From contig RHLJ01000006.1 of assembly GCA_003712055.1 (NCBI GenBank), positions 186,001 through 250,000 of the forward strand: DNA of 64,000 bases. Direction: 5' to 3'. Shown piece by piece: positions 1-64,000 of the stretch. A program made the translations under genes and the position numbers. Source of the stretch: Balneola sp. Its GTDB lineage: Bacteria > Bacteroidota > Rhodothermia > Balneolales > Balneolaceae. The notes beneath the pieces were generated by a model. The model did not search any database. It worked only from the letters and a program-made list of their open reading frames with translations, and was not told the origin of the DNA. Position 1 is the first letter of the stretch. Each line of letters starts with the position of its first letter.

Positions 1-2001
1 AGCTCTGCAGATACAAACGATACAGAGAAGTTCCAAAAGTATACATTCAACTTTACGGGGTTAATCGGTGATGCAGTATATGCAGTAGAAATACCTACTA
101 CTGATGATAGTGGATACGAGAGTACAGAAAATGCTTTTTTCGAATTACAAAATCTCTCTAAAGGAGAATTAGGGGATTTTGTTACTCACGCTGCTTTTAT
201 AAATGATAATGAAATACCTGATGTAGATATCAGTCGGGTATTTTATTCAGGAAAATCGGAATCGGACTATATAGAGATTCGAAATAATGAGCGCATCGAC
301 GTTGATTTATCTGGCTGGAAAATTGAGAGCCGGGGCGAGTTATTCGAGTTTCCATATGGTACCTTCCTTCCGGCACTACAATCGTTAAAAGTCCATCATC
401 CTGATGCCGAATTTGGATCGCATATTGCAAAAAGATGGCTTAGAAGAGGATCGGGCAATGTTGAACTCAAAACAAGCTACCAAGATAAAGTAACAGAGCA
501 GGAATACAGGCTTATAGAAAGTGAGACTAATCGGTCAGAAATTGAGAATGTCAGCTCAAACCAGATTATCTCTGCAAATGTCAATCAGGTAGATGGAATT
601 GTACAGCTTAGTGCTAATGAAATAAGCAAAGAGGAGACACCGGAACCTGGCTGGTATGTAATCAATGGAAGCGAGTTAAAGCCAGAATGGAATTTAAGTG
701 AAGTCTTTAGTTGGGAAGAATCTGAAGCATCTTTTTTAGCCGTTACGGAATTATCAGTCACAGATCTTGAGGCAAAAGAATTACTAAAGTATTTCTCGCT
801 CGAAGAATTAATGGAAATTGAGGCAACTGAAGATTCATTGGATATTCCAGAAATAGCAGATGAGACGCTTAATTCCACACTGACTTTTAAAATCTCCGGA
901 ACCGATATTGACGAGAATGGCGTGCTTGGAGTGAGCGAAGGGTTTAATATGTTGAAGAATACTTCATATCAACCTATTTGGGTGAAAGATATCTTTGACG
1001 CTGTTGAAGAAACATTCTCTGCAAATCTTATAAATCCCAATATATATGTATGGGAAAAAGTTGGTTGGGCTAATTCTAAGGTTCTAACTGATTATGATAT
1101 GATTCCTCCCGGAGCTGTTTTTTGGATTAAAGCCGATTCTGTTTTTTCTGAGGAATTGCTTGAAGTGACTCTATCAGATTCACTCACAATAGATAAAGGT
1201 GTCGGGATTTTAGACGAAGAGAAGATGTTTTTGAGGTTGCAGCTTGCTACCGAAAGTACTTCGAATAGTGTTGAGCTTAGATTCTCAGAAGAAGAATCTG
1301 ATATCATAGACATTATTGCTCCTGAGTTTGAACCAGGCTTAGCTATTAACGAACCCGAAGCACTTTTTATGGGTCTGGGAAAAAGTGGTGTATGGAATAG
1401 AATGGTAGGTGTAAGCACTTTAAATGAAGATCAAAAAGTGGTGATTCCTATTCGTTTTGAGAGCGAAGAGTCTGGTATTTTTGGTTTTTCAATCAAATCA
1501 TGGGAAGGAGTACCTTCTGATTGGACGATTAAATTGTTGGATGAGCAGACACAAAAAGAACATATTTTAGGTACAGGGTGGTCATTTGATTTTGAACGGC
1601 TTTCGGAGCAAAGAAATAATGATGATGAAGCTGAGAATGATATCATTACTAAAGAACTTGAAGAGGAAGTTTTTGAAGCACGATTTAAACTAGTTCTGTT
1701 GCCCCCTGGAGTTGAGGAAACAGAAAGCTTTATCCCTGAAGATATTTCCCTGCATCAGAACTATCCGAATCCCTTCAATCCCAAAACTATTATCTCTTTT
1801 ACACTTCCTGAATCGATGCCTGTTAAACTTTCTGTATTTAACGTGGTAGGACAGCCCGTGGCAGTTCTTACTGAAGGAACTTTGTCTGAAGGAGATCATG
1901 AATATGAATGGGATGCTACCGGATTACCGAGTGGGATGTATATCTATCAGTTAGAAGTCGGAACGAAGGTTATGACCCGAAAAATGACACTTGTAAAGTA
2001 A
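1..2001 (+). CDS. T9SS-sorted surface protein with lamin-tail-like domain (5' end outside window)
   Basis: The frame is open from base 1 to the stop at 1999-2001, giving 666 visible residues; the start lies upstream of the window. Residues about 75-140 look like a lamin tail (LTD) domain: a segment reading SDYIEIRNNERIDVDLSGW is followed by FPYGTFLPALQSLKV, as in secreted bacterial LTD proteins. The middle part is acidic and not recognised. The last 80 or so residues are a C-terminal sorting/FlgD-Ig-like domain with QNYPNPFNP, followed by an SVFNVVGQPV strand and the ending YQLEVGTKVMTRKMTLVK. Such domains direct Sec-exported proteins to the type IX secretion system in Bacteroidota and related phyla. 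It is therefore probably an extracellular or surface-anchored protein. Its enzymatic role, if any, cannot be read from this part. Confidence 0.85.
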   Translation, partial: SSADTNDTEKFQKYTFNFTGLIGDAVYAVEIPTTDDSGYESTENAFFELQNLSKGELGDFVTHAAFINDNEIPDVDISRVFYSGKSESDYIEIRNNERIDVDLSGWKIESRGELFEFPYGTFLPALQSLKVHHPDAEFGSHIAKRWLRRGSGNVELKTSYQDKVTEQEYRLIESETNRSEIENVSSNQIISANVNQVDGIVQLSANEISKEETPEPGWYVINGSELKPEWNLSEVFSWEESEASFLAVTELSVTDLEAKELLKYFSLEELMEIEATEDSLDIPEIADETLNSTLTFKISGTDIDENGVLGVSEGFNMLKNTSYQPIWVKDIFDAVEETFSANLINPNIYVWEKVGWANSKVLTDYDMIPPGAVFWIKADSVFSEELLEVTLSDSLTIDKGVGILDEEKMFLRLQLATESTSNSVELRFSEEESDIIDIIAPEFEPGLAINEPEALFMGLGKSGVWNRMVGVSTLNEDQKVVIPIRFESEESGIFGFSIKSWEGVPSDWTIKLLDEQTQKEHILGTGWSFDFERLSEQRNNDDEAENDIITKELEEEVFEARFKLVLLPPGVEETESFIPEDISLHQNYPNPFNPKTIISFTLPESMPVKLSVFNVVGQPVAVLTEGTLSEGDHEYEWDATGLPSGMYIYQLEVGTKVMTRKMTLVK

Positions 2002-2032
2002 AACCCAAAAAAAGAGAAAGAAGAAAACAAAC

Positions 2033-2851
2033 ATGCAGTTTAAAACCGTTCAAGGGGTGGACGTTCCGGAAGTTGGGTTAGGAACTTTCGGGCTCGTAGG
2101 AAAGAAAGCAGAACAAGTAGTTAAAATGGGATTGAGTATCGGTTATCGACATATTGATACCGCCCAGGTATATAAAAATGAACAAGAAGTCGGCAGCGCA
2201 CTCAGGCAAGCGCATATCGATAGAGAAGAGTTATTCATTACAACCAAAATTGATCGAGATTATCTGGAAGCAGATAAACTCTTAAAATCTGCGGAACAGT
2301 CTTTGTTGGATTTAAACCTCGATTATGTGGATTTACTGCTCATCCATTGGCCAAATCCGGACTATGATTTGGAGAAAACGGTAGAAGCAATGCTTGCTTT
2401 AAAAGAGCAGGGTAAAGCCCTTCAGATAGGGGTTAGTAATTTTCCGATGAGTTTGCTTAAAGAGGTAAACGAAGAGCTTTCTATGCCAGTATTCTGTAAT
2501 CAGGTTGAATATCATCCACTTCTGGGACAATTTGATTTACTCGATTATGCAGCTGAGCATGATCTTCTGGTTACTGCCTACAGTCCATTAGGGCAAGGTA
2601 AAATGCTTGATAATCCTCTTTTGAGAGAGCTTGGCGAAAAGTATGGTAAATCTTCTGCTCAAATTGCATTAAGATGGTTAATAGAACAGGAGCAGGTTGT
2701 TGTTATTCCAAAGGCATCGTCAAAGGATCACCTTGAACAAAATTTGGATGTCTATGATTTTGTACTGGACGATGAAGACTTTTACGCAATTGACGATCTG
2801 GATAAAACTTTCAGAATCATAAATCCTGGTTTCGCACCAGAATGGGATTAA
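2033..2851 (+). CDS. Aldo/keto reductase (2,5-diketogluconate reductase type)
   Basis: A 272-residue NADPH-dependent carbonyl reductase with a TIM-barrel fold, expected in the cytosol. The family tetrad is visible: D42 in RHIDTAQVY, Y47, K72 in ITTKID and H105 in LLIHWPNPD. The signatures GVSNF, NQVEYHP and the phosphate-binding VIPKASS near the C-terminus are also present. Length and motifs fit the DkgA/DkgB and YvgN-like branch (AKR5), which reduces small aldehydes and ketones such as methylglyoxal; the exact substrate cannot be read. It starts 31 bases after the upstream T9SS gene behind a purine-rich stretch, so it may be co-transcribed. Its stop overlaps the stop of the convergent thioesterase gene by four bases. 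Confidence 0.9.
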   Translation: MQFKTVQGVDVPEVGLGTFGLVGKKAEQVVKMGLSIGYRHIDTAQVYKNEQEVGSALRQAHIDREELFITTKIDRDYLEADKLLKSAEQSLLDLNLDYVDLLLIHWPNPDYDLEKTVEAMLALKEQGKALQIGVSNFPMSLLKEVNEELSMPVFCNQVEYHPLLGQFDLLDYAAEHDLLVTAYSPLGQGKMLDNPLLRELGEKYGKSSAQIALRWLIEQEQVVVIPKASSKDHLEQNLDVYDFVLDDEDFYAIDDLDKTFRIINPGFAPEWD

Positions 2852-3588
2852 GCTGTTCGATAGCTGATTTCAGCAATTGCTAGGGTATGGCTTTCGTTTT
2901 TTGTGAGTTCTATCATAATTGGGAGTTCGTTTTCAATCTTTGTGTAAACCTGGATCGTATCTCCTAACACCCCTTCATTCATATAGATAATATCAAATCG
3001 GTGAACATCTGTGAGTTTATCCTCAGGAATACATTCCAACATCCAGGTGATATAATTCACATTGTTAACATGGTTATTCATGTCTAAATCGGAACGCCTG
3101 ACCTTAAACTCATCGATAACAGTTCGTTCTTCAAGGGGTCGAAACCGGTTAGATTTCAACTCCAGGCTATGTTCTCTATCAACAAACCGGGTATCTAAGA
3201 CGGTTTGAGGAAGCCTCATTGGTTTTCGATTTACTAAATCGATCATTAGCCAATAACTCAAGCAGCATCCCAGCTTCTTCCCATTTTTATCTATGATTTG
3301 GTAATTACGAAGCGCGCGAAAGGAGTCACCAGAGGCAGGCCAGGTTTCCAAAGTAATTTCGTCTCGCCAATTTGGATATTCATCAATTTTAATATCCATC
3401 CGGTAAAGGACCCAGGTAGATTTTGTTTTATGAAGGTCCGTAATGTCGAAATTTAGATCACGAGCATTATTGCCTGCTACTTCCTGAAAGAAGTTACCAA
3501 TTGCCGAGAGGGTTATTTTTCCGGAGGCGTCTATTTCATTTGCCCGGATAACGAAGTTTTCCTGGTGGAAGGTGTATTTGTCTGCCAT
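2848..3588 (-). CDS. Acyl-ACP thioesterase (FatA/FatB family)
   Basis: A 246-residue two-hotdog-domain thioesterase that would hydrolyse acyl-ACP to release free fatty acids in the cytosol. The N-terminal hotdog has FFQEVAGNNARDL, then WVLYRMDIKI and ITLETWPASGDSFRALRNY. The second hotdog carries DLDMNNHVNNVNYITWMLE, where the Asn and His match the catalytic Asn/His of plant FatA/FatB. I chose the ATG at 3588, because the in-frame TTG nine bases upstream adds only three residues and has no better ribosome site. The gene is monocistronic and convergent with the aldo/keto reductase. Substrate chain length cannot be deduced. Confidence 0.88.
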   Translation of the reverse strand: MADKYTFHQENFVIRANEIDASGKITLSAIGNFFQEVAGNNARDLNFDITDLHKTKSTWVLYRMDIKIDEYPNWRDEITLETWPASGDSFRALRNYQIIDKNGKKLGCCLSYWLMIDLVNRKPMRLPQTVLDTRFVDREHSLELKSNRFRPLEERTVIDEFKVRRSDLDMNNHVNNVNYITWMLECIPEDKLTDVHRFDIIYMNEGVLGDTIQVYTKIENELPIMIELTKNESHTLAIAEISYRTA

Positions 3589-3601
3589 AGCTAGCAAACA
3601 T

Positions 3602-3630
3602 AAAAAAACCCCTCAAAACTTGAGGGGTTT
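3602..3630 (-). terminator. Intrinsic terminator of the RND efflux operon
   Basis: An 11-base perfect inverted repeat (3606-3616 with 3620-3630, core CCCCTCAA/TTGAGGGG, loop AAC) lies just after the permease stop. Read on the minus strand it is followed by seven T residues (A run at 3602-3608). Confidence 0.85.
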
Positions 3631-3636
3631 AATTTT

Positions 3637-6600
3637 TTAAGATCTGATTTTAGACATCAGTCCAATTCTTCCTGCCCATATCTTTAAATCATCAAGGATG
3701 ATATAAAGGGAAGGGAGAACGACTAGCGTAACTACTGTTGAGAAGGTAAGTCCACCAATAATAGCACGCGCCATAGGAAAGTAAGGAGGGCCATCGCCAC
3801 CGATTTGAGTATTTCCAATTGCAAGCGGTATTAATCCAAGTACGGTAGTACCTGCAGTCATCAAGATTGGACGCATTCGGTCCTTTCCTCCTTGTATCAC
3901 AGCTTCTCTTCTGCTTAATCCTTCGCTACGCAAATGCAGTATGTGATCAATAAGTACAATCCCGTTATTCACCACAATACCCATTAATACAAGTATCCCG
4001 ATTAGTGACATGAAGTCGAAGGTGGTACCGGTAATAAAGAAGAACCAGAAAATTCCAACTACTCCATAAATAATACAGGAGAGAATACCTGCCGGATAAA
4101 TCAATGATTCAAATAATGCAGCCATAACCAGATAAATCAGGAATAGAGCGATCATCATATTGAAGAGCATTACATTCATTGCTTCAGAGTCGTTATCGAA
4201 GCTACGGCCATAACTCCACCGATAACCTACAGGATATACAATTTGCTCCATTACCTGGGCAATTTGGGTTCTGGCCTGATCCATAGGTAAACCATCAAGG
4301 TTTACATTAATACCGAGAGATGTTTTTCTGTTTTCGCGGAAAATACGTCCCGGACCTTGCGTTTGCTCATAGTCAGCAAGTGATGCAAGTTTAATAGTTT
4401 GATCTGGTCCAATAGCAATGGGAAGTTCCATCAAGTCATCAATAGATTGGCGATCAGAATTTTGAAGTGCTAATACAACATCGATCTCAGACTGAGGTCC
4501 CCGAATTCTACGAAGAGTTTGACCTCGAACAGAACTGGAAATCATTTGAGCTACCTGGGTAGATGTAAGCCCAAAGTTACGGGCTCGTTCATGATCAATA
4601 CTTAACCGCACTTCCTCTCTTCCGATTTCAGCTTCTGACTTAACATCAGAAAGTCCTTCGATTTGACTTAATCTCCATTCAACCTGCTCAGCGAGTTCTT
4701 TAAGTACATCCATTGATTCGCCTTGAACAAATACGCGAACAGCTTCCGTATTGTTCCTGCTTCTAAATTCAAAAGCAGGCTCACCAATCAACACAACAGG
4801 GAGGTTTTCTTCGATTTCTTTTTTGATAAGCTCGACCGATTTTTCAGCAACTTCTTCTCCGGTAAGGATAATCGTAGAATTGGCAAAATCGGGTTGATAG
4901 TAAGTATATACCGATTCAATTTCGAATTTCTCCTGATTGTCGTATAGGTATTGCTCTACTTTATCCACGGCTTCTTTAACCCTTTCCAGGGTATAAGAAC
5001 TGTTCAAATTGTAACGCAATCCAATTTCTCGTTGTTCAACGCGAGGAAACATGTCCGTTTGCATGAAATTGGCAGGTATGGCGATACTAAACAGAAGCAA
5101 GAGGATACTAATCGAAGATACCCAACGTCTGTCAACAAACCATCCCAGGAAGGCGGCATACTTAACAGAAAACTTATCAATAATGGTTTTTTTCTGCTCT
5201 TCCGGTGCCTTCAGTTTAGAAGTAAGCAAAGGGATTACTGTAAGAGAGATGAGAAGAGACGCAACCAATGAGATGATAATTGGCATCCCGATATAGTACA
5301 TATAAGGCTTTACAAAGCTCTCATTTACGATGTTTGGCAGGAATACTACCACAGATGTTAATGTACCTGCTGTAACAGCGATACCTACTTCTCTGGCTCC
5401 AAAAATCGCCGCTTTTGAAGCGCTCTTACCTTTTCGTTGATGCCTATGAATATTCTCCGTTACTACTACTGCATTATCAACTAGCATACCTACGGCTAAC
5501 ATCAATCCCATCATAGAAAGGATGTTCAAGGAGATATCAAGGAAGAAAAAGAATCCTAGCGTTACAATTAAGGAGAATGGTACCGCAGTGGCAACAATCA
5601 TCGTAGTACCAAATTGACGAAGGAAGAAGAAGAGCATAACTACAGAAAGACCAGCACCAAGAATACCAGAGTTTAGTAGCTCGCGGAGGGATTGCAAGAT
5701 TCCATCCGCCTGGTTATTCATTTCATAAATGTTAATTCCTTGCATTTCAGGAAGCTCATTTATCTCTTCGATCTCTTCCAGTACAGCCTCCACAACAGCC
5801 ACTGTGTTTGCTGTTGATTCTTTCACGATATCCAGGCCAATGGCATATTTCATGTCGAGGTGCCGAGCGTAATCTCTAACAGGCTCAACATATTTGACTG
5901 TGGCTATATCTTTCACACGAAGATTGTTTTCTCCAATAATGAGATCCTCGATGTCATCTACGCCTCTGAGTTCTCCCATTGGACGGACATTGTACCGAAG
6001 GCCATTATCTGTGATTTTACCCGCAGAAGCTGAGAAATTAGCTTGTCTTAGCGTGGCAGTGAGAGCATTTAGATCTACGTTATAACTTAAAATCCGATCG
6101 GTCATTAATTCGATTCGGATTTCTTTTTTCTCAACACCATATAAGGTTACCTGCCCAACTCCTTCAATTCTTTCGATACGTTGAGCTAAGTTCCGGTTAA
6201 GAAGATCATAGGCATCGGATAGGTCACGTTCACTGGAAATTCGAAGTTGAAGCGTATTACCACCGCCATCCTGGAATTTGAAAATGTTATAGTATTCAAA
6301 ATCATCCGGTAGCTGACCTCGGACACTCTCGATCTTTTCTTTGATCTCGATGGCCTTCAAATTTATATCAGCGCCTTGTTTGAACTGTACTACAATGCCG
6401 CCATTATTTTCACCAGCATTTGAATTCATCCGTTCCAGGCCGCTAATAGTAGCCAACGCTTCTTCCATAGGGCGAATAACTTGCTCTTCAATTTCCTCAG
6501 GTGAAGCATTGGGGTAGGGGACCTGAACGAAAGCTCCTGGAAAACTAATGTCCGGGAAATATTCGAGTGGTACTAGTCGTGTAGCAATGATACCAACCAC

Positions 6601-6666
6601 CACGAGGCTTACAAAAACCATCATGGTGGTAACAGGGCGTTTTATGGATAGCTCGGTAAAGCTCAT
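3637..6666 (-). CDS. RND efflux transporter permease, second of operon (HAE1/AcrB type)
   Basis: A 1009-residue inner-membrane proton-driven exporter. It opens with SIKRPVTTMMVFVSLVVVG, the usual first transmembrane helix, followed by the porter-domain motif FPDISFP. The helix GLMLAVGMLVDNAVVVTENI carries the proton-relay Asp. Two copies of the six-helix block flank large periplasmic loops, and the C-terminal half repeats the pattern with LIGILVLMGIVVNNGIVLID. Length is normal for HAE-1. It overlaps the preceding permease by four bases (ATGA), so the two are translationally coupled. Two different permeases in one operon resemble MdtB/MdtC, where they form mixed trimers; a heteromeric pump here is an inference. 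Substrate is unknown. No TolC-like outer-membrane factor is encoded in the window. Confidence 0.93.
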   Translation of the reverse strand: MSFTELSIKRPVTTMMVFVSLVVVGIIATRLVPLEYFPDISFPGAFVQVPYPNASPEEIEEQVIRPMEEALATISGLERMNSNAGENNGGIVVQFKQGADINLKAIEIKEKIESVRGQLPDDFEYYNIFKFQDGGGNTLQLRISSERDLSDAYDLLNRNLAQRIERIEGVGQVTLYGVEKKEIRIELMTDRILSYNVDLNALTATLRQANFSASAGKITDNGLRYNVRPMGELRGVDDIEDLIIGENNLRVKDIATVKYVEPVRDYARHLDMKYAIGLDIVKESTANTVAVVEAVLEEIEEINELPEMQGINIYEMNNQADGILQSLRELLNSGILGAGLSVVMLFFFLRQFGTTMIVATAVPFSLIVTLGFFFFLDISLNILSMMGLMLAVGMLVDNAVVVTENIHRHQRKGKSASKAAIFGAREVGIAVTAGTLTSVVVFLPNIVNESFVKPYMYYIGMPIIISLVASLLISLTVIPLLTSKLKAPEEQKKTIIDKFSVKYAAFLGWFVDRRWVSSISILLLLFSIAIPANFMQTDMFPRVEQREIGLRYNLNSSYTLERVKEAVDKVEQYLYDNQEKFEIESVYTYYQPDFANSTIILTGEEVAEKSVELIKKEIEENLPVVLIGEPAFEFRSRNNTEAVRVFVQGESMDVLKELAEQVEWRLSQIEGLSDVKSEAEIGREEVRLSIDHERARNFGLTSTQVAQMISSSVRGQTLRRIRGPQSEIDVVLALQNSDRQSIDDLMELPIAIGPDQTIKLASLADYEQTQGPGRIFRENRKTSLGINVNLDGLPMDQARTQIAQVMEQIVYPVGYRWSYGRSFDNDSEAMNVMLFNMMIALFLIYLVMAALFESLIYPAGILSCIIYGVVGIFWFFFITGTTFDFMSLIGILVLMGIVVNNGIVLIDHILHLRSEGLSRREAVIQGGKDRMRPILMTAGTTVLGLIPLAIGNTQIGGDGPPYFPMARAIIGGLTFSTVVTLVVLPSLYIILDDLKIWAGRIGLMSKIRS

Positions 6667-9600
6667 GATTCTGCCTCAACTGTTTCAGTTTCTACATCAT
6701 ATCGCTTGTGATCCATAATGGAATACATTACTGGAATAACAACAAGGGTCAACAGGGTAGAGACAAGTAATCCACCGATTACAGTGATACCCATTGGAGC
6801 TCTTAACTCAGCGCCATCCCCAAATCCAATAGCCAAAGGTAAAAGACCAAGAGTGGTGGTTAAGGTGGTCATTAGAATTGGACGAAGCCTTGATTTAGCT
6901 CCTTCAATAATTGCATCATATTTTTCCATTCCACGCTCTCTTAATTGATTGATAAGGTCAATCAATACAATGGCGTTGTTCACTACAATTCCCGCAAGAA
7001 GTATCAATCCGATAAATACCACAACACTTATGGTTGTTCCAGTAACAAACAAGGCCAGTATAGCTCCTACCAGTGCCAGGGGTATAGTAAACAGGATGAT
7101 AAAGGGGTGTAGTAAGGATTCGAACTGTGAAGCCATTACCAGATATACAAGGAAAATAGCTAGTGAAAGAGCGAATAGAAGTGAACGGAAAGAGTCAGAC
7201 ATTTCTTCGTTCTGACCAGCTACCCTAGCGAAAATTCCTGTAGGTTTAGCTGTTTCGTTAATAATAGTCTGTACTTCTTCCGCAGCTTCACCAAGATCAC
7301 CGTAATTCAGGTTTGCAGAAATAACTGCTACTCGTTGCTGAGAAGCTCGGCGTATTTCTCCTGGTCCATTAGCAATGCGAACATTTGCTATTGCACTAAG
7401 AGGAATAGGACGCTCACTTCCAGGGTTTACAATGATTTGCTGGATTTCTTCTGCTGAAGACCGATCTTGTTCACGTGCACGAACTAATACATCAATTTTA
7501 CGGTCTCTCCAGGAATATCGGGTAGCAACATCACCTCGTACGTTGCTTACAACCCGATCAGCTACTTCATGAACCTGTAGACCTAATGCTGCAGCACGAT
7601 CACGATCGAAAAGAATTTGAATTTCAGGACTTCCGATCTCCATGGAGTTTTTAACATCAGCAAAACGCCCGTTAGCTTCCATTTGGCGGGTAATCTCATC
7701 ACTAACTTTTTTTAGATTTTCGAGATCAAACCCACTCACCTCAACTTCAACAGGGGTGGAGAAAGTAAATAATGAAGGCCTAGCGAATTTGTACTGGAGT
7801 CCGGGAACCTGGGCTAATGACTGGCGCATAGAGCTCATAGTTCGTTCCTCATCAGAAGCAGATGCTCTGGAAGCTAACATAACATTAAGCTCGCCCCAAT
7901 TCTCACCACCTTCGTCTGGATTTGCATCAATTCTGTTACCAGTTCCTGCTACAGCAAAGGTAGAACGTACTCCTGAACGGTTTCTGGTTACATCTTGAAC
8001 GGCTCGTAATGCTTCATCGGTTTCTTCGATGGGGGTTCCCGGAGGTAATTTAAATTCTACCGAGAATTCACCCTGAGACATTTGTGGAATCAACTCGATT
8101 CCTATTTTTGGAACCAGGGCAATAGCACCGACAAAAGAACCAATAGCGATAAGGATTACCAGGAATCGAGCTTTCATTGCTCCAAGAAGTAAGCCATGGT
8201 ACGCTTTTTCTATTCCGCCATAAGCTTTATCAAATAAGAAAAGTGGAATGGCAAAAAGCTTTGAGAATACCCATGCAACACCAGCAATTATATATCGCAA
8301 GATCTTGGTGATAAATGCAGGAATGGTGTAGAAGAAGAATAAGCGTATGGCTCTAAGCACTCTTCCAAATCCTGTCCGTGGTTCTTTTAAGGTAAGAGGA
8401 GCATGCTCTTTCTTTTGTGAACTAAGAGAAGACATCATCGGAATCAAAGTAACTGCTACTACAAGTGAAGCAAGAAGTGAGAAGGTTACTGTTAACGCCT
8501 GGTCACGGAAAAGCTGCCCCGCAATTCCATCAACAAATACAAGCGGAAAGAATACAGCAACCGTTGTAAGGGTAGAGGCGATAACTGCCGTGCCTACTTC
8601 ACCTGCTCCATCCTGAGCAGCTTTGAGGACACTTTTGCCCATGCTCCGGTGTCGTGCAATATTCTCCAGTACCACAATGGAGTTATCTACCAACATTCCA
8701 ATCCCAAGGGCAATACCACCTAAACTCATAATGTTTAGAGTAATATCATTGCCATACATCAGGTTAAAGGTTGCGATGATCGATACCGGAATTGAGATAG
8801 ATATAATTACCGTACTCCAGAAATCCCTCAAAAAGAAAAAGAGAACTAATACGGCAAGAATACCACCGATAATACCTGCGTTTCGAACTTCACTTACCGC
8901 AGAAGCAATAAAAATGGATTGGTCATATACTTTTTCAAGTTTCATTCCGTCGGGTAGCATTTCTTGAATTCTACCCATTCTCTGGTCTACTAATTCGGCA
9001 ACAGCTACGGTATTTCCATCTCCTTCTTTATAGATGGCTACCTCTACTGCTTCCATTCCATTTAAGCGAGTGATGGCCTCACGTTCTTTATAGGCCTGGG
9101 TTACATCAGCTACATCTTTCAGGTAGATCGTGTTGTCATTTGCAGTGGAGACAATCACATTTCGAATCTGTTCGATGCTTTGGAATTCGTTAAGCGTTCT
9201 AACCAGGTATTGCTGTGTACCTTCCTCAAGGCGACCACCAGAAAGATTGATATTCTCCGCACCAAGGACTGAACTCACTGTTTCGATTGGGATATTAAGA
9301 TAGGATAGACGTTGCTGGTCGATATTAACCTGTATTTCTTCCTCAAGCCCCCCACTAATTTTTACAGAAGCTACACCGACTGTGGATTCAAGGCTCTTCT
9401 TTAAAAGCTCTTCTCCAATAATCCGAAGCTGTTTTAATTCAGTAATTGCATCAGGGTTATTGATATCCTGATAGGATGCAAAATCTACGGAAGCACCTTC
9501 TTCTGATGAGGTTTCAGCTTCAGTTTCATCAAAGTAAAGGGCGTAACGCATTACAGGATCCAGCGAAGGGTCAAAGCGTAAAGTGACCGGTTTACTTGCC

Positions 9601-9959
9601 TGAAGCGGAAGCTGAATAGCATCAAGCTTACTTATCACATCCAGGTTAGCGAAATCCATTTCAGTACCCCACACGAACTCCAATACAACATCAGATTGTC
9701 CGGTTCTGGATACAGAACGAACCTTTTTAACTCCCTTAACCACACCTACTGCTTCTTCAATAGGTTTGGTAATCAGGTTTTCAATTTCGATAGGTGCAGC
9801 ACCTTCAAATTCGGTGCGAATTGTTAATGTAGGATAGCTAAGATCAGGCAGAAGATTGACATTCAGTCTACCTAATGAAACCACCCCAAACAAAAGGATT
9901 GCAACCGTGAACATACTAATGGTTACTTTCCTTTTGATGGAAAAATCAATCAGTTTCAT
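6663..9959 (-). CDS. RND efflux transporter permease, first of operon, with central insert
   Basis: A 1098-residue RND permease of the same superfamily as its neighbour. The first helix begins SIKRKVTISMFTVAILLFGV and the porter start is LLPDLSYPT. The relay helix reads GIALGIGMLVDNSIVVLENI and the second-half counterpart GLILLAGIVVNNAIVLIDL. It is about 90 residues longer than its partner. The extra length sits near residues 510-590, between helices 6 and 7, and contains several hydrophobic stretches (LFFFYTIPAF, YIIAGVAWVF, LFAIPLFLF). Most RND pumps carry only a short amphipathic helix there. It is preceded by the adaptor gene 19 bases upstream and couples to the second permease by a four-base overlap. 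Confidence 0.93.
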   Translation of the reverse strand: MKLIDFSIKRKVTISMFTVAILLFGVVSLGRLNVNLLPDLSYPTLTIRTEFEGAAPIEIENLITKPIEEAVGVVKGVKKVRSVSRTGQSDVVLEFVWGTEMDFANLDVISKLDAIQLPLQASKPVTLRFDPSLDPVMRYALYFDETEAETSSEEGASVDFASYQDINNPDAITELKQLRIIGEELLKKSLESTVGVASVKISGGLEEEIQVNIDQQRLSYLNIPIETVSSVLGAENINLSGGRLEEGTQQYLVRTLNEFQSIEQIRNVIVSTANDNTIYLKDVADVTQAYKEREAITRLNGMEAVEVAIYKEGDGNTVAVAELVDQRMGRIQEMLPDGMKLEKVYDQSIFIASAVSEVRNAGIIGGILAVLVLFFFLRDFWSTVIISISIPVSIIATFNLMYGNDITLNIMSLGGIALGIGMLVDNSIVVLENIARHRSMGKSVLKAAQDGAGEVGTAVIASTLTTVAVFFPLVFVDGIAGQLFRDQALTVTFSLLASLVVAVTLIPMMSSLSSQKKEHAPLTLKEPRTGFGRVLRAIRLFFFYTIPAFITKILRYIIAGVAWVFSKLFAIPLFLFDKAYGGIEKAYHGLLLGAMKARFLVILIAIGSFVGAIALVPKIGIELIPQMSQGEFSVEFKLPPGTPIEETDEALRAVQDVTRNRSGVRSTFAVAGTGNRIDANPDEGGENWGELNVMLASRASASDEERTMSSMRQSLAQVPGLQYKFARPSLFTFSTPVEVEVSGFDLENLKKVSDEITRQMEANGRFADVKNSMEIGSPEIQILFDRDRAAALGLQVHEVADRVVSNVRGDVATRYSWRDRKIDVLVRAREQDRSSAEEIQQIIVNPGSERPIPLSAIANVRIANGPGEIRRASQQRVAVISANLNYGDLGEAAEEVQTIINETAKPTGIFARVAGQNEEMSDSFRSLLFALSLAIFLVYLVMASQFESLLHPFIILFTIPLALVGAILALFVTGTTISVVVFIGLILLAGIVVNNAIVLIDLINQLRERGMEKYDAIIEGAKSRLRPILMTTLTTTLGLLPLAIGFGDGAELRAPMGITVIGGLLVSTLLTLVVIPVMYSIMDHKRYDVETETVEAES

Positions 9960-9978
9960 AGTATATGCCCCTTAAGAA

Positions 9979-11049
9979 TTAAAGTCGGATGATATTTACG
10001 CGGGTGCTGTCAGTTAAGCTTCCCTGTCCGGTAGTTACTACCATTTCGCCGTCATCCAATCCTGCTACTACTTCGATTGTAGAACCATTTACATAGCCTG
10101 TTTGAATAATTTTTCGGAAGGCAAGGGAATCTTTGATTACAAACACAGACTGGATTTCATCTTCAGACATGATCGCTGCTTTAGGAATCATCTTGGTATT
10201 CATCCGTGTATCGTATACGATCTTTACACGACCGAACATGCCTGGTCTAAGCATATCCTGATTATCATCCAGATAAACAGTTACTTTAAAAGTACCCGTT
10301 TGAGGGTCGATGATAGGACTAATTCTTTCTACTCGACCTGTAAATAGCTGTCCTGGAATAGCATCAGCGATCATCTCAGCTCTTTGTCCCGCCTTTATTT
10401 TAGCGCGTTCATGTTCAGGGATAAACAAATTAGCCTGAATAGGATCAAAATCAGTTACACGGAATGCCTGCTGATCGGTACCAATCATATTGCCAACTTT
10501 TATAAATCGCTCTGAGATAACACCATTAATTGGGCTTTTTATATTAGTGTGTTCGTAATTTAGCTCGGCAAGATCGTAAGCTGCTTTTTGTGATTCATAT
10601 TCGTAACGGGAGTTTTCATAAATTTCCGCAGCAAGTAAATCTCTGTCGAACAATTCCTTGTTTCGTTGGTAATCATTGTAGAGTCGATCCAGGGTAGCTT
10701 TAGCTCTTTCACTTTCAATCCTGTATTGATCATCTTCGATCTTAGCAATGACTTGACCAGCTCTTACATAGTCACCCTCCTCGACCATAAGCTCTTGTAC
10801 AAGTCCTCTTACTTTTGCTACGATAGTGGCTTCTTCCACAGCTTCGAGAGTAGCGGTATTGGAGTAGTAAGCTGAAATATCTCCTCTTGTAACATCATTT
10901 ACTTCCACTGGGATAGCCAGAGTGGAATCGGCATCATTCTCATTATTATTGTTATTGTTGTTTTGATCGCCTCCGTTGCTGCATGCCTGAAGAGTAAATA
11001 TGGTAACAGCAGAAGCTACTAAGAAGTGTCCGAAGCGTTTTGTTTTCAT
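9979..11049 (-). CDS. RND efflux periplasmic adaptor (membrane fusion) lipoprotein
   Basis: A 356-residue membrane-fusion protein that would link the two permeases to an outer-membrane channel. It begins with a lipoprotein signal peptide ending LQACSNG (Cys23), followed by an Asn run and an acidic stretch that may act as a flexible linker. The lipoyl/barrel-sandwich half-motifs are visible as VAKVRGLVQELMVEEGDYV and INGVISERFIKVGNMIG, separated by an alpha-hairpin rich in Glu, Lys and Tyr. The beta-barrel segment DPIQANLFIPEHERAKIKAG follows. It is the first gene of the operon; transcription runs through both permeases to the terminator at 3602-3630. No promoter matching the phylum consensus stood out upstream. 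Confidence 0.92.
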   Translation of the reverse strand: MKTKRFGHFLVASAVTIFTLQACSNGGDQNNNNNNNENDADSTLAIPVEVNDVTRGDISAYYSNTATLEAVEEATIVAKVRGLVQELMVEEGDYVRAGQVIAKIEDDQYRIESERAKATLDRLYNDYQRNKELFDRDLLAAEIYENSRYEYESQKAAYDLAELNYEHTNIKSPINGVISERFIKVGNMIGTDQQAFRVTDFDPIQANLFIPEHERAKIKAGQRAEMIADAIPGQLFTGRVERISPIIDPQTGTFKVTVYLDDNQDMLRPGMFGRVKIVYDTRMNTKMIPKAAIMSEDEIQSVFVIKDSLAFRKIIQTGYVNGSTIEVVAGLDDGEMVVTTGQGSLTDSTRVNIIRL

Positions 11050-11184
11050 TCCGAAAAAATAATTGATTTGAGTTGAACGGAGCCCGTTACGACCTCATTT
11101 TCACATTGTTTCGGAATGAGAAGTTAAAATTTTTGATCTTTCTTTTGACGGATAATACATCTAGGTCATCTTTATAGGTGTCAG

Positions 11185-11250
11185 GCCTGCCTTCTGGAGA
11201 AACATATGGTAAACAGGCCTATCCTCTGTACGAGACTTCGGAAGGCAGGC
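11185..11250. repeat. Inverted repeat GCCTGCCTTC/GAAGGCAGGC
   Basis: A perfect 10-base inverted repeat (11185-11194 and 11241-11250) around a 46-base spacer. It forms one of a group of palindromic sequences in this gap. Confidence 0.7.
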
Positions 11251-11404
11251 AATCTCCGGGATATAGAACAGCAGAAAGTAAACCAGGTTTGCCCGTGATA
11301 CCAGAGAGCCTATGCATCGGATTAGCCACAAATACACGAAACCACTAATTTTTTGTGTATTAGAGTTTTTGTGGTTGGCAAAAAATACCTGCCACCTTAA
11401 AACC

Positions 11405-11494
11405 ATCCTCTGACGGAGGGGATACAGCCCCAGAGATCTTTTCCTCGTTACGAATGTCCACATTCGGAATGCGGAGCGGGAAGCTCTGGCTTCC
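11405..11494. repeat. Cluster of dispersed-repeat hairpins
   Basis: Three short units lie close together. The first is a decayed CCTCTGACGGAGGGGATACAG unit (about 11408-11427); GAGGGGATACAG recurs near 33195. The second is a hairpin CGAATGT-CC-ACATTCG at 11451-11466. The third is a hairpin GGAAGC-TCTG-GCTTCC at 11479-11494. They look like members of short dispersed repeat families rather than a terminator for one gene. Confidence 0.6.
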
Positions 11495-12032
11495 AGTGGT
11501 TGTGGCGATGCTGCTAAAAGTAGTTAAGAAGAAATTTCGGATTGGGTACATTCGATCTTTGAATACATGGTATGAAGCTCAAGTTTGTACCTAATAGTCA
11601 AATATATGCGCAAGAATGAAAAATTCTTGTAGCTACTTTTAGTCTACTCACCCTCAACTGAGAATCAACATTCAGCATTTTTAACATCATGAAGACCAAT
11701 AATTTACCATTATGACAATCATTACAATTAGGTTGTATCTATCTCTTGTAATACACATCTTAATGATGCGACAAGGGTTAGAGAACAAACATAGTGTAAA
11801 AGGAGTCACTACACATTCGCAGTTCTAACTACAAGGATAGGTACAAGCAGGAAAATCAGTCAAGCTTTTGTGTACCTATTCATGGATAGATTAGGCTATC
11901 CGTCACGTCAATTAAGAAGAAAAACTAACAATTCAGTTGACTAACAGTTATGAGTACTCTATGTAGAAGAAAAAAGGGAACAGGAAAAAGAAGCCCGGCA
12001 CCCGCTTCCGCTGATAGTACGGGAGGCAAGCA

Positions 12033-13457
12033 ATGAAAAAGATATTAGTAAGTACCTTGCTTAGCCTTCTTTCAATTTCCCTGGTTGTTGCTACCGAAGA
12101 ATGCTACTTTGCCCCCACGGCAACCATTACCAATACTCCTTCCGGGCTTAGCTTTAGAGACGGCACCGAGATTGTATTTTCCGGGGAAACCAGTACGCCA
12201 AACAACTGTAGTGGATATATCACCACCTACCAATGGACCATTGAAGGGAGTACGTATACCGGTCCCACAAAAACCCACACCTTTAACTTACCTGCCAATG
12301 TACATGAGCAAAGTTATACCGTCTCATTAAAAGTGTGGAACAACATTAGCCTAACCAATACCACAAGCATTACGGTAACCATCAAACGCCCGCAGCGGGT
12401 GTACTTCCTTAAAGATCACATTGGTAATGTGCGCACCAGTGTAGATGTAGATGGGAATGTACTAGGCTACGATGATTACTATCCCTTTGGGCTACAAATG
12501 GACGGGCGCTCCAATAACTCCTCCAACCCAAATGATGATTACAAATTCACCGGGCATGAGCAGGACGACGAAGCCAGCCTGACGATGGTACACATGAATG
12601 CCCGGGGTTATGATCCACTCCTAGGCCGCTTCAACCAAATGGATCCGTTAATGGAGTTCTCCTCCTCGTACACCTATGTAGGAAATAACCCCCTCAACTA
12701 CACCGACCCAACCGGAATGAGTTCGTGTGGTTCTTCCTATGTAACCTTTTGTGGGCAGGATGGAGAGATTTATGCTAGTCCTGAAGCCAAAGCACAGGCA
12801 GACAATCAAGCCATAGTTGATGGGCTACGAACACTAGTAGAAAAAAATAAAAATGGCCAAACTGGTAGTAATCAATCATCTCAATCAAGTTCGATTGAAA
12901 ACGATACTCCTGAGAGTTCTGAAGTACCTAGTCAACAAACTGTACCCGAATTTGGGCCTAATCCATATTTTGGAGAGATGGAATATTTTGAAGGTGATCT
13001 AATTACTTTTGGCTTGCAACTAATGTGGTTACTATCTCATCCAGGTAAAGAAGAAGGTGTTGCTGTAGAGTTGGCTGCATATCTTCTCGAGGATGAAAAC
13101 GGTAATTTTAGTTTGGTAATTTTCAATCCCGCTACATATGGTAATACTTCGAGAAGTGGTAGTTTTTATCTGCCGAATTACGACGGAAGCAATACAACCT
13201 ATAGAGACCGTCATGTAATTGCATTTATACATACACACCCAGGATGGAATGTAAATGGAAATATCGTAGCTGGAGGAAATGCTCCATCTGATACGGATCT
13301 TGCTACAGCAAGAAAATTTAACATGCAGGGTTTTATATTAGGACAAAGAGGAGTAAGTCATTTTTCAGCACAAGGTAGGTCCAGTTTTCTTGGGAGCAGA
13401 GAATCCTTCTTTCAAGGTAATCGATTCTTAGAAGAAGCAATCAAAAGATATAGGTGA
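12033..13457 (+). CDS. Secreted short Rhs-core protein with C-terminal JAB/MPN-like metalloprotease tip (polymorphic toxin candidate)
   Basis: A 474-residue protein with a GGGAGG ribosome site six bases before the ATG. Residues 1-20 form a Sec signal peptide (KKILVSTLLSLLSISLVVA). Residues about 25-118 resemble a PKD-type beta domain (YQWTIEG then SYTVSLKVWN). Residues about 128-228 are the Rhs repeat-associated core: GNVRTSVDVDG, DDYYPFGLQM, ARGYDPLLGRFNQMDP and the junction NNPLNYTDPTG. After a Ser/Gln-rich linker comes a variable tip (about 320-474) with IHTHPGW and, 16 residues on, PSDTDLA. With an upstream Glu this matches the JAMM zinc motif HxHP...SxxD, so a peptidase or deamidase-like activity is inferred; DUF4329-type tips are a close alternative. 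Base composition falls from moderately GC-rich core to AT-rich tip, as is usual for swapped Rhs tips. The core is far shorter than in full Rhs proteins, so this could be a truncated form. Confidence 0.8.
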   Translation: MKKILVSTLLSLLSISLVVATEECYFAPTATITNTPSGLSFRDGTEIVFSGETSTPNNCSGYITTYQWTIEGSTYTGPTKTHTFNLPANVHEQSYTVSLKVWNNISLTNTTSITVTIKRPQRVYFLKDHIGNVRTSVDVDGNVLGYDDYYPFGLQMDGRSNNSSNPNDDYKFTGHEQDDEASLTMVHMNARGYDPLLGRFNQMDPLMEFSSSYTYVGNNPLNYTDPTGMSSCGSSYVTFCGQDGEIYASPEAKAQADNQAIVDGLRTLVEKNKNGQTGSNQSSQSSSIENDTPESSEVPSQQTVPEFGPNPYFGEMEYFEGDLITFGLQLMWLLSHPGKEEGVAVELAAYLLEDENGNFSLVIFNPATYGNTSRSGSFYLPNYDGSNTTYRDRHVIAFIHTHPGWNVNGNIVAGGNAPSDTDLATARKFNMQGFILGQRGVSHFSAQGRSSFLGSRESFFQGNRFLEEAIKRYR

Positions 13458-13461
13458 AATA

Positions 13462-13899
13462 ATGAAATTAGAAAAAGGAATACTCAAGTTCGTAATCTAC
13501 TTTTCCATGTTTTCTTTATTTAGTTGTAAAAACTCAATTACTATCGATAATGATAGATTGAAAATGAAAGATATTAATGGTGTTGAGCTTTCAATTGCAG
13601 GTGAAAATGTGAAAAAGTTTGAAGAGATTTTTCTTTCAAACGGATTATTCCCTCTAGAAGACGATACTTGGTTTGTAATTGAAGAAGATTATTATTCCAA
13701 ATATGATTTGACTCCTGACTCCACAGTTAACCCAAAAAATCTAAAAGTGATCCTATTCAGCAAGGATATCAAAGGTAAAAAGCTATATGAAGATAATTCA
13801 AAAGATATTATTACCTCATTTATATCAATTGCGTGGCATTTAGCGATTAAATATGACGAAGAAACAGATGAAATAATTGAAGTGGTAAATCAATTCTAA
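13462..13899 (+). CDS. Small lipoprotein, candidate immunity protein to the Rhs tip
   Basis: A 145-residue AT-rich gene starting four bases after the Rhs stop; its ribosome site (AGGTGA) lies inside the end of the Rhs gene, implying translational coupling. The N-terminus is a lipoprotein signal (VIYFSMFSLFSCKN, Cys23). The mature part is acidic and Lys/Asp-rich with no family I recognise; the end reads WHLAIKYDEETDEIIEVVNQF. Genes directly after a polymorphic-toxin tip usually encode its specific immunity protein. A lipid-anchored immunity protein would fit a toxin that acts in the periplasm. The function is inferred from position only. Confidence 0.65.
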   Translation: MKLEKGILKFVIYFSMFSLFSCKNSITIDNDRLKMKDINGVELSIAGENVKKFEEIFLSNGLFPLEDDTWFVIEEDYYSKYDLTPDSTVNPKNLKVILFSKDIKGKKLYEDNSKDIITSFISIAWHLAIKYDEETDEIIEVVNQF

Positions 13900-13949
13900 A
13901 TGTTAATGGGTAGAGCCTGATTTCTTTTGGACAATCGAAGAATACAGCT

Positions 13950-14099
13950 ATGTATGAACTTTCACATGTTTTATTAACTACGATTCTGGTAGAGGAAAGC
14001 ATGAAAGTATTAGAAGGTCATCATGATGTATATGATTTATATACCCAAACTGTAACGAAGATCAGAGTTTTCATAAATGCAATGAAAGGAGGACAATAA
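13950..14099 (+). CDS. Possible 49-residue small protein or gene remnant
   Basis: An ATG at 13950 opens a frame that ends at 14097-14099 and reads MYELSHVLLTTILVEESM...TKIRVFINAMKGGQ. It has balanced amphipathic composition and fills the gap between the two candidate immunity genes; its last codons supply the AAAGGAGG ribosome site of the next gene. The frame is open back to 13914 without a better start, so it may instead be the 3' remnant of a longer gene. I do not recognise the sequence. Confidence 0.35.
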   Translation: MYELSHVLLTTILVEESMKVLEGHHDVYDLYTQTVTKIRVFINAMKGGQ

Positions 14100-14100
14100 A

Positions 14101-14463
14101 ATGAGATTAGAAATTTTGAGGTTTCTTTATGATGGGAAAATAATACTAGGTGTATTTATTCTGATGATTATTATTGGCTTTTTCTTTAAAGAAAGAAGGA
14201 AACTTATAGTATATAATCTTATCGTCAATTCGATATTCATAGTTTTGTTTGTTGCAATGATACTTATTGAAAAGACTTTAGAATACCCGTCTTTTATTAT
14301 AATGGATAAAATTGCATTTGCAAATTGGTCATATGATATGCTTTATAAACATTCAGATAAATTCATTGGACTTATAATTTATCTTGGAGCTAACTTGTTT
14401 GTGATATATGAAAAGTTAGTTTTTACAAATGAAGGTAAAGAGTCAGAGAATATTATTGAATAA
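14101..14463 (+). CDS. Small inner-membrane protein, candidate second immunity protein
   Basis: A 120-residue protein with a strong AAAGGAGG ribosome site. Hydrophobic helices appear at about residues 14-29 (IILGVFILMIIIGFFF), 37-56 (YNLIVNSIFIVLFVAMILI) and 88-104 (FIGLIIYLGANLFVIYE), consistent with three membrane spans. The loop after the second helix carries EYPSFIIMDKIAFANWSYD. No family is recognised. It lies in the same AT-rich block as the lipoprotein gene downstream of the Rhs tip, so it may be a second immunity gene or an orphan from an earlier tip. It is followed directly by a decayed Rhs core fragment. Confidence 0.6.
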   Translation: MRLEILRFLYDGKIILGVFILMIIIGFFFKERRKLIVYNLIVNSIFIVLFVAMILIEKTLEYPSFIIMDKIAFANWSYDMLYKHSDKFIGLIIYLGANLFVIYEKLVFTNEGKESENIIE

Positions 14464-14496
14464 GAAGTTTTCTTCATAACTGTACTGACACATGTT

Positions 14497-14569
14497 CATC
14501 TGGGTACGATAAGAACCAGTGTAGATGTAGATGGAAATGTATTCGGCTGCGATGATTACTATCCCTTTA
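14497..14569 (+). pseudogene. Displaced decayed Rhs core fragment
   Basis: The reading HLGTIRTSVDVDG then DDYYPF repeats the Rhs core of the upstream gene. Bases 14518-14568 match 12438-12488 with four mismatches in 51, and homology stops abruptly on both sides. It lacks a start and runs into palindromic sequence. Such core scraps downstream of immunity genes are typical scars of tip replacement by recombination. Confidence 0.8.
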
Positions 14570-14934
14570 ACCTAGTTACGGAGCTCTGCTCCGTGACGGA
14601 AGGGAAAACTTAGCTCTACTACGGGACATTTTGCGATTATTACCCCCACTTTAGACACCTCTATACCGACGCAGATAATTTCAATGTTGTGCAACACCCA
14701 CGGACGCTGGGACTTTTGTTTGTTTGGGGCTACTGAATGGCTTTAAAAGGTTTCCGCATTCACTTTCAAATCCAAGACTTGAAAGGCCTCTGTATCCAAT
14801 TATGGTATATGAAGGCTAATGGTTGGAGCAGAGCTCCAATTTGGGTGCCGCAGTAGAGCTACAGAATCAGTAGGAACTTCAGCGCTATTGATGAAGCGAA
14901 GAGTTTGCACAGTAATTTCCCTCCTCTTGTAAGA
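14570..14934. repeat. Non-coding tail of Rhs locus with paired hairpin units
   Basis: This 365-base stretch has no credible gene. It contains hairpins ACGGAGC-TCT-GCTCCGT (14578-14594) and TTGGAGC-AGA-GCTCCAA (14823-14839), and a long-range 10-base inverted pair TAGCTCTACT (14611-14620) with AGTAGAGCTA (14852-14861). Each unit has the same GC-TCT-GC centre (or its complement). The DUF3047 gene follows on the opposite strand. Confidence 0.65.
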
Positions 14935-15690
14935 TCAGTTATCGTTCAGGGGCAGGCTTCTAAACACGATATCACCATAATACCCTTTACTTTCCGCCTT
15001 TGTATTATCGGAATCGGTCATAATAGCTACTCCTGAAATTCTTGGAGGTTCTTCGCCAAAAGCTGCTTTGTAATCCTCCACTATATTTCTGGATTCAAAT
15101 TTCCAATCGCCACTTTCATTTTTTCCGGATTGTACGGCTACCATATATACCCAATTTGTATATGCGTTGGGAGCAATGGTTTCTGTCTCGGCTTTATTTG
15201 CCCATACATAGTTAAGAGCCCGGAGCGGAATTTTATACCTGGTAAAAGTTCGTATGGCTTCATATTTGACCCGGTCACCGAATTTTAACTTTCGTTTGCT
15301 ATAATCAAAGGTGATATAAATTCTGGCTGCATAGTCATCCCCATCTTTTGTTTTGTAGTTCCCTTGTTCTAGTACATCATCTACTTTCCAGCTCCATTCT
15401 ATAATTGGATATTCGTTAGGATCTATATCTACCTTATATATAAGGCCAGAGGCACTGTTCTTACTTTCTCCCTTAATAGCTGTACGATCGTTCATCTCAA
15501 CAAGGGTGTAGGTTGTTTTATCTCTTCGGGGAAGAGATAGAATTGACCACTTAGGATTTTCCACATACTCCTCTAGTTGTTCCGGGTTGAATTCAGTAAC
15601 CGGGATAGATATTGCATCTTGAGAAAATGCAAAAGAAGCAGTGGTAGCAAAAACAAACGCTAACCAGATAAAGCTCTTTAGAAATTTCAT
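14935..15690 (-). CDS. DUF3047 family exported protein
   Basis: A 251-residue protein starting at the ATG at 15690; the frame runs further upstream but the signal peptide begins here (KFLKSFIWLAFVFATTASFA, cleavage near FSQ). The mature part shows the DUF3047 pattern: YPIIEWSWKVDDVLEQGNYK, DDYAARIYITFDY and the end GVAIMTDSDNTKAESKGYYG. DUF3047 proteins are periplasmic or outer-membrane-associated beta-rich proteins of unknown biochemical role. Its upstream region is the AT-rich stretch shared with nrdJ, so the two genes are transcribed divergently. Nothing suggests a link to the Rhs locus on its other side. Confidence 0.85.
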   Translation of the reverse strand: MKFLKSFIWLAFVFATTASFAFSQDAISIPVTEFNPEQLEEYVENPKWSILSLPRRDKTTYTLVEMNDRTAIKGESKNSASGLIYKVDIDPNEYPIIEWSWKVDDVLEQGNYKTKDGDDYAARIYITFDYSKRKLKFGDRVKYEAIRTFTRYKIPLRALNYVWANKAETETIAPNAYTNWVYMVAVQSGKNESGDWKFESRNIVEDYKAAFGEEPPRISGVAIMTDSDNTKAESKGYYGDIVFRSLPLNDN

Positions 15691-15943
15691 CTTATTTTTT
15701 TTGATCAGTAACTGGGCTATTTCACTTTTAGTTTCTCGAAAAGGGCTTTGTGATAAAAATGTTAAACTTTTTTTCTTAAGGCTACAGGGATAGGGGATAG
15801 GTTTGCTGTGAAAAATCTGTCCGAAACCCAAAAAATATCAATACAAAAAAAAGGAATATAAATCATATTATTTATCATTTATACTAAAAAATAACAAATG
15901 AAATTTATGAATAAATATTATCTAAATTAAGTTTGAAAAGAAT

Positions 15944-15956
15944 TTAATGTGGATAA
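15944..15956 (-). promoter_or_regulatory. DnaA box 1 (TTATCCACA) in 13-base repeat
   Basis: TGTGGATAA at 15948-15956 is the exact complement of the strongest DnaA box, TTATCCACA. It sits in a 13-base unit, TTAATGTGGATAA, that recurs 161 bases downstream. Confidence 0.7.
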
Positions 15957-16104
15957 CTTTTCAAGGCCTTGACTTAATAAACATGCTTTTATTAATGTTT
16001 TAACGTAATTTTTATTGGCTGTTCAATATTTTTTTAAATCGATAAAATAGTAATTCATATAATTAAAATAACGTTAACCAATCTTTATTAAATTTAAATA
16101 TTAG

Positions 16105-16117
16105 TTAATGTGGATAA
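16105..16117 (-). promoter_or_regulatory. DnaA box 2 (TTATCCACA) in 13-base repeat
   Basis: The second exact TTAATGTGGATAA unit, in the same orientation as the first. It lies about 37 bases upstream of the -33 element of the nrdJ promoter, a position suited to transcriptional control. Confidence 0.7.
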
Positions 16118-16153
16118 GTAATACTTTTTGTGGAAAAAAAGTCCAGATTTAAT

Positions 16154-16184
16154 TTGTTAGCCTACTTGCCTGCCTATATATTTG
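16154..16184 (+). promoter_or_regulatory. Bacteroidota-type promoter of nrdJ
   Basis: TTG at 16154-16156, a 20-base spacer, then TATATTTG at 16177-16184 match the phylum's primary sigma consensus TTG-N19/21-TAnnTTTG. The start of transcription would be near 16191, giving a leader of about 88 bases. Confidence 0.65.
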
Positions 16185-16228
16185 AGGGCACTTCTTTAGG
16201 AGAATCAGCTTGAATTCTCGAGGGGTTG

Positions 16229-16263
16229 ACGGTATTAAATCCACGAAAGACTAACACGAAATC
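16229..16263. repeat. Dispersed-repeat-like segment in nrdJ leader
   Basis: The stretch AAATCCACGAAAGACTAACA and the following CGAAATC resemble short sequences of the CGTGTTAGTCTTTCGTGG type that I recall as dispersed in Bacteroidota genomes. It lies between the promoter and the nrdJ start. Only one copy is visible in this window. Confidence 0.35.
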
Positions 16264-16278
16264 TACAGTATTACGCCA

Positions 16279-19200
16279 ATGAAGTTTACTCGCTTTTATA
16301 CAAATCCTGAATGGTCTACTCCCTATGACGGGATGAATTTTGTCAAGAGAACCTCAGAAATTAAAAACCCGGACGGCTCACAAGTATTCTTTATGGAGAA
16401 CGTGGAAGTACCTGAGTCATGGTCTCAAGTTGCAACTGATATTATTGCACAGAAATACTTCAGGAAAGCAGGCGTACCTGCCGCTCTTAAAAAGGTATCT
16501 GAAAAAGGAGTGCCCGGCTGGCTTCAGCGTTCTGTAGCGGATGAAAAGGAATTAAAAAATCTCTCTGAGGAAAAGCGCTTTTCTCATGAGGTTGATAGTA
16601 GGCAGGTATTTAGTCGCCTGGCTGGGTGCTGGACATACTGGGGATGGAAGCATGATTATTTTGATACCGAAGAAGATGCCAAGATTTTCTATGATGAACT
16701 TTGCTACATGCTTGCTAATCAAATGGCAGCTCCTAACAGCCCACAGTGGTTCAATACAGGATTGAACTGGGCCTATGGAATTAACGGGCCTGCTCAAGGT
16801 CATCATTATGTAGATGCGAAAACTGGGAAACTTACTCGATCAAAAGATTCTTATACGCATCCTCAACCTCACGCTTGTTTTATCCAAAGTGTGGATGATG
16901 ATTTGGTGAATGAGGGAGGAATCATGGACTTATGGGTGCGTGAAGCACGTTTGTTTAAGTATGGTTCAGGTACCGGAAGTAATTTTTCTTCTATCCGTGG
17001 TGCGAATGAACCACTCAGTGGGGGAGGAAAATCTTCCGGATTAATGAGTTTCCTTAAAATTGGAGATCGAGCTGCGGGAGCTATTAAATCTGGTGGTACC
17101 ACTCGACGTGCTGCTAAAATGGTTACTCTTGATCTCGACCATCCTGATATTGAAGAATATATCAACTGGAAGGTGAAAGAGGAGCAAAAAGTAGCTGCAC
17201 TTGTTGCTGGCTCAAAAATGACTCAAAAGCATCTTAAGGATATTATCCGCCTTTGCCATACTCCGGTAGAAATTGAAGGAAGAACTTTTAACGGAGCAAT
17301 GAGCCGTGACCCGCTCAAGAATAAGGAGCTTGGAAAAGTAATTCGTCAGGCTAAGCGTGACCAGGTTCCTCTCAATTATATAGAGCGGGTAATCCAGCTT
17401 GCAGCTCAGGGATATAAGGATCTTGAATTCGAAACGTATGATACAGACTGGAATTCAGAAGCATATGCTACTGTAGCCGGTCAAAACTCGAATAACTCTG
17501 TTCGTGTTCCTAACGCGTTCATGAAAGCTGTTAAAGATAATTCTGAATGGAATCTGTATTGGAGGGTAGAAAAGGAAACAGCAGAAAAAGAAGGTCGCGA
17601 GCCTAAACCTTGCAAAACGCTTGAAGCACAGGAAATGTGGGATCAAATCGCATATGCTGCGTGGGCTTCAGCTGATCCGGGTACACAGTACCATGATACC
17701 ATCAACGAATGGCATACGTGTCCTGAAGATGGAGAAATCAGAGCAAGTAACCCATGTTCTGAATACATGTTCCTGGATAACACAGCATGTAATCTTGCTT
17801 CATTGAACTTAATGAAGTACTTCACCGATGAAGAATGCACCACCTTTGATGTAGAGTCTCTTCGTTATGCTTCCAGAATCTGGACCACCGTTCTTGAGAT
17901 TTCTGTTCTCATGGCTCAATTCCCATCTAAAGAAATCGCAGAGCTTTCTTATGTATTCAGAACTCTTGGGCTAGGTTATGCCAATATTGGTGCTGCGCTT
18001 ATGGTACAAGGGATTCCTTATGATAGTGCTGAAGGGGTAGCAATTGCCGGAGCACTTACAGCAATTATGCATATGAAAGCCTATGAAACAAGCGCAGAGC
18101 TGGCTGGTGAGTTAGGTGCCTTTGAAGGATATGAGCGTAATAAGGAGCACATGCTTCGTGTAATGCGTAATCATAGACGTGCAGCTTATAATGCAGCACC
18201 AAAAGAATATGAAGGCCTGACTGTTAAGCCTTTAGGTATCGATGCATCAATTTGCCCTGATTACCTTCTTAGTGCAGCCAAAGAAACTTCAGATGCAGCC
18301 GTTGAGCTGGGTGAAAAGAATGGATATAGAAATGCACAGGTAACGGTACTTGCTCCTACAGGTACTATTGGCCTGGTAATGGACTGTGATACAACTGGTG
18401 TTGAGCCAGATTTCGCACTTGTGAAGTTTAAGAAACTTGCGGGTGGCGGATACTTCAAGATAATCAACCAGAGTGTACCAAGAGCATTAAAGACATTAGG
18501 ATATACTCCCAAAGAAGCTGAAGCGATTATCAATTATGCAAAAGGTCATGCCACACTGGAAGGCTGTCCGCATATCAACCCGGAATCTCTGAAGGCGAAA
18601 GGCTTTACCGATGAGAAGCTGGAAGCAATTGAAGCAGGCTTACCTAGCAGTTTCGATATTAAATTTGCGTTCAACCACTTCACATTAGGTGAAGACTTCT
18701 GCAAAGAAGTACTTGGGATTACGGAAGAGCAGTTATCTGACTTTACCTTTGATATGCTTAAACATTTAGGATTTAGTAAGGAGCAAATCCAGGAAGCCAA
18801 TGATTATGTTTGCGGAACCATGACCGTAGAAGGTGCCCCTCATCTAAAAGATGAGCACCTTGCAGTTTTTGATTGTGCGAATAAGTGCGGACGAATCGGA
18901 ACCCGTTATATCTCCGCAGAAGGTCATATCAAGATGATGGCGGCTGCACAGCCATTCCTATCAGGAGCAATTTCCAAAACCATTAACCTTCCAAATGAAG
19001 CAACAGTGGAAGACATGAAAGACGCTTATATGCTTTCATGGGAAATGATGTTGAAAGCAAATGCTCTTTATCGTGATGGTTCTAAGCTTAGCCAGCCATT
19101 GAATAGTATGGCAGATGTGTTTGAAGAACTGGATGAGGAAGAAGAAACACCTGCAGATCCAGTAGTTGCCAAAGCTCAGGATCAGGTAGTTGAGATTGCA

Positions 19201-19932
19201 GAGCGCATCATTCACAAATATGTAGCTCGTCGTCAGAGACTTCCTTTCCGGCGTGAAGGATATACTCAAAAAGTGAAAATAGGTGGACAAAGCGTTTATC
19301 TAAGAACAGGCGAATACGAAAACGGTCAGCTTGGTGAGATCTTTATTGATATGCACCGAGAAGGCGCTGCTTTCCGAAGCTTACTGAACTGTTTCGCTAT
19401 TTCTATCTCTTTAGGTCTTCAGCACGGAGTGCCACTAGAGGAATTTGTGGATGCCTTTGTATTCACCAAGTTTGAGCCAAGCGGTATGGTAAATGGTAAC
19501 CCACATGTGAAGATGAGTACATCGGTAATCGATTACATCTTCCGTGAATTAGCAGTTACGTATCTTGGAAGAGAAGATTTGGCTCACGTGCCAGCTGATC
19601 AAATTCATACTCGTGATCTACGCCCAATGGAAGATGCAACGGCTACTGCTGCTGCCATAGCAACTCCGGCACCAGTGCCAGCACCTGCTGCGCCTCCAGC
19701 ACCGGCAGAGGCTAAGATTCCGGAAGTAGTTGAACAGGTAATCACTGAAACACAAGCAACGGTTCAGGCTGTGAAAGCAGAAAAGGCAAGTAGCTACGAA
19801 AGTGATTATGAGAAAGCAAAGCAATTAGGTTATACAGGTGATGCATGCCCTGAATGCGGAAGCATGACGATGGTACGCAATGGCACATGTATGAAGTGTA
19901 TTACTTGTGGCTCTACCTCAGGCTGCAGTTAA
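16279..19932 (+). CDS. nrdJ: Adenosylcobalamin-dependent (class II) ribonucleotide reductase
   Basis: A 1217-residue oxygen-independent reductase that turns ribonucleotides into deoxyribonucleotides in the cytosol using a B12-derived thiyl radical. Visible landmarks are [15 protein letters not shown] near residue 150, [12 protein letters not shown] near 195 with a redox Cys, and [20 protein letters not shown] near 490 with the radical-site Cys. [20 protein letters not shown] lies near 690. After about residue 1120 an Ala/Pro-rich linker leads to a C-terminal zinc-like tail [19 protein letters not shown] that ends CGSTSGCS, the shuttle cysteines of long NrdJ enzymes. Length is typical of the long bacterial NrdJ form. 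It stands alone, with DnaA boxes and a consensus promoter upstream; no B12 riboswitch was seen in its leader. Confidence 0.97.
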
Positions 19933-19945
19933 ATAAAAAGCACCG

Positions 19946-20014
19946 TTTGCGAGGCATTTTGCCGAAGCAATCTCAGAGTACCTGAAACTGAGATTGCTTC
20001 GCTTCGCTCGCAAA
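19946..20014. repeat. Nested inverted repeat downstream of nrdJ
   Basis: An inner perfect 13-base stem, GAAGCAATCTCAG (19964-19976) with CTGAGATTGCTTC (19988-20000), lies inside an outer 8-base stem, TTTGCGAG (19946-19953) with CTCGCAAA (20007-20014). It has no T run, so it looks like a dispersed palindromic element rather than the terminator. Confidence 0.75.
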
Positions 20015-20050
20015 AGTGTTTAAGAGTTTCTTTCATGGAGAAACAGGATA

Positions 20051-20087
20051 AACCCCAATTGGTGGAAAGCCGGTTGGGGTTTTTTAT
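20051..20087 (+). terminator. Intrinsic terminator of nrdJ
   Basis: AACCCCAA (20051-20058) pairs with TTGGGGTT (20074-20081), followed by a T-rich tract. It lies about 120 bases after the nrdJ stop and on its strand. Confidence 0.7.
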
Positions 20088-20095
20088 TTAAGGTC

Positions 20096-20196
20096 ATGCC
20101 GAACGCGTTTCGGCATCTTTGTAAAGCCCACGAATCAATTATTGGAATAACGATTAATCAACGCCCTTCCGTAAGATCCTGAAACGAGTTCAGGAT
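20096..20196. repeat. Two short palindromes of dispersed type
   Basis: ATGCCGAA-CGCGT-TTCGGCAT (20096-20116) and ATCCTGAA-ACGAG-TTCAGGAT (20176-20196) are hairpins with 8-base arms and 5-base loops. The two share architecture but not arm sequence. The remaining bases of the gap up to 20310 show nothing else. Confidence 0.65.
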
Positions 20197-20310
20197 GACT
20201 TCTTTGGATGGTTAATACTCATTAGTCACTTTTCTAAAATCCCGCCAGAAATTCTCTGAGTATCGTTCCCATAAAGCATCTGGAGAGAGATTGTAAAAAA
20301 GAAGAAGTGT

Positions 20311-20793
20311 TTAATCGGACTTTAAAACCGCTATGCATTCAACCTCAATAGCAGCGCCAAGAGCTAATCCATCTGCTCCAAAAGCGCTACGTGCAGGATA
20401 AGGCTCTTCGAAATAGGTTTTATAGATCTCATTAAAGGAGCTCCATTGGGAGATATCATCGATCATAATGGTGCATTTAAGAATATCATTCATATTGAAA
20501 TCATGAGCCTCAAGAGTTGTCTTTATGTTCTCCATCACTTGTTTAGATTCGGCTCCTATGCCTCCTTCAACCAGGGTTAACGTTCCTGGTATAATCCCAA
20601 TTTGGCCGGAGAGGTATAAGGTGTTGTCAACCAACACAGCTTCAGAGAAGGGTAGATCAGCTTCCTCAGGGAGAATCTTACCCGAATCAAGATGTTTGAT
20701 CTCTACTCGTTCTTTTTTTTCAGATTGAGTACAGTTCAGACTTAATAGGCCCAGTAGAATAAAGAGGGATGATTTTAGGATTGGTAGTTTCAT
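20311..20793 (-). CDS. RidA/YjgF-family protein exported as lipoprotein
   Basis: A 160-residue protein with a lipoprotein signal (LFILLGLLSLNC, Cys21) ahead of a complete RidA fold. The catalytic Arg is present as R135 in PYPARSAFG and the conserved Glu as E150 in GAAIEVECIAV. The strand LYLSGQIGIIPG and the helix with VMENIKTTLEAHDF are also typical. RidA enzymes deaminate reactive 2-aminoacrylate or imines in the cytosol; a lipid-anchored periplasmic version would act on a different imine pool or have another role. It is the last gene of the sulfatase operon, 26 bases after the VOC gene. The final substrate is unknown. Confidence 0.88.
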   Translation of the reverse strand: MKLPILKSSLFILLGLLSLNCTQSEKKERVEIKHLDSGKILPEEADLPFSEAVLVDNTLYLSGQIGIIPGTLTLVEGGIGAESKQVMENIKTTLEAHDFNMNDILKCTIMIDDISQWSSFNEIYKTYFEEPYPARSAFGADGLALGAAIEVECIAVLKSD

Positions 20794-20819
20794 AGCTTCA
20801 AATAAAAGAATCTTTGATG

Positions 20820-21224
20820 TTACTTAGGCATCTTATTCCAGTCCATATAAGCCATATTCCATCGGTGCCCATCCAAATCCTGAAAAAGGATTCCATACAT
20901 CCAGCCTCCCCATAAATCAGGCCCCTGGACTTGTCCTCCAGCTTCCTTAACCTTTGTTGCCATTTCATCCACTTCTTCTCTTGAAGATGCTTCCATTGAA
21001 ATCAACATCTCTGCGGAAGAAGAAGCATCAATGACCTCTGCTTGGGTAAATTGTTCGAACTCCGGGTGAGTAAACATCATGATCTGAATGTTATTTCCAC
21101 CGAGGTAAATACCGAACATAGTTTCGGTTTCATTTTCTACGAATGAAGCTCCAAGCTTTTGAAAGAAGTCCTTAGAACGTTTTACTTCTTTAATGGGTAA
21201 GTTTAGCCAGGCAGTATTCTTCAT
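20820..21224 (-). CDS. VOC (glyoxalase/bleomycin-resistance) superfamily protein
   Basis: A 134-residue protein starting at the ATG at 21224, one base after the sulfatase stop; an upstream in-frame extension would overlap that gene. It shows paired beta-alpha-beta-beta-beta units: WLNLPIKEVKRSKDFFQKLG at the start, then IYLGGNNIQIMMFTHPEF. A second unit has EVDEMATKVKEAGGQVQGPD and ends with GILFQDLDGHRWNMAYMDW. Members bind a divalent metal and handle varied substrates; this PhnB/YPR-like short form cannot be assigned further. There is no signal peptide, so it is cytosolic, unlike its operon partners. Confidence 0.85.
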   Translation of the reverse strand: MKNTAWLNLPIKEVKRSKDFFQKLGASFVENETETMFGIYLGGNNIQIMMFTHPEFEQFTQAEVIDASSSAEMLISMEASSREEVDEMATKVKEAGGQVQGPDLWGGWMYGILFQDLDGHRWNMAYMDWNKMPK

Positions 21225-21225
21225 T

Positions 21226-22776
21226 TTAGTACACTCCAATATTGCGTTGATCACCCCAACGGTGCTTGATAGTTCGTTTTAAAGGAATCTGCATTCCATC
21301 TGTCTCTTCCAGCCAGGTATAGATTTCACCTGCGAGTTCTTCAATGATTTCCTGGTGTTCAGGACTGTCAATCAGGTTGTTCATTTCAAATGGATCTTCC
21401 TGTAGATCGTAAAATTCATTGGTATCCCAAACTCCGTGGTAGCGGATATACTTATAGCGATCGGTGCGAACCCCATGAATAGTTGGCGTATGAGGAAAGT
21501 CATATTCCCAGTAATACTCATAGAAAATGCGATCTCTCCAATCATCGGGAGTATTTCCGGCCAGTATGGGAAGTATTGATCTTCCATGCATATGTTCCGG
21601 TGTTTTAATTCCGGCTAACTCCAAAAAAGTAGGTCCTACATCAATGTTTTGAACCATTTCTTCGATTACTTGACCGCCCTCTAATACTTCAGGATAGCGG
21701 ACAAGGAAAGGAACCTTCGCCGATTCCTCATAAAAATGGCGTTTATCAATTAACCCATGTTCTCCAAATGAAAAGCCATTGTCACCCATGTAGATAATGA
21801 GTGTTTCATCCAGGATTCCTTTGGCTTCAAGAGCGTCCATAACTGCTGCTATACTTTCATCAACAGCTAGCAAGCTTTCCGTATAATTTTTGTAGAAGGT
21901 CTCGAAATCCATCTGCCCATGATACATATAGTCCACGCCATGCCAGGATTCTCGTTGATTTTTTACCCAATCAGGAAGACGACCGTCTCCATAATATTCT
22001 TCCCCCTCTAATGGAGTTCCTGTATACTGGGCAGTAGGTAGGTTAGGGATTCCATATTTGGGAGCATTAAAGCTTGGCGGATATATCAGTTCCTCATTCG
22101 CATAAGTACCTAGGTGCCTTTGAGCAGGCATGAATTCGGCATGTACTGCTTTGTGCGATAAATACATAAAGAATGGCTCATCAGTTGATTGCTCATTTAG
22201 CCATTCCACTGAGAGTTCGGTTAATAAGTCTGTGATATAGGTGGAATCTCCATACTCGACCCGATCACCATTAATATTCAAGGTTGGGTTATAATACACT
22301 CCCTGGCCACGAAAGCTTACCCAATGATCGAAACCGGGGCGGGGTTCATCATTTTCATCGCCCATATGCCATTTGCCAAAATACCCGGTGCTATATCCAT
22401 GCTGTTGAAGGTATTCAGGGAAAAAAGTAAGGTTTCCCGGATCTGGGGCCTGGTTGTCTACAACGGTATGAGAATGAGAATACAAACCGGTTAGTATAGA
22501 AGCCCGGCTTGGTGAGCATAGGGCAGTGGTTACGTATGCATTTGGGAAGTAGGCACCTTCCTCTGCCATACGATCCATAGCCGGAGTTTTTAACCAGGGT
22601 ACTTTACCTGTGAACCCCATGAAGTCAAAACGGTGATCATCAGATAAAATGAAAACGATATTCTTTTTTTGAGTATCGGGGATTGTTTCAAAATCAAGTT
22701 GGCTTTCGGTTTCAGTGAGAGAGGTACAACTCAAGAGAAAGCAAATAAAGAGAATAAGAGGGCTTGTGTATTTCAT
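21226..22776 (-). CDS. Type I sulfatase (arylsulfatase family), lipoprotein
   Basis: A 516-residue formylglycine-dependent sulfatase with a lipoprotein signal (ILFICFLLSC, Cys17). The modification motif is C87-S-P-S-R in TTALCSPSRASILTG, so the Cys must be converted to formylglycine. Metal ligands appear in FILSDDHRF and MGDNGFSFGEHG, with H in LSHKAVHAEF. The C-terminal subdomain contains GVRTDRYKYIRY and YDLQEDPFEMNNL. It hydrolyses sulfate esters, likely of a polysaccharide or an aryl compound, in the periplasm or at the outer membrane. It lies one base downstream of its probable maturase gene, so the pair is clearly co-expressed. Confidence 0.93.
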   Translation of the reverse strand: MKYTSPLILFICFLLSCTSLTETESQLDFETIPDTQKKNIVFILSDDHRFDFMGFTGKVPWLKTPAMDRMAEEGAYFPNAYVTTALCSPSRASILTGLYSHSHTVVDNQAPDPGNLTFFPEYLQQHGYSTGYFGKWHMGDENDEPRPGFDHWVSFRGQGVYYNPTLNINGDRVEYGDSTYITDLLTELSVEWLNEQSTDEPFFMYLSHKAVHAEFMPAQRHLGTYANEELIYPPSFNAPKYGIPNLPTAQYTGTPLEGEEYYGDGRLPDWVKNQRESWHGVDYMYHGQMDFETFYKNYTESLLAVDESIAAVMDALEAKGILDETLIIYMGDNGFSFGEHGLIDKRHFYEESAKVPFLVRYPEVLEGGQVIEEMVQNIDVGPTFLELAGIKTPEHMHGRSILPILAGNTPDDWRDRIFYEYYWEYDFPHTPTIHGVRTDRYKYIRYHGVWDTNEFYDLQEDPFEMNNLIDSPEHQEIIEELAGEIYTWLEETDGMQIPLKRTIKHRWGDQRNIGVY

Positions 22777-22777
22777 G

Positions 22778-23776
22778 TTATGAATCGTTGGGTGTATAAT
22801 CTTTTACCAGTCGAAATCCGGTATGTAGTAATCCGGTATCAGGGCTCGATCTCATCCTTGCAGATACCCGGTATCCCGCACAGTAACTTTCGTGGCATAA
22901 AAAGGAACCGCCACGTACCACTTTTTTTGGAATGGTTGGTTCAAAGGGATCAAATCCTTTATCAGGGCCAACAGGATTTTCGGCTCCATTTGAAATTTTA
23001 TAATAGTTGGGATCGTACCAGTCTTGCGTCCATTCCCAAACATTTCCCGCCATATCGTAAAGGCCAAGAATGTTGGGTTCAAAACTCTTTACAGGCGCAG
23101 AATAATAATGTCCATCATCTTCTGAATTCGAATAAGGGAAGGTACCATGCCAAATGTTCGCTGCTATAGCTGCTTGCTTTCGAGTTGATTGGGTTTCAAA
23201 TACACCCCCACGGGCTGCATATTCCCACTCAGCTTCAGTAGGTAATCGTTTTCCAGCCCAATCGGCATAAGCTTGTGCATCTTCCCAGGCTATATGAATG
23301 ACAGGGTAATTTTCTTGTCCCTCATTAGTGCTCTCAGGGCCTAGCGGTTGTCTCCAATTAGCTCCAGGAACCCAGTTCCAGGTAGGTAATTTTTTTTCAA
23401 CAAAATCTTTTTCAAATACTAATGAAGCAGGAACCAGAACAGAATCAGGAGGTTTGGGAGTACCAAGGGGGAGTTGTTTTTTGAGTTCTTCCCAATCAGG
23501 TGTACGTTCTGCTACGGTTAGGTACCCGGTAGCATTTGCAAATTCCTCAAATTGAGCGTTGGTCACTTCATGAATATCCATCCAAAAACCACTTACCGAA
23601 ACCTGGTGAAGAGGGAGTTCATCCGGCTTTGCCTGCAGATCATCTCCTCCCATATTAAATGAGCCGCCTGCTATCCAAACCATACCCTCCGGGTTTGATT
23701 CAGGAATTCCTTCATTTTTTTCGGCTGAAGAGCACGAATAAAGAATAAAGCCGAGCGCCAGAATTAGTAGTCTCAT
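22778..23776 (-). CDS. Formylglycine-generating enzyme-like sulfatase maturase, lipoprotein
   Basis: A 332-residue FGE-sulfatase domain protein (SUMF1 family) with a lipoprotein signal (GFILYSC, Cys15). The family path is clear: GMVWIAGGSFNMGGDD, VTNAQFEEF, YPVIHIAWEDAQAYADWAGK, RLPTEAEWEYAARGG and GNVWEWTQDWY. The end carries RGGSFLCHESYCAGYRVSAR, where C294 and C299 match the copper-binding cysteine pair of genuine FGE; many SUMF1 relatives lack them. It oxidises the sulfatase Cys to formylglycine. First gene of a four-gene operon (maturase, sulfatase, VOC protein, RidA). Lipid anchoring implies maturation after export, which is an inference. Confidence 0.9.
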   Translation of the reverse strand: MRLLILALGFILYSCSSAEKNEGIPESNPEGMVWIAGGSFNMGGDDLQAKPDELPLHQVSVSGFWMDIHEVTNAQFEEFANATGYLTVAERTPDWEELKKQLPLGTPKPPDSVLVPASLVFEKDFVEKKLPTWNWVPGANWRQPLGPESTNEGQENYPVIHIAWEDAQAYADWAGKRLPTEAEWEYAARGGVFETQSTRKQAAIAANIWHGTFPYSNSEDDGHYYSAPVKSFEPNILGLYDMAGNVWEWTQDWYDPNYYKISNGAENPVGPDKGFDPFEPTIPKKVVRGGSFLCHESYCAGYRVSARMRSSPDTGLLHTGFRLVKDYTPNDS

Positions 23777-23928
23777 ACGTCGAAATAAAGAAATCTTTGG
23801 GCATCTGCCAAGTGAAAGATTTTCTCATGTAAAGCTACCTTGAACAAGTCGCTTAAAAGCCGCATACTATTCTCCAACTTGAGTTTAAAGCTTTTCCTGG
23901 CTCAAGCTATATCAAATGGAGATAATGA

Positions 23929-24192
23929 ATGTCAGACAAAGACTTAAAAGGTTACTGGAAAAAAAACCTAAGATACCTGGGGATACTGCTCACTATATGG
24001 TTTGTGGTTTCTTACGGTTTTGGAATTCTATTAGCACCAGAATTAAATGCAATACGAGTTGGAGGATTTAAACTTGGATTCTGGTTTGCACAACAGGGAT
24101 CTATTTATACCTTCGTAATTCTGATTTTTGTGTATGTGTTTCTGATGAACCGCCTCGATAAGGAGTATGGAGTAAGCGAGGAGGATGCCTGA
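23929..24192 (+). CDS. DUF4212 small subunit of sodium:solute symporter
   Basis: An 87-residue membrane protein with two hydrophobic helices (LGILLTIWFVVSYGFGILLA and YTFVILIFVYVFLMNRL). The YWKKNLRYLGILL start and GFWFAQQGS are hallmarks of DUF4212, a small partner always encoded before an SSS-family transporter. Its TGA overlaps the symporter ATG (ATGGATG context, one shared base), so the two are translationally coupled. A role in assembly or stability of the symporter is the usual assumption. Confidence 0.92.
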   Translation: MSDKDLKGYWKKNLRYLGILLTIWFVVSYGFGILLAPELNAIRVGGFKLGFWFAQQGSIYTFVILIFVYVFLMNRLDKEYGVSEEDA

Positions 24193-25955
24193 TGGATGTT
24201 CAAGTTTGGACCTATATCATTGTAGGGATTACCTTCGCGTTGTATATCGGTATTGCAATATGGAGTAAGGCTGCATCAACTAGTGAATTTTATGTAGCAG
24301 AAGGATCAGTAAAGCCACTAACCAATGGAATGGCTACAGCTGCTGATTGGATGTCAGCTGCTTCTTTTCTATCTATGGCAGGCCTTATTTCATTTATGGG
24401 TTATGATGGAGCTGTTTACTTAATGGGATGGACTGGAGGTTATGTACTACTTGCACTGCTTTTGGCTCCTTATCTAAGAAAGTTTGGAAAGTTTACTGTA
24501 CCTGACTTCATCGGCGACCGATACTACTCGGATATCGCCCGTACCGTAGCCGTCATCTGTGCTTTGATCGTTTCGTTTACCTATGTGGCCGGGCAGATGA
24601 GGGGTGTTGGCCTGGTATTCTCCAAGTTCCTGGAAGTTGAAATCTTTTGGGGTGTGGTTATTGGAATGACCATCGTTTTCTTCTATGCGGTTTTGGGAGG
24701 AATGAAGGGTATTACTTACACCCAAGTAGCTCAATACTGTGTGCTCATTTTTGCTTTTATGGTTCCTGCCTTCTTTATCTCGATGCAGCTAACTGGGAGC
24801 CCTATTCCCCAACTTGGGTTTGGTTCAACCCTTAATGATGGCTCAGGAGTATTCCTTTTAGATAAGCTGGATCAACTGCATACCGAGCTTGGGTTTTCCG
24901 AATACACTTCAGGGACCAAGAGTATGCAGGATGTGTTTTTTATCACCGTAGCTTTGATGGTTGGAACAGCAGGCTTGCCGCACGTGATCGTTCGGTTCTT
25001 CACGGTTCCAAAAGTAAAAGATGCTCGTGTATCAGTAGGATATGCCCTTATTTTTATCGCCATACTTTATACCACTGCTCCCGCAATTGCTGTATTTGCC
25101 AGAACCAATTTGATAGAAACGGTTAGCGAGCAACCTTATGAACAGATGCCTCCTTGGTTCGATACTTGGGAAGAAACTGGTCTTTTAGCCTGGGTAGATA
25201 AAGATGAGGATGGTCTGATTGATTACAAACCCGGTGCTGCAATCGTTGGCGTACCAGAGCTTCTAAAAGAAAATGGAGAGGTTAAACGAGGGGAAGTAGG
25301 CGAGCCTTTATTTGGCAATGAAGTTACAAGCTCAGAGAACGAACTCTATGTAGATCGTGATATTATGGTGCTTGCAAATCCTGAAATAGCAGGACTCCCC
25401 AACTGGGTGGCTGCTCTTGTAGCTGCAGGAGGACTGGCGGCTGCACTTTCTACGGCTGCTGGTTTGCTATTAGTAATTTCTACCGCTGTTTCTCACGATC
25501 TGATAAAGAAGCAAATCAACCCAAATATTTCTGATAAGGCGGAATTAAGATATGCACGGATCGCAGCAGCAGTTGCGGTAGTGGTTGCGGGATATTTTGG
25601 AATTAATCCACCTGGCTTTGTAGCCCAGGTTGTGGCTATTGCCTTTGGCTTAGCAGCAGCATCGTTCTTTCCAGCTATCATTTTGGGAATTTTTTATAAA
25701 AAGATGAACAGGGAAGGGGCAGTTGCAGGCATGGTAGCCGGGCTATTATTCACACTTGCCTACATCATTTACTTCAAAATTGCCTTTCCGGAACTTAATG
25801 TACCTGAAAACTGGTGGTTTGGTATTTCTCCCGAAGGAATAGGAACGCTGGGTATGTTAGTGAATCTGGTCGTTTCGTTAGCCATTGGAAGATTTTATCC
25901 TGAGCCCCCGGAAGAAGTCCAGGAAATGGTCGAAGAGATCAGATATCCCAAGTGA
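24192..25955 (+). CDS. Sodium:solute symporter (acetate-permease-like SSS family)
   Basis: A 587-residue inner-membrane transporter with about 13 helices. SSS signatures are EFYVAEGSVKPLTNGMATAADWMSAAS (residues about 32-58, of which ATAADWMSAAS is the core), LGGMKGITYTQVAQY and GTAGLPHVIVRFFTVPKVKDAR. It has a soluble insert between helices with DKDEDGLIDYKPGAAIVGVP that is common in this DUF4212-linked subgroup. The C-terminal half shows AALSTAAGLLLVISTAVSHD. The subgroup is close to ActP; transport of acetate or another short carboxylate with sodium is likely but unproven. No acetyl-CoA synthetase is adjacent. Confidence 0.92.
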   Translation: MDVQVWTYIIVGITFALYIGIAIWSKAASTSEFYVAEGSVKPLTNGMATAADWMSAASFLSMAGLISFMGYDGAVYLMGWTGGYVLLALLLAPYLRKFGKFTVPDFIGDRYYSDIARTVAVICALIVSFTYVAGQMRGVGLVFSKFLEVEIFWGVVIGMTIVFFYAVLGGMKGITYTQVAQYCVLIFAFMVPAFFISMQLTGSPIPQLGFGSTLNDGSGVFLLDKLDQLHTELGFSEYTSGTKSMQDVFFITVALMVGTAGLPHVIVRFFTVPKVKDARVSVGYALIFIAILYTTAPAIAVFARTNLIETVSEQPYEQMPPWFDTWEETGLLAWVDKDEDGLIDYKPGAAIVGVPELLKENGEVKRGEVGEPLFGNEVTSSENELYVDRDIMVLANPEIAGLPNWVAALVAAGGLAAALSTAAGLLLVISTAVSHDLIKKQINPNISDKAELRYARIAAAVAVVVAGYFGINPPGFVAQVVAIAFGLAAASFFPAIILGIFYKKMNREGAVAGMVAGLLFTLAYIIYFKIAFPELNVPENWWFGISPEGIGTLGMLVNLVVSLAIGRFYPEPPEEVQEMVEEIRYPK

Positions 25956-25956
25956 A

Positions 25957-26019
25957 GAACATTGAATCGTGAACTTTGAACGCTGAAGTTCGATGTTCCT
26001 TGTTCAACGTTCAATGTTC
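25957..26019. repeat. GAACATTGAA-type inverted repeat (copy 1)
   Basis: GAACATTGAA (25957-25966) pairs with TTCAATGTTC (26010-26019), with inner pairing TTGAAC (25976-25981) to GTTCAA (26002-26007). It fills the space between two convergent genes and may serve as a two-way transcription stop. Related copies lie near 27456 and 43880. Confidence 0.75.
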
Positions 26020-26041
26020 GATATGTTCACTTCTGATTAGG

Positions 26042-27373
26042 TCATTCTACGAAGCTGGCTGCTACGGAATTCCGGGTTTCGATATAGCTCTGTAAAGAGC
26101 TTACAGAAGTGCTAAAGCTTGATGATTCCTGAGAAGCATATTCATTAAGCAAAGTTTCATAGCTGGAAAGGGTGGCATTTACTGTGGAACTTTCGAATAC
26201 TCCTTCATTAAATTCTTGCACATAGTTCATATACGTAGTTTCGTATTCCTCAATATCTATTATATATCGAATGATAGGCCAATCCGAGCTTACTTCGTCC
26301 ATTCCTAAACTTAAAGCGCCGCCCATTTTTCCATCTTGAAAGGCTTCGTTATTATCCCATGGAATCCAGGTCAATATACCTTCATCATTGTAGAGGAAAT
26401 AATTGTGCGTCATCAGGCCATAGGTATCCCAATTCTGGATTACATTATTTACAGCCAGGTATTTGAGAAAAGTGTCCACGTCAAAAATACCTTCGAGATC
26501 GGCTTTCCATTGGGTTTCGTCAGAGGTTCTTAAATCACTATGAAGTATATCATAAAAGCTTTGTACATCTGAATAATCGGCTTCATCTTCGTTAGTTTTC
26601 AAATCAAATTCAGATTCATCATAAGTGCCTAGTGCGAAAGAAGCTGCATCTCCATCGGGCTTATAGAGGTTACCATTGTCATCAGGAAATTGGGAATCGG
26701 GTACCGAATCATCTACCTCTTCAACAAGCGTATAGAGACCAATAAAATTTGATCCGTTCCCTCGATCTAAATAAACAGCATAAAAAGCAGTTCTGGGTGC
26801 TGAAACGCCAAATTCACGAAACAAATCTGGCGCAATTTTCTCACGCATGAAAGTGTCATCAGAGTAATTGTTTCCCAAATTCAATTGTTTGAATCCATAG
26901 AAACGCTGATCATCTATTTCGGGAAATTCATCTTCAAATTCATCAAAATCGAGCTTGAATGGGTATTTATCTCCTCCACTTCGGGAAGCATTTAATAAAG
27001 TGGAATTTCCTTTGTACCGGACTCCTACTTTAGACCAAATCAAACCATCAAAGCTAATAGTAGCCGGAACCCAAACTGGAGTAAAATCAATGTCTTCAAT
27101 GGAGCCAGTCAGGTTTTCGTCAAGATCAGCCTGCATGGCAGCCCAGTTACTTGAGCTGATAGTGATATCGATTCTTTTAAGAGTATTTTCCTCAAAAACG
27201 ACCGAGTAGTTTGGATCAACATCATTGCTATGCGTTTCTGTAGTCCAGTCTGAAAGATCAAGTGCGGTACCATCATCTAAATCAACTTCCACAGAAGAAC
27301 CGCTATCGGTTGAGTTTTCGCAAAATGTGAATAATAATAAGAGGGCAATTAAAAGTGGGGTGTGCTTTTTCAT
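26042..27373 (-). CDS. CotH kinase family lipoprotein
   Basis: A 443-residue protein with a lipoprotein signal (LIALLLLFTFCEN, Cys18). The CotH domain spans about residues 100-400: RYKGNSTLLNA, KYPFKLDFDEF and GFKQLNLGNNYSDDTFMREK lead into the atypical kinase core with YTLVEEVDD and NLYKPDG. DVDTFLKYLAVNNVIQNWD and NYFLYNDEGILTWIPWDNNE follow. CotH from Bacillus phosphorylates spore-coat proteins; secreted relatives are common in Bacteroidota and their targets are unknown. The short C-terminal part after residue 400 is helical and Ser-rich. It is monocistronic and convergent with the symporter. Confidence 0.88.
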   Translation of the reverse strand: MKKHTPLLIALLLLFTFCENSTDSGSSVEVDLDDGTALDLSDWTTETHSNDVDPNYSVVFEENTLKRIDITISSSNWAAMQADLDENLTGSIEDIDFTPVWVPATISFDGLIWSKVGVRYKGNSTLLNASRSGGDKYPFKLDFDEFEDEFPEIDDQRFYGFKQLNLGNNYSDDTFMREKIAPDLFREFGVSAPRTAFYAVYLDRGNGSNFIGLYTLVEEVDDSVPDSQFPDDNGNLYKPDGDAASFALGTYDESEFDLKTNEDEADYSDVQSFYDILHSDLRTSDETQWKADLEGIFDVDTFLKYLAVNNVIQNWDTYGLMTHNYFLYNDEGILTWIPWDNNEAFQDGKMGGALSLGMDEVSSDWPIIRYIIDIEEYETTYMNYVQEFNEGVFESSTVNATLSSYETLLNEYASQESSSFSTSVSSLQSYIETRNSVAASFVE

Positions 27374-27455
27374 TCTTCAGGCCAAGAATATTGTTGACTG
27401 TCTAATATTAGTACACGCTTGCTAATAATTACCCCTAAGAGGCTTCTTGAATAAA

Positions 27456-27497
27456 GAACATTGAACACTGAACCTCGAAGTTCCTTGTTCAATGTTC
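27456..27497. repeat. GAACATTGAAC-type inverted repeat (copy 2)
   Basis: A perfect 11-base pair, GAACATTGAAC (27456-27466) and GTTCAATGTTC (27487-27497), lies in the divergent gap between the CotH and tricorn genes. Because both genes point away, it cannot be a terminator for either. Confidence 0.75.
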
Positions 27498-27600
27498 AAC
27501 TCAGGTTAGCTTTTTTATACGCTTTAAGTAAAACTATTTACAAAATCGGCGGCACGTTTTCTATACTTTCATGAAATTCAAAATTAAAGGGATTATTTAC

Positions 27601-30600
27601 ATGCGATCATTTCTTTCACTCTGTTTCTCGCTTTTTTTGGTGACTATTACCTTTGCCCAAGTTACTCCGGAATGGGTAAGATATCCTTCTATTTCTCCGG
27701 ATGGATCAACCATCGCCTTTACCTATAAAGGAGACTTGTACACAGTACCGACTTCAGGTGGCCAGGCTTCCAGGATTACCTTTCATAAAGCACACGATTA
27801 CATGCCCGTTTGGAGTAATGATGGCAGACATATCGCTTTTGCTTCTGATCGATATGGAAATTTTGATATTTATGTAATGGACGCATTAGGTGGTGCAGCT
27901 ACCCGCTTGACGTTCCATTCAAATGATGAAGAACCTTATACCTTTTCATCAGATAATAATTCAGTTCTATTCAAGGCCCAACGCCAGGACTTGGCAACTC
28001 ATCGCCAATATCCAACAAGCAGACAGGCAGAACTTTATTCAGTGCCGGTAGGTGGGGGAAGAGTAGATCAGGTATTTACCGTTCCTGCTGAATATGTTCA
28101 GATGAACAGTGATGGTACTCAGCTAATTTACCATGATAACAAAGGGTATGAAGACCCATGGAGAAAACACCATCAATCAGCCATAGCCCGGGATATCTGG
28201 AGCTATGACACAAGATCAGGTGAGCACACTAAAATCACCGAATTTTATGGAGAAGATCGCAACCCGGTTTATGATGATACTGAGCAGAATATCTATTATT
28301 TGAGTGAAGAAGGTGGCTCATTCAATATTCACAAACTGAGCTTATCTAATCCTTCTACAAATACTCAATTGACTGAGTTTGATACCCACCCGGTTAGGTT
28401 TTTAAGTATCGGAAATGGGAGATTGGCTTTTGGCTATCACGGAGAAGTGTACACGATGCAGGAGGGAAGTGACCCAAGAAAGGTGAATATCTCAATCCGT
28501 ACCCAGGATATTGCGAATAGCGATGAAATTCTAAATGTGAATGGAGGAGTTTCTGAAATGGCTATTTCTCCTGATGGCAAGGAGATTGCCTTTATTGCTC
28601 GCGGAGAAGTATTTGTAACCACGGTAGATGGTTCACTCACCAAAAGAATAACGAAAACTCCTGAAACGGAGCGCTTTGTTTCTTTTACTCCTGATGGTGA
28701 ATCTGTTGTTTATGCTAGTGAAAGAGATAAAAAATGGAGTATCTACCAAACAAAAAAGGTAAGGGAAGAAGAGCCTTTCTTCTATGCTTCCACACTGCTT
28801 GAAGAAGAAGCACTCATCGAGACAAATGTAGACAACTACCTACCAAAGATTTCTCCTGACGGTAAGAAGATAGCCTATATTGAGGATCGTAGAACGCTGA
28901 AGGTGATGGATCTTGAATCGAAGCGAACGGTTACCCTGCTTACTCCTGAAGATTTATACCATATGCGAGATGGAGATAAGGACTTCAGCTGGAGCCCGGA
29001 TAGTAAATGGTTATTGATGCGCTACGATAAACTCCTCAATAATGCCGATATCGTACTTTTAGATGCATCAGGAGAGGAAGAAATGAAAACCTTGGTTCCG
29101 AGCGGATATTACGATACTAGTCCAAGTTGGGTGAATGAAGGGAAGCAGTTGCTTTGGTTTAGTAATCGCCATGGATTGAAGAGTTACGCTACCAGCGGTC
29201 GTTCTCAATATGATGTATATACCATGTTTTTTACCCAGGAAGGTTGGGATAAGTACAACCTCAGTGAAGAAGACTTCAAGTTAATGGAAGAACTTGAGAA
29301 GGCTGCTAAAGAAAAGAAGAAGGAAGACGAGGATGAGAAAAAAGAAGACGAAGAAAAAGAAGAGGATAAAAGTTTGAACTTTGACTGGAATGGGATGGAA
29401 GATCGTACGGCCAGACTTACTATTCATTCTTCCAGTTTAGGTGATGCTGTTCTCTCAAAAGATGCTAGCAAACTGTACTACCTGGCACGTTTTGAACGAG
29501 GTTTAAACCTGTGGGAAACAAATCTGAGAACCCGGGAGACCAAGCAGGTGCTTAGATTAAATGCTGGCGGTGCCAGTCTAATGTGGGACGACAAAATGGA
29601 GAACCTTTATCTGTTAAGCAGTGGAAGAATTTCGAAGATTGATCCGGGTGCTGGTTCTCAAAAATCGATTAGCATCAGTGCGGAGATGAATTTTGATTCA
29701 GAAGCCGAGCGAGAAGTCATGTTCGATCATGTTGCCCTTCGAACCAGTAAAATCTTTTATGAGCCTAGCTTCCATGGTAACGATTGGGATATGCTTGTTG
29801 ATGAGTACAAGCCAAAAGTCGCTCATACAGGTAATGGCTATGAGTTTGCTGAGCTCTTAAGTGAAATACTAGGTGAATTGAATGTGTCTCATGCCGGAGG
29901 TCGGTTCGGTGATAATATCGATAATGGAGATGCAACAGCTTCATTAGGTATTTTTATGGATTATGAGCACACCGATGATGGTATCAAGATTGTAGAAGTA
30001 ATTGAAGGCGGCCCACTGGATAAAGCCAAGTTCGATGTTAAGCCAGGTATGATTATCCAAAAAATTGACGGAGAAGTAGTTTCGGCTGATGAGGATGTAG
30101 CTAAATACCTGAACAGGAAAGCCGGAAAGTTCACACTCCTTGAACTAACCGATGAGCGAGGCAGAAACCCCGTTACTATCACCATGAAGCCTGTTTCGTT
30201 GGGAACAGAAAATGGATTGCTTTATAATCGCTTCGTTAAAAAGAATGCAGAAGAGGTGAAAGAAAAGAGTGATGGAAAGCTGGGCTATGTTCATATCCCG
30301 GGAATGAGTGATGGTCCTTATCGAGATATTTTTGAGGATATAATGGGCAAATACCTTGATGCTGAAGCGATCATTGTTGACACTCGTTTTAATGGAGGAG
30401 GAGATCTTGTAGCTGATTTGGCTATGTTTTTTACCGGAGAGCGATTTATTACCTATGCTACGGCTGATAAAGTGGTAGGAGGGGAACCAACTTCCCGCTG
30501 GACTAAGCCAACTCTGACTATGTTCAATGAAAGTAATTACTCAGACGGACACTGCTATGCTCAGGGTTATGTTGATCTTGAAATAGGTACTACCCTGGGG

Positions 30601-30828
30601 ATGCCCGTTCCAGGAACCTGTAGCTTTGCAGGATGGGAGCGATTGCCAAATGGTGGTGTATGGGGAGTTGTTCCTGTAAGCGCCAAAGATAAAGCTGGTC
30701 GCTGGATGGAAAACCTGGAAACCAAACCAGATATCCAGATTAAGAATATGCCTGGTGTTATCGATTTCGGAAGAGATCAACAGCTCGAAAGAGCTATTGA
30801 AGAGCTGATGGGGGAGGTTGAGGATTAA
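27601..30828 (+). CDS. Exported tricorn-type protease (beta-propellers, PDZ, S41 core)
   Basis: A 1075-residue protein when started at the ATG at 27601, which has AAAGGGA nine bases upstream and opens the signal peptide (FLSLCFSLFLVTITFAQ); an in-frame ATG at 27571 is possible. Residues about 30-330 and 330-690 contain TolB/WD-like propeller repeats such as YPSISPDGSTIAFTY and MAISPDGKEIAFIARG. A very acidic Lys/Glu linker near residue 590 separates blades. A PDZ domain follows (IVEVIEGGPLDKAKF), then the S41 core with VDTRFNGGGDLVADLA and the nucleophile in NESNYSDGH. It is probably a periplasmic peptidase acting on small peptides. A strong hairpin terminator follows. Confidence 0.9.
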   Translation: MRSFLSLCFSLFLVTITFAQVTPEWVRYPSISPDGSTIAFTYKGDLYTVPTSGGQASRITFHKAHDYMPVWSNDGRHIAFASDRYGNFDIYVMDALGGAATRLTFHSNDEEPYTFSSDNNSVLFKAQRQDLATHRQYPTSRQAELYSVPVGGGRVDQVFTVPAEYVQMNSDGTQLIYHDNKGYEDPWRKHHQSAIARDIWSYDTRSGEHTKITEFYGEDRNPVYDDTEQNIYYLSEEGGSFNIHKLSLSNPSTNTQLTEFDTHPVRFLSIGNGRLAFGYHGEVYTMQEGSDPRKVNISIRTQDIANSDEILNVNGGVSEMAISPDGKEIAFIARGEVFVTTVDGSLTKRITKTPETERFVSFTPDGESVVYASERDKKWSIYQTKKVREEEPFFYASTLLEEEALIETNVDNYLPKISPDGKKIAYIEDRRTLKVMDLESKRTVTLLTPEDLYHMRDGDKDFSWSPDSKWLLMRYDKLLNNADIVLLDASGEEEMKTLVPSGYYDTSPSWVNEGKQLLWFSNRHGLKSYATSGRSQYDVYTMFFTQEGWDKYNLSEEDFKLMEELEKAAKEKKKEDEDEKKEDEEKEEDKSLNFDWNGMEDRTARLTIHSSSLGDAVLSKDASKLYYLARFERGLNLWETNLRTRETKQVLRLNAGGASLMWDDKMENLYLLSSGRISKIDPGAGSQKSISISAEMNFDSEAEREVMFDHVALRTSKIFYEPSFHGNDWDMLVDEYKPKVAHTGNGYEFAELLSEILGELNVSHAGGRFGDNIDNGDATASLGIFMDYEHTDDGIKIVEVIEGGPLDKAKFDVKPGMIIQKIDGEVVSADEDVAKYLNRKAGKFTLLELTDERGRNPVTITMKPVSLGTENGLLYNRFVKKNAEEVKEKSDGKLGYVHIPGMSDGPYRDIFEDIMGKYLDAEAIIVDTRFNGGGDLVADLAMFFTGERFITYATADKVVGGEPTSRWTKPTLTMFNESNYSDGHCYAQGYVDLEIGTTLGMPVPGTCSFAGWERLPNGGVWGVVPVSAKDKAGRWMENLETKPDIQIKNMPGVIDFGRDQQLERAIEELMGEVED

Positions 30829-30837
30829 CTGTTTAGG

Positions 30838-30873
30838 CTATGAGTAATTGCATGCCCACTCAATTACTCATAG
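30838..30873. terminator. Bidirectional hairpin between convergent genes
   Basis: A perfect 13-base stem, CTATGAGTAATTG (30838-30850) with CAATTACTCATAG (30861-30873), lies nine bases after the tricorn stop and 26 bases before the convergent gene's stop. There is no clear T run on the plus side, so it may act as a barrier to both transcripts. Confidence 0.65.
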
Positions 30874-30899
30874 TCATTCTGAGGTCGGTTCTTTTCTTT

Positions 30900-31319
30900 T
30901 CACACGTTTCCTCTTAAAATATCAAGTCTGTTTTCTGGAGCGGTCGGTGATAGAAAGTCAGGAATTGTTGAATCGGTTCTTCTCGGTCGAGACAAGAACT
31001 CAACAGGCCATTCGGTTATTCGCTCTTTCTTAATATGAATATACTCCCCACTTTCAGGTTCATCTATGTATTCTCTTTGCAGAATTAAGGCTATTGGTTC
31101 AACTGTTCCTTTAGTTGATTTAGAAAATTCTAAGGCATCCTCAAAATTATCAAAGGCGTAAAAGTAGTCGTCTCCTTCAAACTTATTTTGAGCACCTTGC
31201 TCTGGGTGGCACCAAACTCGATACTCTAAAACTTCATCCCAAACAAATCCACCACCCGCAAATACTTTTGCAGGATAATTTCCCACTTCGCTACTATTTT
31301 TGACTTCAGGGTATTTCAT
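30900..31319 (-). CDS. Conserved hypothetical protein, 139 residues
   Basis: A small soluble protein with no signal peptide. Features are FAGGGFVWDEVLEYRVWCHP near the N-terminus, DDYFYAFDNFEDALEFSK in the middle and a Pro/Arg-rich tail with RPRRTDSTIPDFLSP. The pattern recalls a Bacteroidota family sometimes labelled as acetyltransferase, but I see no acetyl-CoA binding loop and do not adopt that name. It starts two bases after the gamma-glutamyltransferase stop on the same strand, so it is probably the second gene of that operon. Function is unknown. Confidence 0.8.
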   Translation of the reverse strand: MKYPEVKNSSEVGNYPAKVFAGGGFVWDEVLEYRVWCHPEQGAQNKFEGDDYFYAFDNFEDALEFSKSTKGTVEPIALILQREYIDEPESGEYIHIKKERITEWPVEFLSRPRRTDSTIPDFLSPTAPENRLDILRGNV

Positions 31320-31321
31320 TT

Positions 31322-32998
31322 TTAGAATCCAGCTACTCCCCCATCAGGGCTTGAACTATCAGAAGCGCCAATAAAGACACCATTTTCCTGATCCCAAATA
31401 ATTCCCATCATTCGTCCGAGACTGCTTCTTGGAACCAGGGTGTGTCCCATAGCTTCAAGAGCGGCTTTTGTGTCAGGTGAAAGTGTATTCGGTTCATAAA
31501 GAATTCGATCAGGTAACCATTGGTGGTGAACTTTCATGGACTCAATGGCATGGTCAACGCGCATGTCAAATTCGATAACTTTTAGAACGGTCTGGAATGT
31601 AGTATTGATGATGGTTCGTCCACCGGGAGTTCCAATTACGAAATAAGGCTTTCCGTCCTTAGCAATAATGGTTGGACTCATACTCGAAAGCATACGTTTT
31701 TCCGGTTCGATTTGATTTGGAAGTGTTCCAATCCGACCCGAGCGATTAGTTTCTCCCGGAATGGCATTGAAGTCTCCCATTTCATTATTCAGGATAAAAC
31801 CAAGTTCAGGAGAACCTAAGCGAGAGCCATATGAGAACTCAAGTGTGTACGTAAGAGAAACTGCATTTCCATCCTTATCGATTACAGAAAAGTGGGTTGT
31901 ACTTTGCCCATCATACAATTGTCCAAACTTAGAGGAATCGCTCACAGAAGCTTGTTCCCAATCGATATTTGAGAAGCGTTGTTGTGCATGTTCTTTGGAG
32001 GTTAACCGGTCTACAGGCATTTCAGGATTGAAATCTGGATCACCTAAATATTCAGCACGATCAGCATAACCACGACGCATTGATTCGGCCATAAAGTGAA
32101 CGTATTTGGTGGAATTGAAAGGCATTTCTTCAAAGTCGACCAGTTCCATCATATTCATCATTTGAATTAGCGTCGCTCCCCCGGAACTAGGCGGCCCCAT
32201 TGAAATGATGTCGTACTCTTTATATGTACCTGTTACCGGTGCTCTCTCCACAGAGTTGTATTTAGCCAAATCCTCCATGGTAATAATTCCACCATTCTCA
32301 GCCATGTAGCTTGCTAGTTTTTCTGCAACTTCACCTTTGTAAAAACCATCCTGACCTTCATCTCTAATTTTCTTTAGCACATAAGCGAGTTCAGGTTGTT
32401 TCCAGATTTCGCCCATTTTTAGTGGGACACCAGTCCCATTGGTTAAAAAATTCCGGATGAACTCGTTATCAGTAGAATTCTCTGAAAAATTCTTCGCATG
32501 TTGTGCGAGGGTGAAACTCAAAGGGAATCCGTCTTCTGCTAATTCTATTGCTGGTTGAAGCAAATCTGCCCAGGGCAAACTCCCATATTTTTGATGAGCA
32601 TCCCATAAACCAGCTACTGTACCTGGTACTCCCACTGATAGAAAACCAGTATTATTACTTCTTGAGATATAGTTTCCATCTTCATCCAGGTACATCGTTT
32701 TAGTTGCTGCAAGCGGAGCTTTCTCACGAAAATCGAAGGTCGTGGACTCCCCTTCACTATCCATATAAACCAAAAAACCACCTCCACCGATATTTCCTGC
32801 TTGAGGATGTACTACAGCGAGGGCAAAAGCTGTGGCAATACTAGCATCTATTGCATTTCCACCTTGTTGAAGAATTTCAGACCCAACTTCAGAGGCTATC
32901 ATATTATCGGAAGCAACCATTCCATTTTGATAATAAACTTGAGCGTTTATGGAAGAAGTGAATAGTGCTAAAAGTGCAACAAGCAAAAGCTTTTTCAT
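31322..32998 (-). CDS. ggt: Gamma-glutamyltransferase
   Basis: A 558-residue proenzyme starting at the ATG at 32998, where a signal peptide begins (KKLLLVALLALFTSSINA); the longer open frame upstream reads through repeat sequence and is rejected. The large subunit has SEVGSEILQQGGNAIDASIA, GNIGGGGFLVY and TFDFREKAPLAA. Autocleavage should occur before the Thr of TTHFSVIDKDGNAVSLTYT, which becomes the catalytic N-terminus of the small subunit. Later motifs include SSMSPTIIAKDGKPYFV and GTPGGRTIINT. It transfers or hydrolyses the gamma-glutamyl group of glutathione and peptides in the periplasm. Probably co-transcribed with the 139-residue protein after it. Confidence 0.95.
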   Translation of the reverse strand: MKKLLLVALLALFTSSINAQVYYQNGMVASDNMIASEVGSEILQQGGNAIDASIATAFALAVVHPQAGNIGGGGFLVYMDSEGESTTFDFREKAPLAATKTMYLDEDGNYISRSNNTGFLSVGVPGTVAGLWDAHQKYGSLPWADLLQPAIELAEDGFPLSFTLAQHAKNFSENSTDNEFIRNFLTNGTGVPLKMGEIWKQPELAYVLKKIRDEGQDGFYKGEVAEKLASYMAENGGIITMEDLAKYNSVERAPVTGTYKEYDIISMGPPSSGGATLIQMMNMMELVDFEEMPFNSTKYVHFMAESMRRGYADRAEYLGDPDFNPEMPVDRLTSKEHAQQRFSNIDWEQASVSDSSKFGQLYDGQSTTHFSVIDKDGNAVSLTYTLEFSYGSRLGSPELGFILNNEMGDFNAIPGETNRSGRIGTLPNQIEPEKRMLSSMSPTIIAKDGKPYFVIGTPGGRTIINTTFQTVLKVIEFDMRVDHAIESMKVHHQWLPDRILYEPNTLSPDTKAALEAMGHTLVPRSSLGRMMGIIWDQENGVFIGASDSSSPDGGVAGF

Positions 32999-33099
32999 AT
33001 AAATTAGATGACCATTACTAAGTTTTTGACTGGCAACAATAAACGAAGATTTCCGGGTGAAATAAATAATAGTTTCTTTGAACCTACCTCCTGTCCGCC

Positions 33100-33220
33100 G
33101 TAAATATACTATAGAAGGCGGGCTCAATCCCCTCCGGTGGAGGGGAGGCTCGTTGTTCAATTTCTAAATAAAGTTAAAAAAGTTCCCCTCTTGGGAGGGG
33201 ATACAGGGGTGGGTTTTACT
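33100..33220. repeat. GGGG/CCCC dispersed hairpin units upstream of ggt
   Basis: CCCCTCC-GGT-GGAGGGG (33129-33145) and CCCCTC-TTGG-GAGGGG (33185-33200) are two hairpins. The second runs into GGGGATACAGGGG, whose GAGGGGATACAG core also occurs at about 11416-11427. They lie in the 5' region of ggt. Confidence 0.65.
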
Positions 33221-33337
33221 TGGCAAATGATTTAAGTAATTGCCTTTAAATTTTCATTTTGAGCTAATCAACCATCCGCGAGGTACGAAGCGGTCTAAGG
33301 GTAACTTGTAATAATTCTGAGATAGCTTCACTCCGTT

Positions 33338-33395
33338 CGTTAATAGTTATTCGTTATTGGCAAGTCATCTTTCCAATAACGAATAACTATTAACG
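33338..33395. repeat. Perfect 23-base inverted repeat
   Basis: Bases 33338-33360 and 33373-33395 are exact reverse complements around a 12-base loop; each arm contains the TTATTCGTTATTGG motif or its complement. It lies 60 bases past the ctp stop, on the downstream side, and could form a very stable cruciform or RNA hairpin. There is no T run beside it. Confidence 0.85.
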
Positions 33396-33454
33396 GATAA
33401 CCAAACGTTAAGGATTAACCCAAAAAGGTTTTACAGTCTCAGGGGCCTAATACT

Positions 33455-35368
33455 TTACCCATCCGATTTGATATCAGAGAAATCATCTAGAGAAGCTTTT
33501 CCTTTTGCCAATGCTTCGAGTTTTGAATAGGCATCCCAAAGTCCCATGGCTTCTTCAAGGGTAGTATCAAATACATCGTTTACAATAGGGTAGAAGTAGG
33601 GGAGTCCCCAAACCTGACGTGCTAACTCTGCTTTCATCCTGCCTTCAGCCATCCATGCCACTTCTTCGAAGTAACCAGGAGGAACAAAAAGAGAATCTCT
33701 TTTGAATTCAGGACTGGAAACTTCATCGGTGATAACCATACCTTTTTCTTCAAGAGAGGCTTTAAATCTGGCAAGGTCTTCTTCCGGCCAGGTAAATTCT
33801 GTTCGGAATCGTTCAAAATCGGATTCCCATTCCGCTCTGAATTTGTCTCCATAGCTATCGAGATAGCTTCTGATAAATTCAAATGACGCCCTTTTTCTGA
33901 GTGAGAAATTGATCATATATCCGGATCGAGTGGTATCAGCCTGGATGATATAATCAGGTACAATACCTCCGCCACCATACACTGTACGGCCTGCATCGGT
34001 TTTATACTGAAGAGTGTCAGGAACTTCATCTACAAATTCAATTGCGTCGTTCATAGCGTTGTCGCTTCGATTGTAAATCTCATAAGCGTATTCTTCGCCG
34101 CCACCTTCAGTAAATTCTTTTTGAATTACCCTGCCTGATGGGGTAGAGTATCTTGAAATAGTTACTCGTACATAGCTTTGGTCGGCTAATTCATATTGCT
34201 GTTGAACCAATCCTTTTCCAAAAGTTCGCCGCCCAACAACTAACGCTCTGTCATGATCCTGCAAAGCACCAGATACAATTTCGCTGGCTGAGGCAGCGCC
34301 TTCATCCACTAACACAATAATGGGCTTATCCTTGAATACCCCATCTTTTCGAGAAAAATATTCCTGATTAAATCGATTGTGACGGCTTTGAGTTGCTACA
34401 AGCTGCGTACCTCTAGGGAAGAACTCTTCGGCTATTGCTACGGCCTGTCCAAGATACCCACCAGGATTGCCTCTTAAATCCAGTACCAGTCGATCCATGC
34501 CTTCATCTTTTAGCTGATCCATAGCTTGCATAAACTCATCATGGGTGGTAGCTGCAAAACGATTTATTTTGATATATCCCGTTTGATCATCAAGCATGTA
34601 AGAGGTATCAACAGTATAGAGGGGAATATCATCACGTGTTATGGTGAAATAGAGCATTTCAGATACTCCCGGGCGAATGATTCCTACCCGGACTTTAGAG
34701 CCTTTTTCTCCGCGTAAATGCTTAACTACGTCTTCATTGTTAAAGCCGACAGCCGAGGTATCATCGATTTGAACAATACGGTCGCCGGATTGAATTCCCA
34801 GTTGATCACTAGGGCCACCTGCAATTGCTGTTACTACGGTAATGGTATCATTCAAGACATTGAACTGAACCCCGATTCCTTGAAATTTACCAGCAAAATT
34901 TTCCTGGTCTTCTTCACTATCCGTTGCTTCAATAAATACGGAATGTGGATCAAGGGTTGAAAACATACCCCGAATAGCCTGCTCAGTTAAGAATTTCATA
35001 TCCTCGTCCTGTCCATTATTGGCTACATATAAATATGCCTCTTCGAACTTGAGATAAGACTCCCTGAGATTTGATACTTGAATTCCGGGAAAGGTGGTAT
35101 CGATTGGTGTTCCTGAAATAGTAATGGTAGAATCTTCGATACTTTTTACCATATACTTAATACCGGTTTTGTACATGATATCTATATCAGCATAGCCAAA
35201 GTAATTTTGAAGTATGGCACGTTGAGCCTGGACGTATTTTGTTAGGTTGGTTTTGTCGTCATCATTTGTTTTGATGACTTCATCAACTCCGGCAAAATTT
35301 AAGGTAGCGAGGATGAGTACTATAAACAGGTTTGGAACCAGAAATCTCTTCAATGTCATAAACTTCAT
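33455..35368 (-). CDS. C-terminal processing peptidase (S41A, CtpA/Prc-like)
   Basis: A 637-residue exported protease; the ATG at 35368 begins a signal sequence (FLVPNLFIVLILATLNFAG), while an upstream TTG adds only five residues. A PDZ domain lies near residues 140-230 (GIGVQFNVLNDTITV, GDRIVQIDDTSAVGF). The S41 core follows with LDLRGNPGGYLGQAV and the Ser/Lys dyad in ASASEIVSGALQDHDRALVV plus GRRTFGKGLVQ. A C-terminal helical extension of about 200 residues reads as in tail-specific proteases of Bacteroidota. It degrades or trims periplasmic proteins. The gene stands alone after hslU. Confidence 0.92.
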   Translation of the reverse strand: MKFMTLKRFLVPNLFIVLILATLNFAGVDEVIKTNDDDKTNLTKYVQAQRAILQNYFGYADIDIMYKTGIKYMVKSIEDSTITISGTPIDTTFPGIQVSNLRESYLKFEEAYLYVANNGQDEDMKFLTEQAIRGMFSTLDPHSVFIEATDSEEDQENFAGKFQGIGVQFNVLNDTITVVTAIAGGPSDQLGIQSGDRIVQIDDTSAVGFNNEDVVKHLRGEKGSKVRVGIIRPGVSEMLYFTITRDDIPLYTVDTSYMLDDQTGYIKINRFAATTHDEFMQAMDQLKDEGMDRLVLDLRGNPGGYLGQAVAIAEEFFPRGTQLVATQSRHNRFNQEYFSRKDGVFKDKPIIVLVDEGAASASEIVSGALQDHDRALVVGRRTFGKGLVQQQYELADQSYVRVTISRYSTPSGRVIQKEFTEGGGEEYAYEIYNRSDNAMNDAIEFVDEVPDTLQYKTDAGRTVYGGGGIVPDYIIQADTTRSGYMINFSLRKRASFEFIRSYLDSYGDKFRAEWESDFERFRTEFTWPEEDLARFKASLEEKGMVITDEVSSPEFKRDSLFVPPGYFEEVAWMAEGRMKAELARQVWGLPYFYPIVNDVFDTTLEEAMGLWDAYSKLEALAKGKASLDDFSDIKSDG

Positions 35369-35455
35369 AAGGCTAATATTCAATACTGATAACCACTAAT
35401 TCAGGGATAAGTTTCATCTTAACGAGTGTAATGAATAAATACGTATGAACCAATG

Positions 35456-36844
35456 TTAAAGGATGTAATGACTCAAATCTTTGTCCTTAACAAGTCCATC
35501 CAATTGCTTTTCTACATAGTTAGGATCAATCGTTATTTCCCCTGAGTTAATGTCATCGGGCACAGCAAATAAGAGCTCATCAAAAAGTGAAGACATGATA
35601 GTGTGAAGTCTTCTTGCTCCAATATTCTCTACCTGGCTATTAACCAATGCTGCTATTCTTGCTAATTCTTTAATGGCTGTATCAGTGAATGTAATGCTAA
35701 CACCTTCGGTAGCTAGCATGGCCTGATATTGCTTTGTAAGAGCGTTCTTTGGCTTACTAAGTATATCTACAAAGTCTTCTTCAGTAAGCGAATTCAATTC
35801 TACCCTGATTGGGAAACGCCCTTGTAGCTCTGGGATTAAATCCGATGGTTTGGAAACATGAAAAGCACCTGAGCCAATAAAGAGGATATGGTCAGTTTTT
35901 ACGATTCCATGTTTGGTATTTACTGTGCTTCCCTCCACTATTGGCAGAAGATCTCTTTGAACTCCCTGACGACTTATATCAGGTCCGCTTTTACCTCCTC
36001 CAGATGAAGAATCAGCTATTTTGTCGATCTCATCAATAAAGACAATACCTTGCTTTTGAACTCTAACAAGGGCTTCCTGAACTGCTGATTCATGGTCAAT
36101 CAGTTTTTCCGCTTCTTCCTCAATAAGGATTTTACGCGCTTCTTTGATTTCGAGCTTACGCTTGGCTTTTTTGCTTTTTCCCATATTACCGAGCATATCC
36201 TGGAGGTTTACCCCCATTTCTTCCATCCCGCCTGGGCCAAAGACCTGCATCATTGGGTTTTTCGAGCTTTTTACTTCGATTTCAATTTTACGCTCATCCA
36301 GCTCACCATTTTTAAGTTTTTCTCTGAAACGCTCTCGGGTACGCTCATTTAGTTCCGCATCAGAAGCTTTTTCCGCATCAAAATTAGAATCACTATTAAA
36401 GCCAACACCAGTTTTCTTAACAGGGGGGATGAGGATATCAAGAATGCGTTCTTCGGCTTGTTCTTCTGCTTTGCCCTTCACTCGTTCTTGCATTTCCTCC
36501 TTAACCATATTCACAGCAAGATCAGTGAGGTCTCTAATCATGGATTCAACATCACGTCCCACATATCCAACTTCCGTAAATTTGGATGCTTCCACTTTAA
36601 CAAATGGAGCCATAGCGAGCTTAGCTAATCTTCGGGCTATTTCCGTTTTACCAACACCGGTAGGCCCAATCATCAAAATGTTATTAGGAACAATTTCTTC
36701 CTTAATTTCTTCATCAGAGTTTAGTCTTCTCCATCGGTTTCGAAGGGCAATGGCTACCGATCGCTTGGCTTCTTTTTGTCCTACTATATATTTATCCAGC
36801 TCTCTTACTATTTGCTGGGGGGTTAAATTCTTTTCTTCAATCAT
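35456..36844 (-). CDS. hslU: ATP-dependent protease ATPase subunit HslU
   Basis: A 462-residue AAA+ unfoldase that feeds proteins into the HslV chamber. Walker A is [16 protein letters not shown], Walker [12 protein letters not shown], and the pore motif is GYVGRD. The I-domain spans about residues 110-240. The sensor region includes [14 protein letters not shown] and the end has [18 protein letters not shown], with the C-terminal HYIL tail that inserts into HslV. Its ATG overlaps the hslV stop by one base, so the two subunits are coupled. Confidence 0.97.
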
Positions 36845-37395
36845 TACTTACCCTCTATTTCTAAAATCGTCCGGTTGTGGTTCGTGTAGATATCAATATC
36901 AGCCGCAATTCTTAGGGCTTCCTCAACAATATCTTTCGCTGTCATATTGGGGGAGTGTTTAACCATAGCACGTGCGGCAGCCAATGCGTAACTACCTCCA
37001 CTTCCAATAGTCACGATGTTATCGTCCGGCTCAATAACGTCTCCCTGTCCTGAAATTACTAACGCATGTTCTGCATCCATCACAATTAGAAGTGCTTCAA
37101 GTTTCTGAAGGAATTTATCTTTCCGCCAATCTTTGGCAAGTTCAACAGCAGCACGTTGCATGCTTCCATTGTACTCATCAAGCTTTGATTCATAGCGTTC
37201 GAACAGGGTAAAGGCATCAGCGGTTGAACCTGCAAATCCGGCAAGTATTTTACCATCCGCCAGTTTTCTAACTTTTTTGACAGTGGATTTCATGACGGTG
37301 GTTTGCATGGTCGCCTGCCCATCGCTTCCAATAGCTGCTTCTCCATTATGGATGATGCCCACTACTGTAGTAGCATGTAGTTTAAATGAACTCAT
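36844..37395 (-). CDS. hslV: ATP-dependent protease peptidase subunit HslV
   Basis: A 183-residue threonine protease. I chose the ATG at 37395, giving [14 protein letters not shown]; the catalytic Thr is then residue 9 after an eight-residue propeptide, unlike the E. coli form, where Thr follows Met directly. An upstream in-frame start would lengthen this further without a better ribosome site. Family motifs are [32 protein letters not shown] and [15 protein letters not shown]. First gene of the hslVU operon. The promoter region is the 58 bases after rng. Confidence 0.96.
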
Positions 37396-37453
37396 AGTCA
37401 CAATTTGTTTAAATCTGATCAACTAAACGCAATAACCGAGCCACGCTCAATAT

Positions 37454-39223
37454 TTATTTATTCTGGTGCTGAGGGCGTGGCTTTCCTTTCGAATTGGCAG
37501 AATTTCCTGACGATCTGTTATTCTGCCGGTTATTTGATCTTCCGTTATTTCGTGGAGGTCGTTTCTCTTTTTTTGAGATATCAAGGTTATCTCTATTATG
37601 CTGACCGCTATTCAATTCCTCCAACTCCTGGCGATTTAATAAATCTTCTAGAGATTCACCTCTAATAACTACATCTGTAATATCAATATCAGAACCAGCT
37701 AATGTGACATGAAATTCATTTAAAGAGGTATTCTCGTCACTAATGATTGTAATCTTGAGGTGATATTTAGAAATCCACTTCCACCGTTTACTAAACATTC
37801 CTTTGGTAAGGTAAGATTTTAGATACGGGTTAACGTAGAGATCGATGGCACGATATCCGGTATTGTGCTTGAATTTATTGATCCAGCTTTCAATATCTGT
37901 TACAATGGTATCCTGGCTTACCACATTACCTGAACCACCACACATTGGGCACACTTTGGATACAGAATTAACTACGCTTGGCCTGATGCGTTGACGCGTT
38001 ATCTGAACAAGTCCAAAATCACTCATCCCAATGATATTGGTTTTGGCTGGGTCTTTTCGAAACTCTTTTTTGAGTTCGTCATAAATTTTCTTTCGGTTCT
38101 TTTCGTCTCTTAAATCAATAAAATCGACAACGATAATCCCGCCGATGTCCCTCAACCGTAGTTGTTTAGCAATTTCCCGGGAAGCCTCAAGGTTGGTTTT
38201 TAGAGAATTATCTTCCTGCTTCTCTTTCGCGGCATAGGGGCCAGAGTTAACATCCACAACATACATAGCTTCAGTTTGCTCAAAAATGAGATAGCCGCCC
38301 ATCTTTAAACGCACTCTTGGACTGAATATGGAGTTGACATCCTCAGATATCTTCATGAAATCGAAGATGTGTTCCTTCTTCTTATATAGCTCAACATTAG
38401 GAACCATCTGAGGCGCAATCTGACCTACATAAGATTTTATCTGCCGATACATTTTAGGGTCATCAATAAGAACCCTGTCATAGGTTTTGGCAAACAGATC
38501 GCGGATCAGGCTTTCTGTCATATCCAGATCTTTATATAGTAGGGAAGGGGGTTTTGCATTTTCCAGGTTATCAACTACTCGTTCCCATTTCTTTAGCACA
38601 TTTCGAAGATCCTCTTCGATAGCTTCATCGGATTGACCTTGAGCAACAGTTCTTACTATTACTCCAAATCCGTCCGGAACCATTCCGTTAAGGATATTCT
38701 TTAGACGTTTCCGCTCTCTGAAATTGTTGACTTTTTTAGATACGGCGATATAGTCTCCCATAGGAATCAATACAAGGAATCGCCCTGCAATGGTAATATC
38801 GGTAGAAACCCGTGGGCCTTTAGATCCAATAGGTTCTTTTACGATTTGAACAAGCAGTTTCTGCCCGCTTTTAAGAACTTTACCGGCAAGCATCTGCTTT
38901 TGCACATTAGATAGATTCTCTTTGTTCTTAATGTCCTTCTTGGCATCATTGGGGATGGCATTGGGGCCATTAAGTTTAGCCACATAGTCATCCAGATGAT
39001 CTCCTGCATCCGAAAAGTGGAGAAAAGCATCTTTTGGCGTTCCCATATCGATGAAGGCGGCTCTAATACCGCTCATCACTTTGTGCACACGTGCTACATA
39101 AATATTACCAACAGTACGCTGGTTCTCTTCCGACTCGATGAATAATTGTGCGAGCTCTCCATTCTCGATGAGAGCAATTCGGGCCTGGTCGCCCGAAGAA
39201 TGAATGATAATTTGATTCTTCAT
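37454..39223 (-). CDS. rng: Ribonuclease G (RNase E/G family)
   Basis: A 589-residue endoribonuclease for rRNA processing and mRNA decay. The N-terminal part holds an S1-like region (GNIYVARVHKVMSGIRAAFI). The catalytic DNase I-like segment has YVVDVNSGPYA and GIIVVDFIDLRDEKNR with the metal-binding aspartates. A zinc-link motif, CPMCGGSG, lies near residue 435, as in both RNase E and G. The C-terminal 60 residues are a low-complexity Arg/Asn/Pro tail (RPPRNNGRSNNRQNNR), shorter than the RNase E scaffold but suited to RNA binding. It lies downstream of murA after a 410-base gap on the same strand. Confidence 0.95.
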   Translation of the reverse strand: MKNQIIIHSSGDQARIALIENGELAQLFIESEENQRTVGNIYVARVHKVMSGIRAAFIDMGTPKDAFLHFSDAGDHLDDYVAKLNGPNAIPNDAKKDIKNKENLSNVQKQMLAGKVLKSGQKLLVQIVKEPIGSKGPRVSTDITIAGRFLVLIPMGDYIAVSKKVNNFRERKRLKNILNGMVPDGFGVIVRTVAQGQSDEAIEEDLRNVLKKWERVVDNLENAKPPSLLYKDLDMTESLIRDLFAKTYDRVLIDDPKMYRQIKSYVGQIAPQMVPNVELYKKKEHIFDFMKISEDVNSIFSPRVRLKMGGYLIFEQTEAMYVVDVNSGPYAAKEKQEDNSLKTNLEASREIAKQLRLRDIGGIIVVDFIDLRDEKNRKKIYDELKKEFRKDPAKTNIIGMSDFGLVQITRQRIRPSVVNSVSKVCPMCGGSGNVVSQDTIVTDIESWINKFKHNTGYRAIDLYVNPYLKSYLTKGMFSKRWKWISKYHLKITIISDENTSLNEFHVTLAGSDIDITDVVIRGESLEDLLNRQELEELNSGQHNRDNLDISKKEKRPPRNNGRSNNRQNNRSSGNSANSKGKPRPQHQNK

Positions 39224-39633
39224 TGAATTTCTTTTTTCCCTGCGGCCCGTTATCCCTACAAGTCATCCATCTGCGAATCTTTTTAATAGTCTGTGATAAA
39301 ATAAGGTCCGAACTCCTCGCAGCAGTAGAACTTACTGATAGATGGGCTGGGGTATAATTACTTGTTAAATTTGTTTTTGAAGGATCGAAATCTTCGTATT
39401 TGGATTTCGAATATTGCTTCTGGGTGGTTAGTGCGATCAATATTGACCAGAAGCATAATAAATCGAGATAGAGGCCTTGTATTCTTGATTTTATGAAGGC
39501 CGCCGTATTTTTCTGGTTATATGAATACAATTCGTATTGCAAAAAAGTAAAAGTTCTTTCTAAAAATGTACTGTCGATTTATCAGAAAGAATATAACGGC
39601 TGAAATCCACTTATGTAAGGGCTTTCTTAAATT
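39224..39633. other. Gap between murA and rng, probable rng leader
   Basis: This 410-base gap on the minus-strand path from murA to rng holds no credible gene; the open frame across it lacks a ribosome site and overlaps rng. I see one inverted pair, GCTTCTGG (39416-39423) with CCAGAAGC (39447-39454). RNase E of E. coli controls its own mRNA through a long leader, and this gap could play such a role, but no recognisable element supports that. Confidence 0.4.
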
Positions 39634-40899
39634 TTACGCTTCAACTCTTGATAGCTTTGCGCCAACAGGATTTAGCTTGTTTTCAAGCGATTCATAACCT
39701 CTATCCAGGTGATAAATACGAAGCACCTCAGTTGTATTTTCTGCGACCATACCTGCAAGTACCAGGCTTACACTAGCCCTTAAGTCTGTACTCATTACTG
39801 ATGCTCCGGTTAGGGGAGTTTTACCACTAATATGTACCGTATTTTTTTCATTGTGCATGTCGGCTCCAAGACGAACTAATTCCGGCACATAACTAAATCG
39901 GTCGAAGTAAACTGTATCAGTTACTGACGAATCTCCGTGAGCCTGGGTTAACATAGTAGCCCACTGTGCCTGGAGATCGGTTGGGAAGCCAGGGTAAATT
40001 TCAGTTTCAATTGAAACAGGCTTTAGAACCTCCGGGGCTTTTATCGAAATTACAGAACCATTTAATTGAACTTCAGTCCCTGTATTACTGAGTAGTTCAG
40101 GGAAGTTCCCCAGATGATCAGGATTACAGCCAGTAAGGGTCAGCTCAGAACCAGGGATCATAGCCCCTGCAATCATAAAGGTTCCAAGCTCGATTCGATC
40201 AGGGTCATTACTTATTTCGACTCCTTGCAAAGAATCAACTTTTCTAATGGTGAGAGTATCTGTACCAATGCCCTCGATGTTTGCTCCCATTTTGGTAAGA
40301 ACTTCACAAAGCTGTACCACGTCAGGCTCTTTAGCAGCATTCTTAATGGTAAATTTTCTTGACCGAAGTACAGATGCGAGTAATAAATTTACCGTAGCTC
40401 CTACACTGCTCGGATTCAAAGTAAAACTTTCACCTTCCAGGGTGTCATCAGCCCGAGCAATTACATAACCTTTGTCCAGGGTGATTTCTACCCCCATTGC
40501 TTCCATTCCTTTCATATGAAGATCAACCGGACGAGGACCCCATGCGCATCCTCCCGGAAGAGATACTTTAGCATACCCATGTTTGCCGACTAAAGCTCCG
40601 AGCATATAAAAGGAAGCTCGCATTTTTCGAACCAAATCATAAGGTGCCTCAAGGTAGGATACATTTCCGGGATCGATAGCAACTGTATTCGCAGAATCGT
40701 TAAAGTCGACTCGTGCGCCTACTACTCTAAGTACATTGTTGAAAGTATAAATGTCCTGCAGTCGGGGGATGTTGTGTATGATAGTTTGAGAGTCTCCCAG
40801 AAGGGCAGCTGCTATAATCGGGAGAGCTGCATTTTTTGAACCACTTATGGGTATAGTACCTATTAGCGGGGTACCGCCTTCAATAATAAATTTATCCAA
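39634..40899 (-). CDS. murA: UDP-N-acetylglucosamine 1-carboxyvinyltransferase
   Basis: A 421-residue enzyme that transfers enolpyruvate to UDP-GlcNAc, the first committed step of peptidoglycan synthesis in the cytosol. K22 in SGSKNAALP, the Arg of VRKMRASFYMLG and the catalytic C118 in LPGGCAWGPRPVDLH are all present, so it should be fosfomycin-sensitive at the active site. The repeated inside-out barrel motifs TLTGCNPDHLGNF and STDLRASVSLVLAG mark the two domains. Length is normal. It directly follows the biotin carrier gene with one base between them. Confidence 0.97.
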   Translation of the reverse strand: MDKFIIEGGTPLIGTIPISGSKNAALPIIAAALLGDSQTIIHNIPRLQDIYTFNNVLRVVGARVDFNDSANTVAIDPGNVSYLEAPYDLVRKMRASFYMLGALVGKHGYAKVSLPGGCAWGPRPVDLHMKGMEAMGVEITLDKGYVIARADDTLEGESFTLNPSSVGATVNLLLASVLRSRKFTIKNAAKEPDVVQLCEVLTKMGANIEGIGTDTLTIRKVDSLQGVEISNDPDRIELGTFMIAGAMIPGSELTLTGCNPDHLGNFPELLSNTGTEVQLNGSVISIKAPEVLKPVSIETEIYPGFPTDLQAQWATMLTQAHGDSSVTDTVYFDRFSYVPELVRLGADMHNEKNTVHISGKTPLTGASVMSTDLRASVSLVLAGMVAENTTEVLRIYHLDRGYESLENKLNPVGAKLSRVEA

Positions 40900-40900
40900 G

Positions 40901-41398
40901 TTATTCTATCTCCAGAATGGGGCTGTTTTTTTCTAATGATTGTCCGGTTTCTGCGTCAATGCTAATTACTTTCCCATCAATAGGGGATTTAAGTTCATTT
41001 TCCATTTTCATGGCTTCCAGAATGGCAACAGGTTGACCCTTAGTAACTTCGTCACCAACTCTTACCAGTATATCCAGAATCTTACCGGGCATTGGAGCTT
41101 TTATAGATCCCTCTGCAACATCCGAACCCGTTTTGAATCCAAGACTATCGAGCAGTAGTTCTTGTTCATCCTTAACGGTGACGGTATGCCATTCTCCATT
41201 GATCGAAAATGTAATTTCAGAACCGTTGTAATCTACATTATCAATTTTATAGAGCTTTGTTCCCAATCGCAGGAAAAATCTGCCGTTGTCTTTTTTGAAT
41301 GTAAAAGTTTCTGAGGCCTTTCCGGAAATAAACGAAGACTCTTCTTCATTCAGCTCAACCTCAATAGTTGTTTCCTTTACTTCAGCTTCAAATTTCAT
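40901..41398 (-). CDS. Biotin carboxyl carrier protein of an acyl-CoA carboxylase
   Basis: A 165-residue protein whose last 75 residues form a biotinyl domain: KAPMPGKILDILVRVGDEV then AILEAMKMENELKSPIDG, with the biotin-accepting Lys131. The N-terminal 90 residues are a beta-rich region as found in the carrier subunit of propionyl/methylmalonyl-type decarboxylases and carboxylases, rather than the AccB Pro/Ala linker. The carboxylase and carboxyltransferase subunits are not in the window. It overlaps the preceding 88-residue gene by four bases (ATGA) and is followed immediately by murA. Confidence 0.88.
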   Translation of the reverse strand: MKFEAEVKETTIEVELNEEESSFISGKASETFTFKKDNGRFFLRLGTKLYKIDNVDYNGSEITFSINGEWHTVTVKDEQELLLDSLGFKTGSDVAEGSIKAPMPGKILDILVRVGDEVTKGQPVAILEAMKMENELKSPIDGKVISIDAETGQSLEKNSPILEIE

Positions 41399-41661
41399 AC
41401 CACTTGCCTAATATGTTTGAGTCCTGTTTTTGTAGCTCTGAATGAAAAATCCTGAAGATTGTCAGCGTCGTAAAATGAAGTTCCGTTTATAGAATCAGAA
41501 TCATGATTCACAACTTCGACCAATCTGTAATTGATCAGATTTATCAGGTCGTCTCTAAGTGCACCGACTGGCAGGCCTGTTTCCTCCAGAATAACCTCAT
41601 AAGGTTCCGGAAAAATCAGGTGTTGTAAAATCGCTTTTTCAGAGGGTAGTAATTTCCGCAT
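41395..41661 (-). CDS. Hypothetical 88-residue protein, possible winged helix
   Basis: A small soluble protein with helix-rich sequence: KLLPSEKAILQHLIFPEPYE, then EETGLPVGALRDDLINLINY. It reads like a helix-turn-helix fold, with a turn at GLPVG and a possible wing around DNLQDFSFRATKTGLKH. No family is assigned. Its four-base overlap with the biotin carrier gene suggests a shared function, for example control or assembly of that carrier, but this is only an inference. Confidence 0.7.
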   Translation of the reverse strand: MRKLLPSEKAILQHLIFPEPYEVILEETGLPVGALRDDLINLINYRLVEVVNHDSDSINGTSFYDADNLQDFSFRATKTGLKHIRQVV

Positions 41662-41698
41662 GGCAGGGAAGATAGAGCGCCCGGGAAACTATCACAAC

Positions 41699-42190
41699 CT
41701 ACTCGATCTCAATATCTCCATAAGTAATCACTCTTTGATTACCGTCTAGTAAAACAAGTCTATATGTGCCTCTTGCAAGCGAAGCATTGGAGCCAAAGGA
41801 AGCAGGGCTGACGATGAGTGGGTTTTGACTGAAATCAGTTATCCCATCAACACGCTGAACTTGAGTCCACCGGTTTTGAAAATCGAAGTATCCCAGTTCC
41901 AGTACCGAAGTAAGTGGCGTTCCATTTAGGAAAACATCTAGCGTTGCACCATTGGAGCCATAAAGAACCGGGTTTGGGAAGATCGGATTAATTTCTGCGA
42001 GGCCGGCGTAAAAAGGGGAAGTTCTCCAATCATCAGAATCAGGATCACCGATGATATTTCCATTCTCATCTGTTTGAGTAATTCCATTCGGCTCTCCAAA
42101 AGCCTGGCGTTCGAAATCAGATTGGGCATCATTATTAGTGCATCCAATTAAGAGCGTGAATAAAAGTGCGAATTGTAGGAAATATTTCAT
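41699..42190 (-). CDS. Hypothetical lipoprotein, 163 residues
   Basis: The N-terminus is a lipoprotein signal (FLQFALLFTLLIGCTNN, Cys17). The mature part is acidic near its start (GDPDSDDWRTSPFYAG) and then beta-rich. YEVNP-like sorting motifs are absent; there is an IFPNPVLYG segment followed by LDVFLNGTPLTSV and a final ARGTYRLVLLDGNQRVITYG. This end resembles a small extracellular beta-sandwich that describes a shape with strands. Function is unknown. It stands alone with 37 bases to the next gene on the same strand. Confidence 0.75.
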   Translation of the reverse strand: MKYFLQFALLFTLLIGCTNNDAQSDFERQAFGEPNGITQTDENGNIIGDPDSDDWRTSPFYAGLAEINPIFPNPVLYGSNGATLDVFLNGTPLTSVLELGYFDFQNRWTQVQRVDGITDFSQNPLIVSPASFGSNASLARGTYRLVLLDGNQRVITYGDIEIE

Positions 42191-42271
42191 CAGACAAATA
42201 ACGGTGTAGAATTCAAAATTGTAAGATCAAACCGTATCTTGCAGAAAATACGAAACTATTCACCAAAACGT

Positions 42272-42634
42272 ATGCTGCATATAATAGGGATACCAAATTG
42301 CGATAAAGTAAGAGCCACAAAAAAGTGGATGGATAACAAAGAAATTCCATATGAATTTATCGATGTGAAAAAAGAGCCACTGAGTATGGATGAACTCAAA
42401 GACCTGGAATTTAAAGTAGGCATTGATGTATTAGTAAATAGAAGAGGAACCACATACAGGCAGTTAGGTCTTAAAGACAAAACCTTATCCAAAGAGGAGC
42501 TTCTTGAGGTTTTGGAACAAAATCAGAGTATGATAAAACGTCCGGTACTTGTACATGAGAACTCAGTATTGGTGGGATATGATGAAGAAGCCTTTGAAAA
42601 TTTCCTGAAGGAAAATGAGTTAATGGGTGAATAA
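42272..42634 (+). CDS. ArsC/Spx-family thioredoxin-fold protein (YffB-like)
   Basis: A 120-residue protein starting at the ATG at 42272, where the fold begins (LHIIGIPNCDKVRATKKWMD); the earlier in-frame start adds eleven residues that do not fit. A single N-terminal Cys is present in NCDKVR, as in YffB and ArsC relatives; Spx has CxxC here and this protein does not. The strands EIPYEFIDVKKEP and LVNRRGTTYRQLG are typical, and the end has KRPVLVHENSVLVGYDEEAF. Members may be glutathione-dependent reductases; true arsenate reduction is uncertain because other ArsC residues are not clear. First of three closely packed genes. Confidence 0.85.
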   Translation: MLHIIGIPNCDKVRATKKWMDNKEIPYEFIDVKKEPLSMDELKDLEFKVGIDVLVNRRGTTYRQLGLKDKTLSKEELLEVLEQNQSMIKRPVLVHENSVLVGYDEEAFENFLKENELMGE

Positions 42635-42648
42635 CCATTAAAAGGGAT

Positions 42649-43434
42649 ATGCGGAGAATTCTACTACTTTTACTTTTTCTTTCTGTATCGGAATATGCGG
42701 AGTCTCAGGAAAATGCTTTTTTCGACCAACCTACCTTCGAAAAGCTAGTTTCGGTAAAAGAGACCTTTCGGTATGAAGTTAAGTATGGATTTTTCAAACT
42801 CGGATGGGTTGAAGTAACCCTGTTATCTGATACCCTTTATAATGGCAGGGTACATCAGCACCTCATAACAAAAATGGAATCCAACTCTAAAATTCCTTTC
42901 ATGGGAACTGAAATTGACCATTATCATAGTTTCTTCTATGAGAATGAAGATGGAATCCCGGTTACTTCGCTGTATTGGAAGGACAATCTTGACGAAGAGA
43001 AAGAGAAAGAGATTATTTACTCATTTGATCGAGAGACCAATTCTGTTGCCTATAAAGAAGAAGATGGTGAAGAGGGTATGTTGGATTTAATTGAACCTGC
43101 TACAGCAGGCCATATCATTTTTTATTTTTCGCGTTTATTTGCCGGAGGAGATGAACCGAGCTCTATGCCTGTTTATATAGCTAAGGGCGTAGGGTACATA
43201 CATTTTGAAAATTCTCCTGAGCTTGAAAAAAGAAAGTACCGACCTTTTGGTAAAATTGAAGCCTATATGACTCGGGGGAAAACGGAAAACCTGGAAGGTC
43301 CTTTTGGATTTAGCGGTGATTTCAGGGCATGGTTTTTAAATGATGATCTAAGGGTTCCCCTCGAAGCCAGGGTTAAAGTGTTTCTAGGAAATGCTATCAT
43401 CAAACTAATCGAATATGAAAAGGAAGAGCGATGA
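42649..43434 (+). CDS. DUF3108 family exported protein
   Basis: A 261-residue protein with a signal peptide ([17 protein letters not shown]). The DUF3108 pattern is visible: [19 protein letters not shown], then [19 protein letters not shown] and SLYWKDN. The last third reads [15 protein letters not shown] and [20 protein letters not shown]. Such proteins are periplasmic or outer-membrane beta proteins of unknown role. It overlaps dut by four bases and follows the ArsC-like gene by 14 bases, so the three form an operon. Confidence 0.88.
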
Positions 43435-43877
43435 GCCAAATCAAGTTTAAAAAACTTCCACATGCAGAAGATTTGTCTCTGCCAAGTTATGAATCAACTT
43501 CAGCAGCAGGAATGGACATCAGGGCAGCTCTTTCGGAACCAATTACATTAAAGCCAGGTGAACGAACACTTATTCCAACGGGCTTGCAGATGGCCTTGCC
43601 AAAAGGGTATGAAGCTCAAGTACGCCCACGTAGCGGACTTGCAATAAGAAATGGAATTACTATGCTCAACTCTCCTGGTACTATCGATGCTGATTACCGG
43701 GGAGAGGTAAAAGTAATAGCTATAAATCATGGTCAAGAAGACTTTACCGTGAATCACGGAGATCGAATTGCCCAAATGGTAATCACTCCGGTAGTTCAGC
43801 TTCAGGTTGAAGAGGTAGATTCGCTCGATGAAACCGAACGCGGCTCCGGTGGTTTTGGGAGTACAGGGGTGAAGTGA
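43431..43877 (+). CDS. dut: dUTP diphosphatase
   Basis: A 148-residue trimeric enzyme that cleaves dUTP to dUMP, preventing uracil in DNA and supplying dTMP synthesis. All five motifs are visible: [51 protein letters not shown] and the C-terminal GSGGFGSTG arm. Length is normal. Last gene of the operon with DUF3108; a repeat element separates it from the convergent peptidase gene. Confidence 0.97.
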
Positions 43878-43879
43878 AT

Positions 43880-43950
43880 GAACATTGAACTTTGAACATC
43901 GAACTAAAAACGTTGAAAGTTCAATGTTCAAAGTTTGGGGTTCAATGTTC
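43880..43950. repeat. GAACATTGAAC-type inverted repeat (copy 3)
   Basis: GAACATTGAAC (43880-43890) pairs with GTTCAATGTTC (43919-43929), and a third copy GTTCAATGTTC (43940-43950) abuts the stop codon of the next gene. It lies between two convergent genes, like copy 1. Confidence 0.75.
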
Positions 43951-46311
43951 TTAATCGTCGTCTTCTGGGATATTGAAGTCTATATTGGATCGGTAGTCGT
44001 CCAATAAATGCTCAGCGAAATAGTACCACATCATTCGGTTAAAATATGGCTGATAAGGACCGAAACCATGGCGACGACCAGGTAAGATCATCATATCAAA
44101 TCTCTTACCAGCTTTTATGAGCGCATCAGCAAGTCGGATCGTACCCGCTGGGTGCACATTATTATCCATATCTCCGTGAACTAGTAGTAGATGTCCTTCG
44201 AGATTTTCAGCCAGTGCAGCATTAGTCTCAATAGGGGCGTCGAAAGTGATGATTTCCTCTTCCACTTCTACACTGTCAGCATTCATCTTCTTAACAGTTT
44301 TCCTGTTTTCTTTAACCCCGTTGTGTACTTCACTCCACCAAACGTTATATACATTATTGTCGTGGTTACCAGCACTGGAAACGGCTACATCATAGAATTC
44401 AGGATAAGTAAGCAAGGCCGCTGTAGACATGAATCCACCACCTGAATGTCCAAAGATTCCAACTCTGGAAGCATCAATAAAGGAATGACGAGAAGCAAGC
44501 TGCTCTATACCATACTTGTTGTCAGCTAATGGGTAGTCTCGCATATCACCATATCCGAAGTTATGGTAGTACTTAGAACGGATCGGGCTACCGCCACGCT
44601 GACCAAAGGCCACTACTACAAATCCAAGTTGTGCCAAAGTCTGATTCCTTCCTGCTGAACCAAAGTAGGTAAAAGAAGTAGGGAAGGGTTCTACCTGAGG
44701 GCCAGGATATACATAAGAAATAATTGGGTACTGCTTGGTTGAATCGAAATCGAATGGCTTCCACATTACCCCGTAAATATCGGTATGGCCATCAGCAGCT
44801 TTTACCATGAAGTTTTCCGGCGCTTTCCACCCTAACTCTTCTAACGGTGAAACGTCAACCTGCTGAAGGTTAATAATCACCTCGCCAGCTGCGTTTCGAA
44901 CTACGTTTGTAGTGGGGTGATCAATTCTAGAATAACGGTCTACAAAGAAGTTGCCTTCATTAGAAGCTATAACGCTATGATTTGCATCTTCTGGAGTAAG
45001 ATGATTCATTCGAGAACCATCGAATCGAACAGAGTATAGGTGCTGATAATAAGGATGCTTGCCTTCCTCTTTGCCATAAGCAGTGAAGTATATAGTCTGA
45101 GCCGTAGTGTCAATTCTCTGAATATCACCTACCACATAAGCACCAGTAGTAACGCGATTCTTAAGGTTTCCTTCGCTATCATATCTGTACAATTGTCCCC
45201 ATCCAGTACGCTCACTCCACCAAATAAATTCTTCCCCGAAATTGAGGATGGCTAATTGAGCGAAACGAGTATTGAAGTAAGGCTTACTTTCTTCATGGAA
45301 AAGAACTTCAACTTCTCCTGTAGTTGTATTTGCCTTAAGCACATCAATCTTGCTCCAGGTACGGTCGCGTCGAATGAAGTAGAGATAATCTGAGCGATAA
45401 GTTTCATAAAAACCGCCATCATTAAAGTATGCTCCACCTAACGCTTGATCTTCCCATTTATCAGTATCTAAACGGACTGAAGTCTGGGCCTCCGGATCAA
45501 ATACAAATACTTCATCTACATATAAGTCTTCCTCACCTGGCATCGGATACTTGTAGGTCTCAAGTCTTGGTCGCTTAGCAAGTGAATTGATTACCCATAG
45601 CTCATCTACTTTTCTTTTATCCTGCCGGCGAACATAAAATTTCTTTGAATCCTCAAACCAGTTAGCCCTAGAGCGTAGCTTTTTATTCGAAGTAGTATCA
45701 CCATCATTTGCCTGGTAGCTGTACCAACGCTCACCATCGGTAGTAAGCTGGATTTCCAGAGAATCCGGATCTCCTTTTTTCTTCACAAAAAGGTTGTGGT
45801 TTTTAGCATAGGCCATCCAGGTGCTGTCTGGAGAGTAGGTTGCCCAGTTGTCATCAGGGTCTTTTTCAAGAGAGTCACCTTTTACCAGCTGATTTCCATT
45901 CAGGTTGTAGATGAATTCAATACTATCTACATGAAAGGTGAATCTGTTTCGGTTATCATCATAATCAAAACCTCTTAAATCAAGATCCTTAGCATTGAAA
46001 GGACGATTAAATGCTTCTGCCAATTGCATCGCTAGTTCATCTTGATCGAATAGTAGTCGTTGAGACGCCCGCTCAGGATCTACAAAATACCAGTTTGTTC
46101 CTTCATTGGTTTCGTATTCATACCAAAACTGGTTGGTGTCTTCAATCCACCTTGGAAATACACTAGTCGAGCCAATTAATTTCCCAACTTTTTGGGAAGT
46201 AAAGCGCTCCGCTTGTTCAAAATTGGCTTTTTGTGCGGAACTGCTAGTTGAGAATAAAATAATAAGAGAGAGGGCAAAGATACCCCGTACCGTTAATGCG
46301 AGTATTTTCAT
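43951..46311 (-). CDS. Dipeptidyl-peptidase IV type S9 peptidase
   Basis: A 786-residue exported serine peptidase with a signal peptide (LTVRGIFALSLIILFSTSSSAQ). Residues about 30-520 form the DPP-IV beta-propeller (WYEYETNEGTNWYFVDP, YSPDSTWMAYAKNHNLFV). The alpha/beta-hydrolase domain follows: ISYVYPGPQVEP, the nucleophile in GIFGHSGGGFMSTAAL, Asp in LLVHGDMDNNVHPAG and His in PGRRHGFG. It releases dipeptides from peptide N-termini in the periplasm. The active-site motif is GHSGGG rather than the frequent GWSYGG. Monocistronic, and divergent from the ccm genes. Confidence 0.92.
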   Translation of the reverse strand: MKILALTVRGIFALSLIILFSTSSSAQKANFEQAERFTSQKVGKLIGSTSVFPRWIEDTNQFWYEYETNEGTNWYFVDPERASQRLLFDQDELAMQLAEAFNRPFNAKDLDLRGFDYDDNRNRFTFHVDSIEFIYNLNGNQLVKGDSLEKDPDDNWATYSPDSTWMAYAKNHNLFVKKKGDPDSLEIQLTTDGERWYSYQANDGDTTSNKKLRSRANWFEDSKKFYVRRQDKRKVDELWVINSLAKRPRLETYKYPMPGEEDLYVDEVFVFDPEAQTSVRLDTDKWEDQALGGAYFNDGGFYETYRSDYLYFIRRDRTWSKIDVLKANTTTGEVEVLFHEESKPYFNTRFAQLAILNFGEEFIWWSERTGWGQLYRYDSEGNLKNRVTTGAYVVGDIQRIDTTAQTIYFTAYGKEEGKHPYYQHLYSVRFDGSRMNHLTPEDANHSVIASNEGNFFVDRYSRIDHPTTNVVRNAAGEVIINLQQVDVSPLEELGWKAPENFMVKAADGHTDIYGVMWKPFDFDSTKQYPIISYVYPGPQVEPFPTSFTYFGSAGRNQTLAQLGFVVVAFGQRGGSPIRSKYYHNFGYGDMRDYPLADNKYGIEQLASRHSFIDASRVGIFGHSGGGFMSTAALLTYPEFYDVAVSSAGNHDNNVYNVWWSEVHNGVKENRKTVKKMNADSVEVEEEIITFDAPIETNAALAENLEGHLLLVHGDMDNNVHPAGTIRLADALIKAGKRFDMMILPGRRHGFGPYQPYFNRMMWYYFAEHLLDDYRSNIDFNIPEDDD

Positions 46312-46444
46312 AGTAGCTTTTTGATGTGTAGTTAGCCTTAGACGATACTAAATCGTGTTCACACTATTTGTAAGAATTTGAAACAGGAGGGATGAATTAA
46401 GGCTTATTTACACTCTTTTCGGGGACTTTATTTTGGGTTTTCAT

Positions 46445-46452
46445 TATCTTTG
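46445..46452 (+). promoter_or_regulatory. Possible -7 element of the ccm operon
   Basis: TATCTTTG fits the TAnnTTTG -7 element and would place transcription start about 15 bases before the ccmC start. No TTG is found at the expected distance upstream, so support is partial. Confidence 0.35.
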
Positions 46453-46474
46453 GCCCGAATTAAAAGATACTTGA

Positions 46475-47131
46475 TTGAAAGCCTGGAAATACGCCGTAGC
46501 GCTTTGGATGACACTTGTAGTAACAGGAGGAATACTCATCCAAATCCCTCAAATACCCATTCTTGAACAAACAGCTAGAAATATCTTTTTCCATGTACCT
46601 ATGTGGATGGCGATGTTCTCTATGTTTACAGTCAGTTTTGTGTATAGCATACGTCAACTTAGTGCTCCAAATCCAGTTTTTGATATAAAAGCAGAATCAG
46701 CTGCGAGAGTCGGAATGATATTTGGGTTGTGTGGTTTGCTGACAGGTTCTCTCTGGGCACGATTTACTTGGGGAACCTGGTGGACGTTTGCTGAACCAAA
46801 AATGAATCTCGCTGCGCTCTCAATGATGATTTATGTAGCCTATTTCGTGCTCAGATCAGCATTCGATGATGAAGAGAAACGAGCCAAGATTTCGGCAGTT
46901 TATAATATCTTTGCAGTAACCACGGTGCCATTCCTATTGTATGTAGTACCTAGGCAGTTGACAAGCCTGCATCCCGGAGCCGATGGGAATCCGGCATTTA
47001 GCGAAATTACCGCCCCTGAAATACGGTACATTTTATATCCGGCAATGATCGGTTTTATTGGTGTGGCTTTCTGGATTTATGACATTACGCATAGATATAA
47101 ATCTCTTCAAACAAGAATAGAAAATTCATAA
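46475..47131 (+). CDS. ccmC: Cytochrome c maturation heme exporter subunit CcmC
   Basis: A 218-residue inner-membrane protein with six helices that delivers heme to CcmE. It contains the heme-handling Trp-rich loop WARFTWGTWWTFAEPKM and paired histidines: FFHVPMWMAMF near residue 40 and SLHPGAD near residue 165. The start is a TTG at 46475, since a stop codon lies immediately upstream in frame and the first ATG would remove the first helix. First gene of a ccmC-D-E-F cluster. The CcmA/CcmB partners are not in this window. Confidence 0.92.
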   Translation: MKAWKYAVALWMTLVVTGGILIQIPQIPILEQTARNIFFHVPMWMAMFSMFTVSFVYSIRQLSAPNPVFDIKAESAARVGMIFGLCGLLTGSLWARFTWGTWWTFAEPKMNLAALSMMIYVAYFVLRSAFDDEEKRAKISAVYNIFAVTTVPFLLYVVPRQLTSLHPGADGNPAFSEITAPEIRYILYPAMIGFIGVAFWIYDITHRYKSLQTRIENS

Positions 47132-47154
47132 ATTTGAACCGCTAAAGGAATTCG

Positions 47155-47394
47155 ATGCAAGAAGATTCAGTTGCCGTCGTTGATACCCTAACCCAGGCCT
47201 ATGCTCCAAAGTGGAGCGGAGCAGAAATGGAGCAAACAAACGCATTCATAAGCTTTATGTACTCAAACGATTTAATTTTTGTTGTACTTGGTGTCACTCT
47301 CATTATTTGGGCAGTTCTGCTATTCTTCATGTTTCGTGTTGATTCCAAAGTATCATCTTTAGAAAAAAAGATTAACCCATCAGAAAAAGAATGA
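47155..47394 (+). CDS. CcmD-like small membrane protein
   Basis: A 79-residue protein with one central helix (LIFVVLGVTLIIWAVLLFFMF) followed by a charged VDSKVSSLEKKINPSEKE tail. Size, one-helix layout and position between ccmC and ccmE match the small CcmD-type subunit that helps release heme-loaded CcmE. Sequence similarity to classical CcmD is weak, so the assignment leans on context. It overlaps ccmE by four bases. Confidence 0.75.
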   Translation: MQEDSVAVVDTLTQAYAPKWSGAEMEQTNAFISFMYSNDLIFVVLGVTLIIWAVLLFFMFRVDSKVSSLEKKINPSEKE

Positions 47395-47786
47395 AACCTA
47401 AAGTAGTTCTAGGAATAATCGCCATAGTGGCCTTCACCTCTCTATTAATGTTCAATCTTGGTGAAAGCATCAGTACATACACAGATTTTGAAACGGCTAC
47501 CGAAATGAGCTCAGCTCATGTTCCCGGAACATGGGATTCTTCAAAAGAATACGGGTTCTCAAAAGAGACTCTCCAGTTTACATTCTATATGAAGGATGAA
47601 TCTGGTAACGTAAAGAAGGTGATTTACCCACGTCCAAAGCCTAATAATTTTGAAGAAGCAGATCGCTTAGTTGTAATTGGTGAGATGAGGAATGATGTAT
47701 TCTACGCCAATGAAATGTTGATGAAGTGCCCTTCGAAATATAATAGTGCCGATCCATCTGATTACGTGAAAGCTTCTGAGAGTTAA
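47391..47786 (+). CDS. ccmE: Heme chaperone CcmE, CxxxY variant
   Basis: A 131-residue membrane-anchored OB-fold protein (anchor VVLGIIAIVAFTSLLMF) that carries heme across the periplasm. The classical heme-binding His motif is replaced by Cys: C113 and Y117 in LMKCPSKYN form a CxxxY signature, the variant described in some deltaproteobacteria and archaea. Strands LQFTFYMKD and DRLVVIGEMRNDVFYANEM lead to it. The gene overlaps the CcmD-like gene by four bases, and ccmF follows three bases after its stop. Confidence 0.9.
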   Translation: MKPKVVLGIIAIVAFTSLLMFNLGESISTYTDFETATEMSSAHVPGTWDSSKEYGFSKETLQFTFYMKDESGNVKKVIYPRPKPNNFEEADRLVVIGEMRNDVFYANEMLMKCPSKYNSADPSDYVKASES

Positions 47787-47789
47787 CGC

Positions 47790-50297
47790 ATGGCAGAAGT
47801 AGGACCTGTCTTCGGAATATTAGGAAAGCTAACGATCACTTTTTCTTTCCTGTTCTGTTTAATTTCCCTCATTTACTATTACCTGGCTGCAAAAAATGAG
47901 GACGAAAAGAAACTGAGAATCGGTAACTGGTTATTCGGTCTTAAAGGCTTCTTTATGATCGTTGCCTCTGCAATGTTGGTTTGGTTGATCTTCAAGCACC
48001 AGTTTCAGTACTACTATGTCTTCAATTACACTAGTCTTGATTTAGCTCCGAAATATTTGTGGTCTGCCTTTTATGGAGGCCAGGAAGGCAGTTTTATGCT
48101 TTGGATCTTCTTTTCTTGGCTTATTGGCTTAGGGCTTATGAGATGGACCAGGGCTCCATATAAAGCACCTGTTTTGTTTTTCCTTGGGCTTACTCAGCTT
48201 TTTCTTATTTCTATGATCCTGGGCTGGAGATTTGGGGATATGACCTTAGGAGCATCTCCGTTTCGTACTATAGCGGAGGAAATGCCCAATGCTCCGTTTA
48301 TCCAGGCTAACCCTGATTTTATACCTGTTGATGGAACAGGATTAAACGACCTATTAAAAAGTCCATGGATGATGATTCATCCACCGTTACTTTTTGTGGG
48401 CTTTGCAATGATGACCATTCCATATTGTTTTGCTATGGCAGCCTTGTGGAAGAGAAAGTATAATGAGTGGGTCGGTCCGGCACTTCCGTGGACACTTGGT
48501 GCGAATCTTTCCTTATTAACAGCGATTTTTCTTGGTGGATATTGGGCTTATGTAACCCTTTCTTTTGGTGGATTTTGGGCGTGGGATCCTGTTGAAAATG
48601 CTTCTTTAGTACCCTGGCTGATTGGTACGGCTGGAATTCATACGATGATTATTCAGCGGAAAAGCTCTGTTGCTCAAAAGTCTTCGCTGATCTTTGCAAT
48701 CCTGGCTTATGTAGCGATTGTATATGAAACCTTCCTAACCCGTTCGGGAATCCTTTCCGACTCTTCCGTTCATAGTTTTGTTGATCTTGGACTTTATAAT
48801 CAGCTTTTGATATTCATGTTGGTAGTAACAGGAGTTGGACTTGGAATGTTTTTCTGGAGATATAAGGAGCTTCCTTCCCCGGATAAAGAATCAAAGATCC
48901 TGAGCCGGGAGTTTATGACATTCACCGGAGCAGTGATGTTATTCGTACTGGGGCTGGTCATTATCTTAGGTACAAGTTCACCGATCATTGGATTATTATT
49001 TAATGATAATCCAACTCCTCCTGAAATCAGTTTCTATAATGACTGGAGTATGCCCATTGCTATTATTATGGCAATTCTAACGGTACTTGGTCAATACCTC
49101 TTCTGGAAAAAATATGATGCGGAAACATTAGCAACGGCGCTTATTTATCCATTGCTGATTACCTCCTTGCTTACTCTTGCTTCCATTATTATTGGAGGTG
49201 TTCGGAATGCTTACTACATGCTTTACTTGTTTGCGGGGTTCTTTGCAATAGTTGGGAATTCATGGGTAGTTGGCAGACTCGCAATTCAAAACACAAAACT
49301 TATTGGTGGTTCTCTCACGCATGTAGGTTTTGGAGTTCTTCTTATCGGGATTTTGGCTTCAACCGCTTATAACCGTCCTCTTCTTGATCAAAATACTGAG
49401 GACTATAATGCTGCAGTAAAAAGAGGAGAAGTACAAGATCCGCAGGGTTTTACTATTTCCCAGACAATTGAAATGTTGGAGCTGAACCTTGATGAGCCAA
49501 AGGTCATAAATGACCAATACATTGTTACATACGAAGGCTATGACTTGAGTAATCAAAACAGACCAGGCCAGCAAACCTATCGCATTCGTTTTCAAGAGGT
49601 AGATGGTGGGCGTCCATTTTATTTATATCCCGAGGTATACCCGATGCTCGCAACATCTACTCCGGGCAATGTAAGTTGGTCGGTAGATCCTGATGTACGA
49701 ACAGGCTTATTGAGCGATATTTATTTATATGTAGCAGGAAGTGCGTTTGTTGATCAAAGAAATAAACAGATTGAACGGCAACAGGAGCTCCTCCAACCAG
49801 CTTCAGATGAAACGGAAGATCAGCTACAAGCTCAAACTATAGAGTTTGAACGAGGATCAATAAAAGAAGTGGGTGGATTCAGGTTTACGTTTAATGATTT
49901 CATTCAAGCTGATTCAGTTAACCTTCCTACCAATACAAGTATAGGAGTTCGTGCACAAGTAGAAGTATTCCATTTTGCCAGTGGTCAAACCTATCTTATT
50001 GAGCCATTATTTGCTTTATTTGAAGAAGAAGGGCAAACTTTTGTACTCTCACCTCCGGTTAATCTTAGCACTCACGATCTTGTTTTTCAATTCACCAGCG
50101 TTAAACCGGAAAGCAATTCTATTGAGCTTTCCATTACAGGTCTCGATGAAGAATATCAAGAAGACTGGGTTTTGATTGTAGCGGAGAAAAAACCATTTAT
50201 ATCAGTTGTGTGGACTGGTACGTTCCTGCTTATGGCTGGATTTACCGTTTCTATTTTCAGACATTGGGGAAGGGAACGCAAGAAAAGCGAAGAATAA
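47790..50297 (+). CDS. ccmF: Cytochrome c heme lyase subunit CcmF/CycK
   Basis: An 835-residue inner-membrane heme lyase subunit. The WWD-type heme loop is GGFWAWDPVENASLVPWL, and conserved histidines occur near MIHPPLLFVGF and SSVHSFVDLG. About 14 helices are visible in the first 560 residues, followed by a periplasmic domain. The C-terminus ends with one more helix (SVVWTGTFLLMAGFTVSIF) and a short charged tail. It is longer than the E. coli protein, mainly in the soluble domain. Last ccm gene here; no CcmG/CcmH follows. Confidence 0.93.
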   Translation: MAEVGPVFGILGKLTITFSFLFCLISLIYYYLAAKNEDEKKLRIGNWLFGLKGFFMIVASAMLVWLIFKHQFQYYYVFNYTSLDLAPKYLWSAFYGGQEGSFMLWIFFSWLIGLGLMRWTRAPYKAPVLFFLGLTQLFLISMILGWRFGDMTLGASPFRTIAEEMPNAPFIQANPDFIPVDGTGLNDLLKSPWMMIHPPLLFVGFAMMTIPYCFAMAALWKRKYNEWVGPALPWTLGANLSLLTAIFLGGYWAYVTLSFGGFWAWDPVENASLVPWLIGTAGIHTMIIQRKSSVAQKSSLIFAILAYVAIVYETFLTRSGILSDSSVHSFVDLGLYNQLLIFMLVVTGVGLGMFFWRYKELPSPDKESKILSREFMTFTGAVMLFVLGLVIILGTSSPIIGLLFNDNPTPPEISFYNDWSMPIAIIMAILTVLGQYLFWKKYDAETLATALIYPLLITSLLTLASIIIGGVRNAYYMLYLFAGFFAIVGNSWVVGRLAIQNTKLIGGSLTHVGFGVLLIGILASTAYNRPLLDQNTEDYNAAVKRGEVQDPQGFTISQTIEMLELNLDEPKVINDQYIVTYEGYDLSNQNRPGQQTYRIRFQEVDGGRPFYLYPEVYPMLATSTPGNVSWSVDPDVRTGLLSDIYLYVAGSAFVDQRNKQIERQQELLQPASDETEDQLQAQTIEFERGSIKEVGGFRFTFNDFIQADSVNLPTNTSIGVRAQVEVFHFASGQTYLIEPLFALFEEEGQTFVLSPPVNLSTHDLVFQFTSVKPESNSIELSITGLDEEYQEDWVLIVAEKKPFISVVWTGTFLLMAGFTVSIFRHWGRERKKSEE

Positions 50298-50301
50298 GCG
50301 A

Positions 50302-51009
50302 ATGAAGAACATTAGAAGTATGAAGCGTGAAGCAATTCAAAATTCAAAATTCAAAATTTTGAATTGCTTTGTGCTCATTGGGTTCATGCTTGTTCCACTA
50401 TTTGTTTCAGCTCAGGACCTAAATCCTAACTCCGAACTCCCATCTCCAAGAACAGCATTTCTTCGCTCTTTAGTGGTACCGGGATGGGGACATCATTATG
50501 TGGATAAATCCAACTGGACCAGGGGGCAATATCACCTTGCTGCCGATGTAGCGATGATTCTCTCCTATGCAGGATTAACGATTCGTGGAAATCAGTTAGA
50601 AAGGGAACTGGATGTGTATGCATTGAGCAAAGCTAACGCAGATATTTCTAATCGAAACCGTGAATTCCAACTAGCAGTTGCGACTTTCGATAACCTAGGT
50701 GAGTATAATGATTTTCAGCTTCGCTCAAGAAACTGGGATGATCTGTTGCCTGACATTGCCGAGAATAGATGGAATTGGGGAGAAGATGCTCAACGATTTC
50801 AATTCCAGGATATGAGGGAGAGAGTAGATAGAACGAATAGCCAACTACCTACTATTGCAGCGCTCATGGTAGCCAATCGGTTAATAAGTGCATTGAGCGC
50901 CTATAATCATGCCCGCAGAGTTTGGGATAACGCTCCTGAAGCAAGCTTTTCTTATCTCAATGAATTCGGCCAGCCAGGGGTAACAGCGAATCTGCGCTTC
51001 AACTTTTAG
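50302..51009 (+). CDS. DUF5683-like exported protein with repeat-encoded N-terminus
   Basis: A 235-residue protein starting at the ATG four bases after the ccmF stop; an internal ATG at 50320 is an alternative. The signal peptide is LNCFVLIGFMLVPLFVSAQ. It continues PSPRTAFLRSLVVPGWGHHY, the DUF5683 pattern, and has further helices (DVAMILSYAGLTI). Residues about 11-23 (AIQNSKFKILNC) are encoded by a perfect palindromic repeat. Proteins of this type sit in the membrane or periplasm with unknown function. Short spacing places it in the ccm/truA transcription unit. Confidence 0.8.
   Translation: MKNIRSMKREAIQNSKFKILNCFVLIGFMLVPLFVSAQDLNPNSELPSPRTAFLRSLVVPGWGHHYVDKSNWTRGQYHLAADVAMILSYAGLTIRGNQLERELDVYALSKANADISNRNREFQLAVATFDNLGEYNDFQLRSRNWDDLLPDIAENRWNWGEDAQRFQFQDMRERVDRTNSQLPTIAALMVANRLISALSAYNHARRVWDNAPEASFSYLNEFGQPGVTANLRFNF
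50332..50367. repeat. Palindromic AATTCAAAATT repeat inside DUF5683 gene
   Basis: GCAATTCAAAATT (50332-50344) is the exact reverse complement of AATTTTGAATTGC (50355-50367), with a CAAAATTCAA spacer; the unit also repeats AATTCAAA in tandem. It forms codons of the gene's N-terminal region, just before the signal peptide's hydrophobic core. Confidence 0.75.
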
Positions 51010-51015
51010 AAGAGC

Positions 51016-51744
51016 ATGCCTCGGTATAAACTTACGATCGAATACGATGGAACTAACTTCTCAGGATGGCAGGTGCAGCCCGAAGCCCGAACAGTTGAAG
51101 GAGAATTAGAAGAAGCTTTTTCAAAAGTAGTACAGCAACCGATTGATCTTATAGGGCAGGGAAGAACAGATGCAGGTGTTCACGCTTTAGGTCAGATTGC
51201 TCACATTGATCTTCCTGAAGGAACCGATCCGGATAAATTGATCTTTAGTGCAAATCGAATAGTAAGTGAAGAAGTATTTATTCATTCGATTGAAGAAGTG
51301 ACTCCCGCTTTTCACGCTCGTTTCGATGCAACGTTTAGAGAATATGAATATCAGTTGATTAGTACATATTCTCCTTTGAATAGAACCAGAAGCGTACTTC
51401 TACCAAGGGAGTATGATTCCAATTTGATGCATCAAGCTGCTACTTTGATAAAAGGAGAACATGATTTTGCTCCATTTTCAAAATTCAATGAAGATAATTA
51501 TACCACTCTTTGTACAGTGCTTGATTCTGAATTTGAAGAAACAAAAGGTCTGCTGATTTACAGAATACGAGCTAATCGATTTCTACGAAATATGGTTCGC
51601 CGATTAGTTGGTACAATGATAAAAATTGGAGAAGGAAAACTCAGTCTTACAGAATTTGAAGCTGCGCTATCCGACCCGAGCTATGAGATAGCTACTCAAA
51701 CTGCTCCGGCAAATGGGTTGACCTTAAAAAAGGTGCATTATTAA
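51016..51744 (+). CDS. truA: tRNA pseudouridine(38-40) synthase
   Basis: A 242-residue enzyme that isomerises uridines 38-40 in the anticodon arm of many tRNAs. The catalytic Asp is D52 in GQGRTDAGVHALGQ. Other family marks are IEYDGTNFSGWQVQP at the start, FHARFDATFREYEY and LRNMVRRLVGTMI-type FLRNMVRRLVGTMIKIG near the end. It follows the DUF5683 gene by six bases. Its stop codon touches that of the convergent DUF4249 gene with no base between. Confidence 0.96.
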   Translation: MPRYKLTIEYDGTNFSGWQVQPEARTVEGELEEAFSKVVQQPIDLIGQGRTDAGVHALGQIAHIDLPEGTDPDKLIFSANRIVSEEVFIHSIEEVTPAFHARFDATFREYEYQLISTYSPLNRTRSVLLPREYDSNLMHQAATLIKGEHDFAPFSKFNEDNYTTLCTVLDSEFEETKGLLIYRIRANRFLRNMVRRLVGTMIKIGEGKLSLTEFEAALSDPSYEIATQTAPANGLTLKKVHY

Positions 51745-52599
51745 CTATTCTGGGTTGTCAAGTACAACATCAAAGAATACGCTATCTCCTGCAAACGCTG
51801 TAAAAACCCCTAGTGCATTTTTAATATTCGAGGGAGGTTCATTCAAATCCCTGGAATCTTGTGTTTCTGCTTCAAAGAGATCTACATACTCTTCGTTAAC
51901 ACGGTAGACTTTTATTATATGTAAGCCATAAGTGGCGAGGCTAAACCCAACTATTTCAAAGGAAGGGTCGGTAGAAGGTTCTCCAATGAATCGGAATTGA
52001 CCTAATGTATTCACTAATTGCTCCGGAAATTCTTCGGGGAAGATTGGATTAAGTGTATCGGTACGGCTTTCAATAACCAGATAGTGAAAGTCACTTTCAG
52101 GATCCCATTCAACCAAAAGGTTAGAGTTTTGTAGCGCAATGGTAAAACGTTCTTGAAAATCAGGTCCAATACTAATATTAGGAATAAGTAGTGTATCGGA
52201 TTCTGCTCTGAGATTAGTAGTAGGTTCTGGAACATAGGTAGTGCCCGAAGAAGTACGGTCGCCAACAGTAACCATTAAGTCAAAACGATCTCCTCTGACT
52301 ATATCGATACTTCCTGGATTAGGGTTTTCGTATTTACCAGTTGTCTCATTAAAAACCAGAGAGTATTCTTGATCCTGATTTCGAGTCAAAACTACTGTTG
52401 CGTCACTTATCGGAACATTGGCATTGTCGCTATCCGAAAATGAGCTAATGGTTTTAACGGTGATATCATTGACAGGAATTCCTTCATAGATAAAAGCTTC
52501 AACTACATAATTAGAAGTATCAGGCTGACTTGCTATGTGGCAGGAGCTTACTGTGAATGCAAATGCTAAACCGAGATATATAAGTTTCTTCTGTCCCAT
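51745..52599 (-). CDS. DUF4249 family lipoprotein
   Basis: A 284-residue protein with a lipoprotein signal (LGLAFAFTVSSCHIAS, Cys20). The DUF4249 layout is seen: YVVEAFIYEGIPVNDITV, a beta sandwich with ISDATVVLTRNQDQEYSLVF, DLMVTVGDRTSSGTTYVPEP, then WDPESDFHYLVIES. Such lipoproteins are almost always encoded with a TonB-dependent receptor and may help in ligand capture at the outer membrane, similar to SusD in role but not in sequence. The gene overlaps the receptor gene by one base. Confidence 0.87.
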   Translation of the reverse strand: MGQKKLIYLGLAFAFTVSSCHIASQPDTSNYVVEAFIYEGIPVNDITVKTISSFSDSDNANVPISDATVVLTRNQDQEYSLVFNETTGKYENPNPGSIDIVRGDRFDLMVTVGDRTSSGTTYVPEPTTNLRAESDTLLIPNISIGPDFQERFTIALQNSNLLVEWDPESDFHYLVIESRTDTLNPIFPEEFPEQLVNTLGQFRFIGEPSTDPSFEIVGFSLATYGLHIIKVYRVNEEYVDLFEAETQDSRDLNEPPSNIKNALGVFTAFAGDSVFFDVVLDNPE

Positions 52600-55001
52600 T
52601 AGAAATCCACTTTTAAAGAAAGGTTAGGGGTTAAACCAAGATAAGTAACCTCAGTAGTTTGAAAGGGCTCCTGGCTAAAATCATATTCGTAATACCAGAT
52701 ATTTTCCCGATTGTAAAGATTGAACAAAGAGAGGGTAAAGGTAGTTTCTACTTTCCTTACCCTAAGTTGATAGTTAAGAGCGAGGTCTAAACGGTGATAG
52801 GCCGGTAGCCTTGAGCCATTTTTCTCTCCAACTCCGACATAATTCAACTCTCTTCCATCCAGTAATTCAATGGAATATTCTCCTTCCGGCTCTGTATAGG
52901 GTTTACCTGAACCATAAATAAAGGTGCCAGATAAATTCCAGTTCCCAAAGGCATAGCTTTGAACAAGTTTGATTTCATGCCGTTGATCATGAAGAGCAGG
53001 GAAGGGTTCTCCATCATTAAATACATCAAATTCATTGGCTATACTACTTAAGGTATAAGAAACCCACCCGGTTAGAGAACCTGTTTTACGTTGCAGCAAA
53101 AACTCTATTCCACTGGCCTCGCCATCTCCTTTAAAAAAGAGCTCATCTGTATTCACATCCCTATCCTGCCTGAAACGAAGAGAAAACTCAGAAAGATTTT
53201 GAAATATCTTGTAATAGGTTTCGACGTTGAAGAGCCATTGACCATTTTCTAAAACCACGCCACCAACAAAATTATCAGACAAACCAGTGTCAATCAGTTC
53301 GTTGTCTGTGAGTAACCAAAAATCCCGTGAGCCCTGGGTTATATCTTCATTGATAATGCGATTTACAAATTGGTAATGCCTTCCATAAGCTAATTTAAAA
53401 GTCAGAAAACTGGTTAACTCATAGGAAGCAGAAGCCCTTGGAGAGAGTAATAGTCGATCACTATTTTCATAATAAGTGAGCCGTAAGCCAGGGCTAAATG
53501 TAAACGCTTGAGTAGGTTTCCACTCGTCCATCAAATAAACGGCTCCAAGCCAGGCTTCCTGGTTTCGTTCAACGAGGGTCAGTGTGTCGTTTCTTGCATT
53601 TAAATAATCCACTTTAGAATTAGTGGCCTGCACCCCAAACCCCACTTCATGGTATTGGTTCAATTTCCATTCCCAGTCCATTCGGGAAGTAAAATCTCTC
53701 ACATTATTATCTTCAAAGTTGGAGCTGGAAAAGCTGAAAAGCGTGGTATCCGATTCAGGAATAGTATTGGTAAGATAGATATTATTGAAATAATCACTGA
53801 AGTACTCAGATCCAGCAACACTGATGTTGCTGAATAATCTTGGTCCCCATTGACGTGTCCATGTAAGCGAACCAGCGATATTCCCCCAATCCGTATTTTC
53901 AGATACATCAGATGTAAGAAGTTGCTCTCCCTGAACCTCGGCATTCTGGTTTGGGCTAAAAGCAAAGGTTGAAATTCTAGATTCATCCAGAAAATCATTT
54001 CCCCTGTAAAAACTGGCTATGATCGCATCTTTAGATCCCGGTCGATACGTTAACCTAAGGTTGACATCATAGAAATAGAACTCTGGCTCTACCTCGTTCA
54101 CATTGAAGTCAGGATTTGGATTCGGAATATCACTTTCACCAATCAGGTTATCAGAAATGCTGTTAAAAAGCCCGCTTTGCAAGATATCGCTGTACGATCT
54201 GCGAAAGGAACCCATCACATTCAGGGATTTAAAAATGGGGAGTTCCAGATAGGCTCCTGTATTCATCAGGTTAAGATTCAACCCGCCTTTTATATTGGTT
54301 GTACTTCCTGATTTACCTGTTAAATCAACTACACTGGAAGTACGTCCACCATATTTAGCCGGAAAGGTGCCTTTATATATTTGTACATCCTTAATAGCAT
54401 TGGCATTGAATGCACTAAAAAAACCAAAGAAATGGTCCACCTTGTACACGGTCATTCCATCCAGTAATACCAGGTTTTGATCAGGAGTTCCCCCTCGGAT
54501 ATAAAGGCCTGAGGAATTTTCATTGGTACCGCTGACCCCGGGTAGTAATTGAAGGGATCGAAAAATATCTGTCTCTCCGATACTCGGAAGCAGTGACATC
54601 TGCTCTGGGGACATGGTCACTTTACTAATTTCATCGGATGATTGGATAAAGCTATATGACTCAGCTGTGACAACGACGTCTTCTAACTCGGAATTTATTC
54701 TGCTTAACCTAATGACTAAATCGGAGCTCGTATTTATAGAATCAGAAGAGATGAATAGGGTCTGATATCCGATATAGCTTATTCTTAGGGTGTATTCCTC
54801 CTCCTGGATATCTAACAGGGTAAAAAAACCTTCGACGTTGGAATTACTCCCTCTTGATGTTTCTACAATAAAAACATTGGCAAAGGAAAGTGGTTCGTCC
54901 GTTTCACTATCCAAAATTCGACCCGAGATATTAGTTTGTGCATATAAGCTGTTAAAACATATCCAGCATATAGCTAATCCCCACAAGCTTTTTCTTATCA
55001 T
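52599..55001 (-). CDS. TonB-dependent outer-membrane receptor with carboxypeptidase-like domain
   Basis: An 800-residue outer-membrane transporter with a signal peptide (SLWGLAICWICFNSLYAQ). Residues about 24-110 form the CarboxypepD regulatory-like domain (ISGRILDSETDEPLSFANVF). The plug follows with VVVTAESYSFI, GETDIFRSLQLLPGVSG and SSGLYIRGGTPDQNLVLLDG, then the 22-strand barrel ending YLGLTPNLSLKVDF. No TonB box is obvious near the N-terminus. With the DUF4249 lipoprotein it would import an unknown nutrient. It is the first gene of the pair, and no regulator is adjacent. Confidence 0.92.
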   Translation of the reverse strand: MIRKSLWGLAICWICFNSLYAQTNISGRILDSETDEPLSFANVFIVETSRGSNSNVEGFFTLLDIQEEEYTLRISYIGYQTLFISSDSINTSSDLVIRLSRINSELEDVVVTAESYSFIQSSDEISKVTMSPEQMSLLPSIGETDIFRSLQLLPGVSGTNENSSGLYIRGGTPDQNLVLLDGMTVYKVDHFFGFFSAFNANAIKDVQIYKGTFPAKYGGRTSSVVDLTGKSGSTTNIKGGLNLNLMNTGAYLELPIFKSLNVMGSFRRSYSDILQSGLFNSISDNLIGESDIPNPNPDFNVNEVEPEFYFYDVNLRLTYRPGSKDAIIASFYRGNDFLDESRISTFAFSPNQNAEVQGEQLLTSDVSENTDWGNIAGSLTWTRQWGPRLFSNISVAGSEYFSDYFNNIYLTNTIPESDTTLFSFSSSNFEDNNVRDFTSRMDWEWKLNQYHEVGFGVQATNSKVDYLNARNDTLTLVERNQEAWLGAVYLMDEWKPTQAFTFSPGLRLTYYENSDRLLLSPRASASYELTSFLTFKLAYGRHYQFVNRIINEDITQGSRDFWLLTDNELIDTGLSDNFVGGVVLENGQWLFNVETYYKIFQNLSEFSLRFRQDRDVNTDELFFKGDGEASGIEFLLQRKTGSLTGWVSYTLSSIANEFDVFNDGEPFPALHDQRHEIKLVQSYAFGNWNLSGTFIYGSGKPYTEPEGEYSIELLDGRELNYVGVGEKNGSRLPAYHRLDLALNYQLRVRKVETTFTLSLFNLYNRENIWYYEYDFSQEPFQTTEVTYLGLTPNLSLKVDF

Positions 55002-55104
55002 AAAAAGTTAGTTTCATTAACGCGTTACAGAACAAATACACGTCATATAGCTAATACCCCTAATGAGAATTAAAAAAAATATGAGTTTTTTGTACGATTT
55101 AAGG

Positions 55105-55136
55105 TTGATTGTAGATTGACATTCTCTGTATATTTG
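55105..55136 (+). promoter_or_regulatory. Promoter of the tRNA-Asn locus
   Basis: TTG (55105-55107), a 21-base spacer and TATATTTG (55129-55136) match the TTG-N19/21-TAnnTTTG consensus. Transcription would start near 55143 and pass through the broken tRNA copy before the intact one. Confidence 0.65.
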
Positions 55137-55165
55137 TCGCTCTCCAAAAACGGGGAAGCTGTCAT

Positions 55166-55239
55166 TCCTCGGTAGCTCAGTGGCAAGCGAGCGATGAGGC
55201 AGTTATCCCGACGGATGTCGGGACGTTGGTTCGCCAACG
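55166..55239 (+). pseudogene. Broken tRNA-Asn copy interrupted by a palindrome
   Basis: Bases 55166-55185 repeat the first 20 bases of the intact tRNA-Asn exactly. After that the D-arm continues poorly and the anticodon region is replaced by a palindrome (55206-55223). The T-arm is reduced to a perfect hairpin CGTTGG-TTCG-CCAACG (55224-55239). There is no acceptor 3' strand. It cannot fold as a tRNA. Confidence 0.75.
55206..55223. repeat. Palindrome TCCCGAC-GGAT-GTCGGGA in tRNA remnant
   Basis: A perfect 7-base stem with a GGAT loop. It resembles short dispersed palindromes elsewhere in the window in form, and occupies the place where the anticodon arm of the tRNA copy should be. Confidence 0.65.
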
Positions 55240-55267
55240 ATATTTATTGAAAAGCCACAAATTATCT

Positions 55268-55339
55268 TCCTCGGTAGCTCAGTGGCAGAGCAATCGGCTG
55301 TTAACCGATCGGTCGTTGGTTCGAATCCAACCCGGGGAG
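55268..55339 (+). tRNA. tRNA-Asn (anticodon GTT)
   Basis: A full cloverleaf can be drawn. The acceptor stem is TCCTCGG with CCGGGGA (one T-G pair) and discriminator G. The D-arm is GCTC/GAGC and the anticodon arm ATCGG-CTGTTAA-CCGAT has GTT as anticodon. The T-arm is GTTGG-TTCGAAT-CCAAC. No CCA is encoded. The transcription unit ends in a hairpin terminator eight bases downstream. Its 3' end is shared with a 12-base copy at 62543. Confidence 0.95.
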
Positions 55340-55340
55340 C
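55329..55340 (+). other. Putative attachment site, left (tRNA-Asn 3' end)
   Basis: AACCCGGGGAGC spans the T-arm end and acceptor stem of tRNA-Asn plus its discriminator. The same 12 bases occur at 62543-62554, bounding a 7.2-kb block. Integrases commonly use tRNA 3' ends as attachment sites. Confidence 0.55.
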
Positions 55341-55346
55341 GAAATT

Positions 55347-55385
55347 AAAAGGGTTAGACATTACATGTTTAACCCTTTTTTTATG
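55347..55385 (+). terminator. Terminator after tRNA-Asn
   Basis: A 10-base stem AAAAGGGTTA (55347-55356) with TAACCCTTTT (55370-55379), followed by a run of T residues. It overlaps the start of the GIY-YIG pseudogene. Confidence 0.8.
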
Positions 55386-55651
55386 AACTATTATCTCTAC
55401 ATACTAAAATCTGAGGTTAAAGAAACTTACTATACAGACGTTTCAGACGATCCTCAACGAAGGCTGAAATACCACAATTCCGACGTGTAAGGATATACTC
55501 AAAAGTACCGGCCATGGAAATTGGTATTCGAACTACCTTTCATACTAAACAAGAAGAGTTAGCAGCTGAGCGGAAGGTCAAGAGTTGGAAAAGCAGAAAA
55601 ATAATCGAGTGTTTAATCCGGGGAGAAATTTTTATTGAAGATTATCTATGA
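55383..55651 (+). pseudogene. GIY-YIG endonuclease-like pseudogene
   Basis: Translation from the ATG at 55383 gives MNYYLYILKSEVKETYYTDV and DDPQRRLKYHNSD, then an in-frame TAA, then GYTQKYRPWKLVFELPF. A frameshift follows, and the rest (TKQEELAAERKVKSWKSRKI, then RGEIFIEDYL) lies in another frame up to the stop at 55649-55651. This is the layout of small UvrC-like GIY-YIG domain proteins. The YIG triplet is already YTD. One stop plus one frameshift mark it as dead. Confidence 0.8.
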
Positions 55652-55743
55652 TGTAGCGATTGGATGTTTTCTTTTTTGTTCTCTTTATTTCTAAAAATAG
55701 GAGCTAATTTTAAGACGTAACTTCTCTTGATTAAAAGTGGTTT

Positions 55744-57111
55744 ATGACAAATAGAGCTTGGGATATTATCATTATTGGAAGTGGACTTGCAGGGTTATCT
55801 GCTGCCATTGAGGTGGCAAAAAATGGCCGCTCCGTTGTGATAGTAGAAAAGCGTGATACCGTGGGTGGAAACTCTAAAATCAGTGGTGGTTCTTTGGCTA
55901 TTGCTGGTTCTTTCCAGCAAAAAAAACAAAACATTAGCGATAGTTCTAATCAGTTTACTAATGATATACTAAATGCTGGCAAAATAAATGACAAGACGTT
56001 GGTTGAGCAATTGGCCAAAGGTTCAAAAGAAGCTCTTCAGTGGTTAAAAACAGAGGTTGGAGTTGAATTTATAGAGCAGTTAGAAAAAGTGGAGGGACAC
56101 ACTATTGCGCGGATTCATACACCCAAATCAGCTTCAGGAGCAGATTTGATTAATCCTGCTTTAAAAAGAGCCAAGCAATTGGGCGTAGAGATCTTTACTG
56201 GATGCAAGGCCTCCCAAATTCTACTTTCAGATGATGGTAAGGTAAGTGGTGTTGCTGTAGAATGGACTGGGAAGGAATGTGCTCTTTATGCTCAAAAGGC
56301 CATAATTTTAGCTAGTGGCGGTTTTTCAAGTGACGCAAGGTTAAAAGTTGGAAAAAAGAATGTTCTATTACAGACAAGCTGTTTACCCAATACAGCCAAA
56401 GAAGGAATTGATATGGCTGTAGCCATCGGAGCAAGTACCAGGGATATGGATACCTATTGTTTTTTGCCAAGTACTTCAAACAATACACTAGATTATAAGG
56501 AAGATAATATAATCTCAAGTTTTGTGAGCTTTTTGGCATTGCACAGAGGTGTTTTGATAAATGCTGATACAGGTAAGCGGTTCGTGAACGAAACTGTATT
56601 GAGGGAGGAACTAACATCTGCTATTTTAAAAATAGGAAAGCCCGTAATTTCTATTAGTTCACAAAATATTTTAGAGCATGCTAGCGATGAACTAATGCGA
56701 AAAATAAGGCAACTCGATGTCAGGTTAATACAAAAGTTCAATACGTTGGAAAAACTAGTAAGCAGATATGAAATACCACAGAAGGCCTTACAAAATACCT
56801 TGAGCCATTATAATGAAATGCTCGCTACTGGTAAAGATGCAGATTATGGAAAAGTATTATCACAAGACCTCAAAGCGATTAAACCACCTTTTATAACTAC
56901 TTGTATTTTTCCCAAAGTGCATTATACTCCCGGTGGATTGGTCATCAACAAGAAAGCACAAGTATTGTCTGACAAGGGGGAAATAATCCCGGGACTTTAT
57001 GCAGCTGGAGAAGTCACTTCAGGTATTCATGGAAAGTCTCGGTTGGGTGGATGCGCGCTAACTGATTGTGTAGTTTTTGGCAGAATAGCAGGCCGGCAAG
57101 CCAGCTATTGA
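55744..57111 (+). CDS. FAD-dependent reductase of fumarate reductase/flavocytochrome c type
   Basis: A 455-residue flavoprotein. The FAD-binding Rossmann motif is IIIIGSGLAGLSAAIE near residue 9, followed by VEKRDTVGGNSKISGG. The C-terminal flavin clamp reads GIHGKSRLGGCALTDC with VVFGRIAG; the Arg lies where the proton-donating Arg of fumarate reductase is found. A second typical block is NADTGKRFVNETV. There is no heme motif and no signal peptide, so it is probably a soluble cytosolic enzyme, unlike exported flavocytochromes. Substrate could be fumarate, urocanate, or another alpha,beta-unsaturated acid. First intact gene after the tRNA. Confidence 0.85.
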   Translation: MTNRAWDIIIIGSGLAGLSAAIEVAKNGRSVVIVEKRDTVGGNSKISGGSLAIAGSFQQKKQNISDSSNQFTNDILNAGKINDKTLVEQLAKGSKEALQWLKTEVGVEFIEQLEKVEGHTIARIHTPKSASGADLINPALKRAKQLGVEIFTGCKASQILLSDDGKVSGVAVEWTGKECALYAQKAIILASGGFSSDARLKVGKKNVLLQTSCLPNTAKEGIDMAVAIGASTRDMDTYCFLPSTSNNTLDYKEDNIISSFVSFLALHRGVLINADTGKRFVNETVLREELTSAILKIGKPVISISSQNILEHASDELMRKIRQLDVRLIQKFNTLEKLVSRYEIPQKALQNTLSHYNEMLATGKDADYGKVLSQDLKAIKPPFITTCIFPKVHYTPGGLVINKKAQVLSDKGEIIPGLYAAGEVTSGIHGKSRLGGCALTDCVVFGRIAGRQASY

Positions 57112-57207
57112 AAAGCTGAAACAGTATTTAATGATGTAATTAAGCAGGGGAATCAATCTAACGCACTAAGTTAAAAGTGCAAACAAATACAAAAACCAAA
57201 GTGAAGT

Positions 57208-57849
57208 ATGAAAGACAAAAGTATTCAGCTAGGTATCGGAAAAGATGAACTGGATGATCTGGATATCCCCAAACGCTATCAGGATTTTGCCTCCGTTTAT
57301 AATCAAAAAGTAGAAGAATGGGGATATCGAGCTTTTCAGAAAGGTGCAGAATTACTCAATCAATACTTAAATGAAAACGAAGACATTTTGGATGCAGGTT
57401 GTGGAACAGGTTTGGTGGGAATGGCACTTTCCAATAAAGGCTTTACCAATATTACAGGTATTGATGCCTCTCCGGAAATGCTTGAGGAGAGTAAAAAGCA
57501 TCAATCATACAAAGCACTGTATTTGCAAGACATGCGAAAAACCCCTTTTCGGTTTGATGAAAATAGTTTTAATGGGATAATCTGCATAGGAGTCTTGTCA
57601 CTCATACCTGATATTGAAAGTCTTCTGGCTGAATTTATCAGACTAACAAAGCATGGCGGATATATCGTATTTAGCCAAAAAGAAGACTTATGTAAGGAAC
57701 GGGAATATGAGCAGATATTGCAGATGCTTACTGACAAGAAATGTTTGAAGAGGGAATTTGTAAGCAAACCTGAGGAATGGTTACCAAATCGTGAAGGGTA
57801 TGAAAACGACAAAATGCTTTTCTTCGTTTTTCAAGTTTTGAAGGCCTGA
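57208..57849 (+). CDS. Class I SAM-dependent methyltransferase
   Basis: A 213-residue methyltransferase. The SAM-binding motif is ILDAGCGTGLVGMALS near residue 59, with the acidic end of strand two in ITGIDASPEMLEESK. Motif III region reads GIICIGVLSLIPDIESLLAE, followed by KHGGYIVFSQKEDL. N-terminal helices before residue 40 resemble the Williams-Beuren type (DUF-like) group. The substrate cannot be told. It follows the flavoprotein gene by 96 bases on the same strand and lies in the same AT-rich block. Confidence 0.87.
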   Translation: MKDKSIQLGIGKDELDDLDIPKRYQDFASVYNQKVEEWGYRAFQKGAELLNQYLNENEDILDAGCGTGLVGMALSNKGFTNITGIDASPEMLEESKKHQSYKALYLQDMRKTPFRFDENSFNGIICIGVLSLIPDIESLLAEFIRLTKHGGYIVFSQKEDLCKEREYEQILQMLTDKKCLKREFVSKPEEWLPNREGYENDKMLFFVFQVLKA

Positions 57850-57864
57850 ATAATTAAAAAGCAG

Positions 57865-59472
57865 TCAAACCTTTTTGGCTATTTGGAGCTTTTCTTCCAG
57901 CAGAACTAAGTTATTTAATAACCGGGCTAACTTTTCAAATGTATCGATAAGGTTAAGCAATGTTTTAGAACCTTCCTTACTCACTAATATGTACCGGGAA
58001 CGAATAGATTGCATTATCTGGTCATGATTATCATTAATCAAAGAAAGACTTTCCAGATCCGTCAGCTCATGTTTTTCTAAATAACTGGTATATGTAAGCA
58101 AATGGGTTTGAATAGCTTGCATAATATCTTCAGTAAGTTCAATTTCTTTAGAGTTCTTTAAAGTGGAATATTCGGTAATCAACTCGTAAGTACTCTGTTC
58201 CAGATTAGATATGAGGTAGTGACGCCTTTGAATATTTAGCAAAAGCTCGAAAAGGGCGTTATCAATATTTGAGGATAAACCATCTTTCAAGGTAATTACA
58301 ATTCTTTCAGAGATATTTTTGAAAGAGAGATGGCGGTTGTCTAAACTTTCTTTATCGAATAGTTCATGTTTTTTTTCCCTGAAATAGAAATAATCAGGCA
58401 GCCAGGACACAATTCTATTCTGCTCTTTTCTTACGGAGAGTAAGATGGTATCTAGACCCATTGATCCGATTTCGGTAAGGTATTTTGGTGAGCCCTGCAC
58501 CTCAATGTCGGTGAGCGAATACCGCTTTTCTACCCACCTAATCATGTAAGGTTTGACAAATGAAAAGGCAATACAAAAAATAAGATGATAGGCAATGGCT
58601 ATGAATAAAAGTTGATGAGATAATGAACTAAAAATTCGAGCAGTACTCTGTTCGATAAGATGAAGTCCGCTGAAGTGGTCCAGCAAATAAATAAACATTG
58701 CCAATGTTGCTCCAATAACCTGATATGAAACAAAAATCATAACGGTTTGTTTGGCACCTCCCTTAAAACCTATCGCCGGTAAATAACAACTTAATGCCAG
58801 CCCGAATTGTGCTCCCAAAAAAATTGTCATTATCTGAGGGAAGCTCAAAACACCATTTGCGGCAAGGGTTAGTGCTATAAGCAATACTGCCGTGATGGAT
58901 TGCATAATAAAACACAGAAAAAAACCGATAGGAATACCAACAAGTATATAGCTTAGACTAAAGGCAAGCGTCTTATTAACCCATTCCAAATCTTTGAGAA
59001 AAACAGTTACGGTACCAATTTCATATAAGCCAAACAGAAGAAGTGCTAAACCAAATGCAGCACCTAAAGCATTGACAAACTTTTTAGGGAACTCAAATGC
59101 CCAAAGCATACCGGTTAAAAAAAGCATAGAGAACACGAGAAGATCAATAGGAAGAACGCTAAGGCTTATGACTAAAGCGCCTCCCAGGTTTGACCAAATA
59201 ATGATTGAGTATGAATTTTTGACACGTAAAAACTGACCTTGAACAAATCCGGCTATTATAAATAACACGCTACCGGCACTGGCCATAAAAAGTCCGGCGA
59301 AAACACCGCTGATAGAACTACTTATTTCGTTATTGGTAATCGGATCAAGTAATTTGTGTAATCCCCTTGCTGTAAGACGTTTTAAATTTTCCGAAAGAAT
59401 TTTAAAGCCAACAAAAAACAAGCTTAAGCCTGCTCCCTCCACTAAAAATACTCGTAATGCCTCTATGCTCAT
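57865..59472 (-). CDS. Na/Pi-cotransporter-like membrane protein with PhoU-like tail
   Basis: A 535-residue protein with eight to ten helices in the first 330 residues, then a soluble helical region to the end that resembles a PhoU domain (SSNIDNALFELLLNIQRRHY, STYELITEYSTLK). The layout fits bacterial NptA-type transporters (PF02690). In that family two QSSSA motifs line the transport path; here the first place reads MASAGSVLFI and the second MQSITAVLLI, so neither is intact. The substrate may therefore not be phosphate. It is transcribed divergently from the aldolase operon, with a palindrome in the shared upstream region. Confidence 0.8.
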   Translation of the reverse strand: MSIEALRVFLVEGAGLSLFFVGFKILSENLKRLTARGLHKLLDPITNNEISSSISGVFAGLFMASAGSVLFIIAGFVQGQFLRVKNSYSIIIWSNLGGALVISLSVLPIDLLVFSMLFLTGMLWAFEFPKKFVNALGAAFGLALLLFGLYEIGTVTVFLKDLEWVNKTLAFSLSYILVGIPIGFFLCFIMQSITAVLLIALTLAANGVLSFPQIMTIFLGAQFGLALSCYLPAIGFKGGAKQTVMIFVSYQVIGATLAMFIYLLDHFSGLHLIEQSTARIFSSLSHQLLFIAIAYHLIFCIAFSFVKPYMIRWVEKRYSLTDIEVQGSPKYLTEIGSMGLDTILLSVRKEQNRIVSWLPDYFYFREKKHELFDKESLDNRHLSFKNISERIVITLKDGLSSNIDNALFELLLNIQRRHYLISNLEQSTYELITEYSTLKNSKEIELTEDIMQAIQTHLLTYTSYLEKHELTDLESLSLINDNHDQIMQSIRSRYILVSKEGSKTLLNLIDTFEKLARLLNNLVLLEEKLQIAKKV

Positions 59473-59630
59473 AGTTTGTTTTTTTCAAAAAACAAGATTA
59501 CTCTTTTTTTGCAACTAACCTAAAGTTGGCTTTCATAAGCAACATTCTAATGTTAGTATTTTGAAGATGTTAAAATTTCGGTTCCTTAAGCTGATTTTTT
59601 ATGTTAGTATGTCTCTATAAAAGCTAAAAA

Positions 59631-59644
59631 AAGCTAATTAGCTT
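59631..59644. promoter_or_regulatory. Palindrome AAGCTAATTAGCTT, possible operator
   Basis: A 14-base perfect palindrome midway in the 214-base divergent gap between the transporter and aldolase genes, preceded by a further AAGCTAAA half. Its length and position suit a dimeric regulator, but no regulator gene is adjacent. Confidence 0.4.
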
Positions 59645-59686
59645 ATAAATTAGTACAAATTTAAAAGAATAAGCATTAACCCTGAA

Positions 59687-60448
59687 ATGCATACTAATTT
59701 TGACTTTAAAAATTGCTTACATGATTTTTTTACTAATCATGGGCTGGTTTATTTGAAATGTGGAACCGAATGGGAAAGTATGGAATATCAGGAAATAGGT
59801 CAGTTGCACGAGCTTTCCCGAGAGTGTTTCCCAACCATGGTTAAAATAGCCGGACAAGAAGCTCGAACCGATTTGCGGCACATGAAAGCGTTGGGGATCA
59901 AGGTTATTTTAGGTCCATTAATTGAGTCGGAATATGCACTTAAAAAGTTCGTCACAACAGCACAGCAAGAATACGGTCATGATCAGGCACTTCAGCTTGG
60001 TATAAACCTTGAAACCAAGCAAGCCCACGAACAGTTAAATCGTATTTTAAATAATGCCTATTTCAACGAGATCGATTTTGTCGTTATAGGCCGTTTAGAC
60101 CTGTCCCAATCCTTAGGCTTTAACACTATAGATGTACCGGAAGTACACAAAATAACGCATGACTTTATTAAAGCTGTTCACAGCAAAGGGAAAAAAGTAT
60201 CGGTTGGTGGTTTTGTGAATCCTATAAGCTGTGGTTTGATTAAAGATGATTTAAAAGCTGATTTTTTTAATACAATTCACTTGGTTTTTGATCTGCAAAA
60301 AGTTCAGGATACTTACCTCACTACTCAAAAGGCAATAGAATTTGAAATAGAACTTTACCGCTATTGGAAAGCTATTAATTCAGCTCGGTCATCTTTTTAT
60401 GACCAACGTGTTGATTTGTCATTAAAAAAACTAAATCCGACAGCTTAA
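59687..60448 (+). CDS. HpcH/HpaI aldolase/citrate-lyase-like protein
   Basis: A 253-residue TIM-barrel protein. Typical blocks are MVKIAGQEARTDLRHMKALG near residue 56, VILGPLIESEYALKKF, LGINLETKQAHEQL and the strong signature FVVIGRLDLSQSLG near residue 145. These match CitE/HpcH enzymes, which cleave or join C-C bonds at 2-oxo or acyl-CoA substrates with a metal ion; the Glu of LIESEY and Asp of GRLDLS are candidate metal ligands. It lacks a clear CoA-binding extension. First gene of a three-gene operon, 30 bases before the next. Confidence 0.82.
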   Translation: MHTNFDFKNCLHDFFTNHGLVYLKCGTEWESMEYQEIGQLHELSRECFPTMVKIAGQEARTDLRHMKALGIKVILGPLIESEYALKKFVTTAQQEYGHDQALQLGINLETKQAHEQLNRILNNAYFNEIDFVVIGRLDLSQSLGFNTIDVPEVHKITHDFIKAVHSKGKKVSVGGFVNPISCGLIKDDLKADFFNTIHLVFDLQKVQDTYLTTQKAIEFEIELYRYWKAINSARSSFYDQRVDLSLKKLNPTA

Positions 60449-60478
60449 ACCTCTCACAGAATTCTGACATCCTAGTTT

Positions 60479-61492
60479 ATGGCTGATGTATTTGACTTTA
60501 CAAAAGAACAAACATCTTCTTCATTCTTCGTTTTAGATGCAACGTTGAGAGATGGTGGACATTTAAATCAGTGGAAATTTTCTTCTGAAGAGGTATTTGG
60601 TTTAGTGAAAGGGGTAATACAAGCGGGAGTAGACGCCATAGAAGTAGGGTACATTAGTGACCCAGGCAAAGATTCGCCCACCGTAACCTATTGCGATACT
60701 CATTTTCTCGACCAAATTAAGACAGCTATAGGAAATAGAAATTGTGCTATAGTGAGCATGATACATCAGCAAACCAACCAGGAAGCATTAATTAAAGAAA
60801 GAAAGGATTATCTAGACTTGTTAAGAATACCAACAACCTACGATGGATTGTCCCAGGCACTTTGGGTTGCGAGTTTGGCAAAAAAGTACAATGTACGAAC
60901 AAGCATTAATCTCGTAAATCTTTCCACTTTGACCAAAGAACAAGTAGAAGAAGTGGTCACCACAATCGCTAAGGAAGATGTTGCTGATATATTTTACCTG
61001 GCTGATTCTCGAGGGGCTTGCAGTCCCAATGAAGTAATGTTAATGACAGAGATAGCAAAGGAATATTGGGAAGGGCTGTTGGGCTTTCATGCGCATAACA
61101 ATCTTGGATTTGCCGCTATCAATTCTCAGGTAGCACTGGAAAGTGGGTGCCATATTATTGATGGAACATTGAATGGCTTTGGTATAGGTTTGGGGAATCT
61201 TGACTTGGCACATGCGCTAACTTTGATTCAGCCCTATAATCGATCTAAAAAATACAATCACAAACCAATTCAAGATCTTCAGCATTTTCTTTCTATTAAC
61301 TTCTTCGCGGAGTGGAGTTATATGTACTATTTAACGGGATTAAAAAACATGGCTCCTTCGTGGGTGAAACCTCTTATGGAGAAGTTTGGGAAAAAATGCC
61401 ACGAATATGTGAGCTATATTCCAAGTAAACCCTATTCGAACTTAGATGAAGTATTAACAGAAATTGAAAATTACACTTTCAATCAAATTTGA
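60479..61492 (+). CDS. HMGL-like (DRE-TIM) aldolase
   Basis: A 337-residue metallolyase with the family start FFVLDATLRDGGHLNQW (D20, R24, D25), the middle strand VDAIEVGYIS and the metal-binding HxH in LLGFHAHNNLGFAA. The loop DGTLNGFGIGLGNLDLAHAL follows. The layout is closest to 4-hydroxy-2-oxovalerate aldolase and related carbohydrate-cluster aldolases; the C-terminal 70 residues carry no leucine-binding domain, so it is not isopropylmalate synthase. Metal-dependent cleavage or condensation of a 2-oxo acid is inferred. It lies between the citrate-lyase-like and dehydrogenase-like genes with gaps of 30 and 27 bases. Confidence 0.87.
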   Translation: MADVFDFTKEQTSSSFFVLDATLRDGGHLNQWKFSSEEVFGLVKGVIQAGVDAIEVGYISDPGKDSPTVTYCDTHFLDQIKTAIGNRNCAIVSMIHQQTNQEALIKERKDYLDLLRIPTTYDGLSQALWVASLAKKYNVRTSINLVNLSTLTKEQVEEVVTTIAKEDVADIFYLADSRGACSPNEVMLMTEIAKEYWEGLLGFHAHNNLGFAAINSQVALESGCHIIDGTLNGFGIGLGNLDLAHALTLIQPYNRSKKYNHKPIQDLQHFLSINFFAEWSYMYYLTGLKNMAPSWVKPLMEKFGKKCHEYVSYIPSKPYSNLDEVLTEIENYTFNQI

Positions 61493-61519
61493 TCCGGAGA
61501 TACAAAAGAAAGAAGACAG

Positions 61520-62473
61520 ATGAAAAAAAAGTGTTTGGTCTTAAATGATCGTGAAGCTCTTCCTGAAGCTGCATTAGCAGATATAGCTCACCTTGTGGAT
61601 ATTTCATGGGAACAAGATCCTCCTGAAAGATTTTCTTTGGAAGAGGCTGTTCAAAGAAACAAGGATACACAGGTTATTATAACTACTTACATGGATTTGA
61701 AGGGGCACATCCTGGAACAAATGCCCGGTCTTGAAGCAATCATCACCACTACTATTTCTACTCATTTTATTGATTCAGGATATTGTAAAAAAAAAGGAAT
61801 TAAAGTCTTTAATACTGAAAACTATACCGGAACTTCAGTGGCAGAGCATGCGGTAGCCTTAATGATGGCTACTATACGTCATATCCCAAAGGTAGATAAT
61901 GAAGTGAAGCAACAAGGGAACAACAACTGTTTTGAGTACAGAGGCATAGAACTATATGGAAAAACAGCAGGCATCATCGGTTTTGGAAATATTGGCTCAA
62001 CCATTGCTCGATTGTTAAGTGGCTTTGGAATGAAGCTTCAGTACTATAACCGGTCTCCTAAGTCATCTAATATCGCCCAACAAGTAGAACTGTATGATCT
62101 TTTATCATCTTCAGATATAGTGTTTTTATCCCTTCCTTTAAATCATGAATCTCATGAAATAATTAGAGAAGAAACATTGGCCAGGATGAAAAAAACTGCT
62201 GTATTGATCAATGTCTCCCCTGATGAGGTGATGGATATCGATGCTGTAAAACAGGCCCTTAGCCGGGGAGATATTGCCGCTGCGGGCTTAGATCTACTCC
62301 AAACGGGTGTTTTTAAGGACTTATCCAATACCGTTCTAACTCCTAGAAGAGCCTGGTATACCGAAGATTGTTTTAACAGGCGAATTGGAATGTGGAAATC
62401 TACGCTTGTAAATTTTGTGGAAGGGAAAAGCCAAAAAGATATTGCTGATTCAGATTTTGTGCCTATTGGCTAA
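61520..62473 (+). CDS. D-2-hydroxyacid dehydrogenase-like protein lacking catalytic residues
   Basis: A 317-residue protein with the fold of D-isomer-specific dehydrogenases: NYTGTSVAEHAVALMMATIR near residue 101 and the NAD-binding GIIGFGNIGS (GxGxxG, 154-159) followed by an NRS end of strand two. The active site differs: where the family has an Arg in INxxRG it reads INVSPDE (230-236); the Glu after GLDV is replaced in GLDLLQTG (256-263); and the His of TPH is Arg276 in TPRRAWYT. All three catalytic residues are therefore missing, so oxidation by the usual mechanism is unlikely; it may bind NAD and a ligand, or catalyse another step. Last gene of the operon. Confidence 0.83.
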   Translation: MKKKCLVLNDREALPEAALADIAHLVDISWEQDPPERFSLEEAVQRNKDTQVIITTYMDLKGHILEQMPGLEAIITTTISTHFIDSGYCKKKGIKVFNTENYTGTSVAEHAVALMMATIRHIPKVDNEVKQQGNNNCFEYRGIELYGKTAGIIGFGNIGSTIARLLSGFGMKLQYYNRSPKSSNIAQQVELYDLLSSSDIVFLSLPLNHESHEIIREETLARMKKTAVLINVSPDEVMDIDAVKQALSRGDIAAAGLDLLQTGVFKDLSNTVLTPRRAWYTEDCFNRRIGMWKSTLVNFVEGKSQKDIADSDFVPIG

Positions 62474-62536
62474 ACATCTGAATGGACAACATAATGTTGA
62501 TCATTTATGCGATAATCTTATATCGATTAAGTGATA

Positions 62537-62554
62537 GTTGGAAACCCGGGGAGC
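62537..62554 (+). other. Putative attachment site, right (tRNA-Asn 3' remnant)
   Basis: The 12 bases AACCCGGGGAGC (62543-62554) equal the tRNA-Asn 3' end. The preceding GTTGG matches the 5' strand of the T-arm with nine intervening bases missing. It sits directly before the terminator that ends the island operon. Confidence 0.55.
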
Positions 62555-62555
62555 A

Positions 62556-62594
62556 AAAAAAAAGCCTTCCATCTCATCATGGAAGGCTTTTTTT
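62556..62594. terminator. Bidirectional terminator between operon and BNR gene
   Basis: AAGCCTTCCAT (62562-62572) pairs with ATGGAAGGCTT (62579-62589), flanked by an A run on the left and a T run on the right, so it can end transcripts from both sides. Confidence 0.85.
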
Positions 62595-62613
62595 ATTTCT
62601 TGTTGATGGACTC

Positions 62614-64000
62614 TTAATCGTGATCCAATCCTAAAACAGGTGGAGCACCATTTGATTTTAGTCGTTCAGCCAATGCGGGTATTACTTCATGCATTAATGG
62701 GTGGAATTCATCGTGAATTACTTTGAATTCCTCTTTGCCTACGCGAAGCATATCTTTTTGCATGGCTGTTGGGCCGTAAGTTCCTCTAAGCCCACCAAAA
62801 GCAACGGAGATTCGATTCATTACCGTTTTTGGCATCACGTCTCTTAATTCTCTTTGAGGCAGGTTTCCATTCATTTTGGTATCCAGTGCCTTAAGTGCCA
62901 TTTCAGCATCATGTAAATCTTTCATTAGCTCAGCATCCGGAGTTGCAGAACGGCTAAGTGAAAGCTGCATGGCGGTAAGTAGTTCTTCCGCTTCATCCAT
63001 CTCATTGTTAAGCATCTGCACATGATTTGAAAATTCCTGCAATTCATCCCGGAATGCGAGTACTTCTGAATCAGATTTTCTAGGAAGAGCACCTTCTCGA
63101 AGCAGAACAACATCGAACTCAACCATTCCTCCAATATTAGTCGAAACTCCATCTACAATTTTTACGAGTTGAGCTGAATAGGTACCAGGTCTAGCCATAA
63201 TTCCAAATCCACCACCTCTTGTTTGTTCCGGGTTAATTAACCCTTGCGAGGCAGTACGCAAATTCCAGTTTATGCGATGGAATCCTTTTGAGGTTCTCGC
63301 TAGCACTCGTTGAACCAGCTCGCCATCGGAGTTATAGATTTCCAGATGAATAGCTGGAGATTTTTCGCGCATTTCAGCCTCCAAGGATTCCCAGCCTGGA
63401 AATGGTATATCAGCATCACCCAGCTCTTTTTCCATTTTCTGACGTTCAGCTTTTAACGTAGTTAAGCCTTCCTTCAGGTAGTAAGTGAAGTTAACACCGA
63501 ACCGCGGATTAGGAGCGGAGTAGTAATCATCACCCATATACCGGGATACATTTGTCTGGACATACCATTCTCCATCTCTAGGCTCAAATAGATGAGCTTC
63601 CTGATCCAATAACTCAGGAGTTAAACTTCTTAATGGAGAATAGTCATCGAGTATATAGAATCCTCTTCCAAAAGTAGCTCCAACCACATCATTTTCCCGG
63701 CGCTGGATAGTGATATCACGGAAAGAAATAGTAGGTATTCCTCCCTTCATTTTAATCCACTCGTTCCCGCCATCAATGGTGAAATAAACTCCAAATTCAT
63801 GGGCTAAGAAGAACAGGTCTTTATTCACATGATCCTGAACAATTCTCCATACCATTCCAACTTCAGGAAGATTACCAGCTATGGAAGTCCAGGATCTGCC
63901 ATAATCGGTACTTTTAACCAGATAGGGTTTGAAATCGCCTTCTTTATGATTGTCTAGGGCAGCATAAACTGTAGCTTCATCGAAAAGATCAGCACGGACA
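62614..64000 (-). CDS. BNR/VPS10-like repeat protein (5' end outside window)
   Basis: The frame is open from the window edge to the stop at 62614, giving 462 visible residues; the start lies beyond 64000. The visible N-terminal part has BNR-type repeats, with STDYGRSWTSIAGNLPE and FGVYFTIDGGNEWIKMKGG, that form beta-propeller blades. Then comes an FGRGFYILDDYSPLR segment typical of sortilin-like (VPS10) proteins of Bacteroidota. The end is helical and charged (ELMKDLHDAEMALKALDTK). Members are usually exported and often annotated as glycosyl hydrolases without proof. No catalytic motif can be seen. Confidence 0.82.
   Translation of the reverse strand, partial: VRADLFDEATVYAALDNHKEGDFKPYLVKSTDYGRSWTSIAGNLPEVGMVWRIVQDHVNKDLFFLAHEFGVYFTIDGGNEWIKMKGGIPTISFRDITIQRRENDVVGATFGRGFYILDDYSPLRSLTPELLDQEAHLFEPRDGEWYVQTNVSRYMGDDYYSAPNPRFGVNFTYYLKEGLTTLKAERQKMEKELGDADIPFPGWESLEAEMREKSPAIHLEIYNSDGELVQRVLARTSKGFHRINWNLRTASQGLINPEQTRGGGFGIMARPGTYSAQLVKIVDGVSTNIGGMVEFDVVLLREGALPRKSDSEVLAFRDELQEFSNHVQMLNNEMDEAEELLTAMQLSLSRSATPDAELMKDLHDAEMALKALDTKMNGNLPQRELRDVMPKTVMNRISVAFGGLRGTYGPTAMQKDMLRVGKEEFKVIHDEFHPLMHEVIPALAERLKSNGAPPVLGLDHD

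What the first reader, a model, noticed from the sequence alone, without database searches (positions are those of the whole stretch)
12033..14463. Secreted mini-Rhs with a JAB-like protease tip and envelope-located immunity candidates
The Rhs protein is short, has its own Sec signal peptide and a PKD-like domain, and ends with an HxHP...SxxD tip. The next genes encode a lipoprotein and a three-helix membrane protein. Most Rhs effectors act inside target cells with cytosolic immunity. This arrangement suggests a toxin acting on an envelope target and immunity on the same side of the membrane.
Basis: partly seen in the sequence, partly recalled or inferred. Interest (0 to 1): 0.65.

Follow-up and report, generated by a model that had tools for sequence, protein, structure and literature searches.

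The report
Orphan cartridge of split Rhs toxin
The gene encodes the separately secreted, swappable warhead half of an antibacterial Rhs toxin that in sister loci is built from several exported proteins; here it has lost its shell partner but kept a metalloprotease-like warhead and a probable lipoprotein antidote, while the neighbouring membrane protein is the leftover antidote of an older, displaced warhead.

Summary
The features described are all present: a 474-aa protein with a Sec-type leader, a PKD domain, a C-terminal Rhs core and a JAMM-like tip (E346, H400xH402P, S419xxD422), followed by a lipoprotein gene and a three-helix membrane protein gene. The context changes the reading. Two other loci in this genome, and one locus each in two relatives, encode a split Rhs: an exported shell that stops just before the core, an exported CBM20/TPR protein, and an exported PKD-core-tip "cartridge" like this one. 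The window copy is an orphan. Shell and adaptor genes are missing, and the shell's upstream region and start codon are fused in frame to the last codons of the adaptor gene. The lipoprotein (13462) is the likely antidote. The membrane protein (14101) is not: its homologues follow HExxH zincin tips, and a zincin-tip remnant lies just before it here. JAB tips sampled here are followed by exported-type antidotes. This fits an envelope target and argues against the published nuclease idea, but lipoprotein immunity to Tox-JAB-1 was already described in 2012. The newer element is the split, separately secreted cartridge. Function, delivery route and assembly in trans are inferred, not shown.

The parts
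11727..11962 (+). Upstream (promoter and leader) region of a split-Rhs shell gene, now standing in front of the cartridge
   Evidence: 76-77% identical to the DNA upstream of both shell genes in the same genome, C4:485685-485916 and C1:928553-928763 (alignment). The promoter itself was not demonstrated (promoter matches at chance level).
11950..12036 (+). 28-codon leader ORF: shell start codon and first codons fused in frame to about the last 23 codons of the CBM20/TPR adaptor gene; its TGA overlaps the cartridge ATG (ATGA)
   Evidence: MSTLCRRKKGTGKRSPAPASADSTGGKQ* against shell starts MRTLF/MRALF and adaptor ends ..RSTSADSTGGNQ* / ..PTPVSADSTGGNQ*. The corresponding distance is 7.8 and 7.6 kb in the two sister loci.
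12033..13457 (+). Secreted Rhs cartridge: signal peptide, PKD, Rhs core, variable tip (474 aa)
12033..12095 (+). Sec signal peptide region (residues about 1-21)
   Evidence: KK n-region, hydrophobic core, VVA|TEE; similar leaders in the nine other intact cartridges aligned. Predicted by inspection only.
12114..12386 (+). PKD domain (residues about 28-118)
   Evidence: PF00801 E=2.4e-7; AlphaFold2 pLDDT about 73-94
12393..12719 (+). Rhs core domain (YFLKDHIGNVR...DPTGM), residues 121-229
   Evidence: TIGR03696 E=4e-18; aligns to residues 1744-1856 of a fused Rhs protein, directly after the point where the sister shells end (1737-1738)
12960..13454 (+). JAMM/JAB-like tip (residues 310-474), with E346, H400, H402, S419, D422
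   Evidence: DUF4329 sub-threshold E=0.0046 and Prok-JAB E=0.22; homologue L080; Foldseek top hits are JAMM1, CSN5 and AMSH
13462..13899 (+). Predicted lipoprotein (145 aa), likely cognate immunity protein
   Evidence: Starts 5 bp after the cartridge stop; lipobox LFSC; no Pfam, NCBIfam or PADLOC match; not Imm65-like by profile comparison
13944..14099 (+). Remnant of a displaced HExxH zincin tip (TAMYELSHVLLTTILV..., first metal His now Tyr)
   Evidence: tblastn E=0.006 in a restricted database, best match the HEFVH tip of L073; supported by the homologous next gene
14101..14463 (+). Three-helix membrane protein (120 aa): probably the retained immunity gene of the displaced zincin tip
   Evidence: 37% identity, E=5e-19, to L073:12694-13056, and E=1e-9 to L073:16703-17056; both follow HExxH tips
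14515..14568 (+). Remnant of another Rhs core
   Evidence: 93% identical over 54 bp to the cartridge's own core

Best explanation
The gene is an orphan cartridge of a split, Sec-exported Rhs polymorphic toxin. In the complete operons the Rhs protein is encoded as separate exported parts: a shell of about 1650-2050 aa that ends just before the Rhs core; a CBM20/TPR protein of about 570 aa with its own signal peptide; and a cartridge of signal peptide, PKD domain, Rhs core and variable toxin tip, followed by the tip's immunity gene. In the periplasm or at the surface the core would dock into a shell, perhaps with help from the PKD domain and the TPR protein, and present the tip for delivery to a competitor. 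In the window, shell and TPR genes are gone, but the shell's upstream region, start codon and the ATGA coupling were kept, so the cartridge can still be expressed and could be loaded into the C4 shell in trans. The tip is a divergent JAMM metalloenzyme, most likely a peptidase acting on a periplasmic or outer-membrane target, neutralised by the 13462 lipoprotein. The 14101 membrane protein protected against an earlier zincin tip that has been displaced. Shown from sequence: split architecture, fusion junction, tip and antidote displacement, JAMM motif. Inferred: export, assembly, delivery, enzyme activity, target, immunity.
For: Split operon with ATGA-type overlap between adaptor and cartridge genes in C4 (L028), C1 (L029), G025 (L071) and G039 (L073). 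The shells run to residue 1737-1738 of the G003 fused Rhs proteins, and the cartridge cores begin at 1741-1747 in most comparisons. Junction. Ten intact cartridges share signal peptide, PKD and core, and their tips become unalignable after DPxG. JAMM evidence. In the sampled loci, 9 of 9 JAB tips with a readable next gene are followed by a gene with a lipobox, signal peptide or N-terminal membrane helix, against 13 of 22 other tips. Zincin remnant plus matching immunity gene. No T6SS sheath gene in the genome, consistent with Sec export.
Against: No expression, secretion or toxicity data. The tip fold rests on a two-sequence alignment with pLDDT 64 and no Foldseek E-value below 1e-3 in PDB. 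The JAB versus other comparison is p=0.025 counting loci, but 0.11 if related immunity genes are collapsed. A Salmonella study lists DUF4329 Rhs tips as RNases with 'No/CdiI' in the immunity column (column heading not read), so not every DUF4329-type tip need be periplasmic. How the parts cross the outer membrane is unknown. The orphan may be a decaying relic, although its ORF and the lipoprotein ORF are intact.
Confidence: 0.6

Rival explanations
1. One reading: a self-contained secreted mini-Rhs effector that needs no shell, with both neighbours as envelope immunity.
For: The ORF is complete, has its own leader, and stands alone in the window. Tandem cartridges in G025 and G039 each keep a signal peptide.
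Against: The junction shows it derives from a shell-adaptor-cartridge operon. The core is only the last segment of an Rhs shell and was not confidently predicted to fold alone. 14101 belongs to zincin tips.
Confidence: 0.15
2. A relic: after loss of shell and adaptor the cartridge is no longer delivered, and only the immunity genes are under selection.
For: Neighbouring remnants (13944-14099, 14515-14568) show decay at the locus. The related genome G039 has no Rhs at this site.
Against: The 474-aa frame is intact with catalytic-type residues, and start codon and translational coupling were preserved. A shell with a closely matching cartridge exists at C4 for use in trans.
Confidence: 0.2
3. 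The JAB tip is a nuclease acting in the cytosol, as proposed for toxin JAB domains in PMC3482391 and as DUF4329 is annotated (RNase) in later T6SS surveys.
For: Published proposal based on RadC-like divergence; RNase labels in PMC10469887 and PMC7216683.
Against: The immunity genes next to JAB tips sampled here carry lipoboxes, signal peptides or N-terminal membrane helices, which would place immunity outside the cytosol. The sister non-JAB tip in L028 has a leaderless neighbour instead.
Confidence: 0.12

Closest known systems
Tox-JAB-1 / Imm65 polymorphic toxin pairs of Bacteroidetes (Zhang et al. 2012, PMC3482391; Pfam PF15659 Toxin-JAB1)
   Same: JAB-type tip on an Rhs core with an adjacent lipoprotein immunity gene. 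An annotated B. finegoldii Toxin-JAB1 protein (L107) is followed by an ORF with a lipobox-like start. The L071 tip of a sister cartridge is a sub-threshold match (E=0.095).
   Different: The window tip does not match PF15659 and its lipoprotein is not recognisably related to these lipoproteins. It sits on a short, separately secreted cartridge.
Tox-JAB-2 / DUF4329 (PF14220) with Imm-NTF2-2
   Same: Closest profile to the window tip (E=0.0046, below cut-off). In other genomes of the phylum DUF4329 tips are followed by exported-type immunity genes.
   Different: Below the curated cut-off, and the immunity protein looks unrelated by sequence.
Rhs orphan-tip arrays and tip displacement
   Same: Variable tip swapped behind a conserved core; older tip remnants and immunity genes retained downstream.
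   Different: The cassettes here carry their own start codon, signal peptide and PKD domain, so each is a complete exported protein rather than a silent 3' fragment (the classical form is from own knowledge).
TcB/TcC cocoon of Tc toxins (also Rhs proteins)
   Same: Rhs shell built from more than one polypeptide, with core and toxin on the last one (own knowledge, not tested here).
   Different: The split is immediately before the core instead of mid-shell, each part has its own Sec leader, and a CBM20/TPR gene lies between.

Membership tests
Rhs polymorphic toxin | Rhs-associated core domain ending in a DPxG motif | tested here: met
   TIGR03696 E=4e-18; DPTGM at residues 225-229
Rhs polymorphic toxin | YD/RHS repeats forming a shell | tested here: not met
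   None in this ORF; in sister loci they are on a separate gene
Rhs polymorphic toxin | Variable C-terminal tip next to an immunity gene | tested here: met
   Carriers conserved, tips unalignable; immunity function itself not tested
JAMM/JAB metalloenzyme | E ... HxHP ... SxxD motif | tested here: met
   E346, H400, H402, S419, D422; E, HxHP and D kept in L080
JAMM/JAB metalloenzyme | JAMM fold | tested here: inconclusive
   Moderate model; top PDB hits are JAMM proteins but E=1.9e-3 at best
JAMM/JAB metalloenzyme | Zinc binding and isopeptidase/peptidase activity | not testable with these tools
   Needs biochemistry
Toxin-JAB1 (PF15659) / Imm65 | Profile match of tip | tested here: not met
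   No match to PF15659; B. finegoldii protein matches at 3.6e-25
Toxin-JAB1 (PF15659) / Imm65 | Adjacent lipoprotein immunity | tested here: met
   Lipobox protein 5 bp downstream; sequence relation to the lipoproteins of Toxin-JAB1-like tips not found
DUF4329 / Tox-JAB-2 | Score above the curated cut-off 28.6 bits | tested here: not met
   17.4 bits, E=0.0046
T6SS Rhs effector | T6SS in the genome | tested here: not met
   No VipB sheath gene

The most novel reading that the evidence does not exclude
This bacterial family has broken the Rhs toxin into separately secreted modules, so that interchangeable core-tip cartridges, including orphans such as the window gene, are loaded in trans into a shared Rhs shell outside the cytoplasm, with the CBM20/TPR protein and PKD domain as docking parts. 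One shell could then serve several warheads without recombination.
Probability: 0.35. Interest if true: 0.78.

Novelty: new variant of a known kind. Interest (0 to 1): 0.56.

Why it matters
Solved Rhs toxins are closed shells that enclose their own tip, so tip exchange is thought to need recombination into one gene (own knowledge). A natural split at the shell/core seam, with separate Sec leaders, would let cargo be exchanged at the protein level and gives a direct experimental handle on how Rhs shells load and release toxin. It also shows a Sec-exported Rhs system in a genome without a T6SS sheath gene. Second, the exported immunity genes next to JAB tips make the open question of what toxin JAB domains cut directly testable, and favour an envelope peptidase over the published nuclease suggestion.

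Tried and rejected
Tip search in genome contigs with one sequence and with an alignment found nothing, nor did plasmids. A viral-contig search with the carrier found nothing. PADLOC: no match. Rfam: none. The idea that 13462 belongs with the Imm65-type lipoproteins was tested by hhalign and not supported. The idea that 14101 is a second immunity for the JAB tip was rejected. T6SS delivery was rejected. Reading the orphan as a deletion at this very site could not be settled: the syntenic site in G039 is simply empty, so it may have arrived already reduced. A full-length cartridge model gave a confident fold for the PKD domain only, so it does not support or refute core docking.

Full report
What is there. 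The window lies at G000:C6:186001-250000. ORF 12033-13457 encodes 474 aa: an N-terminal Sec-type leader, a PKD domain, the Rhs-associated core and a tip of about 165 aa with HTHP and SDTD. The next genes encode a lipobox protein (13462-13899) and a three-helix membrane protein (14101-14463; helices).

The carrier is part of a split Rhs. Searching the same genome with this DNA found a locus on C4 that is 81% identical from just before the start codon through the core, and one on C1 at 70%. Both carry a three-gene order: an exported Rhs shell, an exported protein of 566-567 aa with CBM20 and TPR matches (C4 and G025 copies), and a cartridge like the window gene, which overlaps the adaptor gene by ATGA. 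The C1 shell is frameshifted near its start. The C4 and C1 shell genes end in ..WVLPGG[IL]GIIN[NY]. Compared with fused Rhs proteins of relatives, the shells run to residue 1737-1738 of the G003 proteins and the cartridge cores start at 1741-1747 in most comparisons (1729 for the C4 copy, where a few PKD residues also align), so shell plus cartridge together equal one ordinary Rhs protein, cut just before the core, with a leader and PKD domain added at the new end. The same operon is present in G025 (another genus) and G039 (same genus), among 92 family genomes searched; the adaptor was found in 4 of 92, one of them a weak partial match (G037). Ten intact cartridges share leader, PKD and core and then diverge completely. 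Several stand in tandem, each with its own leader (three in G025; several in G039). In G025 the shell itself is also in two ORFs, the second again with a leader. Within this genome, the C4 and C1 shells match poorly on the N-terminal side and 54% over the last 409 aa, while adaptors are 82% and carriers 69% identical, so conservation rises towards the seam. That fits docking, but does not prove it.

The window copy is an orphan. Window 11727-11962 matches the DNA upstream of the two shell genes, and the sequence directly around its end reads ATGAGTACTCTATGT|AGAAGAAAA...GCTGATAGTACGGGAGGCAAGCAATGA: the shell start codon joined in frame to about the last 23 codons of the adaptor gene, ending in the ATGA overlap with the cartridge. 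The corresponding stretch is 7.6-7.8 kb in the sister loci. The upstream region and translational coupling are thus retained. In G039 the same flanks (RND adaptor, DUF3047-like gene, ribonucleotide reductase; names from own knowledge) have no Rhs between them, so the island is variable and the reduction may have happened before or after arrival.

Neighbours. The 14101 protein is 37% identical (E=5e-19) to the gene after a HELAH tip in L073 and weakly similar (E=1e-9) to the gene after a second, HEFVH, tip there. In the window, bases 13944-14099 read TAMYELSHVLLTTILV..., the degraded end of such a tip (the match alone is weak, E=0.006, but the linked gene makes the case). A second core remnant lies at 14515-14568. 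The order is therefore current JAB tip, 13462, degraded zincin tip, its antidote, older core: the usual picture of tip displacement with retained immunity. 13462 is the only candidate antidote directly after the JAB tip.

The tip. Pfam gives only sub-threshold DUF4329 and Prok-JAB. A relative in another family of the phylum (L080/L105) keeps the motif and is followed, with a 4-base overlap, by a gene with a leader. The AlphaFold2 model is moderate, but PDB matches are led by JAMM1, CSN5 and AMSH, with phage proteins named as JAB-domain also among the viral-library matches. JAMM is therefore likely, not proven.

Where does it act? A carrier leader proves little: the L028 cartridge, with an 85% identical carrier, ends in another tip followed by a leaderless 113-aa protein. 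The antidotes say more. In my sample the gene after a JAB-type tip starts with a lipobox, signal peptide or membrane helix in 9 of 9 cases, against 13 of 22 other tips (p=0.025, or 0.11 after collapsing related antidotes; prediction by a simple hydrophobicity rule, and several loci were found because they are JAB tips, not drawn at random). Zhang et al. (PMC3482391) had already noted the lipoprotein Imm65 beside Tox-JAB-1, and proposed that toxin JABs are nucleases; later T6SS surveys label DUF4329 an RNase. The exported antidotes favour an envelope target in these bacteria. Salmonella DUF4329 tips may differ, and I did not fetch those effectors.

Delivery. No T6SS sheath gene was found in this genome; the T9SS protein SprA is present, but the cartridge's C-terminus is the tip, so a C-terminal T9SS signal is not expected there. 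How the parts cross the outer membrane is unknown.

Literature. No paper in the held library combined Rhs, PKD domain and polymorphic toxin, and no description of separately secreted Rhs cartridges turned up. Absence from an open-access library is weak evidence of novelty.

Noticed in passing
L029:17111-17566 and 11599-17151 (G000 C1): The C1 shell gene is in two overlapping frames around a repeated GGATTATG; either a real frameshift or an assembly error, so only the C4 shell may be functional.
   Followed up: partly
L071:2158-8271 and 16347-19899 (G025): Two Rhs shells are themselves divided in the middle, the second half again starting with a signal peptide, suggesting repeated fission of Sec-exported Rhs proteins.
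   Followed up: partly
L030:16967-17923 (G000 C5): Rhs orphan tip resembling an L,D-transpeptidase (HGG...SRGCIDL), followed by a small two-helix membrane protein.
   Followed up: no
L030:7273-7632, 10676-11014, 12051-12434, 18216-18599; L076: Small HTH (XRE-like) genes in opposite orientation are interleaved with the Rhs tips; window 14715-14746 overlaps a 29-bp, 97% match to the 3' end region of one, a probable remnant.
   Followed up: partly
L099 (G440): Several near-identical DUF4329-type tips, each followed by a near-identical antidote with an N-terminal membrane helix, within 14 kb.
   Followed up: no
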